DNA of 64,000 nucleotides, taken from assembly GCA_024643385.1 (NCBI GenBank), contig JAHEMZ010000004.1, forward strand, positions 1 through 64,000. Reading direction: 5' to 3'. Numbering within the stretch: position 1 is the stretch's first letter; each line of letters starts with the position of its first letter. A program made the position numbers and the translations under genes. Of this stretch, positions 1 through 64,000 are shown one piece after another. The notes below the pieces were generated by a model. The model made no database searches. It saw only the letters and a list, made by a program, of their open reading frames with translations, and had not been told where the DNA came from. This DNA comes from Flavobacteriaceae bacterium (GTDB taxonomy: Bacteria; Bacteroidota; Bacteroidia; Flavobacteriales; Flavobacteriaceae).

Positions 1-371
1 GCCAATTGAAAAGGTTTCGCCGCTCGTTTTCCCATGACAATCAGATCAGGCTTATGCGCTTCTAAATAGTTTTCAATTTCATTCTTTACATTTCCGAAGG
101 TGAGTCGATAACCAATGTTAATTTTGTACTCATTGGAAATAGAGGCAACTAGTTCTTCTATCTCACTGTCGGTACTGCAATACACATCCTTCATGGATCT
201 CAGCGCAGAGAACTGATTATCCGTTTTCACTACTTCCGTTGGTTTTTTTACATAGAAAAGCTCGATTTCTCCATTTATCATCTTCGCTAAACTCACTGCG
301 CTCTTTAAGGTAGTCTCTGCAGAACGATTCAAATCTGAAAGCACCAATATTTTGTTCTTTTTTGTTTCCAT
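1..371 (-). CDS. Universal stress protein family (3' end cut by window edge)
   Basis: The reading frame opens with ATG at 369-371 (protein begins METKKNKILVLSDL) and runs off the left edge of the window, so only about 123 N-terminal residues are visible. The ILVLSDLNRSAE start, a central helix-rich stretch and the PDLIVMGKRA segment resemble the alpha/beta fold of UspA proteins, in which the last segment leads into the nucleotide-binding GxxG region (here lost beyond the edge). It ends just upstream of the SulP transporter with only 6 bases between, so the two are probably co-transcribed and the Usp may regulate or sense anion transport. Function beyond the family is inference. Confidence 0.7.
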   Translation of the reverse strand, partial: METKKNKILVLSDLNRSAETTLKSAVSLAKMINGEIELFYVKKPTEVVKTDNQFSALRSMKDVYCSTDSEIEELVASISNEYKINIGYRLTFGNVKNEIENYLEAHKPDLIVMGKRAAKPFQL

Positions 372-377
372 ATTGTT

Positions 378-1970
378 CTAACTTAAGCTAATATTTGATT
401 TTGGTCTTACTTTGAAGAATTGAATAAAGCTGGAGGGATTTTCTTCAACCCCTCGCTTTGAAACCAATTTGATGTCTATATTTCGCTCTTTTGCCTTATA
501 AAGGAAATCTTCTAGTATTTCAATGATGTCATGATCTAAATACCTCGTATTTAACAGGTTTAACTCCAAATAAGTATCCCTGGGCAAGCTGTCCAATTCC
601 TTTAAAATAGCCCCTTTGTTAAAGAAGGTCACCTCTTCCGCAAGGGTCATCTTAATTTTATGCTTCCCATTACTTTTATCTTCAATATGCAGGAAATGTG
701 AATTCTGGTAGCTTTTTAACAGAATGACCACAATTCCTACCAACAGTCCCAATCCGATTCCTACCAACAGATCTGTAAATACGATTCCAACGACCGTGAC
801 AATATAAGGTACAAACTGTTTCCATCCCAAGGCATACATCTTTTTGAAGAGTTGTGGTTTTGCAAGTTTATACCCAACGATAAGCAGAATCGCCGCCAAC
901 ACGGAAAGTGGAATCATATTTAGCAACTTCGGAATTAAGATCACCGAAACCAGCAATAGCAATCCGTGTATGATGGTGGATAATTTGGAACGAGCTCCCG
1001 ATTGGATATTTGCGGAACTGCGCACTATCACTTGTGTGATTGGCAATCCCCCAATAAGTCCTGACAAAATATTTCCGGTCCCTTGCGCCAATAATTCTTT
1101 ATTGGTTGGAGTCACATTCTTATGTGGATCTAATTTATCGGTAGCCTCGACACATAATAAGGTTTCTAAACTAGCCACTAAAGCGATGGTAAATGCAATG
1201 ACCCAAATTTGCGGGTTGGTGATCGCTGAGAAATTTGGAAAGCTAAATTGATTGAAAAAGGAAGCAGCATCGTCCGGCACAGGCACACTCACCAAATGTG
1301 ATGAGGCGATGGTAAAAAGTTCATGGGACTGCGTTAGCGCATAGAATACAATTCCCAGTACTACAGCGACCAAAGGTCCTTGAACTACGGTAAAGAACTT
1401 CGCCTTTTTGGCCAATACTTTGTCCCAAAGCAAAATAACTACCAATCCAAGAATTCCAACTATCATTGATCCAAGAATAATATGGTCAACCACATTAAAC
1501 AGTGCAGAAAAAGTATTTTCACCCGATACTTCAAAAAAACTATCAGATCCTTCCGGTTCTGCATCATAACCAAAAAAGTGCGGGATCTGCTTTAGTATAA
1601 TGATAATTCCAATTCCGGTTAGCATTCCTTTGATCACGGAAGAAGGAAAATAATAGCCAATAACTCCCGCTTTCAATAGACCAAACAAAATCTGTATGAA
1701 GCCTCCCAAGACTACGGCGACCAAAAAGTTCTCAAAGCTACCAAGCTCTGCAATTGCTGTTAGTACTATAGCCGCTAATCCTGCTGCCGGTCCGCTCACT
1801 CCAATTTGTGAGCCACTGAGTGCTCCCACAATAATACCGCCTATTATTCCGGCGATTACTCCAGAAAAGAGGGGGGCACCACTCGCTAAGGCAATCCCCA
1901 AACAAAGCGGTAATGCCACAAAAAATACGACAATACTAGCCGGTAAATCATTTTTTAAATATTTGAACAT
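378..1970 (-). CDS. SulP/SLC26-family inorganic anion transporter
   Basis: 530 residues with the SulP layout: about 10-12 hydrophobic membrane segments (residues 10-430) including the glycine- and alanine-rich GVSGPAAGLAAIV segment near residue 60 and the GGLPITQVIVRSSANI motif near 310, followed by a cytoplasmic STAS-like domain (about 445-525). Family members move sulfate, bicarbonate or other anions through the inner membrane; the substrate cannot be read from sequence. In Bacteroidota such genes often sit beside carbonic anhydrase, which is not visible here. ATG start at 1968-1970. The Usp gene follows with 6 bases between, suggesting one operon. Confidence 0.9.
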   Translation of the reverse strand: MFKYLKNDLPASIVVFFVALPLCLGIALASGAPLFSGVIAGIIGGIIVGALSGSQIGVSGPAAGLAAIVLTAIAELGSFENFLVAVVLGGFIQILFGLLKAGVIGYYFPSSVIKGMLTGIGIIIILKQIPHFFGYDAEPEGSDSFFEVSGENTFSALFNVVDHIILGSMIVGILGLVVILLWDKVLAKKAKFFTVVQGPLVAVVLGIVFYALTQSHELFTIASSHLVSVPVPDDAASFFNQFSFPNFSAITNPQIWVIAFTIALVASLETLLCVEATDKLDPHKNVTPTNKELLAQGTGNILSGLIGGLPITQVIVRSSANIQSGARSKLSTIIHGLLLLVSVILIPKLLNMIPLSVLAAILLIVGYKLAKPQLFKKMYALGWKQFVPYIVTVVGIVFTDLLVGIGLGLLVGIVVILLKSYQNSHFLHIEDKSNGKHKIKMTLAEEVTFFNKGAILKELDSLPRDTYLELNLLNTRYLDHDIIEILEDFLYKAKERNIDIKLVSKRGVEENPSSFIQFFKVRPKSNISLS

Positions 1971-2033
1971 AGTAAAATAGTTTAAACTCCCCTGAATGAG
2001 AGTAATTAGAAAATCAATGATAATTTCTGAAAA

Positions 2034-2342
2034 CTATGCGGTATGTTCCGGAGGAGGTAAGGTTATCTCAAAATTTAGAATTCCTTCTGAAATGTGATAC
2101 ACGTAATAATGAACCAGTGATTTATAAAAAGAAAACGAAGGAGAGGGTAATTCATATACAAATAAATCCTTTTCATTGATTTTCTTCAGGTGCTCATGCG
2201 ACTGATCGTGTTGTTCTTCTTCGTTTAACGACATTGCTACCTGTTTATACCAATCTTCCACACAAAATGTTGCTATAGTAGGCGCCAGCATGGAAAATAC
2301 CATGAGAAATGAAAAAATTAATTTGACAGATGCTTGAGCCAT
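2034..2342 (-). CDS. Small secreted protein of unknown function
   Basis: 102 residues. I do not recognise a family. The first 25 residues look like a cleavable signal peptide or membrane anchor (hydrophobic core LIFSFLMVFSMLAPTIA). Then comes a His/Glu/Gln-rich acidic patch (EEEQHDQSHEH, about residues 41-51) that could bind metal, an aromatic stretch with many Tyr/Phe, and a C-terminal ITLPPPEHTA. It lies on the same strand upstream of the SulP gene with 63 bases between, so it could be co-expressed with it. The ordered signal sequence and strand agreement make it a plausible gene; function is unknown. Confidence 0.55.
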   Translation of the reverse strand: MAQASVKLIFSFLMVFSMLAPTIATFCVEDWYKQVAMSLNEEEQHDQSHEHLKKINEKDLFVYELPSPSFSFYKSLVHYYVYHISEGILNFEITLPPPEHTA

Positions 2343-2427
2343 TTGGTTTGAAAACGTAAATATATCATGCTTTATCTTATATAAAAATTAATCTTCTGTT
2401 AATTTTCCTTATAATATTATAAAATAA

Positions 2428-2455
2428 TAATGGCCTGCCAGGAGGCAGGCCATTA
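2428..2455 (-). terminator. Rho-independent terminator of the DUF4397 gene
   Basis: A perfect 12-bp stem (2428-2439 with 2444-2455, core TGGCCTGCC/GGCAGGCCA) has a 4-base loop. On the minus strand it is followed by a T-rich run. It lies 23 bases after the stop of the DUF4397 gene. Confidence 0.8.
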
Positions 2456-2478
2456 AATAATCAACTAATCTAACTTAC

Positions 2479-3474
2479 TTATTGCTTAATAAAACGTTTT
2501 GTTGTGGATTGGTTTCCTTCAGTTATTCTCACATTATAGATACCATTCGCCAACGTCGAAACATTGATATTTGCTTCGGCATTAATATTTTCTTGAGTCA
2601 TGATCACACGTCCTTGCATATCAATCACCGCAACATTGAACATTCCGGCGTTAGCATTTTGAAGGGTTAATATTTCACTTACCGGATTTGGATATAGAGC
2701 AAATTGGTTTGCATTGAAATCATTTACTCCCAAAGCGGCAGCAGGTAATTCTATTAAATCACCTCCGCTTGGCAAAGCCACCCAAAGACCAAAGGCAGGT
2801 CCGTCACTATTATTAGCCGGATTTAAAAATCCGGACGCCACAACTACTAAAGCTACACCTTCTAGATTCAAAGTCCCTAGAGGAGCACCAAAAGCTGCCA
2901 CCCCTACCGTTCCTGTTTCATCTCTAATTTCCAACACATAGTCAGCGGTTGGTAATTCAAGGTACCCTTGAAAATCGGTGTACGCTAAATCATCTACAAT
3001 CGTACCAGCACCCGCACCTGTTTCAACTACATCAACGGTTGGTGCGTCGGTAGATCCGTGGTGCACTAAAACATCTGTGTTGGTTCCTACGGTAGCTGCT
3101 TCTCTTCCCATGGCGTAAACCTCAAGTCCGAATGACGGAGCCGGATCGTAACCGGTAGGACTAACAATTCCATCGGCTACTACCACATAGGTCTCACCGT
3201 CTGCTAACGTAACAGGAAAGGTAGCAATGGCATCACCTGAACCTGTACTATTAGGTGGTGCTATTCCAATAACCACTTCAACATCCGCAGGGAAGTCGAT
3301 GAATTCTGTAGCCGTTCTAAAAGTGAAATCGTCCAACGCCAAATCATCATTTAAATAAACGTCAACCACTTCCGCCGCTGCATCGGCTGAATTGTGAATA
3401 ACCTGAACTCTTGCTTGAGAGTACCCCAATTGAAGGGTAAAAATTGTCACTAAAAGTAAAATTAAATTTTTCAT
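2479..3474 (-). CDS. DUF4397 protein with T9SS type A sorting domain
   Basis: 331 residues. A signal peptide (residues 1-20, ending LGYSQA) is followed by one DUF4397-like beta-rich domain starting RVQVIHNSADAAAEVVDVYL (about 22-125) and a second related repeat starting VLVHHGSTDAPTVDVVE (about 133-235). The last 75 residues are a type IX sorting domain (FALYPNPVSEILTL, ending TTKRFIKQ). The protein should cross the inner membrane by Sec and be exported to the cell surface or medium by T9SS. DUF4397 domains have no known enzyme activity and are thought to be extracellular binding modules. It has its own terminator and is transcribed alone, divergent from the M28 peptidase. Confidence 0.88.
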   Translation of the reverse strand: MKNLILLLVTIFTLQLGYSQARVQVIHNSADAAAEVVDVYLNDDLALDDFTFRTATEFIDFPADVEVVIGIAPPNSTGSGDAIATFPVTLADGETYVVVADGIVSPTGYDPAPSFGLEVYAMGREAATVGTNTDVLVHHGSTDAPTVDVVETGAGAGTIVDDLAYTDFQGYLELPTADYVLEIRDETGTVGVAAFGAPLGTLNLEGVALVVVASGFLNPANNSDGPAFGLWVALPSGGDLIELPAAALGVNDFNANQFALYPNPVSEILTLQNANAGMFNVAVIDMQGRVIMTQENINAEANINVSTLANGIYNVRITEGNQSTTKRFIKQ

Positions 3475-3638
3475 ATCATTTTTTGTTTAAGGTTTAACGA
3501 TGTAAATTAAACAAAATAAAATGAGAATTGCTGCCTGAGGAATTCATTTTTAGTAAATTTTTAACTTTCAGAGTAATTTGGTTACCAAATCGTTACCTAT
3601 TATAATATCCTGTCATTTTTAATATTTCACATATTTTT

Positions 3639-3670
3639 TTGACACAACCATGAAACTAATATTATATTTA
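3639..3670 (+). promoter_or_regulatory. Bacteroidota-type promoter of the M28 peptidase
   Basis: TTG at 3639-3641, 21 bases, then TATATTTA at 3663-3670, one mismatch to the TAnnTTTG -7 consensus. The ATG is 19 bases downstream. Confidence 0.55.
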
Positions 3671-3689
3671 GCCCATCAAAATTCCTTTT

Positions 3690-4700
3690 ATGAAATATGT
3701 GTTAGTTGTATTATTGGCCATTGGCCTTGTTTCTTGTAACTCTGCTCAGAGTGGCATGCGGGCGGGAAAAACTATGACTCGTATTGATTATGCCAATACG
3801 ATCACCGATTCCGAATTAAAAACTCATTTATACCAATTCGCCGATGATAAGATGCAAGGGCGAATGACCGGTAGTGATGGTCAGAAAATGGCTGCAGCCT
3901 ATTTAAAGAATTTTTATATTTCTGAAGGAATTGCTGCCCCCAAAGGCACTGATTACTACCAAAAAATTCCGGCTGAATATTTTAACAGCAAGAGTGGTTC
4001 CATTGATTCTGAAAACGTGGTGGCCTTTATAAAAGGATCTGAAAAACCGGAGGAAGTGATCGTGATATCTGCCCATTACGACCATGTGGGAATGAAAAAT
4101 GGCGACATCTATAATGGTGCCGATGATGATGGAAGCGGTACAGTGAGTATACTTGAAATAGCTCAAGCCTTTCAGATGGCTGTTAAAAAAGGACAGGGAC
4201 CGAAAAGGTCGATCTTATTCCTTCATGTCACCGGAGAAGAAATTGGTTTATATGGTTCAAAATATTATACTGAAAATCCCCTTTTCCCCTTGGCAAATAC
4301 CGTTTGTGATCTAAATATTGATATGGTGGGTAGAATAGACCCCGATAAAGGCGATAATCACAATTATATTTATTTAATTGGAAGTGATAAGTTAAGTCAG
4401 GAATTGCATGACGTCTCTGAGCTTGTCAACACCACGTACACTCAATTAGAACTGGATTACAAATTCAATGATGACAATGATCCTAATCGTTTCTATTACC
4501 GCAGTGATCATTACAATTTTGCGGAAAAGAATATCCCTATCATCTTTTATTTTAATGGTGTACATGAAGACTACCACAAACCTACAGATACTCCAGACAA
4601 AATTGAATATGAATTAATGGCCAAAAGGGCACAGCTGGTCTTTCAAACCGCTTGGGAAATCGCCAATCGTGAAGGCAGAATTACCGCCGATAAGCTATAA
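3690..4700 (+). CDS. M28-family zinc aminopeptidase lipoprotein
   Basis: 336 residues. The N-terminus is a lipoprotein signal with lipobox ending at Cys16 (GLVSC), so the mature protein is probably anchored in the envelope. The di-zinc M28 ligands are visible: His129 and Asp131 in SAHYDHVG, Asp near 145 in YNGADDDGSGT, Glu183-Glu184 in VTGEEIGLYGS, Asp211 in NIDMVGRID, and a late His in VHEDYHKPTDTPDK. The family removes N-terminal amino acids from peptides. A Bacteroidota promoter lies directly upstream and a hairpin terminator directly downstream, so it is a single-gene unit. Confidence 0.92.
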   Translation: MKYVLVVLLAIGLVSCNSAQSGMRAGKTMTRIDYANTITDSELKTHLYQFADDKMQGRMTGSDGQKMAAAYLKNFYISEGIAAPKGTDYYQKIPAEYFNSKSGSIDSENVVAFIKGSEKPEEVIVISAHYDHVGMKNGDIYNGADDDGSGTVSILEIAQAFQMAVKKGQGPKRSILFLHVTGEEIGLYGSKYYTENPLFPLANTVCDLNIDMVGRIDPDKGDNHNYIYLIGSDKLSQELHDVSELVNTTYTQLELDYKFNDDNDPNRFYYRSDHYNFAEKNIPIIFYFNGVHEDYHKPTDTPDKIEYELMAKRAQLVFQTAWEIANREGRITADKL

Positions 4701-4722
4701 AGAAACCCATTTATTTATTAGG

Positions 4723-4750
4723 AAAGCTCCTTTAATAGGGAGCTTTTTTT
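4723..4750 (+). terminator. Rho-independent terminator after the M28 peptidase gene
   Basis: Stem AAAGCTCC (4723-4730) with GGAGCTTT (4739-4746), followed by a T run to 4750. Confidence 0.82.
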
Positions 4751-4821
4751 ATTTAATTTACTCGTCGTTAAAGTTTCAATCGACCAACAACGGTCTCCTT
4801 TTTAGGAACGCTTATAGTCAC

Positions 4822-4850
4822 AAAAAAAGCTTCCCGGGTAGAGAAGCTTT
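4822..4850 (-). terminator. Terminator downstream of tRNA-His
   Basis: On the minus strand the stem AAAGCTTC/GAAGCTTT (4843-4850 with 4826-4833) runs into a T run. It starts 10 bases after the tRNA 3' end. Confidence 0.7.
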
Positions 4851-4859
4851 GTATTTTTG

Positions 4860-4934
4860 GGTGGAAGACCGGGTTCGAACCGGCGACCTCTGGAACCACA
4901 ATCCAGCGCTCTAACCAACTGAGCTACAACCACC
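4860..4934 (-). tRNA. tRNA-His (anticodon GTG)
   Basis: The minus strand folds as a cloverleaf: D stem GCTC/GAGC, anticodon stem CTGGA/TCCAG with loop TTGTGGT (anticodon GTG), and T stem GCCGG/CCGGT with loop TTCGAAC. An encoded extra G at -1 (4934) faces discriminator C73 (4860), the hallmark of tRNA-His. The acceptor stem GTGGTTG/CTTCCAC has two adjacent U-U mismatches at pairs 5-68 and 6-67. CCA is not fully encoded. A good promoter and a terminator flank it, so it is probably functional. Confidence 0.93.
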
Positions 4935-4962
4935 ATTTATTCTTTCGCTTTAGAAGCGGGTG

Positions 4963-4993
4963 CAAATATAATTCAATTTGCAACTTCCCGCAA
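4963..4993 (-). promoter_or_regulatory. Promoter of tRNA-His
   Basis: On the minus strand, TTG (4991-4993), a 20-base spacer and a perfect TATATTTG -7 box (4963-4970) match the Bacteroidota primary sigma factor consensus. The tRNA begins 28 bases downstream of the -7 box. Confidence 0.75.
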
Positions 4994-5007
4994 TAGTTTT
5001 AAAAAAA

Positions 5008-5724
5008 TTAAATCAAATCTCCCAGCGATTTCACAGCGACGTATCTTTCCACATTATAACCCTCCCCATATTCCGTTCCAATTAATCTCCCAAAATTTCG
5101 ATTGCGATAACTTAAACTTTCCATTGTATTTTTAGAAGAGATAGGTGTATCAGGTTCTTTACTCCCTTCTTCATAAAACTGACTCTTGTAAGCGAACACA
5201 GCTGCTAATTTTGTTTCCATAAAACCCGTAACATCTACCACAAAATCAGGTACTAATTCTTTCCACTGAATATAATGATATACATGTTTAGGCCTCCAGG
5301 CTTGCTGGTCCTTACCCTCCACTTGGGTTTCGATTTTGGGTAATCCACTTAAAAAGCAAGCATCACTTACCAGTTTACTCCCTTTACCATGATCTATATG
5401 ACGGTCGTCAAGCGCATTACATAGAATTATATCGGGACGATATTTACGTATCATTCGGATTACTTCCATTTGGCTGGATAGATTGTTTTCAAAAAATCCA
5501 TCGGCTAAATTTAAATTTTCCCTTACAGATACTCCCAAGATTTTAGCAGCGGCTGCCGCTTCCTTCTTTCTGATCTCAGCACTGCCTCGGGTTCCCAATT
5601 CTCCACGAGTAAGGTCCAAGATACCCACTTTCTTACCCAATGAGATCTCCTTGGCGATGGTCGCACCGCAACTCATTTCAACATCATCGGGATGGGCACC
5701 TATGGCAAAAATATCTAATTTCAT
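5008..5724 (-). CDS. bshB1: Bacillithiol biosynthesis deacetylase BshB1
   Basis: 238 residues, usual length for BshB1. It is a LmbE-like zinc deacetylase: AHPDD motif (residues 10-14) supplies His and Asp ligands, with the third His in DDRHIDHGKGS near residue 110. It removes acetate from GlcNAc-malate, the second step of bacillithiol synthesis. The start codon overlaps the stop of the upstream transsulfuration gene by 4 bases (ATGA), indicating translational coupling. Since cysteine is added to the product of this enzyme in the next step, the pairing makes biochemical sense. bshA and bshC are not in the window. Confidence 0.93.
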   Translation of the reverse strand: MKLDIFAIGAHPDDVEMSCGATIAKEISLGKKVGILDLTRGELGTRGSAEIRKKEAAAAAKILGVSVRENLNLADGFFENNLSSQMEVIRMIRKYRPDIILCNALDDRHIDHGKGSKLVSDACFLSGLPKIETQVEGKDQQAWRPKHVYHYIQWKELVPDFVVDVTGFMETKLAAVFAYKSQFYEEGSKEPDTPISSKNTMESLSYRNRNFGRLIGTEYGEGYNVERYVAVKSLGDLI

Positions 5725-6893
5725 AATGGAAACATTTGCTTTTTGGTCACCGCTTCAAAGGCCTGCTCTAAATCGGCGATTAAATCTTTTTTATCTTCTA
5801 TCCCCACCGAAAATCGCAATAAACCATCTGCAATACCTTGCCGTTCACGTTCTTCCGGAGACAATAGAGCGTGTGAAGTTTTGGTGGGCGAAAGGATCGT
5901 AGACTCCACCCCTGCCAAACTCATCGACTGTTTGATCAAAACCAAGGCCTGCATAAAAGCCTGCGCATTCAATGTAGGTATGAGTTCGAACGATAACATT
6001 CCTGTATAACCATTCATTTGACGCTTGGCGATCTCATGATCAAGATGATCCTTTAAACCGGGATAATAGACCCGTTCCACCAAGGGGTGCTTATTCAACC
6101 ATCCCGCAATTTTTTTTGCGTTTCGGTTTTGAGCCTTCACCCTTACCCCCATGGTCTTTATACTTCTTTCCAACAACCAAACCGTATAATCACTTAGACT
6201 TCCTCCTAAATTTTTTCCCAAATTCCAGATCCTATCCATATGTTCTCGTGAGCTTGCCACCGCACCTGCACAAATATCACTGTGTCCACCCATATATTTG
6301 GTAGCACTGTGAATGACAATATCAATACCGAAAAGGGAAGGGTTTTGATTGATCGGAGAAGCAAAAGTATTGTCTATCATTGAAACTAAATCATTTGCCT
6401 TCGCTATGCGACCGATCATTTCCAGATCAGTGATAAGCATTAAAGGATTAGAAGGAGTTTCTACATAAATTACTTTTGTATTCGACTTTATCTTCGCTTT
6501 GAAATCCGCTTCTGTAAATCCGTCGGTAAAATCGAATTCAATGCCATATTTGGGAAACTCTTCCACAATGAAGTTATAGGTGCCACCATAGATCGTTTTT
6601 TGAACCACCACATGATCACCGGATTGCAAGAATGCCAGCATAGTAGTGCTTACAGCCGCCATACCACTGCCAAAAAGCATAGCCGCTTCACAATGTTCCA
6701 ATGCCGCAATCTTTTTACCCAATGCTTCCTGATTGGGGGTATTAAAATAACGGGGGTACCTTTTGACGTCCACATTTTCATAAGCATAAGACGTAGACAT
6801 ATACAAAGGAGAAATTGCTCCTTTGAATTGTTCATCCTTTATCTCTCCGACGTGCGTACACACCGTATTTACCCCTAATTTATTCGATTTCAT
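5721..6893 (-). CDS. PLP-dependent transsulfuration enzyme (cystathionine gamma-synthase/lyase type)
   Basis: 390 residues, typical of the Cys/Met metabolism PLP enzyme family. PLP lysine is Lys199 in SATKYMGGHSD; the phosphate-binding FGSGMAA loop is near residue 74 and PSNPLM near 148. The family includes cystathionine gamma-synthase, cystathionine beta- and gamma-lyase and methionine gamma-lyase, and sequence reading alone does not settle which. The overlap with bshB1 favours a role in making cysteine, for example cystathionine gamma-lyase, but that is inference. A TACTTTTA -7-like box at 6914-6921 on the minus strand may start this two-gene operon. Confidence 0.88.
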   Translation of the reverse strand: MKSNKLGVNTVCTHVGEIKDEQFKGAISPLYMSTSYAYENVDVKRYPRYFNTPNQEALGKKIAALEHCEAAMLFGSGMAAVSTTMLAFLQSGDHVVVQKTIYGGTYNFIVEEFPKYGIEFDFTDGFTEADFKAKIKSNTKVIYVETPSNPLMLITDLEMIGRIAKANDLVSMIDNTFASPINQNPSLFGIDIVIHSATKYMGGHSDICAGAVASSREHMDRIWNLGKNLGGSLSDYTVWLLERSIKTMGVRVKAQNRNAKKIAGWLNKHPLVERVYYPGLKDHLDHEIAKRQMNGYTGMLSFELIPTLNAQAFMQALVLIKQSMSLAGVESTILSPTKTSHALLSPEERERQGIADGLLRFSVGIEDKKDLIADLEQAFEAVTKKQMFPL

Positions 6894-6942
6894 CGCCTCT
6901 ATTTTTAATGTTTTAAAAGTATAAAATCCTATTCAGGTTTGC

Positions 6943-6950
6943 TATCTTTA
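6943..6950 (+). promoter_or_regulatory. Putative -7 box of the hut operon
   Basis: TATCTTTA differs by one base from TAnnTTTG and lies only 4 bases before the hutI ATG. No clear TTG -33 box was found. The divergent transsulfuration gene has its own -7-like box about 25 bases away, so the two promoters share a 61-base region. Confidence 0.4.
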
Positions 6951-6954
6951 GCGC

Positions 6955-8190
6955 ATGAAACTTTTGTTAATAAATATAAAAGAATTGCTTCAGGTTCGGG
7001 AAATCTCTCCTCGTTATATAAGTGGAAAAGAAATGAACATCCTGCCCACCCTCTCTAATGCTTGGTTATTATTTAACGGCACACAGATAGAGGATTATGG
7101 AACGATGAACCTTCCTCCTGATGGAAACTTTGCGCAAATTATTGATTGTACAGGACGCTTTGTACTTCCTGCCTGGTGTGACAGCCATACCCATATTGTG
7201 TATGCCGGAAACAGGGAACAGGAATTTGTAGATCGCATCAATGGACTCACTTACCTAGAAATTGCCGAAAAGGGAGGAGGTATTCTGAATAGCGCAAAAA
7301 AACTGCAAGAAACTTCCGAAAAAGAACTCTACGATCAATCCGCTGCGAGGCTAGAAGAAGTACTGTATCTGGGCACCGGTGCGATCGAAATTAAGAGCGG
7401 TTACGGACTTACCCCGGAAGCGGAAATGAAAATGTTACGCGTTGCTAAAAAATTGGCCAAAAAATATCCGGTAGCCATTAAAACTACTTTCCTGGGAGCT
7501 CATGCTCTGCCCACGGAATTTAAAAACAACAAAAAGGGATACCTGGATCTGGTTTGCAACGAAATGATTCCTAAGGTGGTTCAAGAAGATCTGGCCCATT
7601 TTATTGATGTTTTCTGCGAAGAAGGCTACTTCTCTGTGGAGGATACGGAACGGATTCTTTCCGAAGGAAAAAAGTTTGGTCTTATTCCTAAAATACACGT
7701 GAATCAATTTAACGCAATTGGGGGCGTTGAAGCAGGGGTTCGGCACCAAGCTTTAAGCGTGGACCATCTGGAATTACTTACCGATGAAGACCTTAACGCC
7801 TTAAAAAATTCTGAGACCATGCCGGTGGCCCTTCCGGGTTGTTCCTATTTTTTGAGTATTCCCTATACCCCCGGAAGACGAATCATAGACGCCGGACTGC
7901 CCTTGGCTCTAGCGACCGATTTCAACCCCGGTTCCTCCCCTTCCGGAAATATGAACTTTGTGGTAGCCACCGCCTGCATTAAGATGAAACTTACCCCCGA
8001 AGAGGCGATCAACGCAGCTACCATTAATGGGGCATATGCCATGGGATTAAGTGATTCACACGGCAGCATCACTAAAGGAAAAGCTGCCAGTGTAATTATT
8101 ACGGAAGAAATTCCTTCTTATGGTTACCTGCCTTATGCCTTTGGAAGTAATTGTATCGATCAGGTAATTCTAAATGGCAGGGTTTTATAA
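6955..8190 (+). CDS. hutI: Imidazolonepropionase
   Basis: 411 residues, the usual length of HutI. It is an amidohydrolase-fold metalloenzyme: metal-binding HTH in CDSHTHIVYAGNRE near residue 80, GAIEIKSGYGL near 142, LGAHALP near 182, and ATDFNPGSSPSGNM near 320 with the metal Asp. It hydrolyses imidazolone propionate to N-formimino-glutamate, the third step of histidine breakdown. ftcD follows with 33 bases between and takes up the formimino group, so the two act in series. hutH and hutU for the first two steps are not in the window. Confidence 0.96.
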   Translation: MKLLLINIKELLQVREISPRYISGKEMNILPTLSNAWLLFNGTQIEDYGTMNLPPDGNFAQIIDCTGRFVLPAWCDSHTHIVYAGNREQEFVDRINGLTYLEIAEKGGGILNSAKKLQETSEKELYDQSAARLEEVLYLGTGAIEIKSGYGLTPEAEMKMLRVAKKLAKKYPVAIKTTFLGAHALPTEFKNNKKGYLDLVCNEMIPKVVQEDLAHFIDVFCEEGYFSVEDTERILSEGKKFGLIPKIHVNQFNAIGGVEAGVRHQALSVDHLELLTDEDLNALKNSETMPVALPGCSYFLSIPYTPGRRIIDAGLPLALATDFNPGSSPSGNMNFVVATACIKMKLTPEEAINAATINGAYAMGLSDSHGSITKGKAASVIITEEIPSYGYLPYAFGSNCIDQVILNGRVL

Positions 8191-8223
8191 AGTTAGAGTC
8201 AATTTATTTCAAAAAATATCCTC

Positions 8224-9915
8224 ATGCAAAAACAACTAATCGAGTGCGTTCCTAATATTAGCGAAGGACGTGATACCTTAAAGATCCAAACCATTTCCCA
8301 AGTAGTTGAAACTGTGGAAGGGGTCAAACTGCTTGATGTAGACCCCGGTAAAGCAACGAACCGAACGGTTATTACCTTTGTAGGAGAACCTGATCGAGTG
8401 ATCGAAGCTGCTTTTCTTCTTATTAAAAAGGCGGCGGAATTGATCGATATGAGCAAGCACAGCGGGGCACATCCGCGCTTTGGAGCTACCGATGTTTGTC
8501 CGCTCGTTCCCATTGCTAATATAAGTTTGGAGGAAACCGCACATTATGCGCATCAATTGGGAGAACGCGTGGGGAAAGAATTAGGGATTCCCGGGTATTT
8601 TTATGAAAAGGCTGCTAAAGAGGAAAAAAGGAAAAACTTAGCCAATTGTCGCTCCGGTGAATACGAAGGTTTGGCTAAAAAACTCACCGATCCCAATTGG
8701 GTTCCCGACTTCGGACCGGCTGAATTCAGTGCAAGTGTAGTCAAAACAGGAGCTATAGCGATTTCTGCCCGTGATTTTTTGATAGCCTATAACGTTAACC
8801 TCAACAGTACTTCTACTCGCAGGGCCAATGCCATCGCCTTCGATATTAGAGAAGCAGGACGTACAAAACGGGAAGGAAATCCCATTACAGGAAAACCGGT
8901 ATTGGATGCAAACGGGGAACCTGTTCGTATTCCGGGAAAACTAAAAGCCGTAAAGGGAATTGGTTGGTATATCGAAGAATATGGTATCGCACAGATATCT
9001 TATAATCTGACCAATATTTCGATCACCTCTATGCATGAAGTTTTTGATGAAAGCTGTAAAGTAGCCAACGAAAGAGGAATGCGCGTCACCGGATCGGAAC
9101 TGGTTGGATTAGTACCCTTGCAGGCCATGCTCGATGCAGCCGATTACTTTCTGAAAAAGCAGGAGCGCTCCTTAGGAATTTCAGAAAGTGAAAAAATTAA
9201 GATCGCCATAAAGTCATTAGGACTGGACGATCTTAAGCCCTTTCATCCCGAGGAACGGATCATAGAATATATGTTGGCTTCAGACGAGAAAAAGTTGATC
9301 GATCTAAAATTGAACGATTTTGCCGACGAAACGGCAGGAGAGTCAATGGCGCCTGGCGGAGGATCCATTAGTGCTTATGTAGGTGCGCTGGGAGTATCCT
9401 TGGGAACCATGGTTGCCAACCTTTCTGCGCACAAGGCCGGATGGGATGAAAGATGGGAGTTCTTTTCAGAATGGGCGGAAAAAGGACAGGCTTATAAGAA
9501 AAAATTAATGTATCTGGTCGATGAAGACACGAATGCTTTCAACAAGATCATTGACGGATTCCGAATGCCAAAAGGTTCTGAAAATGAGATCGAAGCCCGA
9601 AAAAAAGCGATTGAAGAAGCCACGAAATACGCCACAGAAATTCCGTTTCAAGTAATGGAAACCGCCTTTCAGTCGATGGAAGTTCCACAGGCCATGTTAA
9701 AAGAAGGATTGCAAAGTTCTCTGTCTGATGCAGGAGTGGGAATACTCTGTGCAAGAGCCGCCGTCATGGGTGCATATTTTAATGTCCGTATCAACGCTAA
9801 GGATATAAAGGATCGAGCTTTTGCCGAGGATATCCTTTCAAAGGCCGCAAAGATCTATAACGCCACGTTGGCCATAGAAAAGGAAACTATCGCTCTGATA
9901 GACAGTAAAATGTAG
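8224..9915 (+). CDS. ftcD: Bifunctional glutamate formimidoyltransferase / formimidoyl-THF cyclodeaminase
   Basis: 563 residues, close to animal FTCD length. The N-terminal formiminotransferase part (about 1-330) contains ECVPNISEGRD and the catalytic-His region HSGAHPRFGATDVCP (about residues 80-94). The C-terminal cyclodeaminase part (about 350-560) contains the glycine-rich APGGGSISAYVGALG near 377. The first activity moves the formimino group of formiminoglutamate to tetrahydrofolate, releasing glutamate; the second releases ammonia to give methenyl-THF. Histidine carbon therefore feeds the one-carbon pool rather than being lost as formamide. It lies between hutI and an acetyltransferase in one operon. 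Confidence 0.95.
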   Translation: MQKQLIECVPNISEGRDTLKIQTISQVVETVEGVKLLDVDPGKATNRTVITFVGEPDRVIEAAFLLIKKAAELIDMSKHSGAHPRFGATDVCPLVPIANISLEETAHYAHQLGERVGKELGIPGYFYEKAAKEEKRKNLANCRSGEYEGLAKKLTDPNWVPDFGPAEFSASVVKTGAIAISARDFLIAYNVNLNSTSTRRANAIAFDIREAGRTKREGNPITGKPVLDANGEPVRIPGKLKAVKGIGWYIEEYGIAQISYNLTNISITSMHEVFDESCKVANERGMRVTGSELVGLVPLQAMLDAADYFLKKQERSLGISESEKIKIAIKSLGLDDLKPFHPEERIIEYMLASDEKKLIDLKLNDFADETAGESMAPGGGSISAYVGALGVSLGTMVANLSAHKAGWDERWEFFSEWAEKGQAYKKKLMYLVDEDTNAFNKIIDGFRMPKGSENEIEARKKAIEEATKYATEIPFQVMETAFQSMEVPQAMLKEGLQSSLSDAGVGILCARAAVMGAYFNVRINAKDIKDRAFAEDILSKAAKIYNATLAIEKETIALIDSKM

Positions 9916-9917
9916 TG

Positions 9918-10376
9918 ATGGGACTTCGGATAGAATCATTCCGACCGGAATTCGCCCAATCGTTCTTCGACTTAAATATCGAATGGCTGAAAACCTATTT
10001 CTATGTAGAGGATTATGATCGGGAAGTTTTAAGTAAACCACAACAATATATTTTGGATCGAGGCGGAAATTTATTTTTTGTCGTGGACGGCAAGGAGGTC
10101 TATGGAACCGTCGCTTTGATGCCTTATGACGCAACTACTTTTGAACTTACCAAGATGGCCGTATCGCCGGAACTACGAGGAAAAAAGATTGGACAACAAC
10201 TGATGGTGCACTGTATCGAATTTGCCAAGAAGGAAGGAAAAAATCTGGTCCTTTACTCTAACACCAAGCTAGAAAATGCGATTCATATCTATAAAAAATT
10301 TGGTTTTGTAGAAATTCCGGTCGAGGCGAATAGCCCTTACGATCGAAGTAATATTAAGATGACCTTAACGATCTAG
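9918..10376 (+). CDS. GNAT-family N-acetyltransferase
   Basis: 152 residues from the ATG at 9918; an in-frame GTG at 9915 overlapping the ftcD stop is a less likely start. The acetyl-CoA binding motif is visible as ELRGKKIGQQLM (about residues 90-101, the Q/RxxGxG/A loop), and IHIYKKFGFVEI is the typical late helix-strand. The substrate is unknown. It sits 2 bases after ftcD, so it is translated with the histidine-degradation genes; a role in that pathway is possible but not shown. Confidence 0.85.
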   Translation: MGLRIESFRPEFAQSFFDLNIEWLKTYFYVEDYDREVLSKPQQYILDRGGNLFFVVDGKEVYGTVALMPYDATTFELTKMAVSPELRGKKIGQQLMVHCIEFAKKEGKNLVLYSNTKLENAIHIYKKFGFVEIPVEANSPYDRSNIKMTLTI

Positions 10377-10402
10377 GTATTTATTTCGATATTAAAATTG
10401 GA

Positions 10403-10410
10403 TATCTTTA
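10403..10410 (+). promoter_or_regulatory. Putative -7 box upstream of the MBL-fold lipoprotein
   Basis: TATCTTTA, one mismatch to TAnnTTTG, 17 bases before the preferred ATG at 10428. It would suggest transcription independent of the hut operon. Confidence 0.35.
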
Positions 10411-10427
10411 ACAAAAAAAATAACGCT

Positions 10428-11222
10428 ATGAAAAATTTTATTTATTTCCTTTTCGTATTCACCCTACTTACAAGTTGTAAAAATAATACATCCGAAAACA
10501 TTGCAGCAGAAACCGATTCAACGCTCAATGATATCACTGAACTGCCAACCGCATCTTCTTTTAAAGTTACTCCTATTTCACATGCTACCATGGTCATCCG
10601 TTGGGGCGACACCACCCTATACATTGATCCTGTAGGAGGTGCTACTGCTTTTGAAGGATCTAGTAAACCGGATCTTATTCTGGTGACAGACATTCATGGT
10701 GATCATTTAAATATAGAGACCTTGGAAGCGTTGATTCAACCCAAAACCAAATTAATTGTTCCGAATGCAGTTGCCGAAAAGCTTTCAGAAAAACTAGCGC
10801 CTATGGCCATGATCATGGATAACGGGGAGATCAATGAGGTTTTAGGTTTTAGCATTGAAGCCATTCCTATGTACAATTTACGGGAGGAAGCTCTGCAATT
10901 TCATACGAAAGGACGTGGAAACGGTTACGTGATCGAATTAAGTGGCGAGCGCGTTTATATTTCCGGAGACACCGAAGACATTCCGGAGATGCGAACCCTG
11001 CAAAATATTGACAAAGCTTTTGTCTGCATGAACCTCCCTTACACCATGACGGTAGAAAGTGCTGCGGATGCAGTGTTAACTTTTGCTCCAAAAGAAGTAT
11101 TCCCTTACCATTACCGTGGAACAGAAGGCTTGAGTGATGTTGTGAAATTTCAACAAATGGTAACAGAGAAGAATGCTGCCATAAAAGTAACACAACTTGA
11201 TTGGTATCCTGCGACGCAGTAA
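10428..11222 (+). CDS. Metallo-beta-lactamase-fold hydrolase lipoprotein (UlaG-like)
   Basis: 264 residues from the ATG at 10428, chosen because it places a lipoprotein signal (FTLLTSC) at the right distance; an ATG 30 bases upstream would add an unusual leader. The Zn-binding signature is HGDH in TDIHGDHLNIE, followed by late metal residues in YISGDTED and FPYHYRGTEG. The order and short length resemble the UlaG-like branch of the MBL superfamily (Lactamase_B_2), acting on unknown small molecules or phospho-esters. As a lipoprotein it should be in the envelope. A strong hairpin follows the stop. Confidence 0.85.
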   Translation: MKNFIYFLFVFTLLTSCKNNTSENIAAETDSTLNDITELPTASSFKVTPISHATMVIRWGDTTLYIDPVGGATAFEGSSKPDLILVTDIHGDHLNIETLEALIQPKTKLIVPNAVAEKLSEKLAPMAMIMDNGEINEVLGFSIEAIPMYNLREEALQFHTKGRGNGYVIELSGERVYISGDTEDIPEMRTLQNIDKAFVCMNLPYTMTVESAADAVLTFAPKEVFPYHYRGTEGLSDVVKFQQMVTEKNAAIKVTQLDWYPATQ

Positions 11223-11240
11223 TTGAAAGTAGTTGTCAAA

Positions 11241-11267
11241 AGGCAGGGAATATCCCTGCTTTTTTTA
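11241..11267. terminator. Hairpin terminator between convergent genes
   Basis: Stem GCAGGGA (11243-11249) with TCCCTGC (11253-11259), then seven Ts on the plus strand. It ends the MBL gene; the pcm gene converges from the other side, but the A run on its exit side is short. Confidence 0.75.
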
Positions 11268-11271
11268 TGGT

Positions 11272-11913
11272 TTAATTTTTATCTTCCAGCAACGGCACAA
11301 ATCGAAATTCACCATGTTCTGTTTTTTCGAACTTACGTGCACTTGTGCGCTCGAAGACGGTCATAATTTGTACATCCTCTCCCACAGGAATTACTAACTT
11401 CCCTCCCACTTTTAATTGTGCTAACAATGGTTTAGGCACATAGGGTGCTCCGGCTGTGACCACGATCCCGTCAAAGGGAGCAAACTCAGGAAGTCCTTTG
11501 TACCCGTCACCAAAAACCATCTTCTTGGGTCGATAGCCAATTTTAGGCAGGAACAGACTGGTTTTTTTAAACAGTTCATTTTGTCGCTCGATTGTATAAA
11601 CTAAAACCCCCATTTCCAGTAAGACCGCACTCTGATAACCACTCCCTGTTCCGATCTCTAATACCTTATCCCCTTCTTTTACCGCCAGTAATTCTGTTTG
11701 ACGAGCCACGGTATAGGGCTGTGAAATGGTTTGATCGGCTGCAATGGGAAAAGCTTTGTCGACGTAGGCATGATCGATAAATCCGCTATCCATGAACCAG
11801 TGACGTGGCACTCGTCCGATAGCTTCCAATACGTCTTCATTGGTGATGCCTTTTTTACGCAATAGCTCCACTAATTTCATCCGCATACCCTTATGTGTAA
11901 ATGTATCTTTCAT
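11272..11913 (-). CDS. pcm: Protein-L-isoaspartate O-methyltransferase
   Basis: 213 residues, standard for Pcm. The SAM-binding motif VLEIGTGSGYQSAVL (about residues 84-98) and the Pcm-specific ISQPYTVARQTELL upstream of it are clear. The enzyme methylates isoaspartyl residues in damaged proteins so they can revert to aspartate. It follows the GNAT gene on the same strand with 3 bases between, so they are co-transcribed. Confidence 0.94.
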   Translation of the reverse strand: MKDTFTHKGMRMKLVELLRKKGITNEDVLEAIGRVPRHWFMDSGFIDHAYVDKAFPIAADQTISQPYTVARQTELLAVKEGDKVLEIGTGSGYQSAVLLEMGVLVYTIERQNELFKKTSLFLPKIGYRPKKMVFGDGYKGLPEFAPFDGIVVTAGAPYVPKPLLAQLKVGGKLVIPVGEDVQIMTVFERTSARKFEKTEHGEFRFVPLLEDKN

Positions 11914-11916
11914 ATC

Positions 11917-12462
11917 TTATTCTTTATTCATCCAGTCCTCTTTCATGAGCTCATAAAAAGTACATAGTGCCCCGTGTCCTTCAAATGTTCCTATTTGTCG
12001 CATTCCCAGTTTTTCGTTTAAAATCTTGATTGATGCTTTATTGGATTGCATGGCCATCCCGTAGATCACTTCATATTTGGAATGTGAGAACACATAGTCC
12101 AAACACACCACGGCCGATTCCGCAGCATACCCCATCCCCCAAAATTCTTCACGCAAACGATAGCCAATATCAAGAAAATTTTGATGTCCATTAATAGCCT
12201 CCAAATTCAATTTGAAACCGGTCCATCCTACGAATTCCCCAGTCTGCTTTTCGATCATGGCCCATCTGCCAATACCATGATCTATATATTGTTGCCTTAC
12301 TCCTTGGATTAGGGATCTAGCTTGGTCGATCGTGTGAATGGGATTATTCCCAAGATGTTCATGAACTCTGGGGTTGGAATCCAATGCAAACATTCCGTCA
12401 TCATCTGTAAGCCGCAATTCCCGTATCCATAATCGGGAAGTTTCTAAAATTGGTTGTCTCAT
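11917..12462 (-). CDS. RimJ/RimL-type GNAT acetyltransferase
   Basis: 181 residues from the ATG at 12460-12462 (MRQPILETSRLWIREL); an in-frame TTG 18 bases upstream lies inside a -7 box and is unlikely to be used. The LETSRLWIRELRLTD start, REEFWGMGYAAESAV (acetyl-CoA loop) and NKASIKILNEKLGM helix are typical of the GNAT branch that acts on ribosomal protein N-termini or similar amines. The actual substrate is unknown. pcm follows by 3 bases. Confidence 0.85.
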   Translation of the reverse strand: MRQPILETSRLWIRELRLTDDDGMFALDSNPRVHEHLGNNPIHTIDQARSLIQGVRQQYIDHGIGRWAMIEKQTGEFVGWTGFKLNLEAINGHQNFLDIGYRLREEFWGMGYAAESAVVCLDYVFSHSKYEVIYGMAMQSNKASIKILNEKLGMRQIGTFEGHGALCTFYELMKEDWMNKE

Positions 12463-12477
12463 CGATTTTCTATGAAA

Positions 12478-12485
12478 CAAAGCTA
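12478..12485 (-). promoter_or_regulatory. -7 box of the acetyltransferase-pcm operon
   Basis: TAGCTTTG on the minus strand is a perfect match to TAnnTTTG and lies 15 bases before the ATG at 12462. No TTG at the usual -33 spacing was found. Confidence 0.5.
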
Positions 12486-12540
12486 CTAAAACCCCTTCGG
12501 AATTTGACCGGCATCCTGCTCAATTTTACCTCAAAAAAAG

Positions 12541-12548
12541 TATCTTTG
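12541..12548 (+). promoter_or_regulatory. -7 box of the Gfo/Idh operon
   Basis: TATCTTTG matches TAnnTTTG exactly, 16 bases before the ATG at 12565. No TTG was found at normal -33 spacing. Confidence 0.5.
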
Positions 12549-12564
12549 TCAAAAATCCATTCAC

Positions 12565-13533
12565 ATGCTTAAAGCAGGAGTCTTAGGTGCCGGTCACCTG
12601 GGTAAAATTCACTTGAAATTGCTGCAACAATCTTCAAGGTATAACTTGGTCGGTTTTTACGATGCAGATACGAAGGCAGCTAAACAAATTGAACAGGAAT
12701 TGGGTTATAAAAGCTACCCATCCATGGAAGCACTCATCGAGGCCTGTGATATGGTCGATGTGGTAACTCCCACAATCCATCATTTCAAATGCGCCAAAAA
12801 AGTGGTAGAAGCCGGGAAGCATTTGTTCATTGAAAAGCCCATTACACAAACAGTGGAAGAATCAGAATTGTTAAGAGCGCTGGTTAAAAAACATGGAGTA
12901 AGAGGACAAGTAGGTCATGTGGAGCGTTTCAACCCTGCGTTTACGGCGGTAAAAGGAATGTTTGAAAATCCTATGTTCATTGAGGCACATCGTCTTGCTG
13001 AATTTAATCCTCGCGGAACCGATGTTCCCGTTGTGTTGGACCTGATGATCCATGATATTGATGCCATTCTGAGTGTGGTAAAAAGCAAGGTGAAGAATGT
13101 AAGCGCAAGCGGCGTTTCCGTCATTTCTGAAACGCCGGATATTGCCAATGCCCGTATCGAATTTGAAAATGGTTGTGTGGCCAATCTTACGGCCAGTAGG
13201 ATCTCGATGAAAAAAATGCGCAAAGCTCGATTCTTTCAAAAAGATGCTTATATCTCGGTTGATTTCTTAGAAAAGAAATCTGAGGTGGTTAAGATGAAAG
13301 ATGCCCCAAGAAAGGCCGATGATTTTGCCATGATCCTTACCAATGCCGAAGGGAAAAAGAAACAGATCTATTTTGACAACCCTAAAATAGCTCAAAACAA
13401 TGCCATCCTGGACGAATTGGAATCTTTCGCCGATGCCATTGAAAATAATACTACGCCTGTGGTAAGCTTAGAACAAGGCTCTGAGGCCTTGCGAGTTGCC
13501 CTACTTATAATCGAAAATTTTAAAAGTTTATAA
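12565..13533 (+). CDS. Gfo/Idh/MocA-family NAD(P)-dependent oxidoreductase
   Basis: 322 residues. The N-terminal Rossmann motif GVLGAGHLGKIH (residues 5-16) binds NAD(P), and the EKP motif that contacts the nicotinamide is seen as FIEKPITQT near 93. The C-terminal alpha/beta domain begins with VGHVERFNPAF near 119. The family oxidises or reduces sugars and related alcohols (including UDP-sugars and biliverdin); the substrate cannot be told. It is 6 bases upstream of the hydroxyacyl-CoA dehydrogenase gene and probably shares its transcript. Confidence 0.9.
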   Translation: MLKAGVLGAGHLGKIHLKLLQQSSRYNLVGFYDADTKAAKQIEQELGYKSYPSMEALIEACDMVDVVTPTIHHFKCAKKVVEAGKHLFIEKPITQTVEESELLRALVKKHGVRGQVGHVERFNPAFTAVKGMFENPMFIEAHRLAEFNPRGTDVPVVLDLMIHDIDAILSVVKSKVKNVSASGVSVISETPDIANARIEFENGCVANLTASRISMKKMRKARFFQKDAYISVDFLEKKSEVVKMKDAPRKADDFAMILTNAEGKKKQIYFDNPKIAQNNAILDELESFADAIENNTTPVVSLEQGSEALRVALLIIENFKSL

Positions 13534-13539
13534 TATAGC

Positions 13540-14427
13540 ATGAAAAATGTAGCCGTTATAGGAGCCGGAACTATGGGAAATGGAATTGCCCATACCTTTG
13601 CTCAATTTGATTACCGTGTACAGCTTATTGACGTTTCTCAAACCGCATTAGACCGCGGAATTGCCACGATCACCAAAAATCTGGATCGCATGGTGGCCAA
13701 AGGAACTATTTCCGAAGTAGAAAAGAAGGCAACGTTAAGCAATATTACCACTTATACCAATTTGGAAGAGGGGGTAGAATATGCAAGCTTAGTGGTAGAA
13801 GCTGCCACGGAGAATCTGGACCTGAAATTGAAGATCTTTAAAGATTTGGATAAGTTCTGTCCGGATGACACAATTCTCGCTTCGAACACCTCGTCCATTT
13901 CCATTACTCAAATAGGCGCTGTTACCTCTCGCCCGGAGATGGTTATTGGCATGCACTTTATGAACCCTGTGCCAATCATGAAACTGGTAGAGATTATCAA
14001 AGGCTACAACACCAGTGATGTAACCTATCAAACCGTGCGAGCTATCTCGTTAAAACTAAACAAGGTTCCGGTAGAAGTAAATGATTATCCGGGATTTGTA
14101 GCGAATCGTATTTTAATGCCCATGATCAATGAGGCGATAGAAACGCTATACAATAATGTGGCGGGCGTAGCAGAGATCGACACCGTGATGAAATTAGGGA
14201 TGGCCCACCCGATGGGACCTTTGCAATTGGCAGATTTTATTGGTTTAGATGTCTGCCTTTCCATCTTAAAAGTAATGTATGACGGATTCAAAAACCCGAA
14301 ATACGCACCTTGTCCACTGTTGGTAAATATGGTAATGGCCGGAAAACTTGGCATCAAAAGCGGGGAAGGTTTTTACGATTATTCGGAAAGTAAAAAAGCG
14401 GAAAAAGTGGCCCACATGTTTTCATAA
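13540..14427 (+). CDS. 3-hydroxyacyl-CoA (3-hydroxybutyryl-CoA) dehydrogenase
   Basis: 295 residues. NAD-binding GAGTMGNGIAHTFAQ lies at residues 7-21. The catalytic His region is MHFMNPVPIMKLVE near 142, and DYPGFVANRILMPMINEA near 187 is the signature of this family. It oxidises L-3-hydroxyacyl-CoA to 3-ketoacyl-CoA in beta-oxidation or butanoate metabolism. The single-domain length fits the short-chain (Hbd/PaaH-like) type rather than multifunctional FadB. No other fatty acid oxidation genes are nearby, so context does not refine the substrate. Confidence 0.93.
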   Translation: MKNVAVIGAGTMGNGIAHTFAQFDYRVQLIDVSQTALDRGIATITKNLDRMVAKGTISEVEKKATLSNITTYTNLEEGVEYASLVVEAATENLDLKLKIFKDLDKFCPDDTILASNTSSISITQIGAVTSRPEMVIGMHFMNPVPIMKLVEIIKGYNTSDVTYQTVRAISLKLNKVPVEVNDYPGFVANRILMPMINEAIETLYNNVAGVAEIDTVMKLGMAHPMGPLQLADFIGLDVCLSILKVMYDGFKNPKYAPCPLLVNMVMAGKLGIKSGEGFYDYSESKKAEKVAHMFS

Positions 14428-14428
14428 T

Positions 14429-14468
14429 AATGCCTGAGTGATGATCGAATGAGTCGATCAAAGGCATT
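14429..14468 (+). other. Two-level RNA hairpin between the hydroxyacyl-CoA dehydrogenase and yggS genes
   Basis: Outer stem AATGCCT (14429-14435) pairs with AGGCATT (14462-14468); inner stem GATCGA (14443-14448) pairs with TCGATC (14454-14459) around a 5-base loop. No T run follows, so it is not a normal intrinsic terminator. It could be an mRNA-processing or stabilising element; role not known. Confidence 0.4.
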
Positions 14469-14492
14469 GGTGAAATTATTTATGAATTCTAA

Positions 14493-15152
14493 ATGAACAT
14501 TTCAGAAAATTTAAAAAAACTAACCCCCACATTACCGGAAGATGTCACCTTGGTTGCGGTTTCCAAAACCAAACCATTAGAAGATCTGATGTTAGCCTAT
14601 CATGCCGGTCAGCGTGTGTTTGGTGAAAATAAAATTCAGGAAATGGCTGCCAAGTGGGAGGCAATGCCCAAAGATGTCGAATGGCATATGATCGGACATG
14701 TGCAAACCAATAAGGTAAAATACATGGCCGAATTCGTCACCCTGATTCATGCCGTAGATAGCCTGAAGCTTTTACTAGAGATAAATAAACAGGCCCAAAA
14801 ATTCAAACGTGTGATACATTGTCTGGTTCAGATAAAGATCGCAGACGAGGAAAGTAAATTCGGACTCACGGAAAGTGAAGCGATATCTTTACTGAATGAC
14901 CCGACCGCAGGAGCCTTAACCCATGTAAAAATTGTGGGATTAATGGGGATGGCTACTTTTACGGAAGATAAAGCACAATTGATAAGGGAGTTCTCCCATT
15001 TAAAAAGGTTTTACGACCTTCATAAAGACACCTATTCCTTCCATATCTTATCGATGGGGATGAGTGGAGATTATAAGATAGCCATTCAACAAGGCAGCAA
15101 TATGATTCGTGTGGGAAGCGCTATTTTTGGGGAGCGAAACTATTCACAATAA
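14493..15152 (+). CDS. YggS-family PLP homeostasis protein
   Basis: 219 residues, usual length. The PLP lysine is Lys25 in LVAVSKTKPLED; other family marks are FGENKIQEM near residue 46, EWHMIGHVQTNKVKY near 67, and the final LSMGMSGDYKIAIQQGSNMIRVG. The protein is a single-domain type III-fold cytosolic PLP carrier that keeps vitamin B6 and amino acid pools in balance; it has no known catalytic reaction. A hairpin lies in the 65-base gap upstream. Confidence 0.95.
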   Translation: MNISENLKKLTPTLPEDVTLVAVSKTKPLEDLMLAYHAGQRVFGENKIQEMAAKWEAMPKDVEWHMIGHVQTNKVKYMAEFVTLIHAVDSLKLLLEINKQAQKFKRVIHCLVQIKIADEESKFGLTESEAISLLNDPTAGALTHVKIVGLMGMATFTEDKAQLIREFSHLKRFYDLHKDTYSFHILSMGMSGDYKIAIQQGSNMIRVGSAIFGERNYSQ

Positions 15153-15258
15153 GTTAATAAATCATTAGGTTTTAACAACTGTAACCAAGAATTTCTACCA
15201 AATACTATTTAAATTGGCTTATTCTTTTTACAGACATTTTTAAAATATTAGAGCATAC

Positions 15259-16638
15259 GTGTACGCAATTTTAGATATCGAAACTACCGGAGGGAAATAC
15301 AATGAAGAAGGAATTACTGAAATTGCTATTTATCGATTTGACGGACATCAAATTGTGGATCAATTTTCCAGTCTGGTAAATCCGGAACGAACCATACAAC
15401 CTTTTGTAGTGAACCTGACCGGTATTAACAATGAAATGCTGCGAAATGCCCCTAAATTCTATGAGGTCGCCAAGCGAATTATTGAAATTACCGAAGGTTG
15501 TGTCGTTGTAGCTCATAATGCACAGTTTGATAACCGAATACTAACTACCGAATTCGACCGGCTGGGTTATACCTTCGAAAAAGATACCCTATGTACGGTA
15601 GAACTCTCTAAAAAACTTATCCCCGGTATGGATTCCTATAGTTTAGGAAAACTTGCTCGATCTTTAGGAATACCTATAAGCGATAGACATCGCGCACAAG
15701 GTGACGCCATTGCCACCGTTAGTTTGTTTAAGATGTTAATGATCCGAGACACGTCAAAAGAAATTATCCAAACTACGGTTCGCAAAGACCCCAAGCGACA
15801 GCTTGAACCTAAACTTCTTGAACTTATAGAAAATGCCCCCGCCGATACGGGAGTTTATTATATGCATCGTTCAGATGGTTCCATTATTTACATTGGAAAA
15901 AGCAAGAACATTAAAAAACGTTTGGTGCAGCATTTTACCAACGATAACCGTAAATCGAAAAAGTTACAACTGGATGTTGCTGCAGTGACCTATGAAAAAA
16001 CCGGCAGCGAACTCATTGCCTTGCTAAAGGAAAGTGAAGAAATTAAACTGAACAAACCCATTTATAACAGAGCTTTACGAAGAAGCCTTTTCTTATACCA
16101 GCTAATTTCTTTTGAGGACGAAAAGGGATATATCAACTTAAGGATCGAGAAGGCTGATAGCAGAAAAAAAGCGATCACCACCTTTACTAATTACCAGCAA
16201 GCCAAGTCCTCTATGTACCGTATTACGGAAACGCATCAATTGTGTCAAAAACTTACCGGCATCTATGAAACGAAGTCGAGTTGTTTTCTATATGGCATTA
16301 AGGAATGTCATGGCGCCTGTATTGAAGAAGAGTCTGTTGCTGAATATAACACACGGGTAGCTACTTTTCTAGAAGCAAATAGTTACACCAACAAGAATAT
16401 GCTCATCATTGACAGAGGCCGAGAAGTAGATGAGCGATCGGCCATTCTTATCGAAAATGGCAAATACATTGGTTTCGGGTTCTATAATCTGAACTATCAA
16501 ATCAATAATCCGGATGTGCTTAAATCTATCATTAGTCCTATGCAAAACAACAGGGATTCGCAGCATATTATTCAATCCTACCTGCGCAAAAACAAGGTAC
16601 TTAAGATCGTAAATTTATCGCCGAATAAGGTAGATTGA
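15259..16638 (+). CDS. Exonuclease (DnaQ-like) fused to GIY-YIG endonuclease domain
   Basis: 459 residues from a GTG start (15259). The N-terminal 170 residues are a DEDD 3'-5' exonuclease: LDIETTGGKYNEEG (ExoI), VVAHNAQFDNRIL (ExoII) and SDRHRAQGDAIAT (ExoIII, HxxxxxD). A GIY-YIG nuclease follows from about 193 (DTGVYYMH...IIYIGKSKNIKKRLVQHF). The C-terminal region resembles the UvrC/Cho part after GIY-YIG, with a Cys-rich stretch (SSCFLYGIKECHGAC). Proteins with this order are known in Bacteroidota and are annotated as DNA polymerase III epsilon or UvrC-like; a DNA repair role is inferred. Confidence 0.88.
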   Translation: MYAILDIETTGGKYNEEGITEIAIYRFDGHQIVDQFSSLVNPERTIQPFVVNLTGINNEMLRNAPKFYEVAKRIIEITEGCVVVAHNAQFDNRILTTEFDRLGYTFEKDTLCTVELSKKLIPGMDSYSLGKLARSLGIPISDRHRAQGDAIATVSLFKMLMIRDTSKEIIQTTVRKDPKRQLEPKLLELIENAPADTGVYYMHRSDGSIIYIGKSKNIKKRLVQHFTNDNRKSKKLQLDVAAVTYEKTGSELIALLKESEEIKLNKPIYNRALRRSLFLYQLISFEDEKGYINLRIEKADSRKKAITTFTNYQQAKSSMYRITETHQLCQKLTGIYETKSSCFLYGIKECHGACIEEESVAEYNTRVATFLEANSYTNKNMLIIDRGREVDERSAILIENGKYIGFGFYNLNYQINNPDVLKSIISPMQNNRDSQHIIQSYLRKNKVLKIVNLSPNKVD

Positions 16639-16675
16639 AGAAACTTACTTATTTTTAAGACATAAATTATATACC

Positions 16676-17500
16676 GTGGGAGATTCACAAGCGTTGTGGC
16701 GCAAAAAATTACATGATATTATTTATGAGGCGGACACCCCCTCGGGTAAGTTCTTTGACGTAGTATTATTAATTTTGATCCTTCTGAGTGTCATTTTTGT
16801 CATGATCGAGAGTATCCGTGGACTGCCGCAAAGGATCTATGATTTGCTCTATCTCGGTGAATGGGTCATCACCATTTTCTTTAGCATTGAGTATATATTC
16901 AGGATTATAAGCGTTAGACAACCTTTTCGCTATATCTTCAGTTTTTATGGAGTGATTGATCTGCTATCGACCATCCCGCTTTATTTGTCATTTATCCTTG
17001 CAGGAAGTAATTATTTACTCACTGTAAGGGCCTTAAGGCTTTTACGTGTTTTTAGAATTCTCAAAATCACTCGCTACATAGGAGAAGCAAATCGATTGAA
17101 AAATGCACTCAATGATAGTAAGGCTAAAATATTGGTCTTTTTGTTTGCTGTTTTTATTGTTGCCATCATTGCCGGAACCTTAATGTATCTAATAGAAGGT
17201 GAAGAAAACGGGTTTACCAGTATCCCCCGAAGTGTGTATTGGTGCATTGTAACGCTAACAACGGTAGGTTTTGGAGATATTGCTCCCGCTACTCCGTTAG
17301 GGCAATTACTGGCTACTTTTATTATGATCATGGGGTATGGTATCATTGCAGTTCCAACGGGAATCGTAAGTGCCGAATACACCCGACATAAAGATCATAT
17401 TCCAACCAACACCCAATCATGTTCTAATTGCGGAGCCAATGTTCATAAGGATAATGCAAAATATTGCCATCAATGTGGTGAAGATCTAAATCCTGCCTAA
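16676..17500 (+). CDS. Voltage-gated-type potassium channel with C-terminal zinc ribbon
   Basis: 274 residues from a GTG start at 16676. Six membrane segments are apparent: S1 starts FFDVVLLILILLS, the S4 sensor is arginine-rich (RALRLLRVFRILKITRY, about 122-138), and the pore helix and filter read TLTTVGFGDIAP near residue 200, the TVGFGD of K+ channels. After S6, residues about 244-270 form a zinc ribbon with CSNC and CHQC pairs. The tail is unusual for a prokaryotic Kv channel and may sense metal or redox state or bind a partner. Its stop overlaps the miaA start by one base (TAATG). Confidence 0.9.
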   Translation: MGDSQALWRKKLHDIIYEADTPSGKFFDVVLLILILLSVIFVMIESIRGLPQRIYDLLYLGEWVITIFFSIEYIFRIISVRQPFRYIFSFYGVIDLLSTIPLYLSFILAGSNYLLTVRALRLLRVFRILKITRYIGEANRLKNALNDSKAKILVFLFAVFIVAIIAGTLMYLIEGEENGFTSIPRSVYWCIVTLTTVGFGDIAPATPLGQLLATFIMIMGYGIIAVPTGIVSAEYTRHKDHIPTNTQSCSNCGANVHKDNAKYCHQCGEDLNPA

Positions 17501-18414
17501 TGGCTATAAAAAAGCCTTTCTTAATTTGTATTGTAGGTCCCACCGCCATCGGCAAAACTGCTCTTTCTTTAGCTATCGCCAACGCTTTTACCACTGAAAT
17601 AGTGTCCGCAGACTCGCGGCAATTTTTTAAAGAAATGTGCATAGGAACAGCAGTACCTTCAGAAGTAGAGCTCTGTTCCGCTAAACATCATTTTATTCAA
17701 AGCAAGAGTATTTTTGAAACCTATAGTGTAGGTGATTTTGAAAGAGAGGCTATTGCCTTACTTTCTGAATTATTTCAGAAAAATCGGATTGTGGTAATGG
17801 TGGGTGGATCCGGACTTTATGTGGATGCTGTCGTTAAAGGGCTGGATGATTTTCCCGAAGTAGCCCCCGAGATCCGAACGCAATTAAATGCGGATCTTCA
17901 AAATAAAGGAATGGAATCGCTACAGCAAGAACTTAAAACTACTGACCCTAATTATTTTGAAGAAGTAGATATTGAAAACACACAACGTGTGATAAGGGCG
18001 CTGGAAGTTATTAGAAGTTCCGGACAACCTTTTTCCTCCTTCAGAAGAAATGTCAAGGCAAAGCGTGAATTTGACACCCTATATATCGGACTTACGGCAG
18101 ACAAGGAAATTATCTACGATCGCATCAACCTTCGGGTGGATTTGATGATGGAAGCCGGTTTATTGGAAGAAGCGGCCAAACTGTTGCCCTATAAAAAACT
18201 CAATGCCCTTCAAACCGTAGGCTATCGAGAATTATTTGATCATCTGGAAGGAAAAACAAGTCTGGATACCGCCATCGATGAGATCAAAAAAAATACGCGA
18301 CGTTTTGCTAAACGACAGGGCACTTGGTTTCGAAAAAATGATCAAATCCAATGGTTCTCTTACGACACCCCTTATTCTAAAATAATCGAAGCTATTAAAA
18401 AAGCCCTTCCCTAA
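17500..18414 (+). CDS. miaA: tRNA dimethylallyltransferase
   Basis: 304 residues, usual MiaA length. The P-loop is GPTAIGKTALSLA (residues 13-25), then SADSRQFFKEMCIGTA near 36-51, where Asp and Arg act in catalysis, and VGGSGLYVDAVVKGL near 100. It adds a dimethylallyl group to A37 of tRNAs that read codons starting with U. It overlaps the channel gene by one base, so translation is coupled. The final codons form one arm of a hairpin that probably terminates the converging response-regulator gene. Confidence 0.97.
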   Translation: MAIKKPFLICIVGPTAIGKTALSLAIANAFTTEIVSADSRQFFKEMCIGTAVPSEVELCSAKHHFIQSKSIFETYSVGDFEREAIALLSELFQKNRIVVMVGGSGLYVDAVVKGLDDFPEVAPEIRTQLNADLQNKGMESLQQELKTTDPNYFEEVDIENTQRVIRALEVIRSSGQPFSSFRRNVKAKREFDTLYIGLTADKEIIYDRINLRVDLMMEAGLLEEAAKLLPYKKLNALQTVGYRELFDHLEGKTSLDTAIDEIKKNTRRFAKRQGTWFRKNDQIQWFSYDTPYSKIIEAIKKALP

Positions 18415-18429
18415 TAAATAGGAGAGGGC
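18395..18429 (-). terminator. Probable terminator of the rprXY-like operon overlapping the miaA 3' end
   Basis: Minus-strand stem GCCCT/AGGGC (18425-18429 with 18403-18407), extended with mismatches, is followed by six Ts. It lies 27 bases after the response-regulator stop and includes the last codons of miaA. Confidence 0.5.
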
Positions 18430-18455
18430 ATGATACACTTAATATATTCGTTGAA

Positions 18456-19172
18456 TTATTGGTCTACTTCACTTTTTACGACCAACCGGAAACCTTCTCC
18501 ATGAATGTTAATGATTTCAACATCATCATCCTTACCTAAATACTTTCTAAGTTTGGCGATATATACATCCATACTTCTGGAAGTGAAATAATTGTCATCT
18601 CTCCAGATCTTTGTAAGGGCCAATTCGCGAGGCATCAAGTCGTTTTTGTGCAAACACAACAACCGCAATAAATCATTCTCTTTTGGAGAAAGCTTAATAG
18701 GTGATTCCGTTTTAAACGTTAAAAAGCGAAGTTTCGAATTTAGGTGAAAACTTCCAACTCTAAATTCAAATTGTTTGCTATCCGTGACCGAATCGGTTCC
18801 TTTTCTTTGAATGATCGCCTTGATTTTCATTAATAATACTTCGCTGTCAAAGGGCTTGTTCAGGTAATCATCTGCTCCTACTTTGTAGCCTTTAAGGACA
18901 TCTTCTTTCATCGCCTTCGCTGTTAAAAAGATAATGGGGATATCCTGGTTTTTTTCTCGAATTTCTCTCGCTAATGTAAATCCGTCCTTGTAGGGCATCA
19001 TCACATCGAGTATACAAAGATCAAAATCATCTTTTTTAAATTTTTCAAATCCTTCCATTCCATTTTTAGCATGGGTCACACTATAGTCGTTCATGGTAAG
19101 GTAGTCTTTGAGAACTGTCCCAAAGTTAGGATCATCTTCTACTAGCAAAATTCTTTTGTTCTGTGTTTCCAT
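18456..19172 (-). CDS. rprY: OmpR-family response regulator (RprY-like)
   Basis: 238 residues. The receiver domain (about 1-120) has acidic residues EDD at 12-14, phospho-acceptor Asp56 in LCILDVMMP, and the conserved Thr/Lys at FLTAKA and NKPFD. The C-terminal winged helix (about 135-235) has SPKENDLLRLLC and SRSMDVYIAKLRKYLG. The gene lies 4 bases after the histidine kinase gene. The pair resembles RprX/RprY of Bacteroides; orthology is inferred from domain order, sensor type and phylum, so the gene names are provisional. Confidence 0.88.
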   Translation of the reverse strand: METQNKRILLVEDDPNFGTVLKDYLTMNDYSVTHAKNGMEGFEKFKKDDFDLCILDVMMPYKDGFTLAREIREKNQDIPIIFLTAKAMKEDVLKGYKVGADDYLNKPFDSEVLLMKIKAIIQRKGTDSVTDSKQFEFRVGSFHLNSKLRFLTFKTESPIKLSPKENDLLRLLCLHKNDLMPRELALTKIWRDDNYFTSRSMDVYIAKLRKYLGKDDDVEIINIHGEGFRLVVKSEVDQ

Positions 19173-19176
19173 ATTA

Positions 19177-20739
19177 TTAAGATATTAAGTGCATTTTAAT
19201 AGTAAAGGTGCTTCCTTTACCTTTTTCACTATCAACGTAAATTTCAGCATTATGGTCATCCAATATGCGCTTTACATAAGAAAGGCCTAAACCGTGCCCT
19301 TTCACGTTATGAATGTCTCCCGTGTGTTCACGGTAGAACTTTTCAAATATTCTTTTCTGAACGTTTTTAGTCATCCCCATCCCCTGGTCTTGAATTTTTA
19401 GGAGGATACTATTTTTTACGTTTTCAGTATAGATATCAATTTTGGGTTCTTCCTCTGAATACTTTATCGCATTATCTAAAATGTTCACGACCAAGTTAGT
19501 TAGATGCAATTCATTTCCCAACACCGATGTTTTTATGGCATCCAAGTGCGTTTTGATATAACCGCCTCGATCTTCCACAATTAGACTCACATGTGAAATG
19601 GCATCTTCAATTATTTCATGCAACATTATGCGCGTTTTGGGCAAGTCCAATTCATTCTTTTCCAACTTCGAAATTCGCAATACATTTTCCACTTGTGCAT
19701 GCATTCTTCTATTTTCATCGCCTATCATTTTCAAATAGCGGTCAATAAATTCTTTATTCTCCGCGACCTTAGGATTCTTCATGGCATCTAATGCTAGATT
19801 AATCGTGGCAATAGGCGTTTTGAACTCATGGGTCATATTATTAATGAAATCAGTTTTGATCTGCGAAATTTGACGCTGTTTGAACAATTGCGTTAACGCA
19901 TTAGCGTACGCTAAAATAATCACACCTGTAAACGCTAATGACAACAGAGCCATCCCTAGAATGGAATTGAGAATTTCCGTCGATTTACCCGAGAAATTCA
20001 CATATAGTTGATAGTTTGTATTAAAGGTGTCATTCACAAATAAAGGTACTCCATACGTACTGGCAGGATCTAACTGGAATCCTCTGGAACGTATTTTGGT
20101 CGCTAATTCATTACTGTACACTGCGTATTCAAATTTAGATTTAATCCCTCTTTCCCTAGCTTGATCCTCAATCAGATGAGCGATCTCTTCATTAGAAACT
20201 CTATTGTGAATGGGTGTTCGTGAGGTTATGTTACTTACCGCCTCTTCAAACTGCTTTCTTTCAAAATCTCTTAATCGGTCAAAATCCACCTGTGTTTGCG
20301 TCACCTCACCTTGACCATCTAAGGATCCAACAATTCGAGTGGTCTTTTTCTGATTCGTGATTTTTTTGAATTGAATACTGTCTATCTCATGATCAAACAA
20401 ATAAGAAGACAGTTTATAATCTTCTTCAATGATACCATCTGAAAAAATAACGGTCTCGTTTTTATCCTCATTAACAATTCGATAAATAAGCTCCGTTACA
20501 TTTATATTGTCCGGAACCTTTAAACTGTCAACCAACCCACTGTATAACTGATAGTATTCTTCTGTTTCTCTTAACTGAACCTTTCTGGCCACCTCGATCA
20601 ATATTTGCCTTACACTTAATGTAAATTGATCTTCCTTCGTTTGGTATGCATTGTTGATCCAATAACCTTGAACAAAAATAATCCCCAATAATGAGAGTGA
20701 CATCGAGCCAATGAGGAGCACAAAAATCCTTTTGTTCAT
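19177..20739 (-). CDS. rprX: Sensor histidine kinase (RprX-like)
   Basis: 520 residues. One membrane segment at about 7-27 and another at about 262-282 enclose a ~230-residue extracytoplasmic sensor. The kinase core has the H box NNMTHEFKTPIATINL (phospho-His near residue 308), N box NILDNAIKYSEE near 425, G1 DQGMGM and G2 GHGLGLSYVKRIL. The stimulus is unknown. It is upstream of the regulator gene by 4 bases and forms a two-gene operon. Confidence 0.9.
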   Translation of the reverse strand: MNKRIFVLLIGSMSLSLLGIIFVQGYWINNAYQTKEDQFTLSVRQILIEVARKVQLRETEEYYQLYSGLVDSLKVPDNINVTELIYRIVNEDKNETVIFSDGIIEEDYKLSSYLFDHEIDSIQFKKITNQKKTTRIVGSLDGQGEVTQTQVDFDRLRDFERKQFEEAVSNITSRTPIHNRVSNEEIAHLIEDQARERGIKSKFEYAVYSNELATKIRSRGFQLDPASTYGVPLFVNDTFNTNYQLYVNFSGKSTEILNSILGMALLSLAFTGVIILAYANALTQLFKQRQISQIKTDFINNMTHEFKTPIATINLALDAMKNPKVAENKEFIDRYLKMIGDENRRMHAQVENVLRISKLEKNELDLPKTRIMLHEIIEDAISHVSLIVEDRGGYIKTHLDAIKTSVLGNELHLTNLVVNILDNAIKYSEEEPKIDIYTENVKNSILLKIQDQGMGMTKNVQKRIFEKFYREHTGDIHNVKGHGLGLSYVKRILDDHNAEIYVDSEKGKGSTFTIKMHLIS

Positions 20740-20811
20740 ATAATCAAAATTAAGATTTTAACATTTAGGGTTCGGGTCATTTAACCAAATGTTAACAAAA
20801 GGGAAGGATTC

Positions 20812-21402
20812 TTAATTTTCTAAAGAATTTAAGATTGAATTATGAATTTCAAGAACTTGCCTTGCCGTATCATCCTTACCACTATTATCAATGATAAAAT
20901 CAGCCAAAGGTGCTTTCTTTTCGTCGCTCCACTGATGCTGCATACGAAGTATAATTTCTTCTTTGCTACTGCGATCGCGTTGCATGATTCTCTCTACTCT
21001 AATTTCCTCAGGTGCTGTAACTAATATCATATAATCACATTCCTTATAACCACCATTTTCAAATAATATTGCAGCCTCTTTCACGCAATAAGGTGCCAGC
21101 TGTAGCTTTAACCACTTCTTAAAGTGGGATCGTACTTTAGGATGTATGATTTTATTCAACTTTTGCAGCAATTCGTTATCATTGAAAACCTGCTGCGCAA
21201 TGAAGGATCTATTTAATTCATTATTACTATAGGCGGCTTCACCCAACAATTCAATAAGTGCCTTTCTAATGGATCTTGAGGTTACGGTTAGTTTCTTTGC
21301 CTCTGTGTCTGCAATATAGACAGGGATCCCGAGTGCTTCGAACATTTTTGCCACCGTGGTTTTACCACTGCCCATACCGCCTGTTAAACCAACGACCTTC
21401 AC
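20812..21402 (-). CDS. coaE: Dephospho-CoA kinase
   Basis: 196 residues from a GTG start. The P-loop GLTGGMGSGKTTVAK spans residues 5-19, followed by VYIADTEAKKL near 29 and RSHFKKWLK and RIMQRDRSS (lid region) later. It phosphorylates dephospho-CoA to give CoA, the last step of CoA synthesis; coaBC for earlier steps is at 35.8-37.0 kb. The gene starts 1 base after the YbbR-domain gene, so the two are in one operon. Confidence 0.95.
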   Translation of the reverse strand: MKVVGLTGGMGSGKTTVAKMFEALGIPVYIADTEAKKLTVTSRSIRKALIELLGEAAYSNNELNRSFIAQQVFNDNELLQKLNKIIHPKVRSHFKKWLKLQLAPYCVKEAAILFENGGYKECDYMILVTAPEEIRVERIMQRDRSSKEEIILRMQHQWSDEKKAPLADFIIDNSGKDDTARQVLEIHNSILNSLEN

Positions 21403-21403
21403 T

Positions 21404-22348
21404 TTATTTAAAGATTAAATATTCGACTTTCTTTGTCGACATAGCAATTTTAAAAACCCCTTCCGGGTGATACACTATTTTTGGGATCATAAAATTTCCT
21501 TCTGTGATTTTTTCTGAGAAATCACAGATCACGCGAAAATTAGAGGCATTAAATTGATTAAAATCTTTAACGGGGACTTCAAAGTTAATAATTAGGGATT
21601 CAGGGATAATTTTCACCTTCAGATCTAGAGGAACATTCGTCAATTCGATGGGTAACGTCAAACTTTTCTGAGTGAATTCATCCACTACAATTTCCAAAAG
21701 CACCTTTTCCGGATGGAAGGATACGAAGGGAACCTTTGGTTTTAACAAAGTAACTTCTTTAGAATAAGTCGCCTCCATATTTTTGATGCTTACACGCTGT
21801 GTGACCACACTATCAATACTTTTAATGACCTCGGATGGTCCGGCCACCGTAATAGAATCAGGGAGTAGCCTCATTCCTTTGGTACTTTTGAATCCTTCCT
21901 TATAGGTAATGTTACTATTCAATATAACCGGGATTTTCTTGGAGATCGATTTATCCAAAAAAACTGTAAATTCTTGTGCAGAAATGCGTTCTATATTGGT
22001 CACATCCCATTGTTCTTTGATTAATCCAATCAATTGTGACTCACTAATGATGACCGCATTTTGATCGTTCACCACAAACTGACTGAGGTCCACAGTAAGG
22101 TTTGCATCTTTCAGGGCGTAGGTCAATAAGTTAAATCCGTTTGCCATCATCTCAATTTGCATGTGCTGAGGACTTCGCTCTGAGATTATTGCATTTGAGG
22201 GAACGTTGCTATACTTTACATCTACATTCACTTCAGCGACAGTTTCCTTTGAAAATTTGGTAAGCAGCCAAAAAAGAAGGGCCATTCCTAAGAAGAAAAG
22301 GAATGTTTTTACCTTACTATTTTTATTTCGATAATTATTTCGAACCAC
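21404..22348 (-). CDS. YbbR-domain (CdaR-like) membrane protein
   Basis: 314 residues from a GTG start. One N-terminal membrane segment (VKTFLFFLGMALLFWLLTKF, about 13-32) anchors an extracytoplasmic part made of several beta-rich YbbR repeats, including INFEVPV and LPIELTNVPLDL segments. In Firmicutes, CdaR with such domains regulates the c-di-AMP cyclase; in Bacteroidota the gene is commonly next to coaE, as here, without a proven role. It follows the glycosyltransferase gene by 9 bases. Confidence 0.85.
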   Translation of the reverse strand: MVRNNYRNKNSKVKTFLFFLGMALLFWLLTKFSKETVAEVNVDVKYSNVPSNAIISERSPQHMQIEMMANGFNLLTYALKDANLTVDLSQFVVNDQNAVIISESQLIGLIKEQWDVTNIERISAQEFTVFLDKSISKKIPVILNSNITYKEGFKSTKGMRLLPDSITVAGPSEVIKSIDSVVTQRVSIKNMEATYSKEVTLLKPKVPFVSFHPEKVLLEIVVDEFTQKSLTLPIELTNVPLDLKVKIIPESLIINFEVPVKDFNQFNASNFRVICDFSEKITEGNFMIPKIVYHPEGVFKIAMSTKKVEYLIFK

Positions 22349-22357
22349 CCAATAAAT

Positions 22358-23359
22358 TTACTTAAAAAATAGCGCAGGATAAGCTAGCCTGGGGTTTTTC
22401 TTTAGTAATCCAATTTGAAAGCTACTATTTAGAAATGCCCATCCATATCCGAAGAACTGCACAAATAAAGCTATAATAGTTAATCCACCGATAATTGCAC
22501 TGCGATTTTTAAAAGAAGCATCCAAGCCAATTAAAGTTACATAGGCAAGCAATGGCCAGATTAGGATGTAAGAACCTACCACTGCAAAAAAGAGGCTTAG
22601 CAGGGAATAGATAAGAAAGAAACTGGGAAACCAAAATGTGATCTTTGCAGAGGTGGGATGCCAGGAATTTAAAATGGGCCGTACCAAACCAAATTTTCGT
22701 ACTTGCACATAAAATTTTTTCCATGAAATTCTTCGTTTGTGAAATACGAAAGCATTGGGAATAAATTGAGTTGTGAATCCTGCCTTGACGAGCCTTTGTG
22801 AAAGGTCCGGATCTTCTCCCGGATGAATATCTGAAAAACCTCCGGTAGTTTCAAAAGCAACTTTTGAAATCCCCATATTAAAACTTCGTGGTTCAAACTT
22901 TTGAACACTCGTTTTGCTGCCTCTTATTCCTCCTGTGGTGTAAAAGGAGGTCATTACATAATTAATAGCCTTTTGTAAGGGGGTGAAAGTTATATGGGCA
23001 GCATCTGCGCCACCGTAACAATCGGAATAATTCTGTTGTAAGAATTCATCTACTGTATTGAGATAATGAACGGGCAGCAAACAGTCGGAATCTAGAATGA
23101 TAAAATAATCCCCTTTTGCGTTTCGCATGCCAAAGTTACGAGAATCTCCCGGTCCAGAATTCATTTTATAGTAGTACGCAATCGAAAGCCGATCTTTAAA
23201 ATCGTTGACAACAGGTTCACTGGATTGCGTAGAGCCATCTTCAATGATCAATATTTCATAGGAGACATTCGTTTTCATTTGCACAAAACTGTTCAATAGC
23301 TCCCTAATTTCATCAGGTCTATTGTAAACAGGAATGATAAAGGAATAAAACCGCTGCAT
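22358..23359 (-). CDS. Family 2 glycosyltransferase with C-terminal membrane segments
   Basis: 333 residues from the ATG at 23357-23359 (MQRFYSFIIPVYNRPDEI); a TTG six codons upstream lies inside a -7 box. The GT-A fold is clear: FIIPVYNRPDEIREL, EILIIEDGS near 41, ILDSDCLLP (DxD-like) near 91, and HPGEDPDLSQRLVKAGF (acceptor-site ED) near 180. Hydrophobic segments near 230-310 anchor it in the inner membrane. Sugar donor and acceptor are unknown. It is the first gene of the operon with YbbR and coaE. Confidence 0.88.
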   Translation of the reverse strand: MQRFYSFIIPVYNRPDEIRELLNSFVQMKTNVSYEILIIEDGSTQSSEPVVNDFKDRLSIAYYYKMNSGPGDSRNFGMRNAKGDYFIILDSDCLLPVHYLNTVDEFLQQNYSDCYGGADAAHITFTPLQKAINYVMTSFYTTGGIRGSKTSVQKFEPRSFNMGISKVAFETTGGFSDIHPGEDPDLSQRLVKAGFTTQFIPNAFVFHKRRISWKKFYVQVRKFGLVRPILNSWHPTSAKITFWFPSFFLIYSLLSLFFAVVGSYILIWPLLAYVTLIGLDASFKNRSAIIGGLTIIALFVQFFGYGWAFLNSSFQIGLLKKNPRLAYPALFFK

Positions 23360-23364
23360 AAATA

Positions 23365-23372
23365 CAAATGTA
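23365..23372 (-). promoter_or_regulatory. -7 box of the glycosyltransferase-ybbR-coaE operon
   Basis: TACATTTG on the minus strand matches TAnnTTTG exactly, 5 bases before the ATG at 23359 and just past the terminator of the upstream giant gene. It sits on the edge of the 2.1-kb repeat; the second copy of the repeat has AAAATG instead of CAAATG there, which breaks the box. Confidence 0.45.
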
Positions 23373-25485
23373 AACAATTAAAAAAGCCACCCCGATGAAT
23401 CGGGATGGCTTCTTATCTATTAATTTGAAAAAATTATCTCTTAATCACCTTGTAGGTTCCTTTTTGTCCATCTACAGTTACTTCCATAAGGTAAGCACCA
23501 GCAGCTAGGTTAGAAACGTTCAACTCAGTGGTAGTTGCATTTACATTAAGATCCATAAGTTTTTGACCAAGGATGTTGTAAAGCGCAACTTTCTCAATAT
23601 TCTCAACTGATGATAAATTAACTATATCGTTCGTTGGGTTTGGATAGAAAGCAAAGCCTTCGATCTCATTACTGTCTACACCTAACTGACAGTTATCAAA
23701 GATGATATCGGTTACTGCACCAGAGTTCACTACGAAACAGTAGTATGTTTGACCAGCCACTACAGGAATCGTAGCAGTTTCGCTAGGCAAACACTGGTTT
23801 TGCCACCAGTCTACCCACACTAATTCGTCCTCGGTAGAAGACTCATCAGGAGCGGTATAGAAGGTAACTGAACTAACACCAGGAAAATCAGAAGACAAAG
23901 TCATATTAACTGTATTCCCTCCCAATATTTCAGCAATAATCGGGTTACCTTCAACATCAGAGATCATCACTACAGGTATTGTAACCTGGTCTCCAAATTC
24001 TCCACCTCCCATAACGATAGGATCGCCAGGTTGGTTGTTCACAACAACAACAGCTACTGCTCCTTCATTCTGTGCAGCCAAGGCCTTAAGTCCAAATTCA
24101 CAAGAACCTCGTTTTAAAATGGCAAACTTGCCGTTCAAATCTCCACCATTGATAATTGGATCACAAGCATCGTTAGGATCACCTGTAGTATCATCATCAA
24201 TAACAACAACTGCATCTTGCGTTAATGGAGTAAATGGTATTGCTCCACCAAAACTAGCCGCTACAGGAGAATAATTACCTGCTAAAGGTCCATTATTTAC
24301 ACTCAAGTTCGTTCCTGGAGCATCTCCTGGAGTACCAATAGTTCCGGTAATGAATCCATCCAATTCAGGAGTGAATACATACCATACACCGTTTGCACCG
24401 CTGATATCACAACCAGATGGAGTACCATCTTCTAAGGTGGCACAAGGCATAGCTACAGCCTCATCGGTAAATGGACATCCTACATCAATCAAATTGATCG
24501 CATCTGCAATATCATCGTTCGGTGGGGCAACACATTCACATGTGAGAGATAACTCAAAGTTTCCGGTGGCACCGGCAAATCCATGAACTAAGATATAGTA
24601 AGTAGTCGCTCCATCACCAGAGAACTCAACTGTAGTCTGGAAATTAGGACAATTTGGATCGTCATCATTACCAGCCACACAAACTAGATTATTACAATCG
24701 CCTGAATAAACAGATACTTTTGTATCATAGTCGGTATTTGGACTACATGTAGTAAGAACGTAGTTTGAAGCTAGACCGGAATCATCCACAAACTTATACC
24801 ATACACCCGGTTGAGTCGAAGTATCACAATCAGGAGCATTGTCAGGAGTAGCTCCAATACTAGATCCTAGAAGTGAATCCCCACAACTAATCGGTAAAGC
24901 TCCCTCACAGTCGTCGAAAGTAACTAATTCAACAGCTACGAATTCAGCTGACATTAATAGGTCTGGACCTAATCCACCACCTACGGTACAATCAGCAAAA
25001 GTTCCCCATGTAGGACACAATCCGAATCCTCCACCCGGGTTTTGCCAAAGAGCCGCCGCATCATTTCCATCATCAGCACTAGACCAGAACCACTGTCCGG
25101 AAACTCCAAACTCCATAACAGCAACAACACTTACCCAATAGGTTGTATTAGGGTTTAAAACAGGAGCTCCTGTTGGCTCTAAAGTAAATGAACCATCACC
25201 ATCAGCATCAACACTTCCTGGGAAAGTTTCTGTAAATGCCACTGAACCAGGTACACCTCCGTTATCAGTATACACAGTAAGAACAACTGTGTTATTTGGA
25301 TCAATAGGAAGACCTGCTCCTGAACCTGTAATATCTAAAGAACAAAGCTCTCCTGCATCTGGGCCAGGTAATACTACATCATCTACAGCTTCTGAATCGA
25401 AATCTGGGAAATCAGGGAAGATTTGTGAAGGAACGCCATTACCTGTTGGAGAAACATTCTCGTAAGTAAAATCGCCACAGCCTCC
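23366..25485 (-). repeat. Long direct repeat, copy 1 (2,120 bp)
   Basis: From 23366 to 25485 the sequence matches 27727-29846 at a constant offset of 4,361 bases. I saw no mismatch in the segments compared, and the encoded 683 C-terminal residues are identical. It holds the end of the first giant gene, its stop and terminator. The left edge is at C/A (23365/27726) and the right edge at A/G (25486/29847), inside a glycine-coding tract. Confidence 0.93.
23380..23410 (-). terminator. Terminator of the 1406-aa T9SS gene
   Basis: Stem of 10 pairs with one mismatch (23386-23395 with 23400-23409), loop TGAA, and a minus-strand T run. An identical copy lies at 27741-27771. Confidence 0.85.
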
Positions 25486-27654
25486 ACCGCCGCCGCCGCC
25501 TTCGCAAAGACCGAAAGCTGCGTTAGCGATTAATTCACCTTCTGCTCCACCACCTGCAGAGGCAATTTCTACAGAAGCAATATTCTCTTCAGCGATATAT
25601 CCGGCAAACACAATAGTAGAACCATTAGGTATCGTAACTGTGATTGTTTCTATCAATCCGCTTGCGCCATAGATATCAAGGTTAACATCTGTTGGTGAAC
25701 CAATTAACGGCAAAGCGATATCAACTCCAAAAGCACTTACGTCATCATTTGGAAATTGAATTTCAAGAATATCAACGAAAGTATTAGGTCCAACTAAAAC
25801 ATCCGTATTTCCGAGGGCTCCTACAGGAATTACCACCGTATCATTATTTGGATCTGTCGGAATTAAAGAACGAACATCAATTCCTTCTTCAATTTCTCCG
25901 GCTGGGTAACAGCTGTTACCACCTGAGTTAATAGGACCGTCGCAAGAAGTAATTGCTCCCGGGCCTCCTGTAAAATCTTCATTGATCAAAGTACCACCAA
26001 AGGCAGCCTCGAAAGAAGCTCTGTCTGTAAATGTACCGGCAGTACATCCACCACCGCCGCCACCAATAGGTGCGCATTCACCCGCAAAATCGTATACGAC
26101 CTCTCTAATTGGGTCTGGAACAGACCAAGTACCTGTACCTGCATCAAACTGAACATAAGGTGATCCTTCAACCGGTGTATCATCTGTATACATCCAGAAA
26201 ACAGTAGGTTGATTCGTTGCAGTTCCCATACTAACTTCGATCCAGTAGGTCGTGTCAGAACCGGCATCTCCAGGGAAAGTAAAAGGAGTCACTGCCATGG
26301 TCATTTCATATTGGTCGGCAATCGGGTTGGGAGCCCAAGGTTGTGAACTTAAAACGGTAGGAACAACGGTCTCACTTCCTATCACTGCTCCTGGAAAACC
26401 ACTTGCATCTTCATAATACACAACATTAGCAGTTGTTGGAGGATCGCTTGGTGCCAAAGTAAGGAAATAGGTACTGATATTATCAATTGTGAAATCTTCA
26501 CCTGTGGCTACTAAAATATCAGCCGCTGATTTAAAAGCAGAATCTACTGACGATCCTGTACCGCCAGCACCTAAACCTGAAAGTGGATGCTCTTGGTTAC
26601 AAGCGCCTCCGCCACCGCCACCACAGCTCGTACAATCACCATAAACTTCTATAGGAGCTCCAAGAGCGGTAGCTGTTCCTGTATCCAATAAAGGACCCCA
26701 TGTGCCAGCAAGGGATTGCAATGCATTACCTGTAGTTGATTGACCTAGAATCACTACCGGTGGCTGCCATGGTCCGGAAGCTAAGGTACCTCCCATTTGC
26801 CAATCCACCCAATAAGTTCCTGCAGGAAGGGATAATCCCGTTGCGTCCACCGTCACTCTATAAATTGCTCTAGTGGTACCAGGATTATCTTCTGCTTGAC
26901 GATACGCATTGCTCCATACAGCTGATCCTAAAACATTGGTAACGTCATCACCCCATATAACCGAGCTTCCTCCTACTGAAGGATCACCATCCCAAATTTG
27001 AACATTGATTTCATTGATGGTTGGAGGGGATGTTGGTGCTCCGGTCTGATAGCCATAAAAAACTAGTTCGGTAACATCATAATCATCTGTAAGAACAATA
27101 TCCTCTGCGATACGATTATTATTAAGAACTTGCATTCCAGCTCCAAGCGTATTCATCCCTAAAGTTACGTTCTCAAGAACACTTAAGTCAGGATTACCGG
27201 CAACGTTGAAATAAGGTCCACTGGTATAAGCTAAATCTACAAGGCTTCTCGAATGATTAGCCCCATTGTAAGTAGATTGCATATAGGAAACCGGTCCAGA
27301 CAATAACGTACTACCTTCTACCGCATCCACAGCATCTGCTGTAGGTGTTAATACTGTTGTTAACATGACAGGACTCCGTCTTAGAGCACTAATCATGGCT
27401 GCAGCAGGATCACTAGTTAAAGTAACCGTTTTCTTCGCGTTCGCTCCGGCTGATCTTGCGGCCATTCCTGCGTAAACTTCAGCAGGAACCGCTGAAAAGC
27501 TGTCAAATGGAAGATCGCTCTTGTTTGAAACTTGCTTTTTTATTGGGCTCTTTTTAGCTTTCGTCGGGTATTCGATACTAGGTGTACCCACTCTTTCCTG
27601 GCCAAAAGCCACAAAGCACAGGAGTAAAGCAATTAATAAGGTAAATTTTTTCAT
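23434..27654 (-). CDS. Giant multidomain T9SS cargo protein A, tandem paralog
   Basis: 1406 residues, no full-length family recognised. Signal peptide 1-19 (ends FVAFGQ). The middle (about 80-536) has beta-rich modules split by poly-Gly linkers at 345-350, 531-536 and 719-725, each with nearby cysteines. Residues 537-718 are homologous to 603-777 of the neighbour. From 724 to the end it is identical to the neighbour: a Cys-rich beta domain (726-910), a pre-peptidase C-terminal (PPC)-like domain (914-1039), a second PPC-like domain interrupted by a protease-associated (PA) domain (about 1115-1255), and a T9SS sorting domain (1330-1406). No peptidase catalytic motif was seen. Likely a surface or secreted adhesin or binding protein; its own promoter region and terminator flank it. 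Confidence 0.85.
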   Translation of the reverse strand: MKKFTLLIALLLCFVAFGQERVGTPSIEYPTKAKKSPIKKQVSNKSDLPFDSFSAVPAEVYAGMAARSAGANAKKTVTLTSDPAAAMISALRRSPVMLTTVLTPTADAVDAVEGSTLLSGPVSYMQSTYNGANHSRSLVDLAYTSGPYFNVAGNPDLSVLENVTLGMNTLGAGMQVLNNNRIAEDIVLTDDYDVTELVFYGYQTGAPTSPPTINEINVQIWDGDPSVGGSSVIWGDDVTNVLGSAVWSNAYRQAEDNPGTTRAIYRVTVDATGLSLPAGTYWVDWQMGGTLASGPWQPPVVILGQSTTGNALQSLAGTWGPLLDTGTATALGAPIEVYGDCTSCGGGGGGACNQEHPLSGLGAGGTGSSVDSAFKSAADILVATGEDFTIDNISTYFLTLAPSDPPTTANVVYYEDASGFPGAVIGSETVVPTVLSSQPWAPNPIADQYEMTMAVTPFTFPGDAGSDTTYWIEVSMGTATNQPTVFWMYTDDTPVEGSPYVQFDAGTGTWSVPDPIREVVYDFAGECAPIGGGGGGCTAGTFTDRASFEAAFGGTLINEDFTGGPGAITSCDGPINSGGNSCYPAGEIEEGIDVRSLIPTDPNNDTVVIPVGALGNTDVLVGPNTFVDILEIQFPNDDVSAFGVDIALPLIGSPTDVNLDIYGASGLIETITVTIPNGSTIVFAGYIAEENIASVEIASAGGGAEGELIANAAFGLCEGGGGGGGCGDFTYENVSPTGNGVPSQIFPDFPDFDSEAVDDVVLPGPDAGELCSLDITGSGAGLPIDPNNTVVLTVYTDNGGVPGSVAFTETFPGSVDADGDGSFTLEPTGAPVLNPNTTYWVSVVAVMEFGVSGQWFWSSADDGNDAAALWQNPGGGFGLCPTWGTFADCTVGGGLGPDLLMSAEFVAVELVTFDDCEGALPISCGDSLLGSSIGATPDNAPDCDTSTQPGVWYKFVDDSGLASNYVLTTCSPNTDYDTKVSVYSGDCNNLVCVAGNDDDPNCPNFQTTVEFSGDGATTYYILVHGFAGATGNFELSLTCECVAPPNDDIADAINLIDVGCPFTDEAVAMPCATLEDGTPSGCDISGANGVWYVFTPELDGFITGTIGTPGDAPGTNLSVNNGPLAGNYSPVAASFGGAIPFTPLTQDAVVVIDDDTTGDPNDACDPIINGGDLNGKFAILKRGSCEFGLKALAAQNEGAVAVVVVNNQPGDPIVMGGGEFGDQVTIPVVMISDVEGNPIIAEILGGNTVNMTLSSDFPGVSSVTFYTAPDESSTEDELVWVDWWQNQCLPSETATIPVVAGQTYYCFVVNSGAVTDIIFDNCQLGVDSNEIEGFAFYPNPTNDIVNLSSVENIEKVALYNILGQKLMDLNVNATTTELNVSNLAAGAYLMEVTVDGQKGTYKVIKR

Positions 27655-27726
27655 GATTTATTATAATAGATTAGTTAATAGAACTTAAAAATATTCAAAA
27701 AAAAGGAAACTACAAAAGAATAATGA

Positions 27727-29846
27727 AAATGTAAACAATTAAAAAAGCCACCCCGATGAATCGGGATGGCTTCTTATCTATTAATTTGAAAAAATTATCT
27801 CTTAATCACCTTGTAGGTTCCTTTTTGTCCATCTACAGTTACTTCCATAAGGTAAGCACCAGCAGCTAGGTTAGAAACGTTCAACTCAGTGGTAGTTGCA
27901 TTTACATTAAGATCCATAAGTTTTTGACCAAGGATGTTGTAAAGCGCAACTTTCTCAATATTCTCAACTGATGATAAATTAACTATATCGTTCGTTGGGT
28001 TTGGATAGAAAGCAAAGCCTTCGATCTCATTACTGTCTACACCTAACTGACAGTTATCAAAGATGATATCGGTTACTGCACCAGAGTTCACTACGAAACA
28101 GTAGTATGTTTGACCAGCCACTACAGGAATCGTAGCAGTTTCGCTAGGCAAACACTGGTTTTGCCACCAGTCTACCCACACTAATTCGTCCTCGGTAGAA
28201 GACTCATCAGGAGCGGTATAGAAGGTAACTGAACTAACACCAGGAAAATCAGAAGACAAAGTCATATTAACTGTATTCCCTCCCAATATTTCAGCAATAA
28301 TCGGGTTACCTTCAACATCAGAGATCATCACTACAGGTATTGTAACCTGGTCTCCAAATTCTCCACCTCCCATAACGATAGGATCGCCAGGTTGGTTGTT
28401 CACAACAACAACAGCTACTGCTCCTTCATTCTGTGCAGCCAAGGCCTTAAGTCCAAATTCACAAGAACCTCGTTTTAAAATGGCAAACTTGCCGTTCAAA
28501 TCTCCACCATTGATAATTGGATCACAAGCATCGTTAGGATCACCTGTAGTATCATCATCAATAACAACAACTGCATCTTGCGTTAATGGAGTAAATGGTA
28601 TTGCTCCACCAAAACTAGCCGCTACAGGAGAATAATTACCTGCTAAAGGTCCATTATTTACACTCAAGTTCGTTCCTGGAGCATCTCCTGGAGTACCAAT
28701 AGTTCCGGTAATGAATCCATCCAATTCAGGAGTGAATACATACCATACACCGTTTGCACCGCTGATATCACAACCAGATGGAGTACCATCTTCTAAGGTG
28801 GCACAAGGCATAGCTACAGCCTCATCGGTAAATGGACATCCTACATCAATCAAATTGATCGCATCTGCAATATCATCGTTCGGTGGGGCAACACATTCAC
28901 ATGTGAGAGATAACTCAAAGTTTCCGGTGGCACCGGCAAATCCATGAACTAAGATATAGTAAGTAGTCGCTCCATCACCAGAGAACTCAACTGTAGTCTG
29001 GAAATTAGGACAATTTGGATCGTCATCATTACCAGCCACACAAACTAGATTATTACAATCGCCTGAATAAACAGATACTTTTGTATCATAGTCGGTATTT
29101 GGACTACATGTAGTAAGAACGTAGTTTGAAGCTAGACCGGAATCATCCACAAACTTATACCATACACCCGGTTGAGTCGAAGTATCACAATCAGGAGCAT
29201 TGTCAGGAGTAGCTCCAATACTAGATCCTAGAAGTGAATCCCCACAACTAATCGGTAAAGCTCCCTCACAGTCGTCGAAAGTAACTAATTCAACAGCTAC
29301 GAATTCAGCTGACATTAATAGGTCTGGACCTAATCCACCACCTACGGTACAATCAGCAAAAGTTCCCCATGTAGGACACAATCCGAATCCTCCACCCGGG
29401 TTTTGCCAAAGAGCCGCCGCATCATTTCCATCATCAGCACTAGACCAGAACCACTGTCCGGAAACTCCAAACTCCATAACAGCAACAACACTTACCCAAT
29501 AGGTTGTATTAGGGTTTAAAACAGGAGCTCCTGTTGGCTCTAAAGTAAATGAACCATCACCATCAGCATCAACACTTCCTGGGAAAGTTTCTGTAAATGC
29601 CACTGAACCAGGTACACCTCCGTTATCAGTATACACAGTAAGAACAACTGTGTTATTTGGATCAATAGGAAGACCTGCTCCTGAACCTGTAATATCTAAA
29701 GAACAAAGCTCTCCTGCATCTGGGCCAGGTAATACTACATCATCTACAGCTTCTGAATCGAAATCTGGGAAATCAGGGAAGATTTGTGAAGGAACGCCAT
29801 TACCTGTTGGAGAAACATTCTCGTAAGTAAAATCGCCACAGCCTCC
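27727..29846 (-). repeat. Long direct repeat, copy 2 (2,120 bp)
   Basis: Second copy of the 23366-25485 repeat, same orientation, offset 4,361 bases. It contains the 3' half and terminator of the 1466-aa gene and ends at the same position within the glycine tract. Recombination between the copies would remove 4,361 bases and leave one intact chimeric gene. Confidence 0.93.
27741..27771 (-). terminator. Terminator of the 1466-aa T9SS gene
   Basis: Identical to the hairpin at 23380-23410, 24 bases after the stop of the upstream paralog, followed by six Ts on the minus strand. It separates the two paralogs, so each is probably its own transcript. Confidence 0.85.
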
Positions 29847-32195
29847 GCCGCCGCCGCCGCCTCCGGCACATTCACCAAATGCGATATTTCCAATTAATTC
29901 AACGTTTGCACCAGATAAATCTTCCAGTTCTACACTGACAATTGTTTCAGAGGCGATATAACCCCAAAACGATTCCGGATTGGTACCGTTTACAGATTGG
30001 GTATCAATTAATCCACCCACTCCAAAAATTCGCACTTCAACCGGACCTGTTCCTAGTAAAGTAACAAGGTCGAAACCAAAGGAGTTTACATCATTGTTAG
30101 GGAAGTTAATGATGGTATAATCAAGAAAAGCATTAGAACCAACTACAGGAATGGTATTTCCAAATCCATCTGCAGGATCTACATAGACTGTTTGATCCCC
30201 TGCCGAATTATTGGAGGTAATCTCGATTCCGGGTAAAATTTCTCCCGCCGGGAAACAAGAATCCCCTGCTTCACTAATCACTAAACCACATTGTGAAAGA
30301 AATCCGGGTCCACCCGCTAAATCTTCCACCGGTAAAGCGCCAGCTTCAGCGTCAAAAGATGCTCGATCGGTATAAACACCGGTCGCACATCCGCCACCGC
30401 CACCGCCGCCGCCGGCGTCTGGCATACCAACCCAAGCCATTTGGGTTAAGTCTGGAACATTGATTGCTCCAACTAAAGTAGTCGCACCAGTTGCAGTATC
30501 AACTGATCTCCATTCAGCAGTGAATGCTACAGCATTAAAAGCAGCAGTAAATAATTGGTCTGAATTTACATCATAGGTCATTCCTTGACCAAAATTTAAA
30601 TCAATACCGGTAGAACCCACCAATGTATGGGCACCGGTAGCTAAATCAACAGCCCAAAGGCTATCGTCAACAACATCGGTTAAATAACCTACACCCGATG
30701 CATCAATAGCAAAAGTAACAGCTGCGGTACTTCCATTGTCAGTACCTACCAATGTTCCGGTTACTGTTCCAAGGTCAATGACACTTAATGAAACGTTGGT
30801 TCCAAAAACACCTGAAAGACCATATAAAGTTCCCGTGGATGGGTCAAATTCCATACCTACCCAACTACCTCCACCCGGAGCAGTAACATTCCCTAAGGAA
30901 GTATATACACCCGTAGCAAGATCAATACTATATAATGTATTTGTGCTCGAAGTTATTGCGTATCCGGTAGTACCATCCCCATTAGGATCGATGGCGCCAG
31001 CACCTTCAAAATCACCATTTGGATCATTAGGAGAATTTGCTATTTGTGTATAAACAGCTGGAGCTGCACTTTCAAAGGAACCAAAAGTTATTGTTTGGCT
31101 TTCATAGCCATAGGCAGTTGGAATACCGCCACCGCCGCCACCGCCGGCTTCGTCTCCTACAATATTCATAACAAATGAATTTGGTAATCCAAATGCAGCT
31201 AGTAAATCTGTTGGTACAACTGCGCCACAATCAGGGGCTAAAATCCATGAAGGACCTGTTTGACCAAGTGTATTACACCCTAAAAAGAAGCTGGTTACAC
31301 CATCTCCTTCTATACTAATTTCGTAAACTAAATTATCCCCAAAAGGTATTGTTGCAGCAATAGGTATTGAAACTATAGTACCTGCAGCAGCCGGAGTAAG
31401 GGTCTGAGTCACAGAATTCTGAAGTGTTAATACACCTCCGGGAAATGCTCCTACTAAAGACCAAATATTAACGGTTACATCAAAATTACCACTAATGGTT
31501 TCAACTCCAAATTCAGCACTCGTTACCTCAAAATCAGTCGTTACTCCAAAGTCATCATCTAAATCAAAATCTCTAAAAAAGCTATTGTTTAGAGCAGTAC
31601 CATTATTACAAGTAATCCCGTCTCCAGGTGTAATGGTTTGAGACACACTATGTGTAATGGTAACAGGCATTCTATTGTTACCACTGTTGGTTTTCGCCGT
31701 TGAAGTACCGGCAGGTCCATTGAAAATTGGAGATCCAGATCGACCATCCAAATTAGTGAACGCTAAATTTGGCTCTACATTAGACACATCTGTGATAATT
31801 TTTCTAGAACCGAAATAAGCTCTTAACATTTGAGCTTCTTCCATCGAAAAATAATCAGAGACGTTACCGGTCTGAGAACCAAGATTATTGTATTTGTTCA
31901 CTACAGCCTGCATCTTAGGGGATTGATCCTCTAATTTATTGACGGCGACTTTAGATGAAACAGAAACAGTTTTCTTTGCGTTTGCTCCGGCTGATCTTGC
32001 GGCCATTCCGGCATAAACTTCAGCAGGAACCGAAGTCAAACTCTGGTAAGGCAAAGAAACTTGGTTTGTCGCTTGTTTTTTAACCGGGCTCTTTTTAGCT
32101 TTTGTCGGGTATTCGATACTAGGCGTACCCACTCTTTCCTGGCCAAAAGCAACAAAGCACAGGAGTAAAGCAATTAATAAGGTAAATTTTTTCAT
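27795..32195 (-). CDS. Giant multidomain T9SS cargo protein B, tandem paralog
   Basis: 1466 residues. The first ~36 residues match protein A except I/V at 38, and VPAEVYAGMAARSAGANAKK recurs near residue 56. Residues about 180-350 form a beta domain unlike A. Poly-Gly tracts lie at 351-357, 595-602 and 778-785. Residues 358-594 look like a repeat-rich beta-propeller-like domain (LYSIDLATGVYTSLG, LWAVDLATGAHTLVG, RSVDTATGATTLVG). Residues 603-777 are homologous to 537-718 of A. From 784 on it is identical to A: Cys-rich domain, PPC-like, PPC-like with inserted PA domain (about 1175-1315), T9SS sorting domain (1390-1466). No catalytic motif was seen. It lies upstream of A in transcription order. 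Confidence 0.85.
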   Translation of the reverse strand: MKKFTLLIALLLCFVAFGQERVGTPSIEYPTKAKKSPVKKQATNQVSLPYQSLTSVPAEVYAGMAARSAGANAKKTVSVSSKVAVNKLEDQSPKMQAVVNKYNNLGSQTGNVSDYFSMEEAQMLRAYFGSRKIITDVSNVEPNLAFTNLDGRSGSPIFNGPAGTSTAKTNSGNNRMPVTITHSVSQTITPGDGITCNNGTALNNSFFRDFDLDDDFGVTTDFEVTSAEFGVETISGNFDVTVNIWSLVGAFPGGVLTLQNSVTQTLTPAAAGTIVSIPIAATIPFGDNLVYEISIEGDGVTSFFLGCNTLGQTGPSWILAPDCGAVVPTDLLAAFGLPNSFVMNIVGDEAGGGGGGGIPTAYGYESQTITFGSFESAAPAVYTQIANSPNDPNGDFEGAGAIDPNGDGTTGYAITSSTNTLYSIDLATGVYTSLGNVTAPGGGSWVGMEFDPSTGTLYGLSGVFGTNVSLSVIDLGTVTGTLVGTDNGSTAAVTFAIDASGVGYLTDVVDDSLWAVDLATGAHTLVGSTGIDLNFGQGMTYDVNSDQLFTAAFNAVAFTAEWRSVDTATGATTLVGAINVPDLTQMAWVGMPDAGGGGGGGGCATGVYTDRASFDAEAGALPVEDLAGGPGFLSQCGLVISEAGDSCFPAGEILPGIEITSNNSAGDQTVYVDPADGFGNTIPVVGSNAFLDYTIINFPNNDVNSFGFDLVTLLGTGPVEVRIFGVGGLIDTQSVNGTNPESFWGYIASETIVSVELEDLSGANVELIGNIAFGECAGGGGGGGGCGDFTYENVSPTGNGVPSQIFPDFPDFDSEAVDDVVLPGPDAGELCSLDITGSGAGLPIDPNNTVVLTVYTDNGGVPGSVAFTETFPGSVDADGDGSFTLEPTGAPVLNPNTTYWVSVVAVMEFGVSGQWFWSSADDGNDAAALWQNPGGGFGLCPTWGTFADCTVGGGLGPDLLMSAEFVAVELVTFDDCEGALPISCGDSLLGSSIGATPDNAPDCDTSTQPGVWYKFVDDSGLASNYVLTTCSPNTDYDTKVSVYSGDCNNLVCVAGNDDDPNCPNFQTTVEFSGDGATTYYILVHGFAGATGNFELSLTCECVAPPNDDIADAINLIDVGCPFTDEAVAMPCATLEDGTPSGCDISGANGVWYVFTPELDGFITGTIGTPGDAPGTNLSVNNGPLAGNYSPVAASFGGAIPFTPLTQDAVVVIDDDTTGDPNDACDPIINGGDLNGKFAILKRGSCEFGLKALAAQNEGAVAVVVVNNQPGDPIVMGGGEFGDQVTIPVVMISDVEGNPIIAEILGGNTVNMTLSSDFPGVSSVTFYTAPDESSTEDELVWVDWWQNQCLPSETATIPVVAGQTYYCFVVNSGAVTDIIFDNCQLGVDSNEIEGFAFYPNPTNDIVNLSSVENIEKVALYNILGQKLMDLNVNATTTELNVSNLAAGAYLMEVTVDGQKGTYKVIKR

Positions 32196-32308
32196 AATTT
32201 ATATTAATAGATTAGTTAATAATATATAAAAATATTCAAAAAAAAGGGAAACTAAAAAGTTTTTCATATAACATTTTAGGAAATTTTTAAGAAAAATAAA
32301 TAAAAGAA

Positions 32309-32336
32309 AAAAAGTCTACAGTACTGTAGACTTTTT
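32309..32336. terminator. Perfect-palindrome bidirectional terminator
   Basis: Both arms are complementary to the centre (AAAAAGTCTACAGT/ACTGTAGACTTTTT), with a T run on either strand. It lies 24 bases past the fabI stop on the minus strand and upstream of the giant T9SS gene. Confidence 0.8.
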
Positions 32337-32360
32337 GTCGATAAAATAGTGACTTTTATC

Positions 32361-33173
32361 TTATTTCATAAAGGCTTCCATCACTTCATTGCTCACCCCC
32401 ATATTAGAAAATCCTCCATCATTATACAAGTTTTGCAGCGTTACTCTTTTGGTTAGATCGCTAAAGAGGGAAACGGTATAATTGGCGCAATCCAAGGCAG
32501 TGGCATTTCCCAATGGTGACATTTTTTCCGCGTAGGCAATAAATCCATCAAATCCCTTCACCCCTTGCCCGGCCGTGGTCGGCGTAGGTGATTGCGAAAT
32601 AGTATTTACTCTTACTTTTTTATCCTTTCCGAAGAAATAACCGAAACTTCGAGCGATCGATTCCAAATAGGCTTTATTATCAGCCATATCATTATAGTCC
32701 GGAAAAACTCTTTGTGCCGCCATATAGGTTAGGGCGACAATACTGCCCCATTCATTCATGGCGTCTTTTTTATACAACACCTGCATGGTCTTGTGAAACG
32801 ACAGCGCTGACACGTCCCATCCTTTTTCTGTCCAATCATAATTTTGATCGGTATAGTGTTTTCCTTTTCGCACATTTACCGACATTCCTATGGAATGCAA
32901 TACGAAATCCAATTTTCCACCTAAATGTTCCACAGCCTGATTTACCAAGTTCTCCAGATCTTCCATATTTGTTGCATCCGCCGGAACGATCATCGAATTG
33001 GTCTTCTCTGCTAAGGCATTAATTTGGCCCATACGCATGGCGATAGGTGCATTGGTTAATACAAAAGATCCACCTTCTTCATGCACTCTTTCCGCTGTTT
33101 TCCATGCGATAGAATTTTCATCTAAAGCTCCAAAAATGATTCCTCTTTTTCCTTTTAATAAATTATAAGCCAT
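32361..33173 (-). CDS. fabI: Enoyl-ACP reductase (FabI type)
   Basis: 270 residues. It is an SDR-superfamily protein with the FabI-specific cofactor pattern GIIFGALDENSIAWKTA (residues 10-26), and a Tyr...Lys pair in RVFPDYNDMADNKAYLES near 155-170 as the catalytic residues. The enzyme reduces the trans-2-enoyl-ACP double bond in the last step of each fatty-acid elongation round, using NADH. recN precedes it on the same strand with 36 bases between. A palindromic terminator follows. Confidence 0.95.
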   Translation of the reverse strand: MAYNLLKGKRGIIFGALDENSIAWKTAERVHEEGGSFVLTNAPIAMRMGQINALAEKTNSMIVPADATNMEDLENLVNQAVEHLGGKLDFVLHSIGMSVNVRKGKHYTDQNYDWTEKGWDVSALSFHKTMQVLYKKDAMNEWGSIVALTYMAAQRVFPDYNDMADNKAYLESIARSFGYFFGKDKKVRVNTISQSPTPTTAGQGVKGFDGFIAYAEKMSPLGNATALDCANYTVSLFSDLTKRVTLQNLYNDGGFSNMGVSNEVMEAFMK

Positions 33174-33209
33174 TGATTTTTCGGTTTAATTAGTACTTGT
33201 AAATATACA

Positions 33210-34862
33210 TTAATTCAATAATTGTTTTGCATGAATAAGTGCCGAATCACTAACAGCACTTCCACCGATCATCTGCGCAATTTCATGAATTCGTTCTTCC
33301 TGCGTCAAATCTTTTATCAACGTGCGGGTCATCCCCTGGTCATCGGCCTTATATACTTTCTTATGAAAATCACCTTTGGCCGCTGTTTGTGGTAAGTGTG
33401 TAATAGTGAATAATTGCACTGTTTTGCTCATCCGCGAAAGAATAGTGGCCATTTTATACGCTACCTCTCCCGACACTCCTGTATCGATCTCATCAAATAT
33501 AATCGTTGGCAACTCTTTGTGTTCAGCCAGTATCGCTTTAACTACCAGCATCACACGACTCATTTCCCCTCCGGAAGCCACTTTTTCAATGGGGCCCATT
33601 TTAACCCCCTTATTTGCGGAAAATAAAACCGTCAAGGTATCACTTCCTATATTGCGAAAGGTGTTGGATGGCCTTAGCTGAAATTCAAAATTAGCGAACG
33701 GCAATCCCAACTCTGCCAACAAAGTTTTCAATTTTTCTTCTAACTCCGGGATATATTTTAAACGTCGCTCCGATACTAATTTCGCCTTGACCCTCATTTG
33801 TTCTTCCAAGGCAACCACTTCTTTTTCCAACGAAATAATTTTATCATCCAAGGTGGAAAAATTCTCAATTATCGATGCCAACTTATCCTCAAGTTCCTGC
33901 AGTTCTTTGACCGAAGAAACCAAATGCTTTTGCTGTAATCGATAAATATTCTGAAGCTTTTGATGGACCTCATGAAGCGATTGAGGATCGACTTCCAATT
34001 CGGAAACCGACGATTCTATCTCCTCTGTGATATCTTGTAATTCGATAGAAATGCTATTTAATCGCGCCCATAATTGTTCATACTCGGTTCCGTAAGGTTG
34101 GATCTTATGCAATAAATTTCGAACGTATTGAATTTGGTCTATTCCCCCCGTTTCTTCCTGCAATAACAACTGAAGAGAATGTGTCAAGGTTTCCTGGATC
34201 TCCTCAACATTATTTAACTTTTCATACCTCTCTTCCAAAGCTAGCTGATCAATGTCAGCCAGTTTGGCCTCTTTTAATTCCTGAAAAATGAATTGGTTAT
34301 AATCGTATTCTCGTAAGGCCTCAGCACGTTCCGTTTTCAATCGCTCGCATAATGAGGATTGACCTTTAAATTGCTGATAAGCCAATTGATAATCACTCAA
34401 GAGATCATTCGATCCGGCAACGGCATCCACAATGGACATTTGGTAAGATTCAGAAGTAAGTCGGATGGTATCATTTTGATTGTGGACATCAATGAGAAAA
34501 TCTCCGACTACTTGAAGTTGCTGAAGGGTTACCGGGGTGTCATTAACAAAGGCTCTGGACTTGCCATTTGGCAATAATTCCCGCCGAATAATGGTTTCGT
34601 CCTCATAATCCATGTCGTTCTTTTCGAATAGTTCGCGAAGACCATAGGGCTTTAAGATGAACTCCCCTTCCACCACACATTTTAAAGAGGAATCTCTGGC
34701 AGCAGTTAGATCCGCCCTTTTCCCGAGTACTAATCCCAATGCATTCAGCAGAATGGTTTTACCCGCACCGGTTTCCCCTGTAATCACCGTCAATCCTTTA
34801 TTAAAGGATACTTTGATGTCCTCAATAAGCGCGTAATTTTTTATTGTTAGCGTTGTGATCAA
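33210..34862 (-). CDS. recN: DNA repair ATPase RecN
   Basis: 550 residues, standard length, from a TTG start (34860-34862) that gives the expected beginning MITTLTIKNYALIEDIKVSF. Walker A GETGAGKTILLNAL lies near residue 30; long coiled-coil arms span about 160-380; the ABC signature ASGGEMSRVM is near 428 and Walker B IIFDEIDTGVSG near 453. This SMC-like protein holds broken DNA ends for recombination repair. It lies between porD and fabI. Confidence 0.96.
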   Translation of the reverse strand: MITTLTIKNYALIEDIKVSFNKGLTVITGETGAGKTILLNALGLVLGKRADLTAARDSSLKCVVEGEFILKPYGLRELFEKNDMDYEDETIIRRELLPNGKSRAFVNDTPVTLQQLQVVGDFLIDVHNQNDTIRLTSESYQMSIVDAVAGSNDLLSDYQLAYQQFKGQSSLCERLKTERAEALREYDYNQFIFQELKEAKLADIDQLALEERYEKLNNVEEIQETLTHSLQLLLQEETGGIDQIQYVRNLLHKIQPYGTEYEQLWARLNSISIELQDITEEIESSVSELEVDPQSLHEVHQKLQNIYRLQQKHLVSSVKELQELEDKLASIIENFSTLDDKIISLEKEVVALEEQMRVKAKLVSERRLKYIPELEEKLKTLLAELGLPFANFEFQLRPSNTFRNIGSDTLTVLFSANKGVKMGPIEKVASGGEMSRVMLVVKAILAEHKELPTIIFDEIDTGVSGEVAYKMATILSRMSKTVQLFTITHLPQTAAKGDFHKKVYKADDQGMTRTLIKDLTQEERIHEIAQMIGGSAVSDSALIHAKQLLN

Positions 34863-34943
34863 TACTAAAAATGAGATAAGTAACCAATGATATAAGCTAA
34901 CCCCTAAAATAGGCGAGAAATGTTATTTCAACAAATAAAATAA

Positions 34944-35834
34944 CTATAGTTTGATATTATTCCAGTTAGTGCTTCTGGTGGGTGCAATTCTCTTAAGGTT
35001 TTCAACCAATGTATTGATATCCACCTGAGGTCCCCCGCTAAAGATCTTTTCAATCTCATCCGACTTGGCATCGAAGAAAGTTCGCAATAAGTAAGAGTTT
35101 GGTCTGCGATCGTTCACTTTCTTAAGTGAATTCACCGCATTGATAATTCCCAACTTAGCCTCTTTGGGATTACTGTCCATTAGATCCAGCCCTAATCTGT
35201 GATACGTATACATAGCTTGTCTAAACTCCTGGTATACATTAGAAATCACGGCGTCATTATATCGAAATCTGGACTGTGTTCCATCGGTAGCTTTCCAACC
35301 CTGGAAGTTACTTGATGCCGCCGTATTTACTATTTGTTTAGCGATATTGAAATAAGTATCTCCCCCGTTTAGGGCAAAGGAATCGGCATCCAAGCCTATA
35401 ACGGTATACACGTGATAGGCAAGCACAGAGACTAAATTAGAATCGAAGGTGTTGATATTGAATACCAACGGCTGAAATTCTGTATATTCAAAGGTAAATT
35501 GCTTGTCGTTGTAATTATAGACAGGCGAGTCATACACCGATCCGAAAACAGTTCTTGAAGATTGAACCTGCAATGTGCCGGTAAAAGAAGTAGACTCAAA
35601 ACTCTGAATAATTAGCGTAAAGTTACAGTCAATTCGTTCTTGATTTTTTACTTCCTGAGTAGTCCATTGGGTGTTGTTAAGAAACTCTGTTAACTGGTCC
35701 TTAAGGGTTCGGAAAACTTGATAATTAGGCTGTCCTGTTTGTTCCGCATCAATGGTGACGGTAGCATTCAGTTCCTGCGCCTGAAGTTGTAGGGCTGAAA
35801 CACAAAAAATGAGTAGCAGGTAAATTTTACGCAT
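34944..35834 (-). CDS. porD: PorD-like T9SS-associated protein (DUF4835)
   Basis: 296 residues. A signal peptide (1-20, ending SALQLQAQ) is followed by ELNATVTIDAEQTGQPNYQVF, typical of the DUF4835 family that is annotated as type IX secretion protein PorD. The rest is an alpha/beta periplasmic domain without known catalytic motifs. The gene overlaps the end of coaBC by 8 bases, an arrangement I recall from other Bacteroidota. Exact role in T9SS is not settled. The name is from family recall, not from a search. Confidence 0.8.
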   Translation of the reverse strand: MRKIYLLLIFCVSALQLQAQELNATVTIDAEQTGQPNYQVFRTLKDQLTEFLNNTQWTTQEVKNQERIDCNFTLIIQSFESTSFTGTLQVQSSRTVFGSVYDSPVYNYNDKQFTFEYTEFQPLVFNINTFDSNLVSVLAYHVYTVIGLDADSFALNGGDTYFNIAKQIVNTAASSNFQGWKATDGTQSRFRYNDAVISNVYQEFRQAMYTYHRLGLDLMDSNPKEAKLGIINAVNSLKKVNDRRPNSYLLRTFFDAKSDEIEKIFSGGPQVDINTLVENLKRIAPTRSTNWNNIKL

Positions 35835-37038
35835 GAATCTTTTCTATTATGATTTGAATGATATCCTTGGCGACATCTCCTTTTTCCTTAACTCCGAAAG
35901 GATAAGTTTTATTGCTTGCATCGATTAAGGTAACCTTGTTGGTATCTGCTCCGAAACCCACCCCTTCATCGTTCAGCGAATTTAAAACAATTAAATCTAA
36001 ATTCTTTTTTTTGAGCTTTGTTTTTGCATTTTCCAACTCGTTTTCTGTCTCCAAAGCGAATCCCACTAAAAACTGATCTTGTTTTTCCACACCCAAAGAA
36101 GCGAGAATATCCGGGGTTTTTTCCAACTCCAGTGTAAGACCCGTTGTCATTTTTTTAATTTTCTGCACAGCCACCTGTTTGGGCCGATAATCGGCAACGG
36201 CGGCACTTAAGATAGCAACATCACAGGAGACAAAATAGTGTTTGGCTTGCTCATACATCTCTTGCGCAGAAGTGACACTTATTTTTCGAATGGATTCATT
36301 ATGGAGAGAAAGTGAAGTGGGGCCTGAAATCAAAACTACCTCAGCTCCTAAACGGGCTGATTCTTCGGCAATGGCATATCCCATTTTTCCACTGGAATGA
36401 TTTCCAATAAAACGAACCGGATCTATAGCTTCATAAGTAGGCCCGGCAGTGATAAGGAATTTCTTCCCTTTTAATGGCAATTTACGCGCTATATCTTCCT
36501 CCAGGAAGGCTATAATGTCTTCAGGCTCAGCCATTCTTCCCTGACCCACCAACCCACTGGCCAATTCTCCGTGTGTGGCCGGAATGATCGTATTTCCAAA
36601 GCTTTGTAAAATTTCAAAAGTTTTAAGTGTGGAAGGATGTTGATACATATCCAGATCCATCGCCGGAGCAAAATAAACAGGACACTTAGCAGAGAGATAG
36701 GTGGCGATTAAAAGATTATCGCTGTTGCCCTGAGCCATTTTAGAGAGTGTGTTCGCAGTAGCAGGGGCTATTAAAAATAAATCGGCCCAAAGGCCCAACG
36801 CTACATGGTTGTTCCATTGGGCATTTTCATTCTCCTCGTCCACAAAGGAAGAAAAAACTTCATTCTTTGAAAGTGTGGATAGTGTTAATGGGGTCACAAA
36901 ATCCTTGGCGGAAGGGGTCATTACCACTCTTACCTCAGCTCCTTTTTTAACCAGCAGTCGCACCAAATAGGCACTTTTATAAGCGGCGATTCCGGCAGTA
37001 ACGCCCAGTAGTACTTTTTTACCGCTTATTACCGACAT
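35827..37038 (-). CDS. coaBC: Bifunctional phosphopantothenoylcysteine decarboxylase / phosphopantothenate-cysteine ligase
   Basis: 403 residues. The N-terminal CoaC half (about 1-185) is an FMN flavoprotein: GVTAGIAAYKSAYLVRLL, LIAPATANTLSKMAQGNSDN near 93, and FAPAMDLDMY near 122. The C-terminal CoaB half (about 188-400) begins LITAGPTYEAIDPVRFIGNH and joins cysteine to phosphopantothenate. Together they make 4'-phosphopantetheine for CoA. The gene lies between rpoZ-like (6 bases) and porD (8-base overlap). Confidence 0.97.
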   Translation of the reverse strand: MSVISGKKVLLGVTAGIAAYKSAYLVRLLVKKGAEVRVVMTPSAKDFVTPLTLSTLSKNEVFSSFVDEENENAQWNNHVALGLWADLFLIAPATANTLSKMAQGNSDNLLIATYLSAKCPVYFAPAMDLDMYQHPSTLKTFEILQSFGNTIIPATHGELASGLVGQGRMAEPEDIIAFLEEDIARKLPLKGKKFLITAGPTYEAIDPVRFIGNHSSGKMGYAIAEESARLGAEVVLISGPTSLSLHNESIRKISVTSAQEMYEQAKHYFVSCDVAILSAAVADYRPKQVAVQKIKKMTTGLTLELEKTPDILASLGVEKQDQFLVGFALETENELENAKTKLKKKNLDLIVLNSLNDEGVGFGADTNKVTLIDASNKTYPFGVKEKGDVAKDIIQIIIEKIHA

Positions 37039-37044
37039 GATCCT

Positions 37045-37380
37045 CTAGTTATCGATGGCTTCGTCCCGGGTATTTCTATGATAAATTTTATTCTCCAACC
37101 ATTCCTGAACAGCTAAAGCATGTGGCTTTGGAAGTCTTTCATAGAATTTTGACACTTCAATTTGCTCTTTATTTTCGAATATCTCCTCCAAACTGTCATT
37201 GTAGGTAGCAAATTCGTCTAATTTATCGATCAACTCCTTTTTAATGTCACCATTAATTTGAATTGCTCTTTTCGAAATGATCGAAATGGCCTCATAAATA
37301 TTACCGGTTGGAGCATCAATCAAGTTCTTATCGATGGTCGTTGTGTTGATCGGTGCGTCTGAATTTTTAATATCGCTCAT
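37045..37380 (-). CDS. rpoZ: RNA polymerase omega subunit-like protein
   Basis: 111 residues. Residues 25-55 (NIYEAISIISKRAIQING) match the RpoZ/RPB6 helical motif, and the C-terminal part (FYERLPKPHALAVQEWLENK) is a conserved Bacteroidota extension. In E. coli omega helps assemble RNA polymerase. Position between bamD and coaBC with 6-base gaps on both sides is common in this phylum. Confidence 0.82.
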   Translation of the reverse strand: MSDIKNSDAPINTTTIDKNLIDAPTGNIYEAISIISKRAIQINGDIKKELIDKLDEFATYNDSLEEIFENKEQIEVSKFYERLPKPHALAVQEWLENKIYHRNTRDEAIDN

Positions 37381-37386
37381 ATTCTT

Positions 37387-38190
37387 TTAATTAATTTCGG
37401 TATTTATTGTTGTAAGTCGTTTGTCTATTTCCAAAAGGATCTCATCCGCATCAGCCCTTCGATCACTTTCTCCGTAATATTTAATAAAACTGTCGTAATA
37501 TTTTTTGGACGCTATTAATCGCTCCTCTATCAATCGTGGTAAACTATTAATGGCCAGTAAATAGGACGCTTCAAATCTTCCAAAATAAGCCTCTTTTCTA
37601 TGCTTGGACCCGGGATGGTCTAAGATGAAATTTTCAAATGCCTTGATAGCCGACTTAAAGTCGGAAATCTTCAAATACTGACTGGCTGTTTCAAAATCTT
37701 TCTTTTCCAATTTTTCCTTCAGTTCCAATACCATGGCATTTGAACTCACCCGATAGGTTGAGTTTGGATACTTATTAATAAATTCCTGAAGTTTCTCAAG
37801 GGCAGTATTGGTTTCCTTCTGATCCAAAGAATACCTGGGTGATAATTCATAATAACTCTGAGCCGAGCGATAGGCGGCGATCTCTACACTGTCACTTTTT
37901 GGATACGAAATAACGAAGCGTTCAAACTGATAACCGGCTAAATAAAAATCTTCCAAATTGTAAAACGTATTTGCATAACGGAACATCAAGGGCTCTGCCT
38001 GCGGCTTACCTCTGTAGACCGGAACGATCTGTTCCATTAAACCCAACGCCTTTTTATATTTACCCATTTTGTAGAGCGAATCTGCTGCTGCATATTTTTT
38101 AGCGGCATCATCCGATCGCATCAGCTTTTGGTAGTTGCTGCAAGAAAGTAGCGTGCATGCGGTAATTACTATTAAAAGGCTCTTTATCAT
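37387..38190 (-). CDS. bamD: Outer-membrane assembly lipoprotein BamD
   Basis: 267 residues from the ATG at 38188-38190, which puts the lipobox (CTLLSC) at residue 18; an ATG five codons upstream is also in frame. After the lipid-anchored Cys, TPR repeats (YKMGKYKKALGLMEQIVP, YPKSDSVEIAAYRSAQSYY, YPNSTYRVSSNAMVLEL) fill the protein. BamD binds BamA and helps insert beta-barrel proteins in the outer membrane, including presumably T9SS barrels. First gene of the bamD-rpoZ-coaBC-porD-recN-fabI run. Confidence 0.92.
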   Translation of the reverse strand: MIKSLLIVITACTLLSCSNYQKLMRSDDAAKKYAAADSLYKMGKYKKALGLMEQIVPVYRGKPQAEPLMFRYANTFYNLEDFYLAGYQFERFVISYPKSDSVEIAAYRSAQSYYELSPRYSLDQKETNTALEKLQEFINKYPNSTYRVSSNAMVLELKEKLEKKDFETASQYLKISDFKSAIKAFENFILDHPGSKHRKEAYFGRFEASYLLAINSLPRLIEERLIASKKYYDSFIKYYGESDRRADADEILLEIDKRLTTINTEIN

Positions 38191-38323
38191 GGTTTTAAAA
38201 AACATCGTGCAAAAGTAGTGAATAAAACGTGATTACAAAAACTAATTCTTTGGCTAAAATATTGCCTAATCTTAATTGGAATCCTTATTTCTGAAAAGTT
38301 TAACGGAATTAGCTATCCGAAGT

Positions 38324-39199
38324 TCAATATTCAGCCACAAATGACTTTATTTTTGATCGAAGAGCATCACTAATTCCCACAAGTGGTAATCTTAACTCAT
38401 CACCACACACTCCTAACTCCTTGAATACTGCCTTAATTCCTGCAGGATTTCCTTCCGCAAAAATATAATCAATGGCCGGAGCCAATTTATAATGAAGGGC
38501 ATAGGCTTGATCCACCTTCCTTTGTAATCCTAAACGAATCATTTCAGAAAAATCCTTCGGAAATCCTTCGCCTATCACGGAGATCACTCCTGCACCACCG
38601 GCAAGCACCATAGGAAGTGCTATCATATCGTCTCCGGAAATCACCATGAATTCTTTTGGAGCCATCGAGATCAAACGCATGGCCTGTACTAAGTCACCCG
38701 CAGCCTCTTTGATGGCGATGATAGTATCGAAATCATTTGCCAACCGAATGACCGTTTCGGGCAACATATTACTGGCTGTACGACCCGGAACATTGTATAA
38801 AATAATGGGTTTTGGGGAGGCTTTAGCGATGGCTGCAAAGTGCTGGTAAATTCCTTCCTGAGTAGGTTTATTATACATGGGAGACACAGAAAGAATCGCA
38901 CTAAATGCGGATAAATCATTTTGCCGAAGCTCTGCAATAACAGCATCCGTATAATTTCCCCCAACACCCAACACCAACGGCAATTTTCCCTTATTGGTTT
39001 CAATTACCGTATCGATCACCAATTGCTTTTCAAGCTTTGACAGGGTCACACTTTCCGCAGTGGTACCCAATACTACCAAATAGTCAATTCCGTTCTCCAT
39101 CTGGTATTGTACTACCCGCTTCAATCCCTCAACATCCACCCTTAATTCAGGAGTGAACGGAGTTATTAAAGCGACACCTGTACCGAAAAGTGATTTCAT
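38324..39199 (-). CDS. dapA: 4-hydroxy-tetrahydrodipicolinate synthase
   Basis: 291 residues, usual length. The Schiff-base lysine is Lys164 in [10 protein letters not shown]; Tyr135 in LYNVPGR and GTTAESVTL near 45 are the other conserved active-site parts. It condenses pyruvate with aspartate semialdehyde, the first committed step of lysine and diaminopimelate synthesis; dapF, a later step, is at 57 kb. Start codon follows the stop of the DUF6913-like gene with no gap. Confidence 0.96.
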
Positions 39200-39715
39200 C
39201 TATATCTTGTTCAAAATGGTTACATATTTTTTAAGTTCTTCTTCAAAGAAGCGAAGGTCATGTGCCGGAACATGAATCAACAGATCAAATAAACGCTGAT
39301 CAGAATTTTCACTTCCCACTTTAAATTTCGCTTTACTTCTGGAGACCAAAAGATCCAATAATTCATGCTTACCTTTATAAAGAGTTACCAACATGTCGAA
39401 AGATGTTTCCAAGAATTCCACCGCATTTAGGTTGTTTATCTCCCCTTTCCAATTGAAATCCTTGTTATCGATTTGATTTTGCCGAAGAGAAGGTAATTTC
39501 TTTTTCACTTCAATATAAGTGAAAACCTGTACATTTTTAGGCATCAGACCAAAGGGCTTATACCAATCGTACAAGCGTTCAAAGTCAGGCACCACCGCTT
39601 CATCTACTAAAAACCCCAATGTTCTTAATTTGGAGTTCATCTGAGACAAATCACGTTGCTTTAAGTTCCTCTCTGTATGCCTTTTAAGCGACTTTCTTTT
39701 TAATTTTTCAAACAT
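39200..39715 (-). CDS. Conserved flavobacterial protein (DUF6913-like)
   Basis: 171 residues from the ATG at 39713-39715 (MFEKLKRKSLKRHTERNL); eight more residues could precede. The protein is highly basic at its N-terminus (many Lys and Arg in the first 25 residues), no signal peptide, then a globular alpha/beta part with DFERLYDWYKPFGL and ending FFEEELKKYVTILNKI. I recall such proteins between dapA and ligA in flavobacteria under DUF6913, with no function known. It abuts dapA. Confidence 0.75.
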   Translation of the reverse strand: MFEKLKRKSLKRHTERNLKQRDLSQMNSKLRTLGFLVDEAVVPDFERLYDWYKPFGLMPKNVQVFTYIEVKKKLPSLRQNQIDNKDFNWKGEINNLNAVEFLETSFDMLVTLYKGKHELLDLLVSRSKAKFKVGSENSDQRLFDLLIHVPAHDLRFFEEELKKYVTILNKI

Positions 39716-39774
39716 GTTCGAAACCCGGATCGTTATCACAAAAGTACGTTTTTCATGCTAAAAAAAGGATTGTT

Positions 39775-41856
<2,082 letters not shown>

Positions 41857-41872
41857 AAAAAAATTAAAACTT

Positions 41873-44485
41873 TTAATTTTTCACAAAACGTTTGGTATAG
41901 GCCATTCCATTAGAAACAAATTGCACATAATAAACACCTGACGCCAAAATAGACACATCGAAGGTCATGCTGCTCTTGGAAACATCCAGGTCTTGGACCA
42001 AGACCCCGAGGGAGGTAAATATAGAAATTTCGTCGTATTGCCCTTTCAAAATATCAATATTAACCACTGAATTGGTTGGATTGGGATATAACTTAATATT
42101 CATACTAGCCTGTTGAGCAAAGTTCTCCAGAACTTCTTTATTAGTAGTTGAAATAGGAGCTAGTGCGTTATCGCCGGTAATAATTACTTGGTCAAACCAA
42201 AGTTGATCATTGTTCGAATTACCGTTCGTTCTAAAACGAAGACGGTTGTTCCCATTGAACGTAAAATTCCCACCATTGGTCACCACAATATTTCCATTAT
42301 AGAAGGTACCATTCTGCAATTCGCCTCCGTTAAGATATTCCCCTAAAAGTTGGTAAGAAGACCCGTTAAAGAATTCGATGATCAGTCCTTCCCCATTTTC
42401 CATACTCGTTGCATAGAAGTGAAATTCTATATTAATTTCCGTATTCCCTGTTAAATCAAGGGCTGGAGATACTGTATTGGAAGTTGAAGATCCGTCTCTA
42501 AGTTTTATGGATGAGCTTCCTTCATAAGAATTTATGGAAGTTTGCCAACTACAATCATTTCCACCATTAGACCATCCGTCAAATCCGGTTTCAAAATAAT
42601 AGGCTGCTATTTCTCCCGGATTGGATCCACCACCCTCTAAGGTTGTAAAAGTAGTATTTGCGTTTCCTGAAACATTACCGGCGGCATCTTCTGCATTCAC
42701 TGACGCTGCATACAGCGTTAATGGGGACAGCCCGGATACATCAAAGGAGGTATTCGAAGACGTACCGACCACATTTCCATCGATGGAAATATTATAATGA
42801 TCCACACCTACATTGTCGGTAGAGGCATTCCAGTTCAGGGTAGCACCGCTGGCCGTTATATTACTGGCTACTAGATTTGTTGGATTAGAAGGAGCTTCCG
42901 TATCCGGCGGGCCTGCTTGGATCTGAAAAGCACCCACCACTCCTTTTCGTCCGCTGTTATAGTATTCGTTAATGAACCAGAAAGTTTGATCATCAGAGGG
43001 ATCGACATCTATTTTACTGTAATCGCCGTAACGAGTTCCAGGAATCTTACCGTTCCCATTGCGAATTAGACCTTCGCTAACAGTCATTGTTCCAAGTGGA
43101 TCGGTACTAAGTCTACCGGTAAAGTAAGAACTGATATATACCGTACCCGGCGTATTAGGTCCGGACATGGAGGTATATCCCATACCTATATTCCCTTGAC
43201 CATCCATCGCTAAACTTGCATGCCATGCATGTCTGCCGTCGGGAGCGGTATAGGTTCCTTCTTGATACAAAGACCAAGGCTGATTATCTCCGTTTTGACG
43301 GAATTCATACCAACGAACTCCGGCTAGTTCTCCACCCCCTCCGTCGGTATCCACCACAAAATTAAATACAGCAGAATTATGATTTGCATACTTTCGGAAT
43401 TGAGCTTGATTCATGATGGTTGCTTGCAATGCATCCACACTGATCTTTCTTCCACCACCAGGTTGTTGAAGGTTAACAAAACTACCATTGTCAAATACAC
43501 TGATAAAGGGTGTCGTATTGATCTGTTGTGGATTCGAGATAGTTGAGTTGGCAGGGGTATTCCAATTGACATCAATAGTCCATAATTTAATATGGTCTTG
43601 AGATACTCCCGACCAAGCATCATCCTGTAAATATACTATGGTAGCACCTCCTGCGGCCGGTAAATTACCATTGGTAACATTCAAGGCCTGCGGACTAAAA
43701 AATCCGCTGGTCACTAATCCGGGTAAGTTGAAGCCAATGATCTGTGCCGAAGGACTGCCATTTAGCATTGCCGAGCGTTCCAAAGCCCAGACTTTATTAT
43801 TCCCGCCGGTATTTTCGGTGATGTAATATCCGTCACTCCAAACCGAAAGTTTTTGATAATCCTGAATGGCTGAAATAGTATAAACGTACCAATCTGATGT
43901 GATTGGGTTCGAACCTGTAGAAACCGCTATTTGTGCGCCATTATTTATGCTTAAAAAGGTTACTACCCAGCGGTCGGCTGCATTGTCATAGGATACGGTG
44001 AGATCACAGCACCCACCATTCGGAAAAATGGCAGGATTCGGAGCCGTGGGGGGTCGTAATACATTTCCCGATTTGTCGTAAATAGCAAATCCGGTATTAA
44101 ATACAACAAATACATGATTTGGACCGATCGCCAAAGAAGGATCGGTGGGTTGTGAACTGGAAGTATAGGCATCGAATACCACACTTGGTGGAGCCACACG
44201 AACGCTTTGTTCCATTTCATGTCTGTTTCGAACAAAATAATCATCTTCGGTTTGCGGATCTTGTCCCGCAACAATTTGATTGGCGATAGAACGTTTGTCT
44301 TTAGCCTCTCTGTTTAAATTTTCCGCAGGCACCATATCTTGGGGTCTTGATGCCATGGAGGTAACATATTCCACAGAGGAAATTGTTCCTTGATAAACAG
44401 CTTTATTTTCAGCATTCTCCTGTGCCCAAAGGACACTCGAAAACGATACAAAAAACAAAGCAATAAGTACGTTTTTAATTTTCAT
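41873..44485 (-). CDS. Fibronectin III-containing T9SS cargo protein
   Basis: 870 residues. Signal peptide about 1-21 (ending SVLWAQ). The first ~520 residues form a beta-rich region with many Asp/Gly turns (for example DPSLAIGPNHVFVVFN and DGQGNIGMGYTSMSG), possibly a propeller. A fibronectin type III domain lies at about 533-617 (APSNPTNLVASNI), then a carbohydrate-binding-like jelly-roll (about 630-770), then a T9SS sorting domain (about 800-870, LYPNPTNSVVNI to TKRFVKN). No catalytic residues were identified. Probably a cell-surface or secreted binding protein. Confidence 0.85.
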   Translation of the reverse strand: MKIKNVLIALFFVSFSSVLWAQENAENKAVYQGTISSVEYVTSMASRPQDMVPAENLNREAKDKRSIANQIVAGQDPQTEDDYFVRNRHEMEQSVRVAPPSVVFDAYTSSSQPTDPSLAIGPNHVFVVFNTGFAIYDKSGNVLRPPTAPNPAIFPNGGCCDLTVSYDNAADRWVVTFLSINNGAQIAVSTGSNPITSDWYVYTISAIQDYQKLSVWSDGYYITENTGGNNKVWALERSAMLNGSPSAQIIGFNLPGLVTSGFFSPQALNVTNGNLPAAGGATIVYLQDDAWSGVSQDHIKLWTIDVNWNTPANSTISNPQQINTTPFISVFDNGSFVNLQQPGGGRKISVDALQATIMNQAQFRKYANHNSAVFNFVVDTDGGGGELAGVRWYEFRQNGDNQPWSLYQEGTYTAPDGRHAWHASLAMDGQGNIGMGYTSMSGPNTPGTVYISSYFTGRLSTDPLGTMTVSEGLIRNGNGKIPGTRYGDYSKIDVDPSDDQTFWFINEYYNSGRKGVVGAFQIQAGPPDTEAPSNPTNLVASNITASGATLNWNASTDNVGVDHYNISIDGNVVGTSSNTSFDVSGLSPLTLYAASVNAEDAAGNVSGNANTTFTTLEGGGSNPGEIAAYYFETGFDGWSNGGNDCSWQTSINSYEGSSSIKLRDGSSTSNTVSPALDLTGNTEINIEFHFYATSMENGEGLIIEFFNGSSYQLLGEYLNGGELQNGTFYNGNIVVTNGGNFTFNGNNRLRFRTNGNSNNDQLWFDQVIITGDNALAPISTTNKEVLENFAQQASMNIKLYPNPTNSVVNIDILKGQYDEISIFTSLGVLVQDLDVSKSSMTFDVSILASGVYYVQFVSNGMAYTKRFVKN

Positions 44486-44575
44486 AAAGTTGATGTTAAG
44501 TGATAAAATTCCTACAATTTACATTTTGTACCGAACTGTATACTATTCTTTTTCATTTTTTCGATGAAAAGTAAG

Positions 44576-44597
44576 ATGGCTTCATTTCTGAAGCCAT
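44576..44597 (-). terminator. Hairpin downstream of aqpZ
   Basis: Perfect 8-bp stem ATGGCTTC/GAAGCCAT (44576-44583 with 44590-44597). The T run after it on the minus strand is weak, so it may be a terminator or a stabilising hairpin. Confidence 0.45.
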
Positions 44598-44615
44598 TCC
44601 TTAAACCTAATTTAT

Positions 44616-45317
44616 TCAATCGTCAATGAACACTTTTCGCACCAATGCTGCGGCAATTCCACCCGCAACCGGCGCAACGATAAAGAGCCAAAGTTGTTGC
44701 AACGCCAATCCGCCGGCAAAAAGAGCCGGTCCTAAGCTACGAGCAGGATTGACAGAAGTTCCTGTAATAGGAATGACCACCAAATGAATAAGCACCAAGG
44801 TTATCCCAATGGCTAACCCCGCCATTTGCGGAGATGCATTCTTCGCTGTAGTTCCAAAAATGACCATTAAAAACAAAAAGGTAAATACAAATTCTGCGAT
44901 AAAAGCTGACTGCATAGAATAGTTTCCTAAATAGCCTTCGCCCCATCCGTTACTACCCAATCCCCACTCAGGCATGGAGAAACCGGCACCTCCACTTAGG
45001 AGAAGATACAAAACCCCTGCCGCGACAGTTGCTCCTATGCATTGTGAAATCACATACCCAACGGTATCTTTGGTTGATAATTTACCGGCGATGCGCATTG
45101 CAATAGAAATCGCCGGGTTAATATGGCACCCTGAAACAGGACCAATGGCATAGGCCATCGCCACTACTGCCAGTCCAAAAGCAAAAGATATTCCTAATAG
45201 ACCTATTCCCGAAGGTCCGGTCGCCGAAACCCCGGCAATGGAGGCAGCTCCACAACCGAATAATACCAATGCGAAAGTGCCAAGCCCTTCCGCTAAATAT
45301 TTTTTTGATGCACTCAT
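44616..45317 (-). CDS. aqpZ: Aquaporin (AqpZ type)
   Basis: 233 residues with six membrane helices and the two half-helices carrying NPA: INPAISIAM near residue 67 and VNPARSLGPAL near 189. The aromatic/arginine selectivity residues near the second NPA (TSVNPARS) fit water-selective aquaporins rather than glycerol facilitators, which usually have an Asp after the second NPA-R. It lets water pass through the inner membrane in response to osmotic shifts. Confidence 0.93.
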   Translation of the reverse strand: MSASKKYLAEGLGTFALVLFGCGAASIAGVSATGPSGIGLLGISFAFGLAVVAMAYAIGPVSGCHINPAISIAMRIAGKLSTKDTVGYVISQCIGATVAAGVLYLLLSGGAGFSMPEWGLGSNGWGEGYLGNYSMQSAFIAEFVFTFLFLMVIFGTTAKNASPQMAGLAIGITLVLIHLVVIPITGTSVNPARSLGPALFAGGLALQQLWLFIVAPVAGGIAAALVRKVFIDD

Positions 45318-45418
45318 AAATGAAAATGGTTTTAGTTAATTGATTAAATTTAAAAGAATTACCTCTTTAGAAATATCTTTTGTTCAAAAATAAAGTGTAA
45401 AAGTTAATAAGTTGATTA

Positions 45419-46009
45419 TCAACTGCGATCAGGATTTAACCATTTCGGAATTTCGGGAGATTTAAATTCCTGCATTTTTATAAGGAGTGCATCGATGTCA
45501 TGATCGACTAAAAGCAAGTTAAAATTCTCCATTTTGAGGAGACCTTTCCTTACCATGTTTTCTAGTAATTGCAACAAATCATCATAAAAATGATTCACAT
45601 TTAAAACACCTATAGGTTTGTCATGAAGTCCTAATTGTAACCATGTAAGCATTTCAAATAATTCTTCTAAAGTTCCCATTCCGCCGGGCAATGCAATAAA
45701 GCCATCGCTTTCTTGCTGCATGCGCAATTTTCGATCGTGCATATTATCGGTCGTGATCAGTTCTGTTAAACCCAAATGAACGACCTCTTTCTTCTTTAGA
45801 AATTCGGGGATAATACCGATGACCTTTCCGTGATGATCCAACACAGATTTGGCCAAGAGTCCCATGATCCCAATTTTGGCAGCACCATAGACCAGCGTTA
45901 TTTCCCTTTCAGCAAAAGTTTTACCCAATCGCATGGCCGACTGATGAATAGCATGATCATTTGATTCACTACTACCACAAAAGACACATATTTTTTCAAG
46001 TTTTTTCAT
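45419..46009 (-). CDS. LOG-family protein (TIGR00730 type)
   Basis: 196 residues. The signature PGGMGTLEELFEML is near residue 107, preceded by VFCGSSESNDHAIH at 9-22 and LVYGAAKIGIMG near 39. Members include cytokinin-activating phosphoribohydrolases that release the base from nucleoside 5'-monophosphates; bacterial LOGs outside plant associates probably act in nucleotide turnover. It overlaps the 3' end of prmC by 14 bases, so the two are translated from one message. Confidence 0.9.
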   Translation of the reverse strand: MKKLEKICVFCGSSESNDHAIHQSAMRLGKTFAEREITLVYGAAKIGIMGLLAKSVLDHHGKVIGIIPEFLKKKEVVHLGLTELITTDNMHDRKLRMQQESDGFIALPGGMGTLEELFEMLTWLQLGLHDKPIGVLNVNHFYDDLLQLLENMVRKGLLKMENFNLLLVDHDIDALLIKMQEFKSPEIPKWLNPDRS

Positions 46010-46859
46010 GCAGGGAACATCGAATCATTCGGTCCTTTCCGAAAAGGTCCTTTTTGAGAACAATATCAGTATATCCTTCTTTTTCAAGAAGTTGAATTAA
46101 TGCCATACTAAGATACTCATTAATTTCGAAGTAAAGGAGCCCATTAGGTGTTAATGACTTTTTAGCAAGTGTAGCTATTTTTCGGTAAAACAACAGGGGG
46201 TCAAGATCACTTACAAAGAGGGCTGTAGGTGGTTCATATTCGAGTACATTCTTCCGCATTTTGCTCTTTTCCAATGCGCGAACATACGGTGGATTGGATA
46301 CAATGATATCGAACCGATGGTCAATATGCTCGATCGTAAGAATATCAACGTGTTCAAAATTGACCCTAACCTTATTTATAAGGGTGTTTTTTTGAGCGAC
46401 CTCCAATGCCTCTCGAGAAATATCCCATGCTCGAACTAAAGCATTCTCCCAATGTTTGGCAAGGGCGATCGCGATACAACCTGAACCGGTGCCAATGTCA
46501 AGTACCGAAATTTGAGAATAGGCGTTTACGACTCCGTCCTCCAGCATCCATGCCACCAGCTCTTCTGTCTCGGGTCTTGGTATCAAAGTAGACCTATTCA
46601 CGGCAAACTGAAGCCCATAAAATACTGTTTCTCCCAAGATATATTGAATAGGTTCAGACTGCTTAAGTCGATCCAGTACAGCGATAAATTGTTCTGACAC
46701 GCTTTCCGAGATTTCCTTTTCCGCTAACAATACCGTATCTGCCTTACTCAATGAAAGATACTTATCGGTAGTAAGAAAAAAAAAGGAATCTATTTCTTCC
46801 GCAGGGTATCCGTACGAAAGATAGGCATGAAAAAGAGCTCTATGATGTTTGAGTGTCAC
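45996..46859 (-). CDS. prmC: Peptide chain release factor N5-glutamine methyltransferase
   Basis: 287 residues from a GTG start. SAM-binding motif VLDIGTGSGCIAIALA lies near 120 and the catalytic NPPYV near 188. The substrate-binding N-terminal helical part (IPRPETEELVAWM near 94) is present. It methylates the GGQ glutamine of release factors RF1/RF2 and thereby speeds termination. It lies 3 bases after the acetyltransferase gene. Confidence 0.95.
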   Translation of the reverse strand: MTLKHHRALFHAYLSYGYPAEEIDSFFFLTTDKYLSLSKADTVLLAEKEISESVSEQFIAVLDRLKQSEPIQYILGETVFYGLQFAVNRSTLIPRPETEELVAWMLEDGVVNAYSQISVLDIGTGSGCIAIALAKHWENALVRAWDISREALEVAQKNTLINKVRVNFEHVDILTIEHIDHRFDIIVSNPPYVRALEKSKMRKNVLEYEPPTALFVSDLDPLLFYRKIATLAKKSLTPNGLLYFEINEYLSMALIQLLEKEGYTDIVLKKDLFGKDRMIRCSLHEKT

Positions 46860-46862
46860 GGT

Positions 46863-47348
46863 CTACAAGTCTAATAGCATATGCACTCCACATGAATAAT
46901 GCCCCGTGTCCCCCATAGGACCATCGATGTAGGTAAAACCATATTTTTTATAGAGTTTTTGAGCAGCCTCCATATACGACATGGTCTCGAGATAACATTT
47001 TTCATATCCAAAGGAACGAGCACTTTTTAGGCAGATGTCGATCATTTCAGTCCCTAATCCACGCCCTCTGGCTTCCGGTAGAAAGTACATTTTCTGAAGT
47101 TCACAGACATTGCCTTCATAATTGTCCAAATGAGCAATCCCTCCTCCTCCAATTAATTTTTCACCTTCTTCTAAAACAAAATAAACAGCCCCTTCTTTTT
47201 GATAGGTCTCGAACATACAATCCAGCGATGCATCTGCATAAGCCGTGCCCACTTTCGGCACCTTAAAGTCTTCTAATACACTTCGAATAATGGCAGCGAC
47301 CTTTGGGTTATCTCGAACAGTTATCGGGCGAATGATGGGAGCGCTCAT
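46863..47348 (-). CDS. GNAT-family N-acetyltransferase
   Basis: 161 residues. Acetyl-CoA loop LPEARGRGLGTEMID lies near 90-104 (RGRGLG), and ETMSYMEAAQKLYKKYGFTY near 120 is the characteristic final helix. Substrate not known. First gene of a minus-strand operon with prmC and the LOG gene; only 29 bases separate its start from divergent ribD. Confidence 0.87.
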   Translation of the reverse strand: MSAPIIRPITVRDNPKVAAIIRSVLEDFKVPKVGTAYADASLDCMFETYQKEGAVYFVLEEGEKLIGGGGIAHLDNYEGNVCELQKMYFLPEARGRGLGTEMIDICLKSARSFGYEKCYLETMSYMEAAQKLYKKYGFTYIDGPMGDTGHYSCGVHMLLDL

Positions 47349-47365
47349 AAATGATTTTTTCCTCG

Positions 47366-47373
47366 TACTTTTG
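47366..47373 (+). promoter_or_regulatory. -7 box upstream of ribD
   Basis: TACTTTTG matches TAnnTTTG exactly and lies 4 bases before the GTG start of ribD. No TTG was found at the usual -33 spacing. Confidence 0.5.
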
Positions 47374-47377
47374 AGCT

Positions 47378-48424
47378 GTGAATATACACGAAAAATATAT
47401 GTTGCGCTGTATTCAATTAGCTAAAAATGGCTTAGGAAGTACCTATCCTAACCCTTTGGTGGGAAGCGTAATTGTCTGTGAAGATAAAATTATTGGAGAA
47501 GGTTGGCATCGTGCCGCCGGTGAACCACATGCCGAGGTAAATGCGATTGAACGTGTAAAAAACAAGGAATTGCTGAAGGACTCCGTACTTTATGTAAATC
47601 TGGAACCTTGTAGTCATTTTGGAAAAACGCCACCCTGTTCCGATCTAATTCTGGCAATGGAAATCCCGAAAGTGGTCATAGGTAGTACCGACCCTAATCC
47701 TAAAGTTGCGGGCCAAGGAATAGCAAAGTTAAGAGCCGGGGGATGTGAGGTAATTATTGACGTATTAAAAGAAAATTGTGACGATCTGAACAAACGATTT
47801 TTTACATTTCATGTTCACAAGCGTCCTTATATTATATTAAAATGGGCACAATCATTAGATGGATTTATAGCTCCCTCAGGGATGGAAAAAACAGGCCCGG
47901 TATGGATCACAAATTCGTATACCCGACAATACGTTCATAAGATGCGCACAGAGGAACAGGCCATTTTGGTGGGTACCAGGACGGCATTAAATGATAACCC
48001 TCAATTAACTGCCAGATCCTGGCATGGCAATCATCCGGTACGAATGGTCTTAGATCGAAGTTTAAATTTACCTTCCGACTTGGCGCTTTTTGACGACGCT
48101 GTTTCCACTATTGTCTTTACAGAGAAGGAGGAGATCACAAAAAATAACGTATCCTATATAAAAATTGATTTTGGACCCGATATAGCGAAACCAATTACAC
48201 AAAAAATGTATGAATTAAATATTCAAAGCCTTATTGTTGAAGGAGGGGCACAGACGCTAAAAAACTTTATAAGTCTTGATTTGTGGGATGAGGCCTTTGT
48301 ATTTGAAGGTTCCGTTTCATTCCACCAAGGACTAAAAGCTCCCCTACTTGAAGATAAATGGATGACCCCACATTTCTGCTTCGAAGACAAGTTGTTTCAC
48401 TTTAAAAATTCACCTCTTTGTTAG
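47378..48424 (+). CDS. ribD: Bifunctional riboflavin deaminase/reductase RibD
   Basis: 348 residues from GTG at 47378, giving MNIHEKYMLRCIQLA, the usual start; an ATG at 47399 would cut off the first helix. The deaminase part (1-145) has zinc ligands His51 (PHAEVNAI), Cys78 and Cys87 (EPCSHFGKTPPC). The reductase part (about 150-348) begins RPYIILKWAQSLDGFIA. It carries out the second and third steps of riboflavin synthesis. It overlaps the EamA gene by 7 bases. No FMN riboswitch fits in the 29-base leader region. Confidence 0.95.
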   Translation: MNIHEKYMLRCIQLAKNGLGSTYPNPLVGSVIVCEDKIIGEGWHRAAGEPHAEVNAIERVKNKELLKDSVLYVNLEPCSHFGKTPPCSDLILAMEIPKVVIGSTDPNPKVAGQGIAKLRAGGCEVIIDVLKENCDDLNKRFFTFHVHKRPYIILKWAQSLDGFIAPSGMEKTGPVWITNSYTRQYVHKMRTEEQAILVGTRTALNDNPQLTARSWHGNHPVRMVLDRSLNLPSDLALFDDAVSTIVFTEKEEITKNNVSYIKIDFGPDIAKPITQKMYELNIQSLIVEGGAQTLKNFISLDLWDEAFVFEGSVSFHQGLKAPLLEDKWMTPHFCFEDKLFHFKNSPLC

Positions 48425-49290
48425 CCTTAGCTCTCAGCATTTTTGCATCCACCCTTATCCTTATTGTGTTTAAGTTATTTGAACGATTCAAAATCAATAA
48501 CTTTCAAGCAATTGTCGTCAATTATTTTGCAGCAGGCATTTGTGGGATACTTATTCAAGGAGATTTTCAAAAATTGGCATTATGGACTCAATTTCCTTGG
48601 TTCTATTATTCCATCGCCTTGGGTAGTATATTCATCTCCATTTTCTTTCTAATGGCGATGACCACGCAGAAAAGTGGCCTCTCTGTGGTTTCTGTGGCCA
48701 CAAAGATGAGCGTGGTCATTCCTATCTTATTTGGGTTATTGTATTATAAGGAGCATTTAGGGGTTTTAAAAGGCATTGGAATTATCTTGGCCTTGGTAGC
48801 TGTTTATCTTTCTTCGATCAAAAATAGACAAGGTCTTCGAATAAAAAAACGCAATCTTATTTTTCCGGCCCTAGTATTCTTGGGCAGCGGTATCATTGAC
48901 ACAGGAATTAAATTTTTGGAAGAAGGGTTCGTTGCTGAAACCGATGTAGCTATTTTTTCTTCTACTCTTTTTCTATCCGCGGGAAGTATGGGGTTATTGA
49001 TCTTTGTTATCCAAAAGTTTAGAGGACGATTTCAATTTGAAGCGAAAAGTTTAGTGGGCGGACTTGCCTTAGGGATTCCCAACTTCTTCACTGTTTATTT
49101 TTTAGTCTTGGCGTTGCGAAGCGAAATTCTGGAAAGCTCAGGCATATTTGTGGTAAATAATATCGGAGTCGTAACTTGTTCCACTCTGGCAGGGATTCTT
49201 CTTTTTGAAGAAAAATTAATTCCGAAGAATTGGTTGGGAATTATTTTTGCCCTCGTGAGCATACTTCTTGTGGCCCTTTCAACCCAATGA
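48418..49290 (+). CDS. EamA-like drug/metabolite transporter
   Basis: 290 residues from a TTG start overlapping the ribD end by 7 bases. Ten hydrophobic segments in two halves are the EamA layout, with segments such as ALALSIFASTLILIVF (1), VVIPILFGLLYY and GIIFALVSILLVALS (last). It is an inner-membrane exporter or importer of unknown metabolite; position after ribD could suggest flavin-related export, but this is only context. The next gene starts within the stop (ATGA). Confidence 0.83.
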   Translation: MLALALSIFASTLILIVFKLFERFKINNFQAIVVNYFAAGICGILIQGDFQKLALWTQFPWFYYSIALGSIFISIFFLMAMTTQKSGLSVVSVATKMSVVIPILFGLLYYKEHLGVLKGIGIILALVAVYLSSIKNRQGLRIKKRNLIFPALVFLGSGIIDTGIKFLEEGFVAETDVAIFSSTLFLSAGSMGLLIFVIQKFRGRFQFEAKSLVGGLALGIPNFFTVYFLVLALRSEILESSGIFVVNNIGVVTCSTLAGILLFEEKLIPKNWLGIIFALVSILLVALSTQ

Positions 49291-49901
49291 TGGAAAATGA
49301 TACTTATAAAACTATAGCCGGTCCTTCTCCCGAGGTGCTTTATAAAGATCGGGGTAGTAAGTTCTTTGGCTATGCCTATCCAATCGTTTCTGAAGAGGAG
49401 GTTAAATTCCATCTGGAAAATCTTAAGAAAGTACATTTTAATGCCAGGCATTGGTGCTATGCATGGCAGTTAGGTGTCTACTATGAACATTACAGGGCCA
49501 ATGACGACGGTGAGCCTTCGAATAGTGCCGGAATGCCAATCTATGGCCAATTACAATCTTTTGAGGTGACACAATGCTTGGTGGTCGTAGTTCGCTACTT
49601 TGGCGGAACCAAGTTGGGTGTAGGCGGTTTGATGCAGGCTTATAAAACTGCGGCCCAAATGGCTTTAGCGGCTGCTGAAATGATTCAAAAAACTATAAAC
49701 GACACTTTCGTAGTTCACTTTGAGTATAGTGAGATGAATACGGTGATGCGGATCATTAAAGAGGAGAAGATCGAGATAGAGGACCAAACCTTGGAAATGA
49801 ATTGTGAGTTTAAGATCAACGTTCGAAAAAACGAATCGGAACGCATTTTTGAACTTTTCAGCAACACTTACAAGGTGAAAATTAAAAAATTTGAAGATTA
49901 G
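49287..49901 (+). CDS. YigZ/IMPACT-family protein
   Basis: 204 residues from ATG at 49287 (or 203 from ATG at 49290), overlapping the EamA stop; 19 codons upstream of this are open but lie inside the EamA gene. Family marks: KDRGSKFFGYAYPI near 20, RHWCYAWQLG near 55, DDGEPSNSAGMPIYGQL near 72 and RYFGGTKLGVGGLMQAY near 100. These are ribosome-associated or translation-related proteins (YigZ in bacteria, IMPACT in animals); the exact function is not known. It converges with the thioesterase gene with stop codons overlapping. Confidence 0.9.
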   Translation: MMENDTYKTIAGPSPEVLYKDRGSKFFGYAYPIVSEEEVKFHLENLKKVHFNARHWCYAWQLGVYYEHYRANDDGEPSNSAGMPIYGQLQSFEVTQCLVVVVRYFGGTKLGVGGLMQAYKTAAQMALAAAEMIQKTINDTFVVHFEYSEMNTVMRIIKEEKIEIEDQTLEMNCEFKINVRKNESERIFELFSNTYKVKIKKFED

Positions 49902-50296
49902 TCTGTTAATTTTTCAACTAAATAATCGGGGGCTCTTCTAATCTTTTGCGTGAGCATATCGACAAAAACAAGGGTCGTCTCGGCCGTGACAAGCAGCTCG
50001 TTTTTTTCGTTATAGATCTCGTAAACAAACTCAATTTTAGCTGTAGGAATTTTCTGTAATTTAGTGATTACGGTTATTACATCGTCGTAACGTGCAGGTA
50101 ATCTATATTTTATATGTAATTCCGTCACCGGAAGTTGAATGTTATTTTCTTCCATCCATCGATAAGAAAAGCCCAATTCCCTCAACCATTCGGTTCTTCC
50201 TTGCTCAAGGTACTGTGCGTAGTTACCATAGTACACAACTCCCATCTGATCGGTCTCTCCATATCGGACTCGAATTTTCGTACTCGTTTTTTTCAT
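49898..50296 (-). CDS. Acyl-CoA thioesterase (hotdog fold, YbgC-like)
   Basis: 132 residues, a single hotdog domain. The catalytic region reads VRYGETDQMGVVYYGNYAQY (about 9-28), where Asp (ETDQMG) is the likely nucleophile-activating residue. The protein hydrolyses acyl-CoA; substrate chain is unknown. It starts about 207 bases upstream of dnaA on the opposite strand. Its stop overlaps that of the yigZ-like gene by 3 bases. Confidence 0.88.
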   Translation of the reverse strand: MKKTSTKIRVRYGETDQMGVVYYGNYAQYLEQGRTEWLRELGFSYRWMEENNIQLPVTELHIKYRLPARYDDVITVITKLQKIPTAKIEFVYEIYNEKNELLVTAETTLVFVDMLTQKIRRAPDYLVEKLTD

Positions 50297-50503
50297 ATTT
50301 AGTTTGGTTGAAAAAGGATCTTTTTTTGTAGCTTTATCGAAGTTGAAGTATGTGAAAAAAAAATAACAAATTCAATACCCTTTAGGTTTTTTTTTTCATT
50401 TTTTTGTTCACATATTTGCAGTGTTAAGAAATTGTTAGGGAAGCATCTTTTTCCCTCCCCTCTTAACCGCAAAAATAACTAACTAAACCTCTAAAGAGTA
50501 ACT
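50297..50503. promoter_or_regulatory. dnaA upstream region with T-rich tracts and DnaA-box-like sites
   Basis: 207 bases without a gene. It holds long T runs near 50382-50405 and two 9-mers at 50351-50359 (TGTGAAAAA) and 50404-50412 (TTGTTCACA), each with 7 of 9 matches to a DnaA box in one orientation. It may contain the dnaA promoter with autoregulation. There are too few boxes for me to call it oriC. Confidence 0.3.
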
Positions 50504-51931
50504 ATGAGTAAAACTGCCGAATCGGTTTGGAGCAATTGTTTGTCGTTTATTGAAGATAACATATCGACGCAAGCTTACAAGACCTGGTTTGAACCCATTA
50601 AAGCAGCGAAGCTCAATGACAATGCGCTTAGTATTCAAGTTCCCAGTAAGTTTTTTTACGAATGGTTGGAAGAACACTATGTGAAACTGCTCAAAGTTGC
50701 CCTTACGCGTGAGTTAGGAACGAAAGCCAAATTGGTCTACATCATAAAAATGGAGAACACCTATGGCAATAAACAACCCTTTACGGAAAGGATCCCGAGT
50801 GCTAATAGAAGTCAGATGAAGGATCAAGAAGTAGATGTACCTATCAAAAATAAAAGCCCGGAACTAAAAAACCCATTTGTGATTCCCGGAATCAGGAATG
50901 TTAAGATCGAATCGCAGCTCAATCCTAATTATAGTTTCGACAATTTCTTAGAAGGTGAATCCAACCGTTTGGCGCGTTCAGCAGGCTATGCAGTGGCTAA
51001 TAAACCGGGAGGAACTTCCTTCAACCCGCTGTTGATCTTTGGTGGCGTAGGTTTAGGAAAAACACACTTGGGTCATGCCATTGGGGTTGAGATCAAGGAA
51101 AAATACCCGGAAAAGACGGTATTGTATATTTCCGCCGAAAAATTCACCCAACAGTATATTGAATCTGTAAAAAAGAATAACCGGAACGACTTCATTCACT
51201 TTTATCAGATCATAGATGTGCTCATTGTTGATGATATTCAGTTACTATCCGGTAAAGCCGGGACTCAGGATGTCTTCTTCCACATCTTTAACCATCTGCA
51301 TCAAAATGGGAAGCAGGTTATATTGACCAGTGACAAGGCACCGGTCGATATGATCGACATTGAACAACGTTTGCTGTCTCGTTTCAAATGGGGTCTTTCC
51401 GCAGAACTAAACCATCCTGATTACGATACCCGGGTTGCCATCATCAAAAACAAATTGTACCGAGATGGTGTTGAAATGCCGGATGAGATTGTTGAATTTC
51501 TCGCTAACAACATTAAAACCAATATCCGAGAATTGGAAGGTGCCATCATTTCATTAATTGCACATTCCTCTTTTAATAAACGGGAGATCACCATAGATCT
51601 CGCTAAAAAGATCGTAGACAACTACGTGAAACATACGAAAAGAGAAGTATCCATTGACTACATTCAAAAAGTAGTGAGTGAATATTTCCAAATGGATGTG
51701 GATACTCTGCAATCAAAAACAAGGAAACGACATATCGTACAAGCAAGACAATTAGCGATGTTCTTTGCTAAAAAATTCACCAAGGCTTCCTTGGCATCTA
51801 TCGGTTCACAAATTGGTCAGAGAGACCATGCCACCGTACTTCATGCGTGTAAAACTGTGGATAATCTGTCAAGTACAGACAAGCAGTTCCGAAAATATGT
51901 GGATGATCTCAATAAAAAATTAACCTTGTAA
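50504..51931 (+). CDS. dnaA: Chromosomal replication initiator DnaA
   Basis: 475 residues, full length. Domain I (1-85) binds partners; domain III starts near 140 with Walker A GGVGLGKTHLGHA (near 178) and Walker B VLIVDDIQLLSGK; domain IV binds DNA through QRDHATVLHACKTV near 447. It opens the origin for replication. The gene is flanked by a 207-base regulatory region upstream and a hairpin terminator downstream. The neighbours are not the dnaN/recF pair seen in other phyla. Confidence 0.98.
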   Translation: MSKTAESVWSNCLSFIEDNISTQAYKTWFEPIKAAKLNDNALSIQVPSKFFYEWLEEHYVKLLKVALTRELGTKAKLVYIIKMENTYGNKQPFTERIPSANRSQMKDQEVDVPIKNKSPELKNPFVIPGIRNVKIESQLNPNYSFDNFLEGESNRLARSAGYAVANKPGGTSFNPLLIFGGVGLGKTHLGHAIGVEIKEKYPEKTVLYISAEKFTQQYIESVKKNNRNDFIHFYQIIDVLIVDDIQLLSGKAGTQDVFFHIFNHLHQNGKQVILTSDKAPVDMIDIEQRLLSRFKWGLSAELNHPDYDTRVAIIKNKLYRDGVEMPDEIVEFLANNIKTNIRELEGAIISLIAHSSFNKREITIDLAKKIVDNYVKHTKREVSIDYIQKVVSEYFQMDVDTLQSKTRKRHIVQARQLAMFFAKKFTKASLASIGSQIGQRDHATVLHACKTVDNLSSTDKQFRKYVDDLNKKLTL

Positions 51932-51933
51932 TC

Positions 51934-51957
51934 AATCCCGCTATCGCGGGATTTTTT
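51934..51957 (+). terminator. Terminator of dnaA
   Basis: Stem AATCCCGC/GCGGGATT (51934-51941 with 51946-51953), loop TATC, then a T run. It begins 3 bases after the stop and precedes the phosphatase gene. Confidence 0.85.
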
Positions 51958-51968
51958 ATGTTAGTATC

Positions 51969-52424
51969 ATGAAGACAAAAGTATTAATGGTCTGCTTAGG
52001 AAATATCTGTAGATCGCCTTTAGCCGAAGGAATTTTAAAATCCAAAGTAGATACTGCCAAGGTTTTAGTTGAATCAGCCGGAACCGGAGGATGGCATGTG
52101 GGACAATTACCTGACATTCGAAGTATTGAGGTAGCCCGCAAGTTTGGTATTGATATCACCGATCAACGTGGCAGAAAATTCTCTGCTTACGATTTTGAAT
52201 CCTACGATCATATTTTTGTGATGGATAATGCAAATTACCGGGACGTGATCGAACTCGCCAATTCCGACAGTGAAAAACAAAAGGTACAGCTTTTGTTAGA
52301 CGAGATATTTCCGGGAGAGAATGTAGATGTGCCGGATCCCTATTATGGCGGAAATCATGGGTTTGAAAAAGTATTTCAAATGATCGAAGAGGCATGTGAA
52401 AAAATAGCTTCAAGATTATCATAG
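51969..52424 (+). CDS. Low-molecular-weight protein-tyrosine phosphatase
   Basis: 151 residues, usual length. The P-loop is CLGNICRS with catalytic Cys9 and Arg15, and the general acid Asp is in DPYYGG near residue 125. These enzymes remove phosphate from tyrosine of proteins, or arginine in some cases. It is cytosolic with no signal. It is transcribed after the dnaA terminator and may share a promoter with the next genes. Confidence 0.93.
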   Translation: MKTKVLMVCLGNICRSPLAEGILKSKVDTAKVLVESAGTGGWHVGQLPDIRSIEVARKFGIDITDQRGRKFSAYDFESYDHIFVMDNANYRDVIELANSDSEKQKVQLLLDEIFPGENVDVPDPYYGGNHGFEKVFQMIEEACEKIASRLS

Positions 52425-52460
52425 CCCTTAAGTGACTACTATTTTGTATTTTTAAAAAAA

Positions 52461-53834
52461 ATGAACATGAAAAAATTCTTTACCCTACTTTGTGCCCTGC
52501 TTGGTTTATCAACTTTTTCACAAAACATTTCGCTGGAAAGTGTGGCATCCGGTTTTAATCAACCGCTGAATATTCAAAACGCCGGAGATGACCGCTTATT
52601 TATCGTTGAAAAAGGCGGAAGAATAAAAATTATCAATTCCGATGGCACTGTCAATCCGGATAATTTCTTAGATCTTTCCGGACAGATCTCATCCGACAGT
52701 GAACGTGGATTGCTCGGACTGGCCTTTCACCCGGATTATAGCAACAACGGTTACTTTTATGTCTACTACTCTAAACCGAACGGGGATTCACAAATTTCGC
52801 GCTTCAGCGTAGATGCCGGAAATCCCGACCTGGCCGATCCCACAAGTGAATTATTATTATTCGATATTGAACAGCCTTTCTCTAATCATAATGGCGGTTG
52901 TATAGCATTCGGTCCGGAAGGATACTTATATATTGGCACCGGAGATGGAGGAAGTGCCGGAGATCCGGGAAACAGAGCACAAAACACGGCACTGCTTTTG
53001 GGAAAAATGCTTCGAATTGATGTGGATAATCCGGGTGCCGGAGCAAATTATGGCATCCCCGCCGACAATCCTTTTGCAGGTAGTTCTACCGATGCTGAAG
53101 AAATTTGGGCCTACGGACTTAGAAATCCATGGAAATTTAGTTTTGATGCTTCTACCGGTGATCTTTGGATCGCAGATGTGGGTCAGAACGCCATAGAAGA
53201 GATCAATAAAGTAGGCAGCACTGAAGCCGGACTGAATTATGGCTGGAGATGTTATGAAGGCTCAGAAGTATATAATAATACCGATTGCCCGGACCCCAGT
53301 GAATTAACTTTCCCTATTGCCGAATATCTTCACCCGATTGGTTTCTCCATTACCGGAGGTTATGTATATCGTGGATCCACCTACAGTAATATGGTAGGTT
53401 ATTACTTCTTTGCGGATTTCTCATCCGGTATCTTAGGAACCGTAGACAGCAATGGAGATTTGACCAATTTGGGGAATTTTGGCCAGAATTGGGCCTCTTT
53501 CGGAGAAGATGTGAACGGAGAATTATACCTGTCCGGATTTAATGGAGTGATCTATAAAATAGTTGGAGAAACCTTATCTAATAATGACTTTTCACTTTCT
53601 CCTATTAGCCTATATCCCAACCCCGCCAAAAATGAAATTTACATTGAAACCAATGGCAGTGTGATTGAAAAAATTGAGTTGTATAACCTGCAAGGTGCCC
53701 TCATGTTAAAAGGTTCTTTTGAAAGGAATACAGACGTTAAACTATCTACGCAAGGACTTTCAACAGGGGTTTACCTGATCAACATTTATACTTCAGAAGG
53801 AAATATTACCACAAAGAAATTAGTGGTAAATTAA
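52461..53834 (+). CDS. PQQ-dependent sugar dehydrogenase-like T9SS cargo
   Basis: 457 residues; the start could also be the ATG at 52467, which directly precedes KKFFTLL. A signal peptide (to about 19, ending STFSQ) is followed by a six-bladed propeller of the soluble glucose dehydrogenase/HHIP-like family: NAGDDRLFIVEKGGRIKII, ERGLLGLAFHPDY near 75, FSNHNGGCIAFGPEGYLYIGTGDGG near 133, and AYGLRNPWKFSFD near 215. The His/Arg residues that contact PQQ in known members seem present (HNGG, LRNP). The last 75 residues are a T9SS sorting domain (LYPNPAKNEIYI). Enzyme activity not proven. Confidence 0.87.
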   Translation: MNMKKFFTLLCALLGLSTFSQNISLESVASGFNQPLNIQNAGDDRLFIVEKGGRIKIINSDGTVNPDNFLDLSGQISSDSERGLLGLAFHPDYSNNGYFYVYYSKPNGDSQISRFSVDAGNPDLADPTSELLLFDIEQPFSNHNGGCIAFGPEGYLYIGTGDGGSAGDPGNRAQNTALLLGKMLRIDVDNPGAGANYGIPADNPFAGSSTDAEEIWAYGLRNPWKFSFDASTGDLWIADVGQNAIEEINKVGSTEAGLNYGWRCYEGSEVYNNTDCPDPSELTFPIAEYLHPIGFSITGGYVYRGSTYSNMVGYYFFADFSSGILGTVDSNGDLTNLGNFGQNWASFGEDVNGELYLSGFNGVIYKIVGETLSNNDFSLSPISLYPNPAKNEIYIETNGSVIEKIELYNLQGALMLKGSFERNTDVKLSTQGLSTGVYLINIYTSEGNITTKKLVVN

Positions 53835-53840
53835 GAACTT

Positions 53841-54554
53841 ATGGCACCCCAATTCGGTAAACTATACTTAATACCATGTCCGTTAGGTGATTCTCCTCCT
53901 TTAGAGGTGCTTCCCTTATCGGTTAAAAAAGCAGTGGAAGAAATTGACTATTATATCGTAGAACATGAGAAGAATGCCCGGCATTTCATTAAAAGCATAG
54001 TTCCCAAGAAGTCACAACCCGACCTACATCTTCAAACCATCAATAAATTCACGGATGAAGCTGAAATTCCGGCAATGTTAGATCCGTGTTTGGAAGGAAA
54101 GGATATGGGAATCATCAGTGATGCAGGATGCCCGGGGATTGCCGATCCCGGTGCTGCTATCGTCGAACAAGCCCATCTAAAAGGAATAAAGGTAGTTCCA
54201 TTAGTAGGACCTTCCTCCCTCCTGCTCGCTATGATGGCAAGTGGTTTTAACGGGCAAAATTTTGCTTTTAACGGATACTTGCCCATCGACAAAACTGAAC
54301 GCAAACAAGAGATCAAAAGATTGGAAAAATTATCAGAAATCCATCTTCAATCTCAACTTTTTATAGAGACCCCGTACCGTAATAATCAATTACTGGAAAG
54401 TTTGATTGAGAACCTAGATGCCCATACTCAAATTTGTGTGGCTTGTGACCTCACCTTATCCTCTGAATTTATTCGAACACAAGCGGCAAAAGACTGGAAA
54501 AAAACAAAGGTGGACCTTCATAAAAGACCCACCTTATTTATCATTCAAAGATGA
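53841..54554 (+). CDS. RsmI-like SAM-dependent methyltransferase
   Basis: 237 residues. The tetrapyrrole-methylase fold of RsmI is indicated by GKLYLIPCPLGD at the start, ISDAGCPGIADPGAAIV near 93 and PLVGPSSLLLAMMASGFNG near 115. RsmI 2'-O-methylates C1402 of 16S rRNA; Bacteroidota members are often labelled just SAM-dependent methyltransferase and this branch may differ. It starts 6 bases after the sugar-dehydrogenase-like gene. Confidence 0.85.
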   Translation: MAPQFGKLYLIPCPLGDSPPLEVLPLSVKKAVEEIDYYIVEHEKNARHFIKSIVPKKSQPDLHLQTINKFTDEAEIPAMLDPCLEGKDMGIISDAGCPGIADPGAAIVEQAHLKGIKVVPLVGPSSLLLAMMASGFNGQNFAFNGYLPIDKTERKQEIKRLEKLSEIHLQSQLFIETPYRNNQLLESLIENLDAHTQICVACDLTLSSEFIRTQAAKDWKKTKVDLHKRPTLFIIQR

Positions 54555-54564
54555 TCTATGTTTC

Positions 54565-55206
54565 TTACATTACAGTAGCTTTACGCTCTGCCTCCACAAA
54601 TGAGGTGTCATATCCTGAAAACTTCCTGAGGTAGTAACGCAATGAGGTGCCAAACGCGTCTTCAAAAGCAAATGTCCCACCACTTCTAAGGTATTTCTTC
54701 ACATTGCCGGCACCCGCTAAATGGGCCGCTGCCAAGATACCGGATTCGGTGATTTTCACGCCATTAATATAAGTTCCTACAAATCTTTTGATATCCTTTC
54801 TAAGAATCCACTTATTTCGTGCGGTGAAAGCATGAAAAGCATCTTCCTGCAGGCGTGTGTCATTCAAGAATTCTTGTGGATTAAAGATCCCTATTGCTTT
54901 CAAAGTGTTTCTATTGAATTGGTATTTGCCCAAATAACCCAAATCATTTACAATAGCATAGTTCCCTCTTGATTCGTTATAAGCCAAAGCTTCTTTAAAG
55001 GCGATGTAAGACTTCCCTAAAAAAACTTGATATTGGTCATTCCATTTTTCCATTCGAACTTGTTCCGCAGATGGAACATCGTAGCAAAAGATCTGGTCTT
55101 CCAGTTTATAAGCAGACAAATCTACCTTCCCACTAAAAGAAAACCCGGCAGCAGCTATCGCAACCACCAGCATAACAATTACAGTATGTGAAAATTTACG
55201 TTTCAT
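54565..55206 (-). CDS. Lysozyme-like / putative lytic transglycosylase
   Basis: 213 residues. The N-terminus (residues 9-25) is a membrane anchor or signal peptide. The region around Glu78 (EALAYNESRGNYAIVNDLGY) followed by GKYQFNRNTLKAIGI and ILAAAHLAGAGNVKKYL resembles the SLT/lysozyme fold, in which Glu is the catalytic acid. It would cleave peptidoglycan glycan strands in the periplasm. Similar proteins are common in flavobacteria. It converges with the RsmI-like gene with 10 bases between and lies 203 bases from mltG on the same strand. Confidence 0.7.
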   Translation of the reverse strand: MKRKFSHTVIVMLVVAIAAAGFSFSGKVDLSAYKLEDQIFCYDVPSAEQVRMEKWNDQYQVFLGKSYIAFKEALAYNESRGNYAIVNDLGYLGKYQFNRNTLKAIGIFNPQEFLNDTRLQEDAFHAFTARNKWILRKDIKRFVGTYINGVKITESGILAAAHLAGAGNVKKYLRSGGTFAFEDAFGTSLRYYLRKFSGYDTSFVEAERKATVM

Positions 55207-55409
55207 TTATTTCGATTTTTGATCAGCAGCGCTAAATCAAATTTCAGCCCGCAAAAGTACGAATTTTTTTACAAAATTGATTTTCAGCGTGTTAAAAAAT
55301 GTTAAACGACAAACGAAAACGTTTGAATTGGGGGAGTTCAGAAGTAGCGTTTTTAACCAAATCTTCTCAAAAAATGGTGAAATCGGGAATTTCGAAGAAA
55401 ATTACAGGG

Positions 55410-56456
55410 TTATCGATTGATGCCTTTTTGGGAAATCCAACGTACATACTCCGCCTTATTGCGGTTATGTTGATTCAGATTTTTTGCGAATTTATGATAC
55501 CCAAAATTCTGGACATCCGCCACAAAATAATAAAAATCATGTGACTCAGCATTTAAAACGGCATCAATGGAAGAAATATCCGGCATGGTAATGGGACCCG
55601 GTGGTATTCCAATATTTTTGTAGGTATTGTAAGGAGAATCCAACTCCAGGTCCTTATACAATACTCTTTTAATGACTTGGTCGAAGTTATTTTCAACCAG
55701 CTTTTTTGAATAAATTACGGTGGGATCAGCTTGAAGAGGCATTCCTGCCTTAATTCTATTCACATAAACTCCGGCCACGCGTGGACGTTCATCTATTTTA
55801 GCGGTTTCTTTTTGCACGATAGCGGCTAATGCGATTACTTGATCTCGCGAGAGTTTCAATTTTTCAGCCTTGGTATTGCGTTCAGAGGTCCAAAAACTAT
55901 TGTACTCTTTCAGCATTCTATTTCTAAAATTGGAGGCAGAGGTATTCCAATAGACCTCATAGGTATTAGGAATATACATCCCTAGCGCATTACTTTCAGT
56001 AAAACCGGCACTTTCTAAAAATTCAGGATCTTTTAAAGCGTTCAAAAAAGTAATACTGTCAGGCTCCATTTGGCGAGACAGATGTCCCACCAAGTTTTCC
56101 AATCGTTCTTGATTATTAAACTTTATTTGAATGGGAATATTGGTACTTCGAATGGTATTCACAATATCGTTATTGTTCATTCCCTTTCTTAGAATATAAT
56201 GACCGGGTTTTATATTGGCAGGGTATCCCTTTCGATTGGCAACTGCTTCAAAGGAAATATCGTTTTTCAACAAAGGCCGCAATTCTTCTAAGACATCTTT
56301 AAAACGTGAGCCCGTTGCGATATAAACATGAGCCTCTTCATTGTTAAAAGCGGTGTTGCCTGAAAAAACACTGGTATATACAAAATAAGCAAAACCGGCC
56401 ATAATAATGAGCCCGAGCATTACCGCGGCTAAAACTACTTTTTTAAGATGACTCAT
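55410..56456 (-). CDS. mltG: Endolytic murein transglycosylase MltG
   Basis: 348 residues. Membrane anchor at about 9-30 (VLAAVMLGLIIMAGFAYFVY), then a LysM-like part and the YceG domain with catalytic Glu in ALAAIVQKETAK near 210, and RVAGVYVNRIKAGMPLQADP just after. It cuts nascent peptidoglycan strands and sets their length. It overlaps the acetyltransferase gene by 14 bases; dapF (mDAP) precedes that, so cell-wall synthesis genes cluster. Confidence 0.94.
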   Translation of the reverse strand: MSHLKKVVLAAVMLGLIIMAGFAYFVYTSVFSGNTAFNNEEAHVYIATGSRFKDVLEELRPLLKNDISFEAVANRKGYPANIKPGHYILRKGMNNNDIVNTIRSTNIPIQIKFNNQERLENLVGHLSRQMEPDSITFLNALKDPEFLESAGFTESNALGMYIPNTYEVYWNTSASNFRNRMLKEYNSFWTSERNTKAEKLKLSRDQVIALAAIVQKETAKIDERPRVAGVYVNRIKAGMPLQADPTVIYSKKLVENNFDQVIKRVLYKDLELDSPYNTYKNIGIPPGPITMPDISSIDAVLNAESHDFYYFVADVQNFGYHKFAKNLNQHNRNKAEYVRWISQKGINR

Positions 56457-56973
56457 TAATTAACTGGTAAAAAAATTCATTTTTAAAAATACCCTGTGAC
56501 CACACCCAATCTTTCTTTTCACCTGCCTTGATGAACCCTAACTTCTCAAACAGTGTCATACTTTTTTTATTATCTAAAGTTATGTTGGCATATAACTGAT
56601 GCAGATTTAGATGGGAAAAACCATATGAAATCACCAATTGAATGGTCTCGGTGGCATAACCTTGACCTTTGTCTGTTTCTGAAAAGATGATGATCCCTAA
56701 TCCTGCTCGTCGATGACGAGGGTCAAAGTCGAACAGATCCAAAAATCCAACGGCTTTTTCATCTTCCCTTTTACAGATCACTAAACGCAGTTGTTTTACT
56801 TCAAAAATATCACGATGTGCATTCTCCAAGTATTGTTTAAGCACGAATTTTGAATAAGGAGAACAGGTATTACTCACCTCCCAAACCGATTCATCATTCT
56901 CCAATTGATAAAGAAAATCAAGGTCTGTCGGTTCCAGCGCCCTCAAATATATTTTTTCTCCTTTTAAGTTCAT
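56443..56973 (-). CDS. GNAT-family N-acetyltransferase (RimL type)
   Basis: 176 residues from ATG at 56971-56973 (MNLKGEKIYLRALEPTDLDF), which overlaps the dapF stop by 4 bases (ATGA); a TTG two codons further is less likely. The acetyl-CoA loop ETDKGQGYATETIQL near 96 and the TLDNKKSMTLFEKLGFIKAG helix near 133 are typical. Substrate is unknown; its location between dapF and mltG is compatible with an envelope role. Confidence 0.88.
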   Translation of the reverse strand: MNLKGEKIYLRALEPTDLDFLYQLENDESVWEVSNTCSPYSKFVLKQYLENAHRDIFEVKQLRLVICKREDEKAVGFLDLFDFDPRHRRAGLGIIIFSETDKGQGYATETIQLVISYGFSHLNLHQLYANITLDNKKSMTLFEKLGFIKAGEKKDWVWSQGIFKNEFFYQLINESS

Positions 56974-57743
56974 GACCAATATCCTTTAAACACTTGAACG
57001 GCCGGTCCGATCAATTCAACACTTTCATAGTGGGTAGGAGTTTTTTCAAATCGAACCTTTAAACTTCCCCCCTGCGTTTCTAACCGAACCTCCTTTGAAT
57101 TAGTTCTTCCTGTTTCATACATCGCTATTGCGACCGCTGTAACTCCCGTACCACAGGATAGGGTCTCATCCTCTACACCTCTTTCATACGTTCTTACTTG
57201 AAAAGTTTGATCATTGATAGGGGTGACAAAGTTCACATTGGCGCCTTCCGCACCATAGAGCTCATTTCTGATTTTTCTTCCCTCTTCAAACACCTTAAAA
57301 GTTTGCACCTCCTCCACCAATTGCACATGGTGTGGTGATCCGGTGTCAAGGAATATATATGAAGGTTTCACAGATATCCGCTGAACCGAGTTCATTCCTA
57401 AGGAGATCCTGTCGCGATCTATCCGGGCTTGATGTATTCCGTCTGCAGCTTCAAACCTTGCACTATTTTCAATAATGCCTAAATAGTTAGCAAAATGAAC
57501 AAGGCACCGCCCCCCATTGCCGCACATACTACTCAAATTCCCGTCACTATTATAGTAAACCATTTTAAAATCCAAAGTAGCATGAGACTCCAATAAGATC
57601 AGTCCATCAGCTCCAATGCCAAATTTTCTGTCACAAAGTTGTGCGACCAATTTGGTATTATTTTTGACGAAATGTAAGGTGCGATTATCTATTAAGATAA
57701 AATCGTTCCCTGTTCCTTGATATTTATAAAATTCAAATGCCAT
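56970..57743 (-). CDS. dapF: Diaminopimelate epimerase
   Basis: 257 residues, usual length. The two catalytic cysteines are Cys74 in SSMCGNGGRC and the Cys in LSCGTGVTAVA near 198; the start reads FYKYQGTGNDFILID. It turns LL-diaminopimelate into meso-diaminopimelate for peptidoglycan and lysine. First gene of the dapF-GNAT-mltG operon. With dapA at 38.3 kb, two steps of the pathway are in the window. Confidence 0.96.
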   Translation of the reverse strand: MAFEFYKYQGTGNDFILIDNRTLHFVKNNTKLVAQLCDRKFGIGADGLILLESHATLDFKMVYYNSDGNLSSMCGNGGRCLVHFANYLGIIENSARFEAADGIHQARIDRDRISLGMNSVQRISVKPSYIFLDTGSPHHVQLVEEVQTFKVFEEGRKIRNELYGAEGANVNFVTPINDQTFQVRTYERGVEDETLSCGTGVTAVAIAMYETGRTNSKEVRLETQGGSLKVRFEKTPTHYESVELIGPAVQVFKGYWS

Positions 57744-57828
57744 CCAAAAGCAAAGGTATAAAAACAGAAAGCTAAAAGAACTCTAAAAACGATGTTAAAT
57801 ACTCGTTAATTAAGATTTTCGTTAACAT

Positions 57829-57836
57829 TAGATTTG
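57829..57836 (+). promoter_or_regulatory. -7 box of the HtrA gene
   Basis: TAGATTTG matches TAnnTTTG exactly, 38 bases before the ATG. No TTG was found at the -33 position. Confidence 0.5.
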
Positions 57837-57874
57837 GTTAGAACCCGTTAATTTTAAACTTAAAACAATCTATT

Positions 57875-59272
57875 ATGAAACAGACAATGCGCTTATTCTT
57901 AGTAGCTCTAATAGCAGGAGCTACTTCGCTCGGAGGTTACAAATGGTTGATTGAAAAAAAATCAGAGATCGCCATCGTTACTAAATCTGAGAATCCTTCT
58001 TTTCTCCCTACCAATTTTTCAGGATCGACGGCAGCGCCTATCGGTTTTAATTTCACGGAAGCTGCGGAAAAAACGGTCCATGCTGTTGTTCACGTTAAGA
58101 ATACCACTGTTTCCAAGCAACCGACGAACATGATGGATCTCTTTTTCGGAGGAGGTGCTCCCAGAGCCATGGTGGGCACAGGCAGTGGTGTTATTATAAG
58201 TCCGGATGGCTATATCATCACGAACAACCACGTCATTGAAAATGCGAGTCAGCTGGAGGTTACCCTAAACAACAACAAAATCTACGAAGCACAATTGATA
58301 GGAACAGATCCTAAAACGGACATCGCCTTGGTAAAAATTAATGCAGATGATGACCTTCCGTTTGTACCCTTTGCCGATTCCAACAATGTAAAAATTGGAG
58401 AATGGGTATTGGCGGTAGGAAATCCTTTTAATCTCACCTCAACGGTTACGGCCGGAATTGTAAGTGCAAAAGCCAGAGATCTGAATGAATTTGACAGTAA
58501 TCCTCAATCATTCATTCAAACGGATGCTGCCGTAAATCGAGGCAACAGTGGTGGTGCCTTGGTAAATATCAACGGAGAACTTATCGGGATCAACACGGCC
58601 ATTACCAGTGAAACAGGATCCTATGTAGGCTATTCGTTTGCCGTTCCATCGAACACGGCTCGCAAAGTAGTGGAAGATATTATGGAATATGGGAACGTAC
58701 AACGCGGAATCCTTGGAATCCAGGGGGGAAGCTTAGATTCCAACCGAGCTAAATACCTGGGAGTAGATGAAACGGAAGGAGTTTATGTGTCCGGAATTGA
58801 ACAAGGAAGCGGAGCAGATAAAGGGGGTATTCGAGAAGGTGACATCATCAAAAAAATAGACGGATTTAAAATCGCCAAATTTGCAGACCTTGCCGGGTAC
58901 TTAGGCTCCAAACGTCCCAATGATGTAGTGGATGTTACCATTCTTCGAAAAGGTGAAAAGAAGATCATTCCGGTCACTCTCGTGAAATTGGAAGTATATG
59001 AAATTGACGATTTAGGACTGGAAGTGAAGAATATCAATAAATCAACGTTAAAATCATACGGTGTAAGCAACGGTGTTCAAGTTAGCCGCGCGCTTACTCC
59101 GGAAATGGAGCGTTACAATTTAAATGGCATCGTGATCATCAAGATTAATGACCAGGAGGTGGATGATATCGACGATGTAAAAGAGATCATGAATAAGCGT
59201 GATTATAAAGAACCGATCAAGCTTACTTTTGTGAATGATAAAGGTGAATTGAATTCCTTTATTTTTAGATAA
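57875..59272 (+). CDS. degP: HtrA/Do-family periplasmic serine protease
   Basis: 465 residues. Signal or anchor segment at 5-25; trypsin-like domain with catalytic His119 (TNNHVIENAS), Asp149 (KTDIALVKI) and Ser225 (NRGNSGGALV); first PDZ about 275-365 (LGIQGGSLDSNRAKYLGV) and a second one after about 375. It degrades or refolds damaged proteins in the periplasm. Single-gene unit with a perfect -7 box and a long-stem terminator. Confidence 0.95.
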   Translation: MKQTMRLFLVALIAGATSLGGYKWLIEKKSEIAIVTKSENPSFLPTNFSGSTAAPIGFNFTEAAEKTVHAVVHVKNTTVSKQPTNMMDLFFGGGAPRAMVGTGSGVIISPDGYIITNNHVIENASQLEVTLNNNKIYEAQLIGTDPKTDIALVKINADDDLPFVPFADSNNVKIGEWVLAVGNPFNLTSTVTAGIVSAKARDLNEFDSNPQSFIQTDAAVNRGNSGGALVNINGELIGINTAITSETGSYVGYSFAVPSNTARKVVEDIMEYGNVQRGILGIQGGSLDSNRAKYLGVDETEGVYVSGIEQGSGADKGGIREGDIIKKIDGFKIAKFADLAGYLGSKRPNDVVDVTILRKGEKKIIPVTLVKLEVYEIDDLGLEVKNINKSTLKSYGVSNGVQVSRALTPEMERYNLNGIVIIKINDQEVDDIDDVKEIMNKRDYKEPIKLTFVNDKGELNSFIFR

Positions 59273-59294
59273 GATTATCCCTCCTATTTAGGGT

Positions 59295-59340
59295 AAAAGC
59301 CTGTTGAAAATAGATTTCAGCAGGCTTTTTTATTTTTTTG
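59295..59340 (+). terminator. Long-stem terminator of the HtrA gene
   Basis: 14-pair stem (59296-59309 with 59315-59328, one G-T pair) and a T run to about 59339, 22 bases after the stop. Confidence 0.88.
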
Positions 59341-59371
59341 GAATATCCTTTACGAAAACGTTTTAGTTCTT

Positions 59372-59379
59372 TACTTTTG
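59372..59379 (+). promoter_or_regulatory. -7 box of the GAPDH gene
   Basis: TACTTTTG matches TAnnTTTG exactly, 32 bases before the ATG. Confidence 0.5.
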
Positions 59380-59411
59380 CCAAAAATTTCAACTCCCTAA
59401 AATATATCTTT

Positions 59412-60860
59412 ATGAGTTTTGATGAAGTTTATGAAAAAGAACTTTCTTTCCAAACAGATCGTAGAAAAGCGACTGTAGAATTTATCAAAATTGTGAGTGA
59501 CCTATGGTACGACAATTCCATCGAATTGGTTTTGTTCCGAAATCAATTGATTGATCGCAATGTAAGTGAGATCCTGAACTTACATGAATACGCCGGTGAG
59601 TTCGTACAAAAACATATTTCTATTTTTGATAGTGTTGAAATTGCTCAGGCCATCAAAAACTTGAATTTACCTCCTGCCAAATTGGACATTGGTAAATTAA
59701 CTTATGAATACCACCTCGAAGACAATCGCTACCAGGATGCTATGGCATTTGTAGGTGATAAATTAAAAGGTGCCAAAGCACAAAAAAGTATCGTTCCCAA
59801 AGATGTTGTTCTGTATGGTTTTGGACGAATCGGGCGGCTGTTAGCGAGAGAGCTGATGACCCGCACCGGACAAGGAAATCAAATGCGTTTACGCGCTGTA
59901 GTTACCCGAGATAATGTAAATCAAAATATCTTGGAAAAGCGTGCGTCCCTTTTGCAATACGATTCGGTACATGGCGATTTTCCCGGAACCGTTCGCGTTG
60001 ACGTGGAAAACAATGCTTTAATTATCAATGGAACCACGGTACATATTATTTCGGCAAATGCTCCTGAAGATATAGATTACTGCCAATATGGTATTGAGGA
60101 TGCCTTAGTAATCGACAATACAGGTGCTTTTCGAGATGAGGTAGCTTTAAGTCGACATTTAAAATCGAAAGGAGTATCCAAGGTATTATTTACTGCCCCG
60201 GGCAGGGGAATACCCAATATTGTATACGGCGTAAATCATTTAAACTACAATCCCAAGAAAATTGATATTTTCTCAGCCGCTTCCTGCACGACCAACGCGA
60301 TCACTCCTGTACTTAAGGCGATTGAAGATTCATTAGGTGTTGTGCACGGGCATTTAGAAACCATTCATGCCTATACCAACGATCAGAACCTGGTAGACAA
60401 TATGCACAGTAAATACCGAAGAGGTCGCGCGGCTGCCTTGAATATGGTCATTACGGAAACCGGAGCCGGTCGCGCGGTGAGTAAGGCACTCCCCTCTTTT
60501 GAAGGAAAATTAACTTCAAATGCCATTCGGGTTCCTGTTCCTAACGGTTCATTGGCTATTCTAAATTTAACATTAGAAAATGCCACCACTAAAGATGGTA
60601 TCAACGCTATTCTAAAAAAATATGCCTTAGAAGGAGAGTTGGTCGAGCAAATTAAATACTCCATGAACAACGAATTGGTCTCCAGTGACATCATTGGTTC
60701 ATCCGCTCCCTCCATTTATGACAGCCATGCAACTATCGTTACGGAAGACGGTAAAAATGTAGTGCTCTATGTTTGGTATGATAACGAATACGGCTACAGT
60801 CATCAAGTAATTCGTCTGGCCAAGTACATCGCGGAAGTAAGAAGGTATACCTACTATTAA
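59412..60860 (+). CDS. gap: Glyceraldehyde-3-phosphate dehydrogenase with N-terminal extension
   Basis: 482 residues, about 140 more than a usual GAPDH. The NAD-binding motif LYGFGRIGRLLAREL starts only at about residue 136; the catalytic Cys is in SAASCTTNAITPV near 293, and WYDNEYGYSHQ near 456 is typical. The first ~130 residues are a helical, charged extension (RRKATVEFIKIVSDLWYDN) of unknown role. Long GAPDHs of this kind are known in Bacteroidota. It makes 1,3-bisphosphoglycerate from GAP or runs in the gluconeogenic direction; cofactor preference is not determined. A strong bidirectional terminator follows. Confidence 0.93.
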   Translation: MSFDEVYEKELSFQTDRRKATVEFIKIVSDLWYDNSIELVLFRNQLIDRNVSEILNLHEYAGEFVQKHISIFDSVEIAQAIKNLNLPPAKLDIGKLTYEYHLEDNRYQDAMAFVGDKLKGAKAQKSIVPKDVVLYGFGRIGRLLARELMTRTGQGNQMRLRAVVTRDNVNQNILEKRASLLQYDSVHGDFPGTVRVDVENNALIINGTTVHIISANAPEDIDYCQYGIEDALVIDNTGAFRDEVALSRHLKSKGVSKVLFTAPGRGIPNIVYGVNHLNYNPKKIDIFSAASCTTNAITPVLKAIEDSLGVVHGHLETIHAYTNDQNLVDNMHSKYRRGRAAALNMVITETGAGRAVSKALPSFEGKLTSNAIRVPVPNGSLAILNLTLENATTKDGINAILKKYALEGELVEQIKYSMNNELVSSDIIGSSAPSIYDSHATIVTEDGKNVVLYVWYDNEYGYSHQVIRLAKYIAEVRRYTYY

Positions 60861-60862
60861 TA

Positions 60863-60891
60863 AAAAAGCCCCGCAAATTGCGGGGCTTTTT
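60863..60891. terminator. Bidirectional terminator between gap and the Gfo/Idh gene
   Basis: Stem GCCCCGCA/TGCGGGGC (60868-60875 with 60879-60886) extended by A-T pairs, loop AAT, with T runs on both strands. It serves both converging genes. Confidence 0.88.
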
Positions 60892-60892
60892 A

Positions 60893-62305
60893 TTATAATT
60901 CCCAGCCCTCTCTATAATTACGTTTCACCCATTGATTGGCCTCCTCCCAATTTGTCACTTTCATATTCGGGCCATCCCAAAGGATCGTTTTTCTTCCGGG
61001 ATAATCGTAAGGATCCCACTGACCAGCCTCCTTGCCCTCTTTTAAAGCCTTGTACTGATAAGATTTGATGGCTAAATTCCCCATCAAAACAGCTTCGGTT
61101 AGAGGGCCTCCATAAGAAAATGGAGAAGACGTAGTCCCTCCATTCAAAATAGCATTCACCCAATTACCTTGATGGGTAGTCTCTACCCTACTTAACGTAG
61201 GTGCAGGAGGTTGAAATTCAGCCATTCGCTCTGCAGGAAGTAACCGCGGATTGCGAGAATAGGTATCGGTGACCATAATGCCTTCCGACCCATGAAAAAT
61301 ACTTCCACCTCCATCTCCTCCCGGAATTTCGCCATCGCCTAATTCTGGGGGAAGATCCGGCATAATACCACCGTCATACCAATTTAAGGAAACATCGCCA
61401 TGGGTTTCTGTATCAAATTTCAAACGAACGACGGACGAAGGAGGACAAGCTTCTCTATAATCAGCTTCGACAAAATCGTTAGACCAAATGGTCGTACAAC
61501 TGGCTTCGGCTTCATAAGGAAAGCCCAGACCTAGCGTTTTAAATGGGGTTTCCATGATATGACACCCCATATCGCCCATCGCTCCGGTACCGAAGTCCCA
61601 GAAACCGCGCCATTTAAAAGGTAAATAATTAGAATTATAGGGACGCATAGCAGCAGGACCCAACCAAAGGTCCCAATCCAAGGTCTCCGGCACAGGTTCA
61701 CCTTGAGTGATGTGTTTAAACCCTTGTGGCCAAACCGGGCGATTGGTCCAGCAGTCTACGCGATGTACTTTACCGATCACACCTGCATTGATCCATTCCT
61801 GAGCTTGCCTAATTCCTTCACCCGAAGCCCCTTGATTTCCCATCTGGGTTACAATTCCCTGCTCCGCTGCTACTCTTGCCATCATACGTGCTTCGTAAAT
61901 GTTATGCGTCAGTGGTTTTTCAACGTACGCATGCTTCTTTGCATTCATAAAAGGCAAAGCAATCGTCGCATGTGTATGATCCGGGGTTGCCACCATCACG
62001 GCATCTATATCTTTTACATGATGATCATATAATTTTCGAAAATCTTTGTATTTCTTTGCGTCGGGATGCGCCAAATAGCTGGCACTTGCCCGTACCTCAT
62101 CCACGTCGCACATCGCGACAAATTTAACTTTCCCGGTGGCAAATAGTTCATTCACTACGCCTCCACCCCGGCCACCTACTCCTACGGCTCCAATATATAT
62201 AGTATCACTGGGTGGAATATGTGTTTTTCCCAATACAAAACTGGGGACGATAGTAAAGGCCGCTCCGGCGGCGGCAGATTTTTTAATAAAGGATCGGCGT
62301 TTCAT
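60893..62305 (-). CDS. Tat-exported Gfo/Idh/MocA-family oxidoreductase
   Basis: 470 residues. The N-terminus carries a twin-arginine signal (RRSFIKKSAAAGAAFTI, ending near residue 24), so a folded, cofactor-loaded protein is probably exported. Rossmann motif GAVGVGGRGGGVVNEL lies near 38-53 and the EKP motif (YVEKPLTHN) near 133. These exported family members often act on sugars or glycans in Bacteroidota and Planctomycetes; some related enzymes (GH109) are NAD-dependent glycosidases. The substrate is unknown. Confidence 0.9.
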   Translation of the reverse strand: MKRRSFIKKSAAAGAAFTIVPSFVLGKTHIPPSDTIYIGAVGVGGRGGGVVNELFATGKVKFVAMCDVDEVRASASYLAHPDAKKYKDFRKLYDHHVKDIDAVMVATPDHTHATIALPFMNAKKHAYVEKPLTHNIYEARMMARVAAEQGIVTQMGNQGASGEGIRQAQEWINAGVIGKVHRVDCWTNRPVWPQGFKHITQGEPVPETLDWDLWLGPAAMRPYNSNYLPFKWRGFWDFGTGAMGDMGCHIMETPFKTLGLGFPYEAEASCTTIWSNDFVEADYREACPPSSVVRLKFDTETHGDVSLNWYDGGIMPDLPPELGDGEIPGGDGGGSIFHGSEGIMVTDTYSRNPRLLPAERMAEFQPPAPTLSRVETTHQGNWVNAILNGGTTSSPFSYGGPLTEAVLMGNLAIKSYQYKALKEGKEAGQWDPYDYPGRKTILWDGPNMKVTNWEEANQWVKRNYREGWEL

Positions 62306-62443
62306 TCAGGAATGGTTTAGTTTAACCTCCTAAATATATAAAAAGATATGTTACTGTAAGCGTTGTGTTTTAAGACTTTCTATCGGACTTCCTTTGGAGT
62401 TATAAGATTATCCCGCTTAAATTCCATAGCGATATATTTTCAG

Positions 62444-62451
62444 TACTTTTG
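62444..62451 (+). promoter_or_regulatory. -7 box of trmD
   Basis: TACTTTTG matches TAnnTTTG exactly, 55 bases before the trmD ATG. Confidence 0.5.
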
Positions 62452-62506
62452 CATTTCGTTAAATCCTTTTGGATTGCCAAATAAAAATTAAGGAACTGTT
62501 CTGAAC

Positions 62507-63187
62507 ATGCGAATTGATATTATCACCGTTTTACCTGAGTTATTGCAAAGTCCGTTTGATGCTTCCATTCTGAAACGTGCCATTGAAAAGGGTCTTGTTG
62601 AAATTCACTTTCATAATTTAAGGGATTTTGCCACCAATAACTATAAGCAGATTGACGATTATCAGTTTGGGGGAGGCGCCGGTATGGTGATGATGATCGA
62701 ACCGATTGATAAATGCATTAGCGGTCTTAAATCTGAACGAGATTATGACGAAATTATTTATATGACTCCCGACGGAGAAACCCTCAAACAAGGTATGGCC
62801 AATGAGCTTTCATTGAAAGAGAATTTGATCATATTATGTGGCCATTACAAAGGAGTGGATCAACGGGTAAGAGATCAATTTATCACTCGTGAAATTTCGA
62901 TAGGAGATTTTGTATTAAGCGGTGGTGAATTAGCCGCATCCGTTTTATGCGATGCTATTATCAGACTTATTCCCGGGGTTCTAAGCGATGAAACCAGTGC
63001 CTTGACCGATTCTTTTCAGGATAATTTACTTGCTCCTCCCATCTATACTCGTCCGGCCGAGTATAAAGGATGGTCGGTTCCGGATATCCTCTTGAGTGGG
63101 AATACGGCAAAAATAGAAGAATGGCGAGAAGATGCAGCCTATAAAAGAACTCAGGAACGAAGACCTGATCTACTTTCAGATCAATAA
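62507..63187 (+). CDS. trmD: tRNA (guanine37-N1)-methyltransferase
   Basis: 226 residues, normal length for TrmD. The SPOUT trefoil-knot segments are [18 protein letters not shown] near 103 and [16 protein letters not shown] near 131; [17 protein letters not shown] near 52 binds SAM/tRNA. It methylates G37 of tRNAs reading CNN codons and prevents frameshifting; miaA at 17.5 kb modifies the adjacent position class. The usual ribosomal protein neighbours (rpsP, rplS) are not next to it here. Confidence 0.97.
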
Positions 63188-63216
63188 AAAATAAATTCAA
63201 CTAAAACCAAAAATAT

Positions 63217-64000
63217 ATGAAAACACGTATCAGTCTACTACTTTATGTTGCTGTGCTACTTGTAGGATGTAAAAATGAAACAAAGGAAGCTGCGGATTCC
63301 AATTCTCAAGCCCTTCTTCCCTTTAATGAATTAGTGGAGAACTACTATCAGGAAGGATTGGAACGTATCCCACTAAATGCTACCATGGCAGGAGACACTC
63401 GATACAACGATAAGTTTGTCAATTTCTTGGACAGTACTGAAATTGAAAAAAGCAAGGCTTATTACTCAAGCTATAAAGAAGCCCTGAAGAAGTATAATGA
63501 CAGTACCCTTACCGACAGTGAGCGAATGAGCAAAGCCATTTTGGAATGGGAATGCGATCTGAATCTTGAAACTTTTCAATTTAAAAACTTCGCCTATTTT
63601 CCTATTGATCAAATGTGGTCCGTGAATCTTAAGATGGGCCAACTGGCCAGTGGTGCATCTGCACAACCATTTGAATCTGTAAAGGATTATGAAAATTGGA
63701 TGACACGCGTGAATCAGTATCTAGCATGGCTTACAAGTTCGGAAGTGATGATGAAAAAAGGGATGACAGCAGGTTATGTCCTTCCAAAATCACTTATTGT
63801 TAAAGTAATGCCACAATTAAAAGAAATGACCGAGCCTGATCTGGACAAACACTTGTTCTATTCCCCGGTTAAAAATTTTCCTGAATCCTTTTCAGAAGAG
63901 GACAAAAATACGCTGGGTGAGGCTTACGCGGATATGATTACCTCAAAGATAATTCCTACCTACCAAAAGCTTTACGACTTTATGAGTACAGAGTATCTGG
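63217..64000 (+). CDS. DUF885-family lipoprotein (3' end cut by window edge)
   Basis: About 261 residues visible, running off the right edge. Lipoprotein signal MKTRISLLLYVAVLLVGC with Cys18; the mature start is acidic, and then an alpha-helical DUF885-type region with LPFNELVENYYQEGLERIP and NATMAGDTRYNDKF. DUF885 proteins resemble zinc metallopeptidases of the M3-like/carboxypeptidase clan, with the HExxH expected in the missing C-terminal part. ATG at 63217 fits an upstream purine-poor leader. It lies 29 bases after trmD. Confidence 0.8.
   Translation, partial: MKTRISLLLYVAVLLVGCKNETKEAADSNSQALLPFNELVENYYQEGLERIPLNATMAGDTRYNDKFVNFLDSTEIEKSKAYYSSYKEALKKYNDSTLTDSERMSKAILEWECDLNLETFQFKNFAYFPIDQMWSVNLKMGQLASGASAQPFESVKDYENWMTRVNQYLAWLTSSEVMMKKGMTAGYVLPKSLIVKVMPQLKEMTEPDLDKHLFYSPVKNFPESFSEEDKNTLGEAYADMITSKIIPTYQKLYDFMSTEYL

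Follow-up and report, generated by a model that had tools for sequence, protein, structure and literature searches.

Silent-cassette antigenic variation of the pilin/vlsE type is recombination-based and acts on genes with conserved flanks and a variable centre. The genes analysed here, which occupy a slot between fabI and a GT2 glycosyltransferase gene in flavobacteria, likewise have conserved flanks, a variable centre and signs of what is presumably recombination, but they differ from the pilS/vls type in that each gene appears to be a full cassette; no further copies of the front or back half, hence no silent, promoterless partial cassettes, were found in the draft genome (G000) that carries the pair studied here. 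In Helicobacter pylori, babA/babB and homA/homB are outer-membrane paralogues that have diverged in one part but are conserved at their ends, the 3′ segment of the hom genes clusters by strain whilst segment 1 clusters by orthologue, chimeric bab genes exist, and gene conversion has been inferred (PMC4552749, PMC2795765). The slot genes resemble these in their conserved ends and divergent part, in the clustering of their 3′ parts by genome and in the occurrence of a chimera; however, where bab and hom occupy separate loci in one species, the slot genes stand in tandem at one syntenic slot across genera, encode T9SS-sorted multidomain proteins with modules separated by poly-Gly, and vary in copy number from 0 to 4. 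The gingipain/HagA proteins of Porphyromonas gingivalis are modular surface proteins with a T9SS CTD and rearranged, repeated adhesin domains, for which domain rearrangement, allelic exchange and gene conversion have been invoked (PMC5266723). The slot proteins share the modular, CTD-bearing build and the domain rearrangement, but in P. gingivalis adhesin repeats vary within separate protease/adhesin genes, whereas in the slot the variation concerns entire front modules, followed by a constant half that is homogenised between tandem genes, and, unlike in the gingipains, no protease domain was found. The process is already known; of the syntenic fabI-GT2 slot with variable numbers of modular T9SS cassettes we found no description in the literature searched. 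From comparisons of sequence, we consider it very probable that recurrent homologous recombination homogenises the constant export/display half of tandem slot cassettes, while the front modules diverge or are swapped.

The window, by which we mean the whole analysed stretch of 64,000 nucleotides, contains two such cassettes, gene A and gene B, with the following features, listed in the direction of transcription:

32361..33173, minus strand: fabI (enoyl-ACP reductase), conserved left edge of the slot
32064..32259, minus strand: 5′ homology patch of gene B (upstream region and putative signal-peptide codons), 89% to the gene A patch
27795..32195, minus strand: gene B, 1466 aa, T9SS type A sorting-domain protein, B1-B2-B3 followed by the constant R4-K-PA-CTD; transcriptionally upstream
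31140..31868, minus strand: variable module B1, ~60% amino-acid identity to the upstream gene of G324, all-beta model
30414..31124, minus strand: variable module B2, with 44–51% identical modules in several other genera
29862..30389, minus strand: variable module B3, 68% to a G408 module that adjoins an A3-type module within one gene
29841..29864, minus strand: poly-Gly linker of gene B, where the identical tract starts
27727..29846, minus strand: upstream repeat copy (constant 3′ half of gene B, stop and terminator), identical to 23366–25485
27742..27775, minus strand: intrinsic-terminator-like hairpin after gene B, within the repeat
27523..27718, minus strand: 5′ homology patch of gene A (upstream region and putative signal-peptide codons)
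23434..27654, minus strand: gene A, 1406 aa, T9SS type A sorting-domain protein, A1-A2-A3 followed by the constant R4-K-PA-CTD
26620..27369, minus strand: variable module A1, 58–73% in G128, G225, G179, G255, G408 and G217, absent from gene B
26062..26604, minus strand: variable module A2
25498..26046, minus strand: variable module A3, 44% to B3, 69% to G408, 67% to G128
25480..25500, minus strand: poly-Gly linker of gene A, where the identical tract starts
23366..25485, minus strand: downstream repeat copy (constant 3′ half of gene A, stop and terminator)
23381..23414, minus strand: intrinsic-terminator-like hairpin after gene A, within the repeat
22358..23359, minus strand: GT2 glycosyltransferase gene, conserved right edge of the slot

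Comparison of the window with itself at an offset of 4361 yields a single exact run, in which 23366–25485 equals 27727–29846 over 2,120 bp without a mismatch, and which is not a chance match. It takes in the final 2,049 coding nucleotides (683 codons, 0 differences, dS 0), the stop and the terminator, and ends about a dozen bases beyond; the original prediction had claimed just this extent of identity, and it holds base by base. The upstream edge of the run lies inside a poly-Gly linker, at codon 784 of gene B and codon 724 of gene A. The middles of the genes had likewise been described as strongly diverged, as is confirmed by nucleotide identities of 37–66% per 50 codons (dN ~0.7, dS > 1), and the two fronts have a common segment of 41 aa only. 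The 5′ ends are similar too, sharing 97% over the first 75 coding nucleotides and 84% over ~90 nucleotides upstream, and each gene thus consists of a conserved start, a variable middle and a constant end. Saturation of the 5′ halves (dS > 1) excludes a recent duplication of the whole gene.

The C-terminal sorting domain (TIGR04183 / PF18962) scored above cut-offs in both products, both contain a PA domain, and a choice-of-anchor R match falls within the constant half; the gene B product also has a sub-threshold DUF4394 match. Judged by eye, the N-terminus MKKFTLLIALLLCFVAFGQ looks like a signal peptide, and both proteins would be exported through the T9SS. No protease or other enzyme domain was found in either product (Pfam: no peptidase domain), and an assignment as T9SS-dependent M36 metallopeptidase (NF038113) was rejected, the matches being partial, confined to the region around the PA domain and reaching 162 bits, where 885 is the cut-off. 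AlphaFold predicted all-beta folds for A1 and B1 at intermediate confidence (pLDDT 66 and 64); searched with Foldseek, these models gave only weak matches with low TM-scores, including beta-sandwich carbohydrate-binding and phage-fibre-type structures, on the strength of which we claim no ligand; the modules may bind surfaces, carbohydrates, hosts, prey or phages. Comparison of genes A and B with L072, L074, L064 and L067 shows that the PA domain is optional: it is inserted between K domain and CTD in the slot genes of the window, G217, G255 and G324, but most other slot genes lack it. A few genes upstream of A/B, at 41873–44485, the window carries one more gene for a T9SS-sorted protein, of 870 aa and containing a fibronectin type III domain.

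The genome of origin is a 126-contig draft in which no 16S gene was detected, as is to be expected for a MAG assembled from short reads, and given this state both repeat copies may derive from one edge of the assembly graph. Had an assembler passed twice through such a collapsed edge, the true genome could have just one gene, the second copy being artificial, or it could have two non-identical copies, only their perfect match being so. An exact repeat of 2.1 kb does exceed the usual insert length, and the locus L200 begins with a 99-mer that is repeated 3,133 bp further along, an assembly break at just such a repeat. However, the 5′ half of gene A is joined to the repeat on both sides, which requires a tandem arrangement somewhere, the flanking genes, fabI and GT2, are those found in all relatives, and four other genomes (G276, G324, G221 and G101) have the same tandem layout, each within a single contig, which makes the layout in the window credible. 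We regard an artefact as improbable; the single-contig relatives weaken this reading, but for the exact base identity in the window it may still hold.

The slot recurs across many genera. fabI was found in 382 of 397 family genomes, and in the window the GT2 gene is followed by a YbbR-like gene, coaE and a two-component pair. We examined 73 slots, of which 67 were complete, and counted each gene of at least 250 aa between fabI and GT2: among the complete slots, 23 held no large gene, 27 held one, 11 two, 4 three and 2 four. Gene number differs even between congeners (one in G124 vs. two in G324, one in G077 vs. two in G296). In the genus of G366 and G190 (L065 and L066 vs. L112 and L116) the fabI-GT2 slot is empty, at 122–131 bp; a different locus, located at a contig edge or close to one, holds a gene whose C-terminus is ~75% identical. 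The two ends of the single G324 contig (L059/L060) overlap by ~11.5 kb with indels, such that one slot gene is present twice, once shortened (1053 vs. 1218 aa); this record was probably not circularised. A 64%-identical copy of a flavobacterial slot-gene domain was also detected on a contig titled Candidatus Rokubacteria (L146, OMJU01000036.1), which is probably mis-binned or mislabelled.

The asymmetry between front and back recurs in at least 14 other slot tandem pairs, in which the fronts have diverged and the backs are far more alike (dS 0–0.55 over the last 150 aa), several with exact runs of 500–1,400 nucleotides. Eight surveyed genomes have saturated or strongly diverged fronts and similar backs, with longest exact coding runs of 1,381 (G276), 823 (G324), 512 (G101), 176 (G096), 164 (G221), 85 (G306), 62 (G388) and 41 nucleotides (G296). 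In G276, a single contig of 3.35 Mb, the exact repeat spans 1,439 bp and ends at the terminator; here, as in the window, the constant half is followed by its own terminator. Scanning contigs with the K-domain alignment as query added six named-contig loci with the same asymmetry (the same scan with the whole protein as query gave no matches): L157 (MAG Flavobacterium sp. BCD2, 881 nucleotides exact), L182 (MAG Aequorivita sp. SP75, 682), L193 (A. todarodis, 314), L195 (Aequorivita sp. CIP111184, 176), L208 (95) and L199 (uncultured Aequorivita), the last with four genes forming two separately homogenised pairs, one with 803 nucleotides exact. Loci that duplicated surveyed genomes were counted once only, and L159, with a weaker form of the same pattern, was left out owing to long exact matches to a g74-related locus (L163). 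Seven further slots (G194, G063, G153, G005, G341, G120 and G061) hold tandem genes without such homogenisation.

Tract borders in these genomes bear on how the identity arose. In G096 the homogenised tract is internal, with diverged homologous sequence on both sides, and in G101 the 512-nucleotide run has differences on both flanks; tracts bounded in this way are expected of gene conversion. The window tract reaches the natural end of homology, where conversion and unequal exchange leave the same result. A recent duplication of the 3′ half alone, with no continuing exchange, would look the same in the window by itself, but the pattern recurs in many genera with differing tract borders and ages, and every pair consists of complete cassettes with related 5′ ends, the patches of which are anciently related; we think such a duplication very improbable. 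Of the two origins put forward in the original prediction, recent gene conversion or a very recent duplication of the 3′ half only, conversion fits better in view of the G096 and G101 tracts, whilst the recent homogenisation of just the 3′ half stands and is seen again in single-contig genomes.

Phylogenetic relationships differ between the two ends of the genes. In a tree of the C-terminal constant region, each of the nine tandem pairs tested groups by genome, yet the front parts of most pair genes find a better match in other genomes than in their sister gene; for example, the front of gene A shares 59% over 401 aa with G225 and that of gene B 49% over 453 aa with G324. The genus g218 is the clearest case of segments that group with their orthologues elsewhere than at the 3′ end, the pattern of the bab/hom type. 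The downstream gene of G221 is orthologous along its whole length to the upstream gene of G388, with a back-half dS of 1.50 between the species, but differs from its neighbour, whose front is unrelated, by a back-half dS of only 0.035. Silent sites in this stretch are therefore free to change, and the two species had already separated when the homogenisation took place. Copies could also be kept identical if the back half were under strong purifying selection at the DNA level, and the constant part is indeed the most conserved part of the proteins, but a dS of 1.3–1.5 between g218 species against 0.035–0.39 within a genome, over the same stretch, refutes such selection as the cause, and we give it practically no credence.

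Back-half copies dispersed within one genome are mostly 65–74% alike. There are two exceptions, L147/L154 with 85% and a pair in Altibacter lentus JLT2010 (L185/L187), in which copies ~572 kb apart share 96.6% over 1,359 bp, a similarity confined to the back half; of the two, L187 occupies the fabI slot and L185 a different site. Proximity is thus not essential, and homogenisation can be ectopic.

The position of the g218 orthologues, downstream in G221 and upstream in G388, is also what could be expected if the tandems came from single-crossover integration of a foreign or excised molecule, consisting of a front half and a back half, into a resident back half. Identical flanking repeats would then arise at once and not by conversion between long-standing neighbours; such an event predicts exactly the order fabI-B5′-R-A5′-R-GT2, and front modules do turn over between congeners. 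Against this stand the G096 and G101 tracts, which with diverged homology on both sides need conversion, and the ancient relationship of the 5′ patches of pairs. Integration as the source of the tandems seems to us possible but unlikely, and integration and conversion may both act.

Ahead of the constant K-(PA)-CTD end, the slot genes carry their modules in shuffled orders. G128 reads A1-B2-A3 and G408 reads A1-B3-A3, mixing module types that sit in separate genes in the window. In G027, a single case in a gene cut by the contig end, the first module of the G276 upstream gene is joined to later modules of the G276 downstream gene, and the joint is a poly-Gly linker. Ends of local protein matches (HSPs) fall no more than 8 aa from a stretch of four or more Gly in 13.8% of cases, compared to 3.4% for random positions (maximum 9.2% in 2,000 draws). 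As poly-Gly linkers are also domain borders and the HSP ends are phylogenetically non-independent, this enrichment supports linker-directed recombination without proving it, and may reflect protein architecture.

Taking together the observed sequence pattern, synteny, copy-number differences, module mosaics and chimera, we propose that the slot between fabI and GT2 carries one or more expression cassettes for a large, modular protein that would be exported by the T9SS. Each cassette would begin with a conserved upstream region and signal peptide, continue with two or three modules that can be exchanged and are often set apart by poly-Gly linkers, and end in a constant C-terminal half that bears the T9SS sorting signal. 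Where cassettes stand in tandem, recombination between the constant halves, probably by a RecA-type route and mostly as gene conversion, sometimes as unequal exchange, would repeatedly make the backs identical, and occasional unequal exchange or integration would add or remove cassettes. The front modules would meanwhile diverge and be exchanged, with exchange at the linkers giving rise to chimeras. In the window, the 683 codons without a difference suggest that the latest homogenisation was very recent.

Deletion between the repeats in the window was predicted to leave one intact chimeric gene. It would indeed remove 4,361 bp, but since the repeats are identical the product would be a protein identical to that of gene B, leaving gene B only. 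The further idea, that a population could switch between long and short alleles, has its counterpart between species, in the one-gene and two-gene slots of congeners and in the G027 chimera; however, such a deletion is a one-way loss and therefore not reversible switching, and a second gene would be regained only from another chromosome or from imported DNA. More tentatively, and with rather less than even confidence, we suggest that the slot could be a dedicated, family-wide diversification locus, in which the constant halves and 5′ patches would serve as homology arms and the G-rich DNA of the poly-Gly linkers as preferred joints, the front modules being reshuffled in new combinations on an unchanging T9SS display handle.

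For surface proteins, partial concerted evolution has its best-documented example in H. pylori, and the slot follows the same logic at one syntenic address in many genera of free-living and marine flavobacteria. A warning follows for genomics, as short-read assemblies will break or falsely unify such genes. Copy number, tract age and module order all vary across slots, which thereby form a natural series on the diversification of exported proteins, and this series allows one to ask whether the linkers act as joints in recombination and which targets the proteins recognise.
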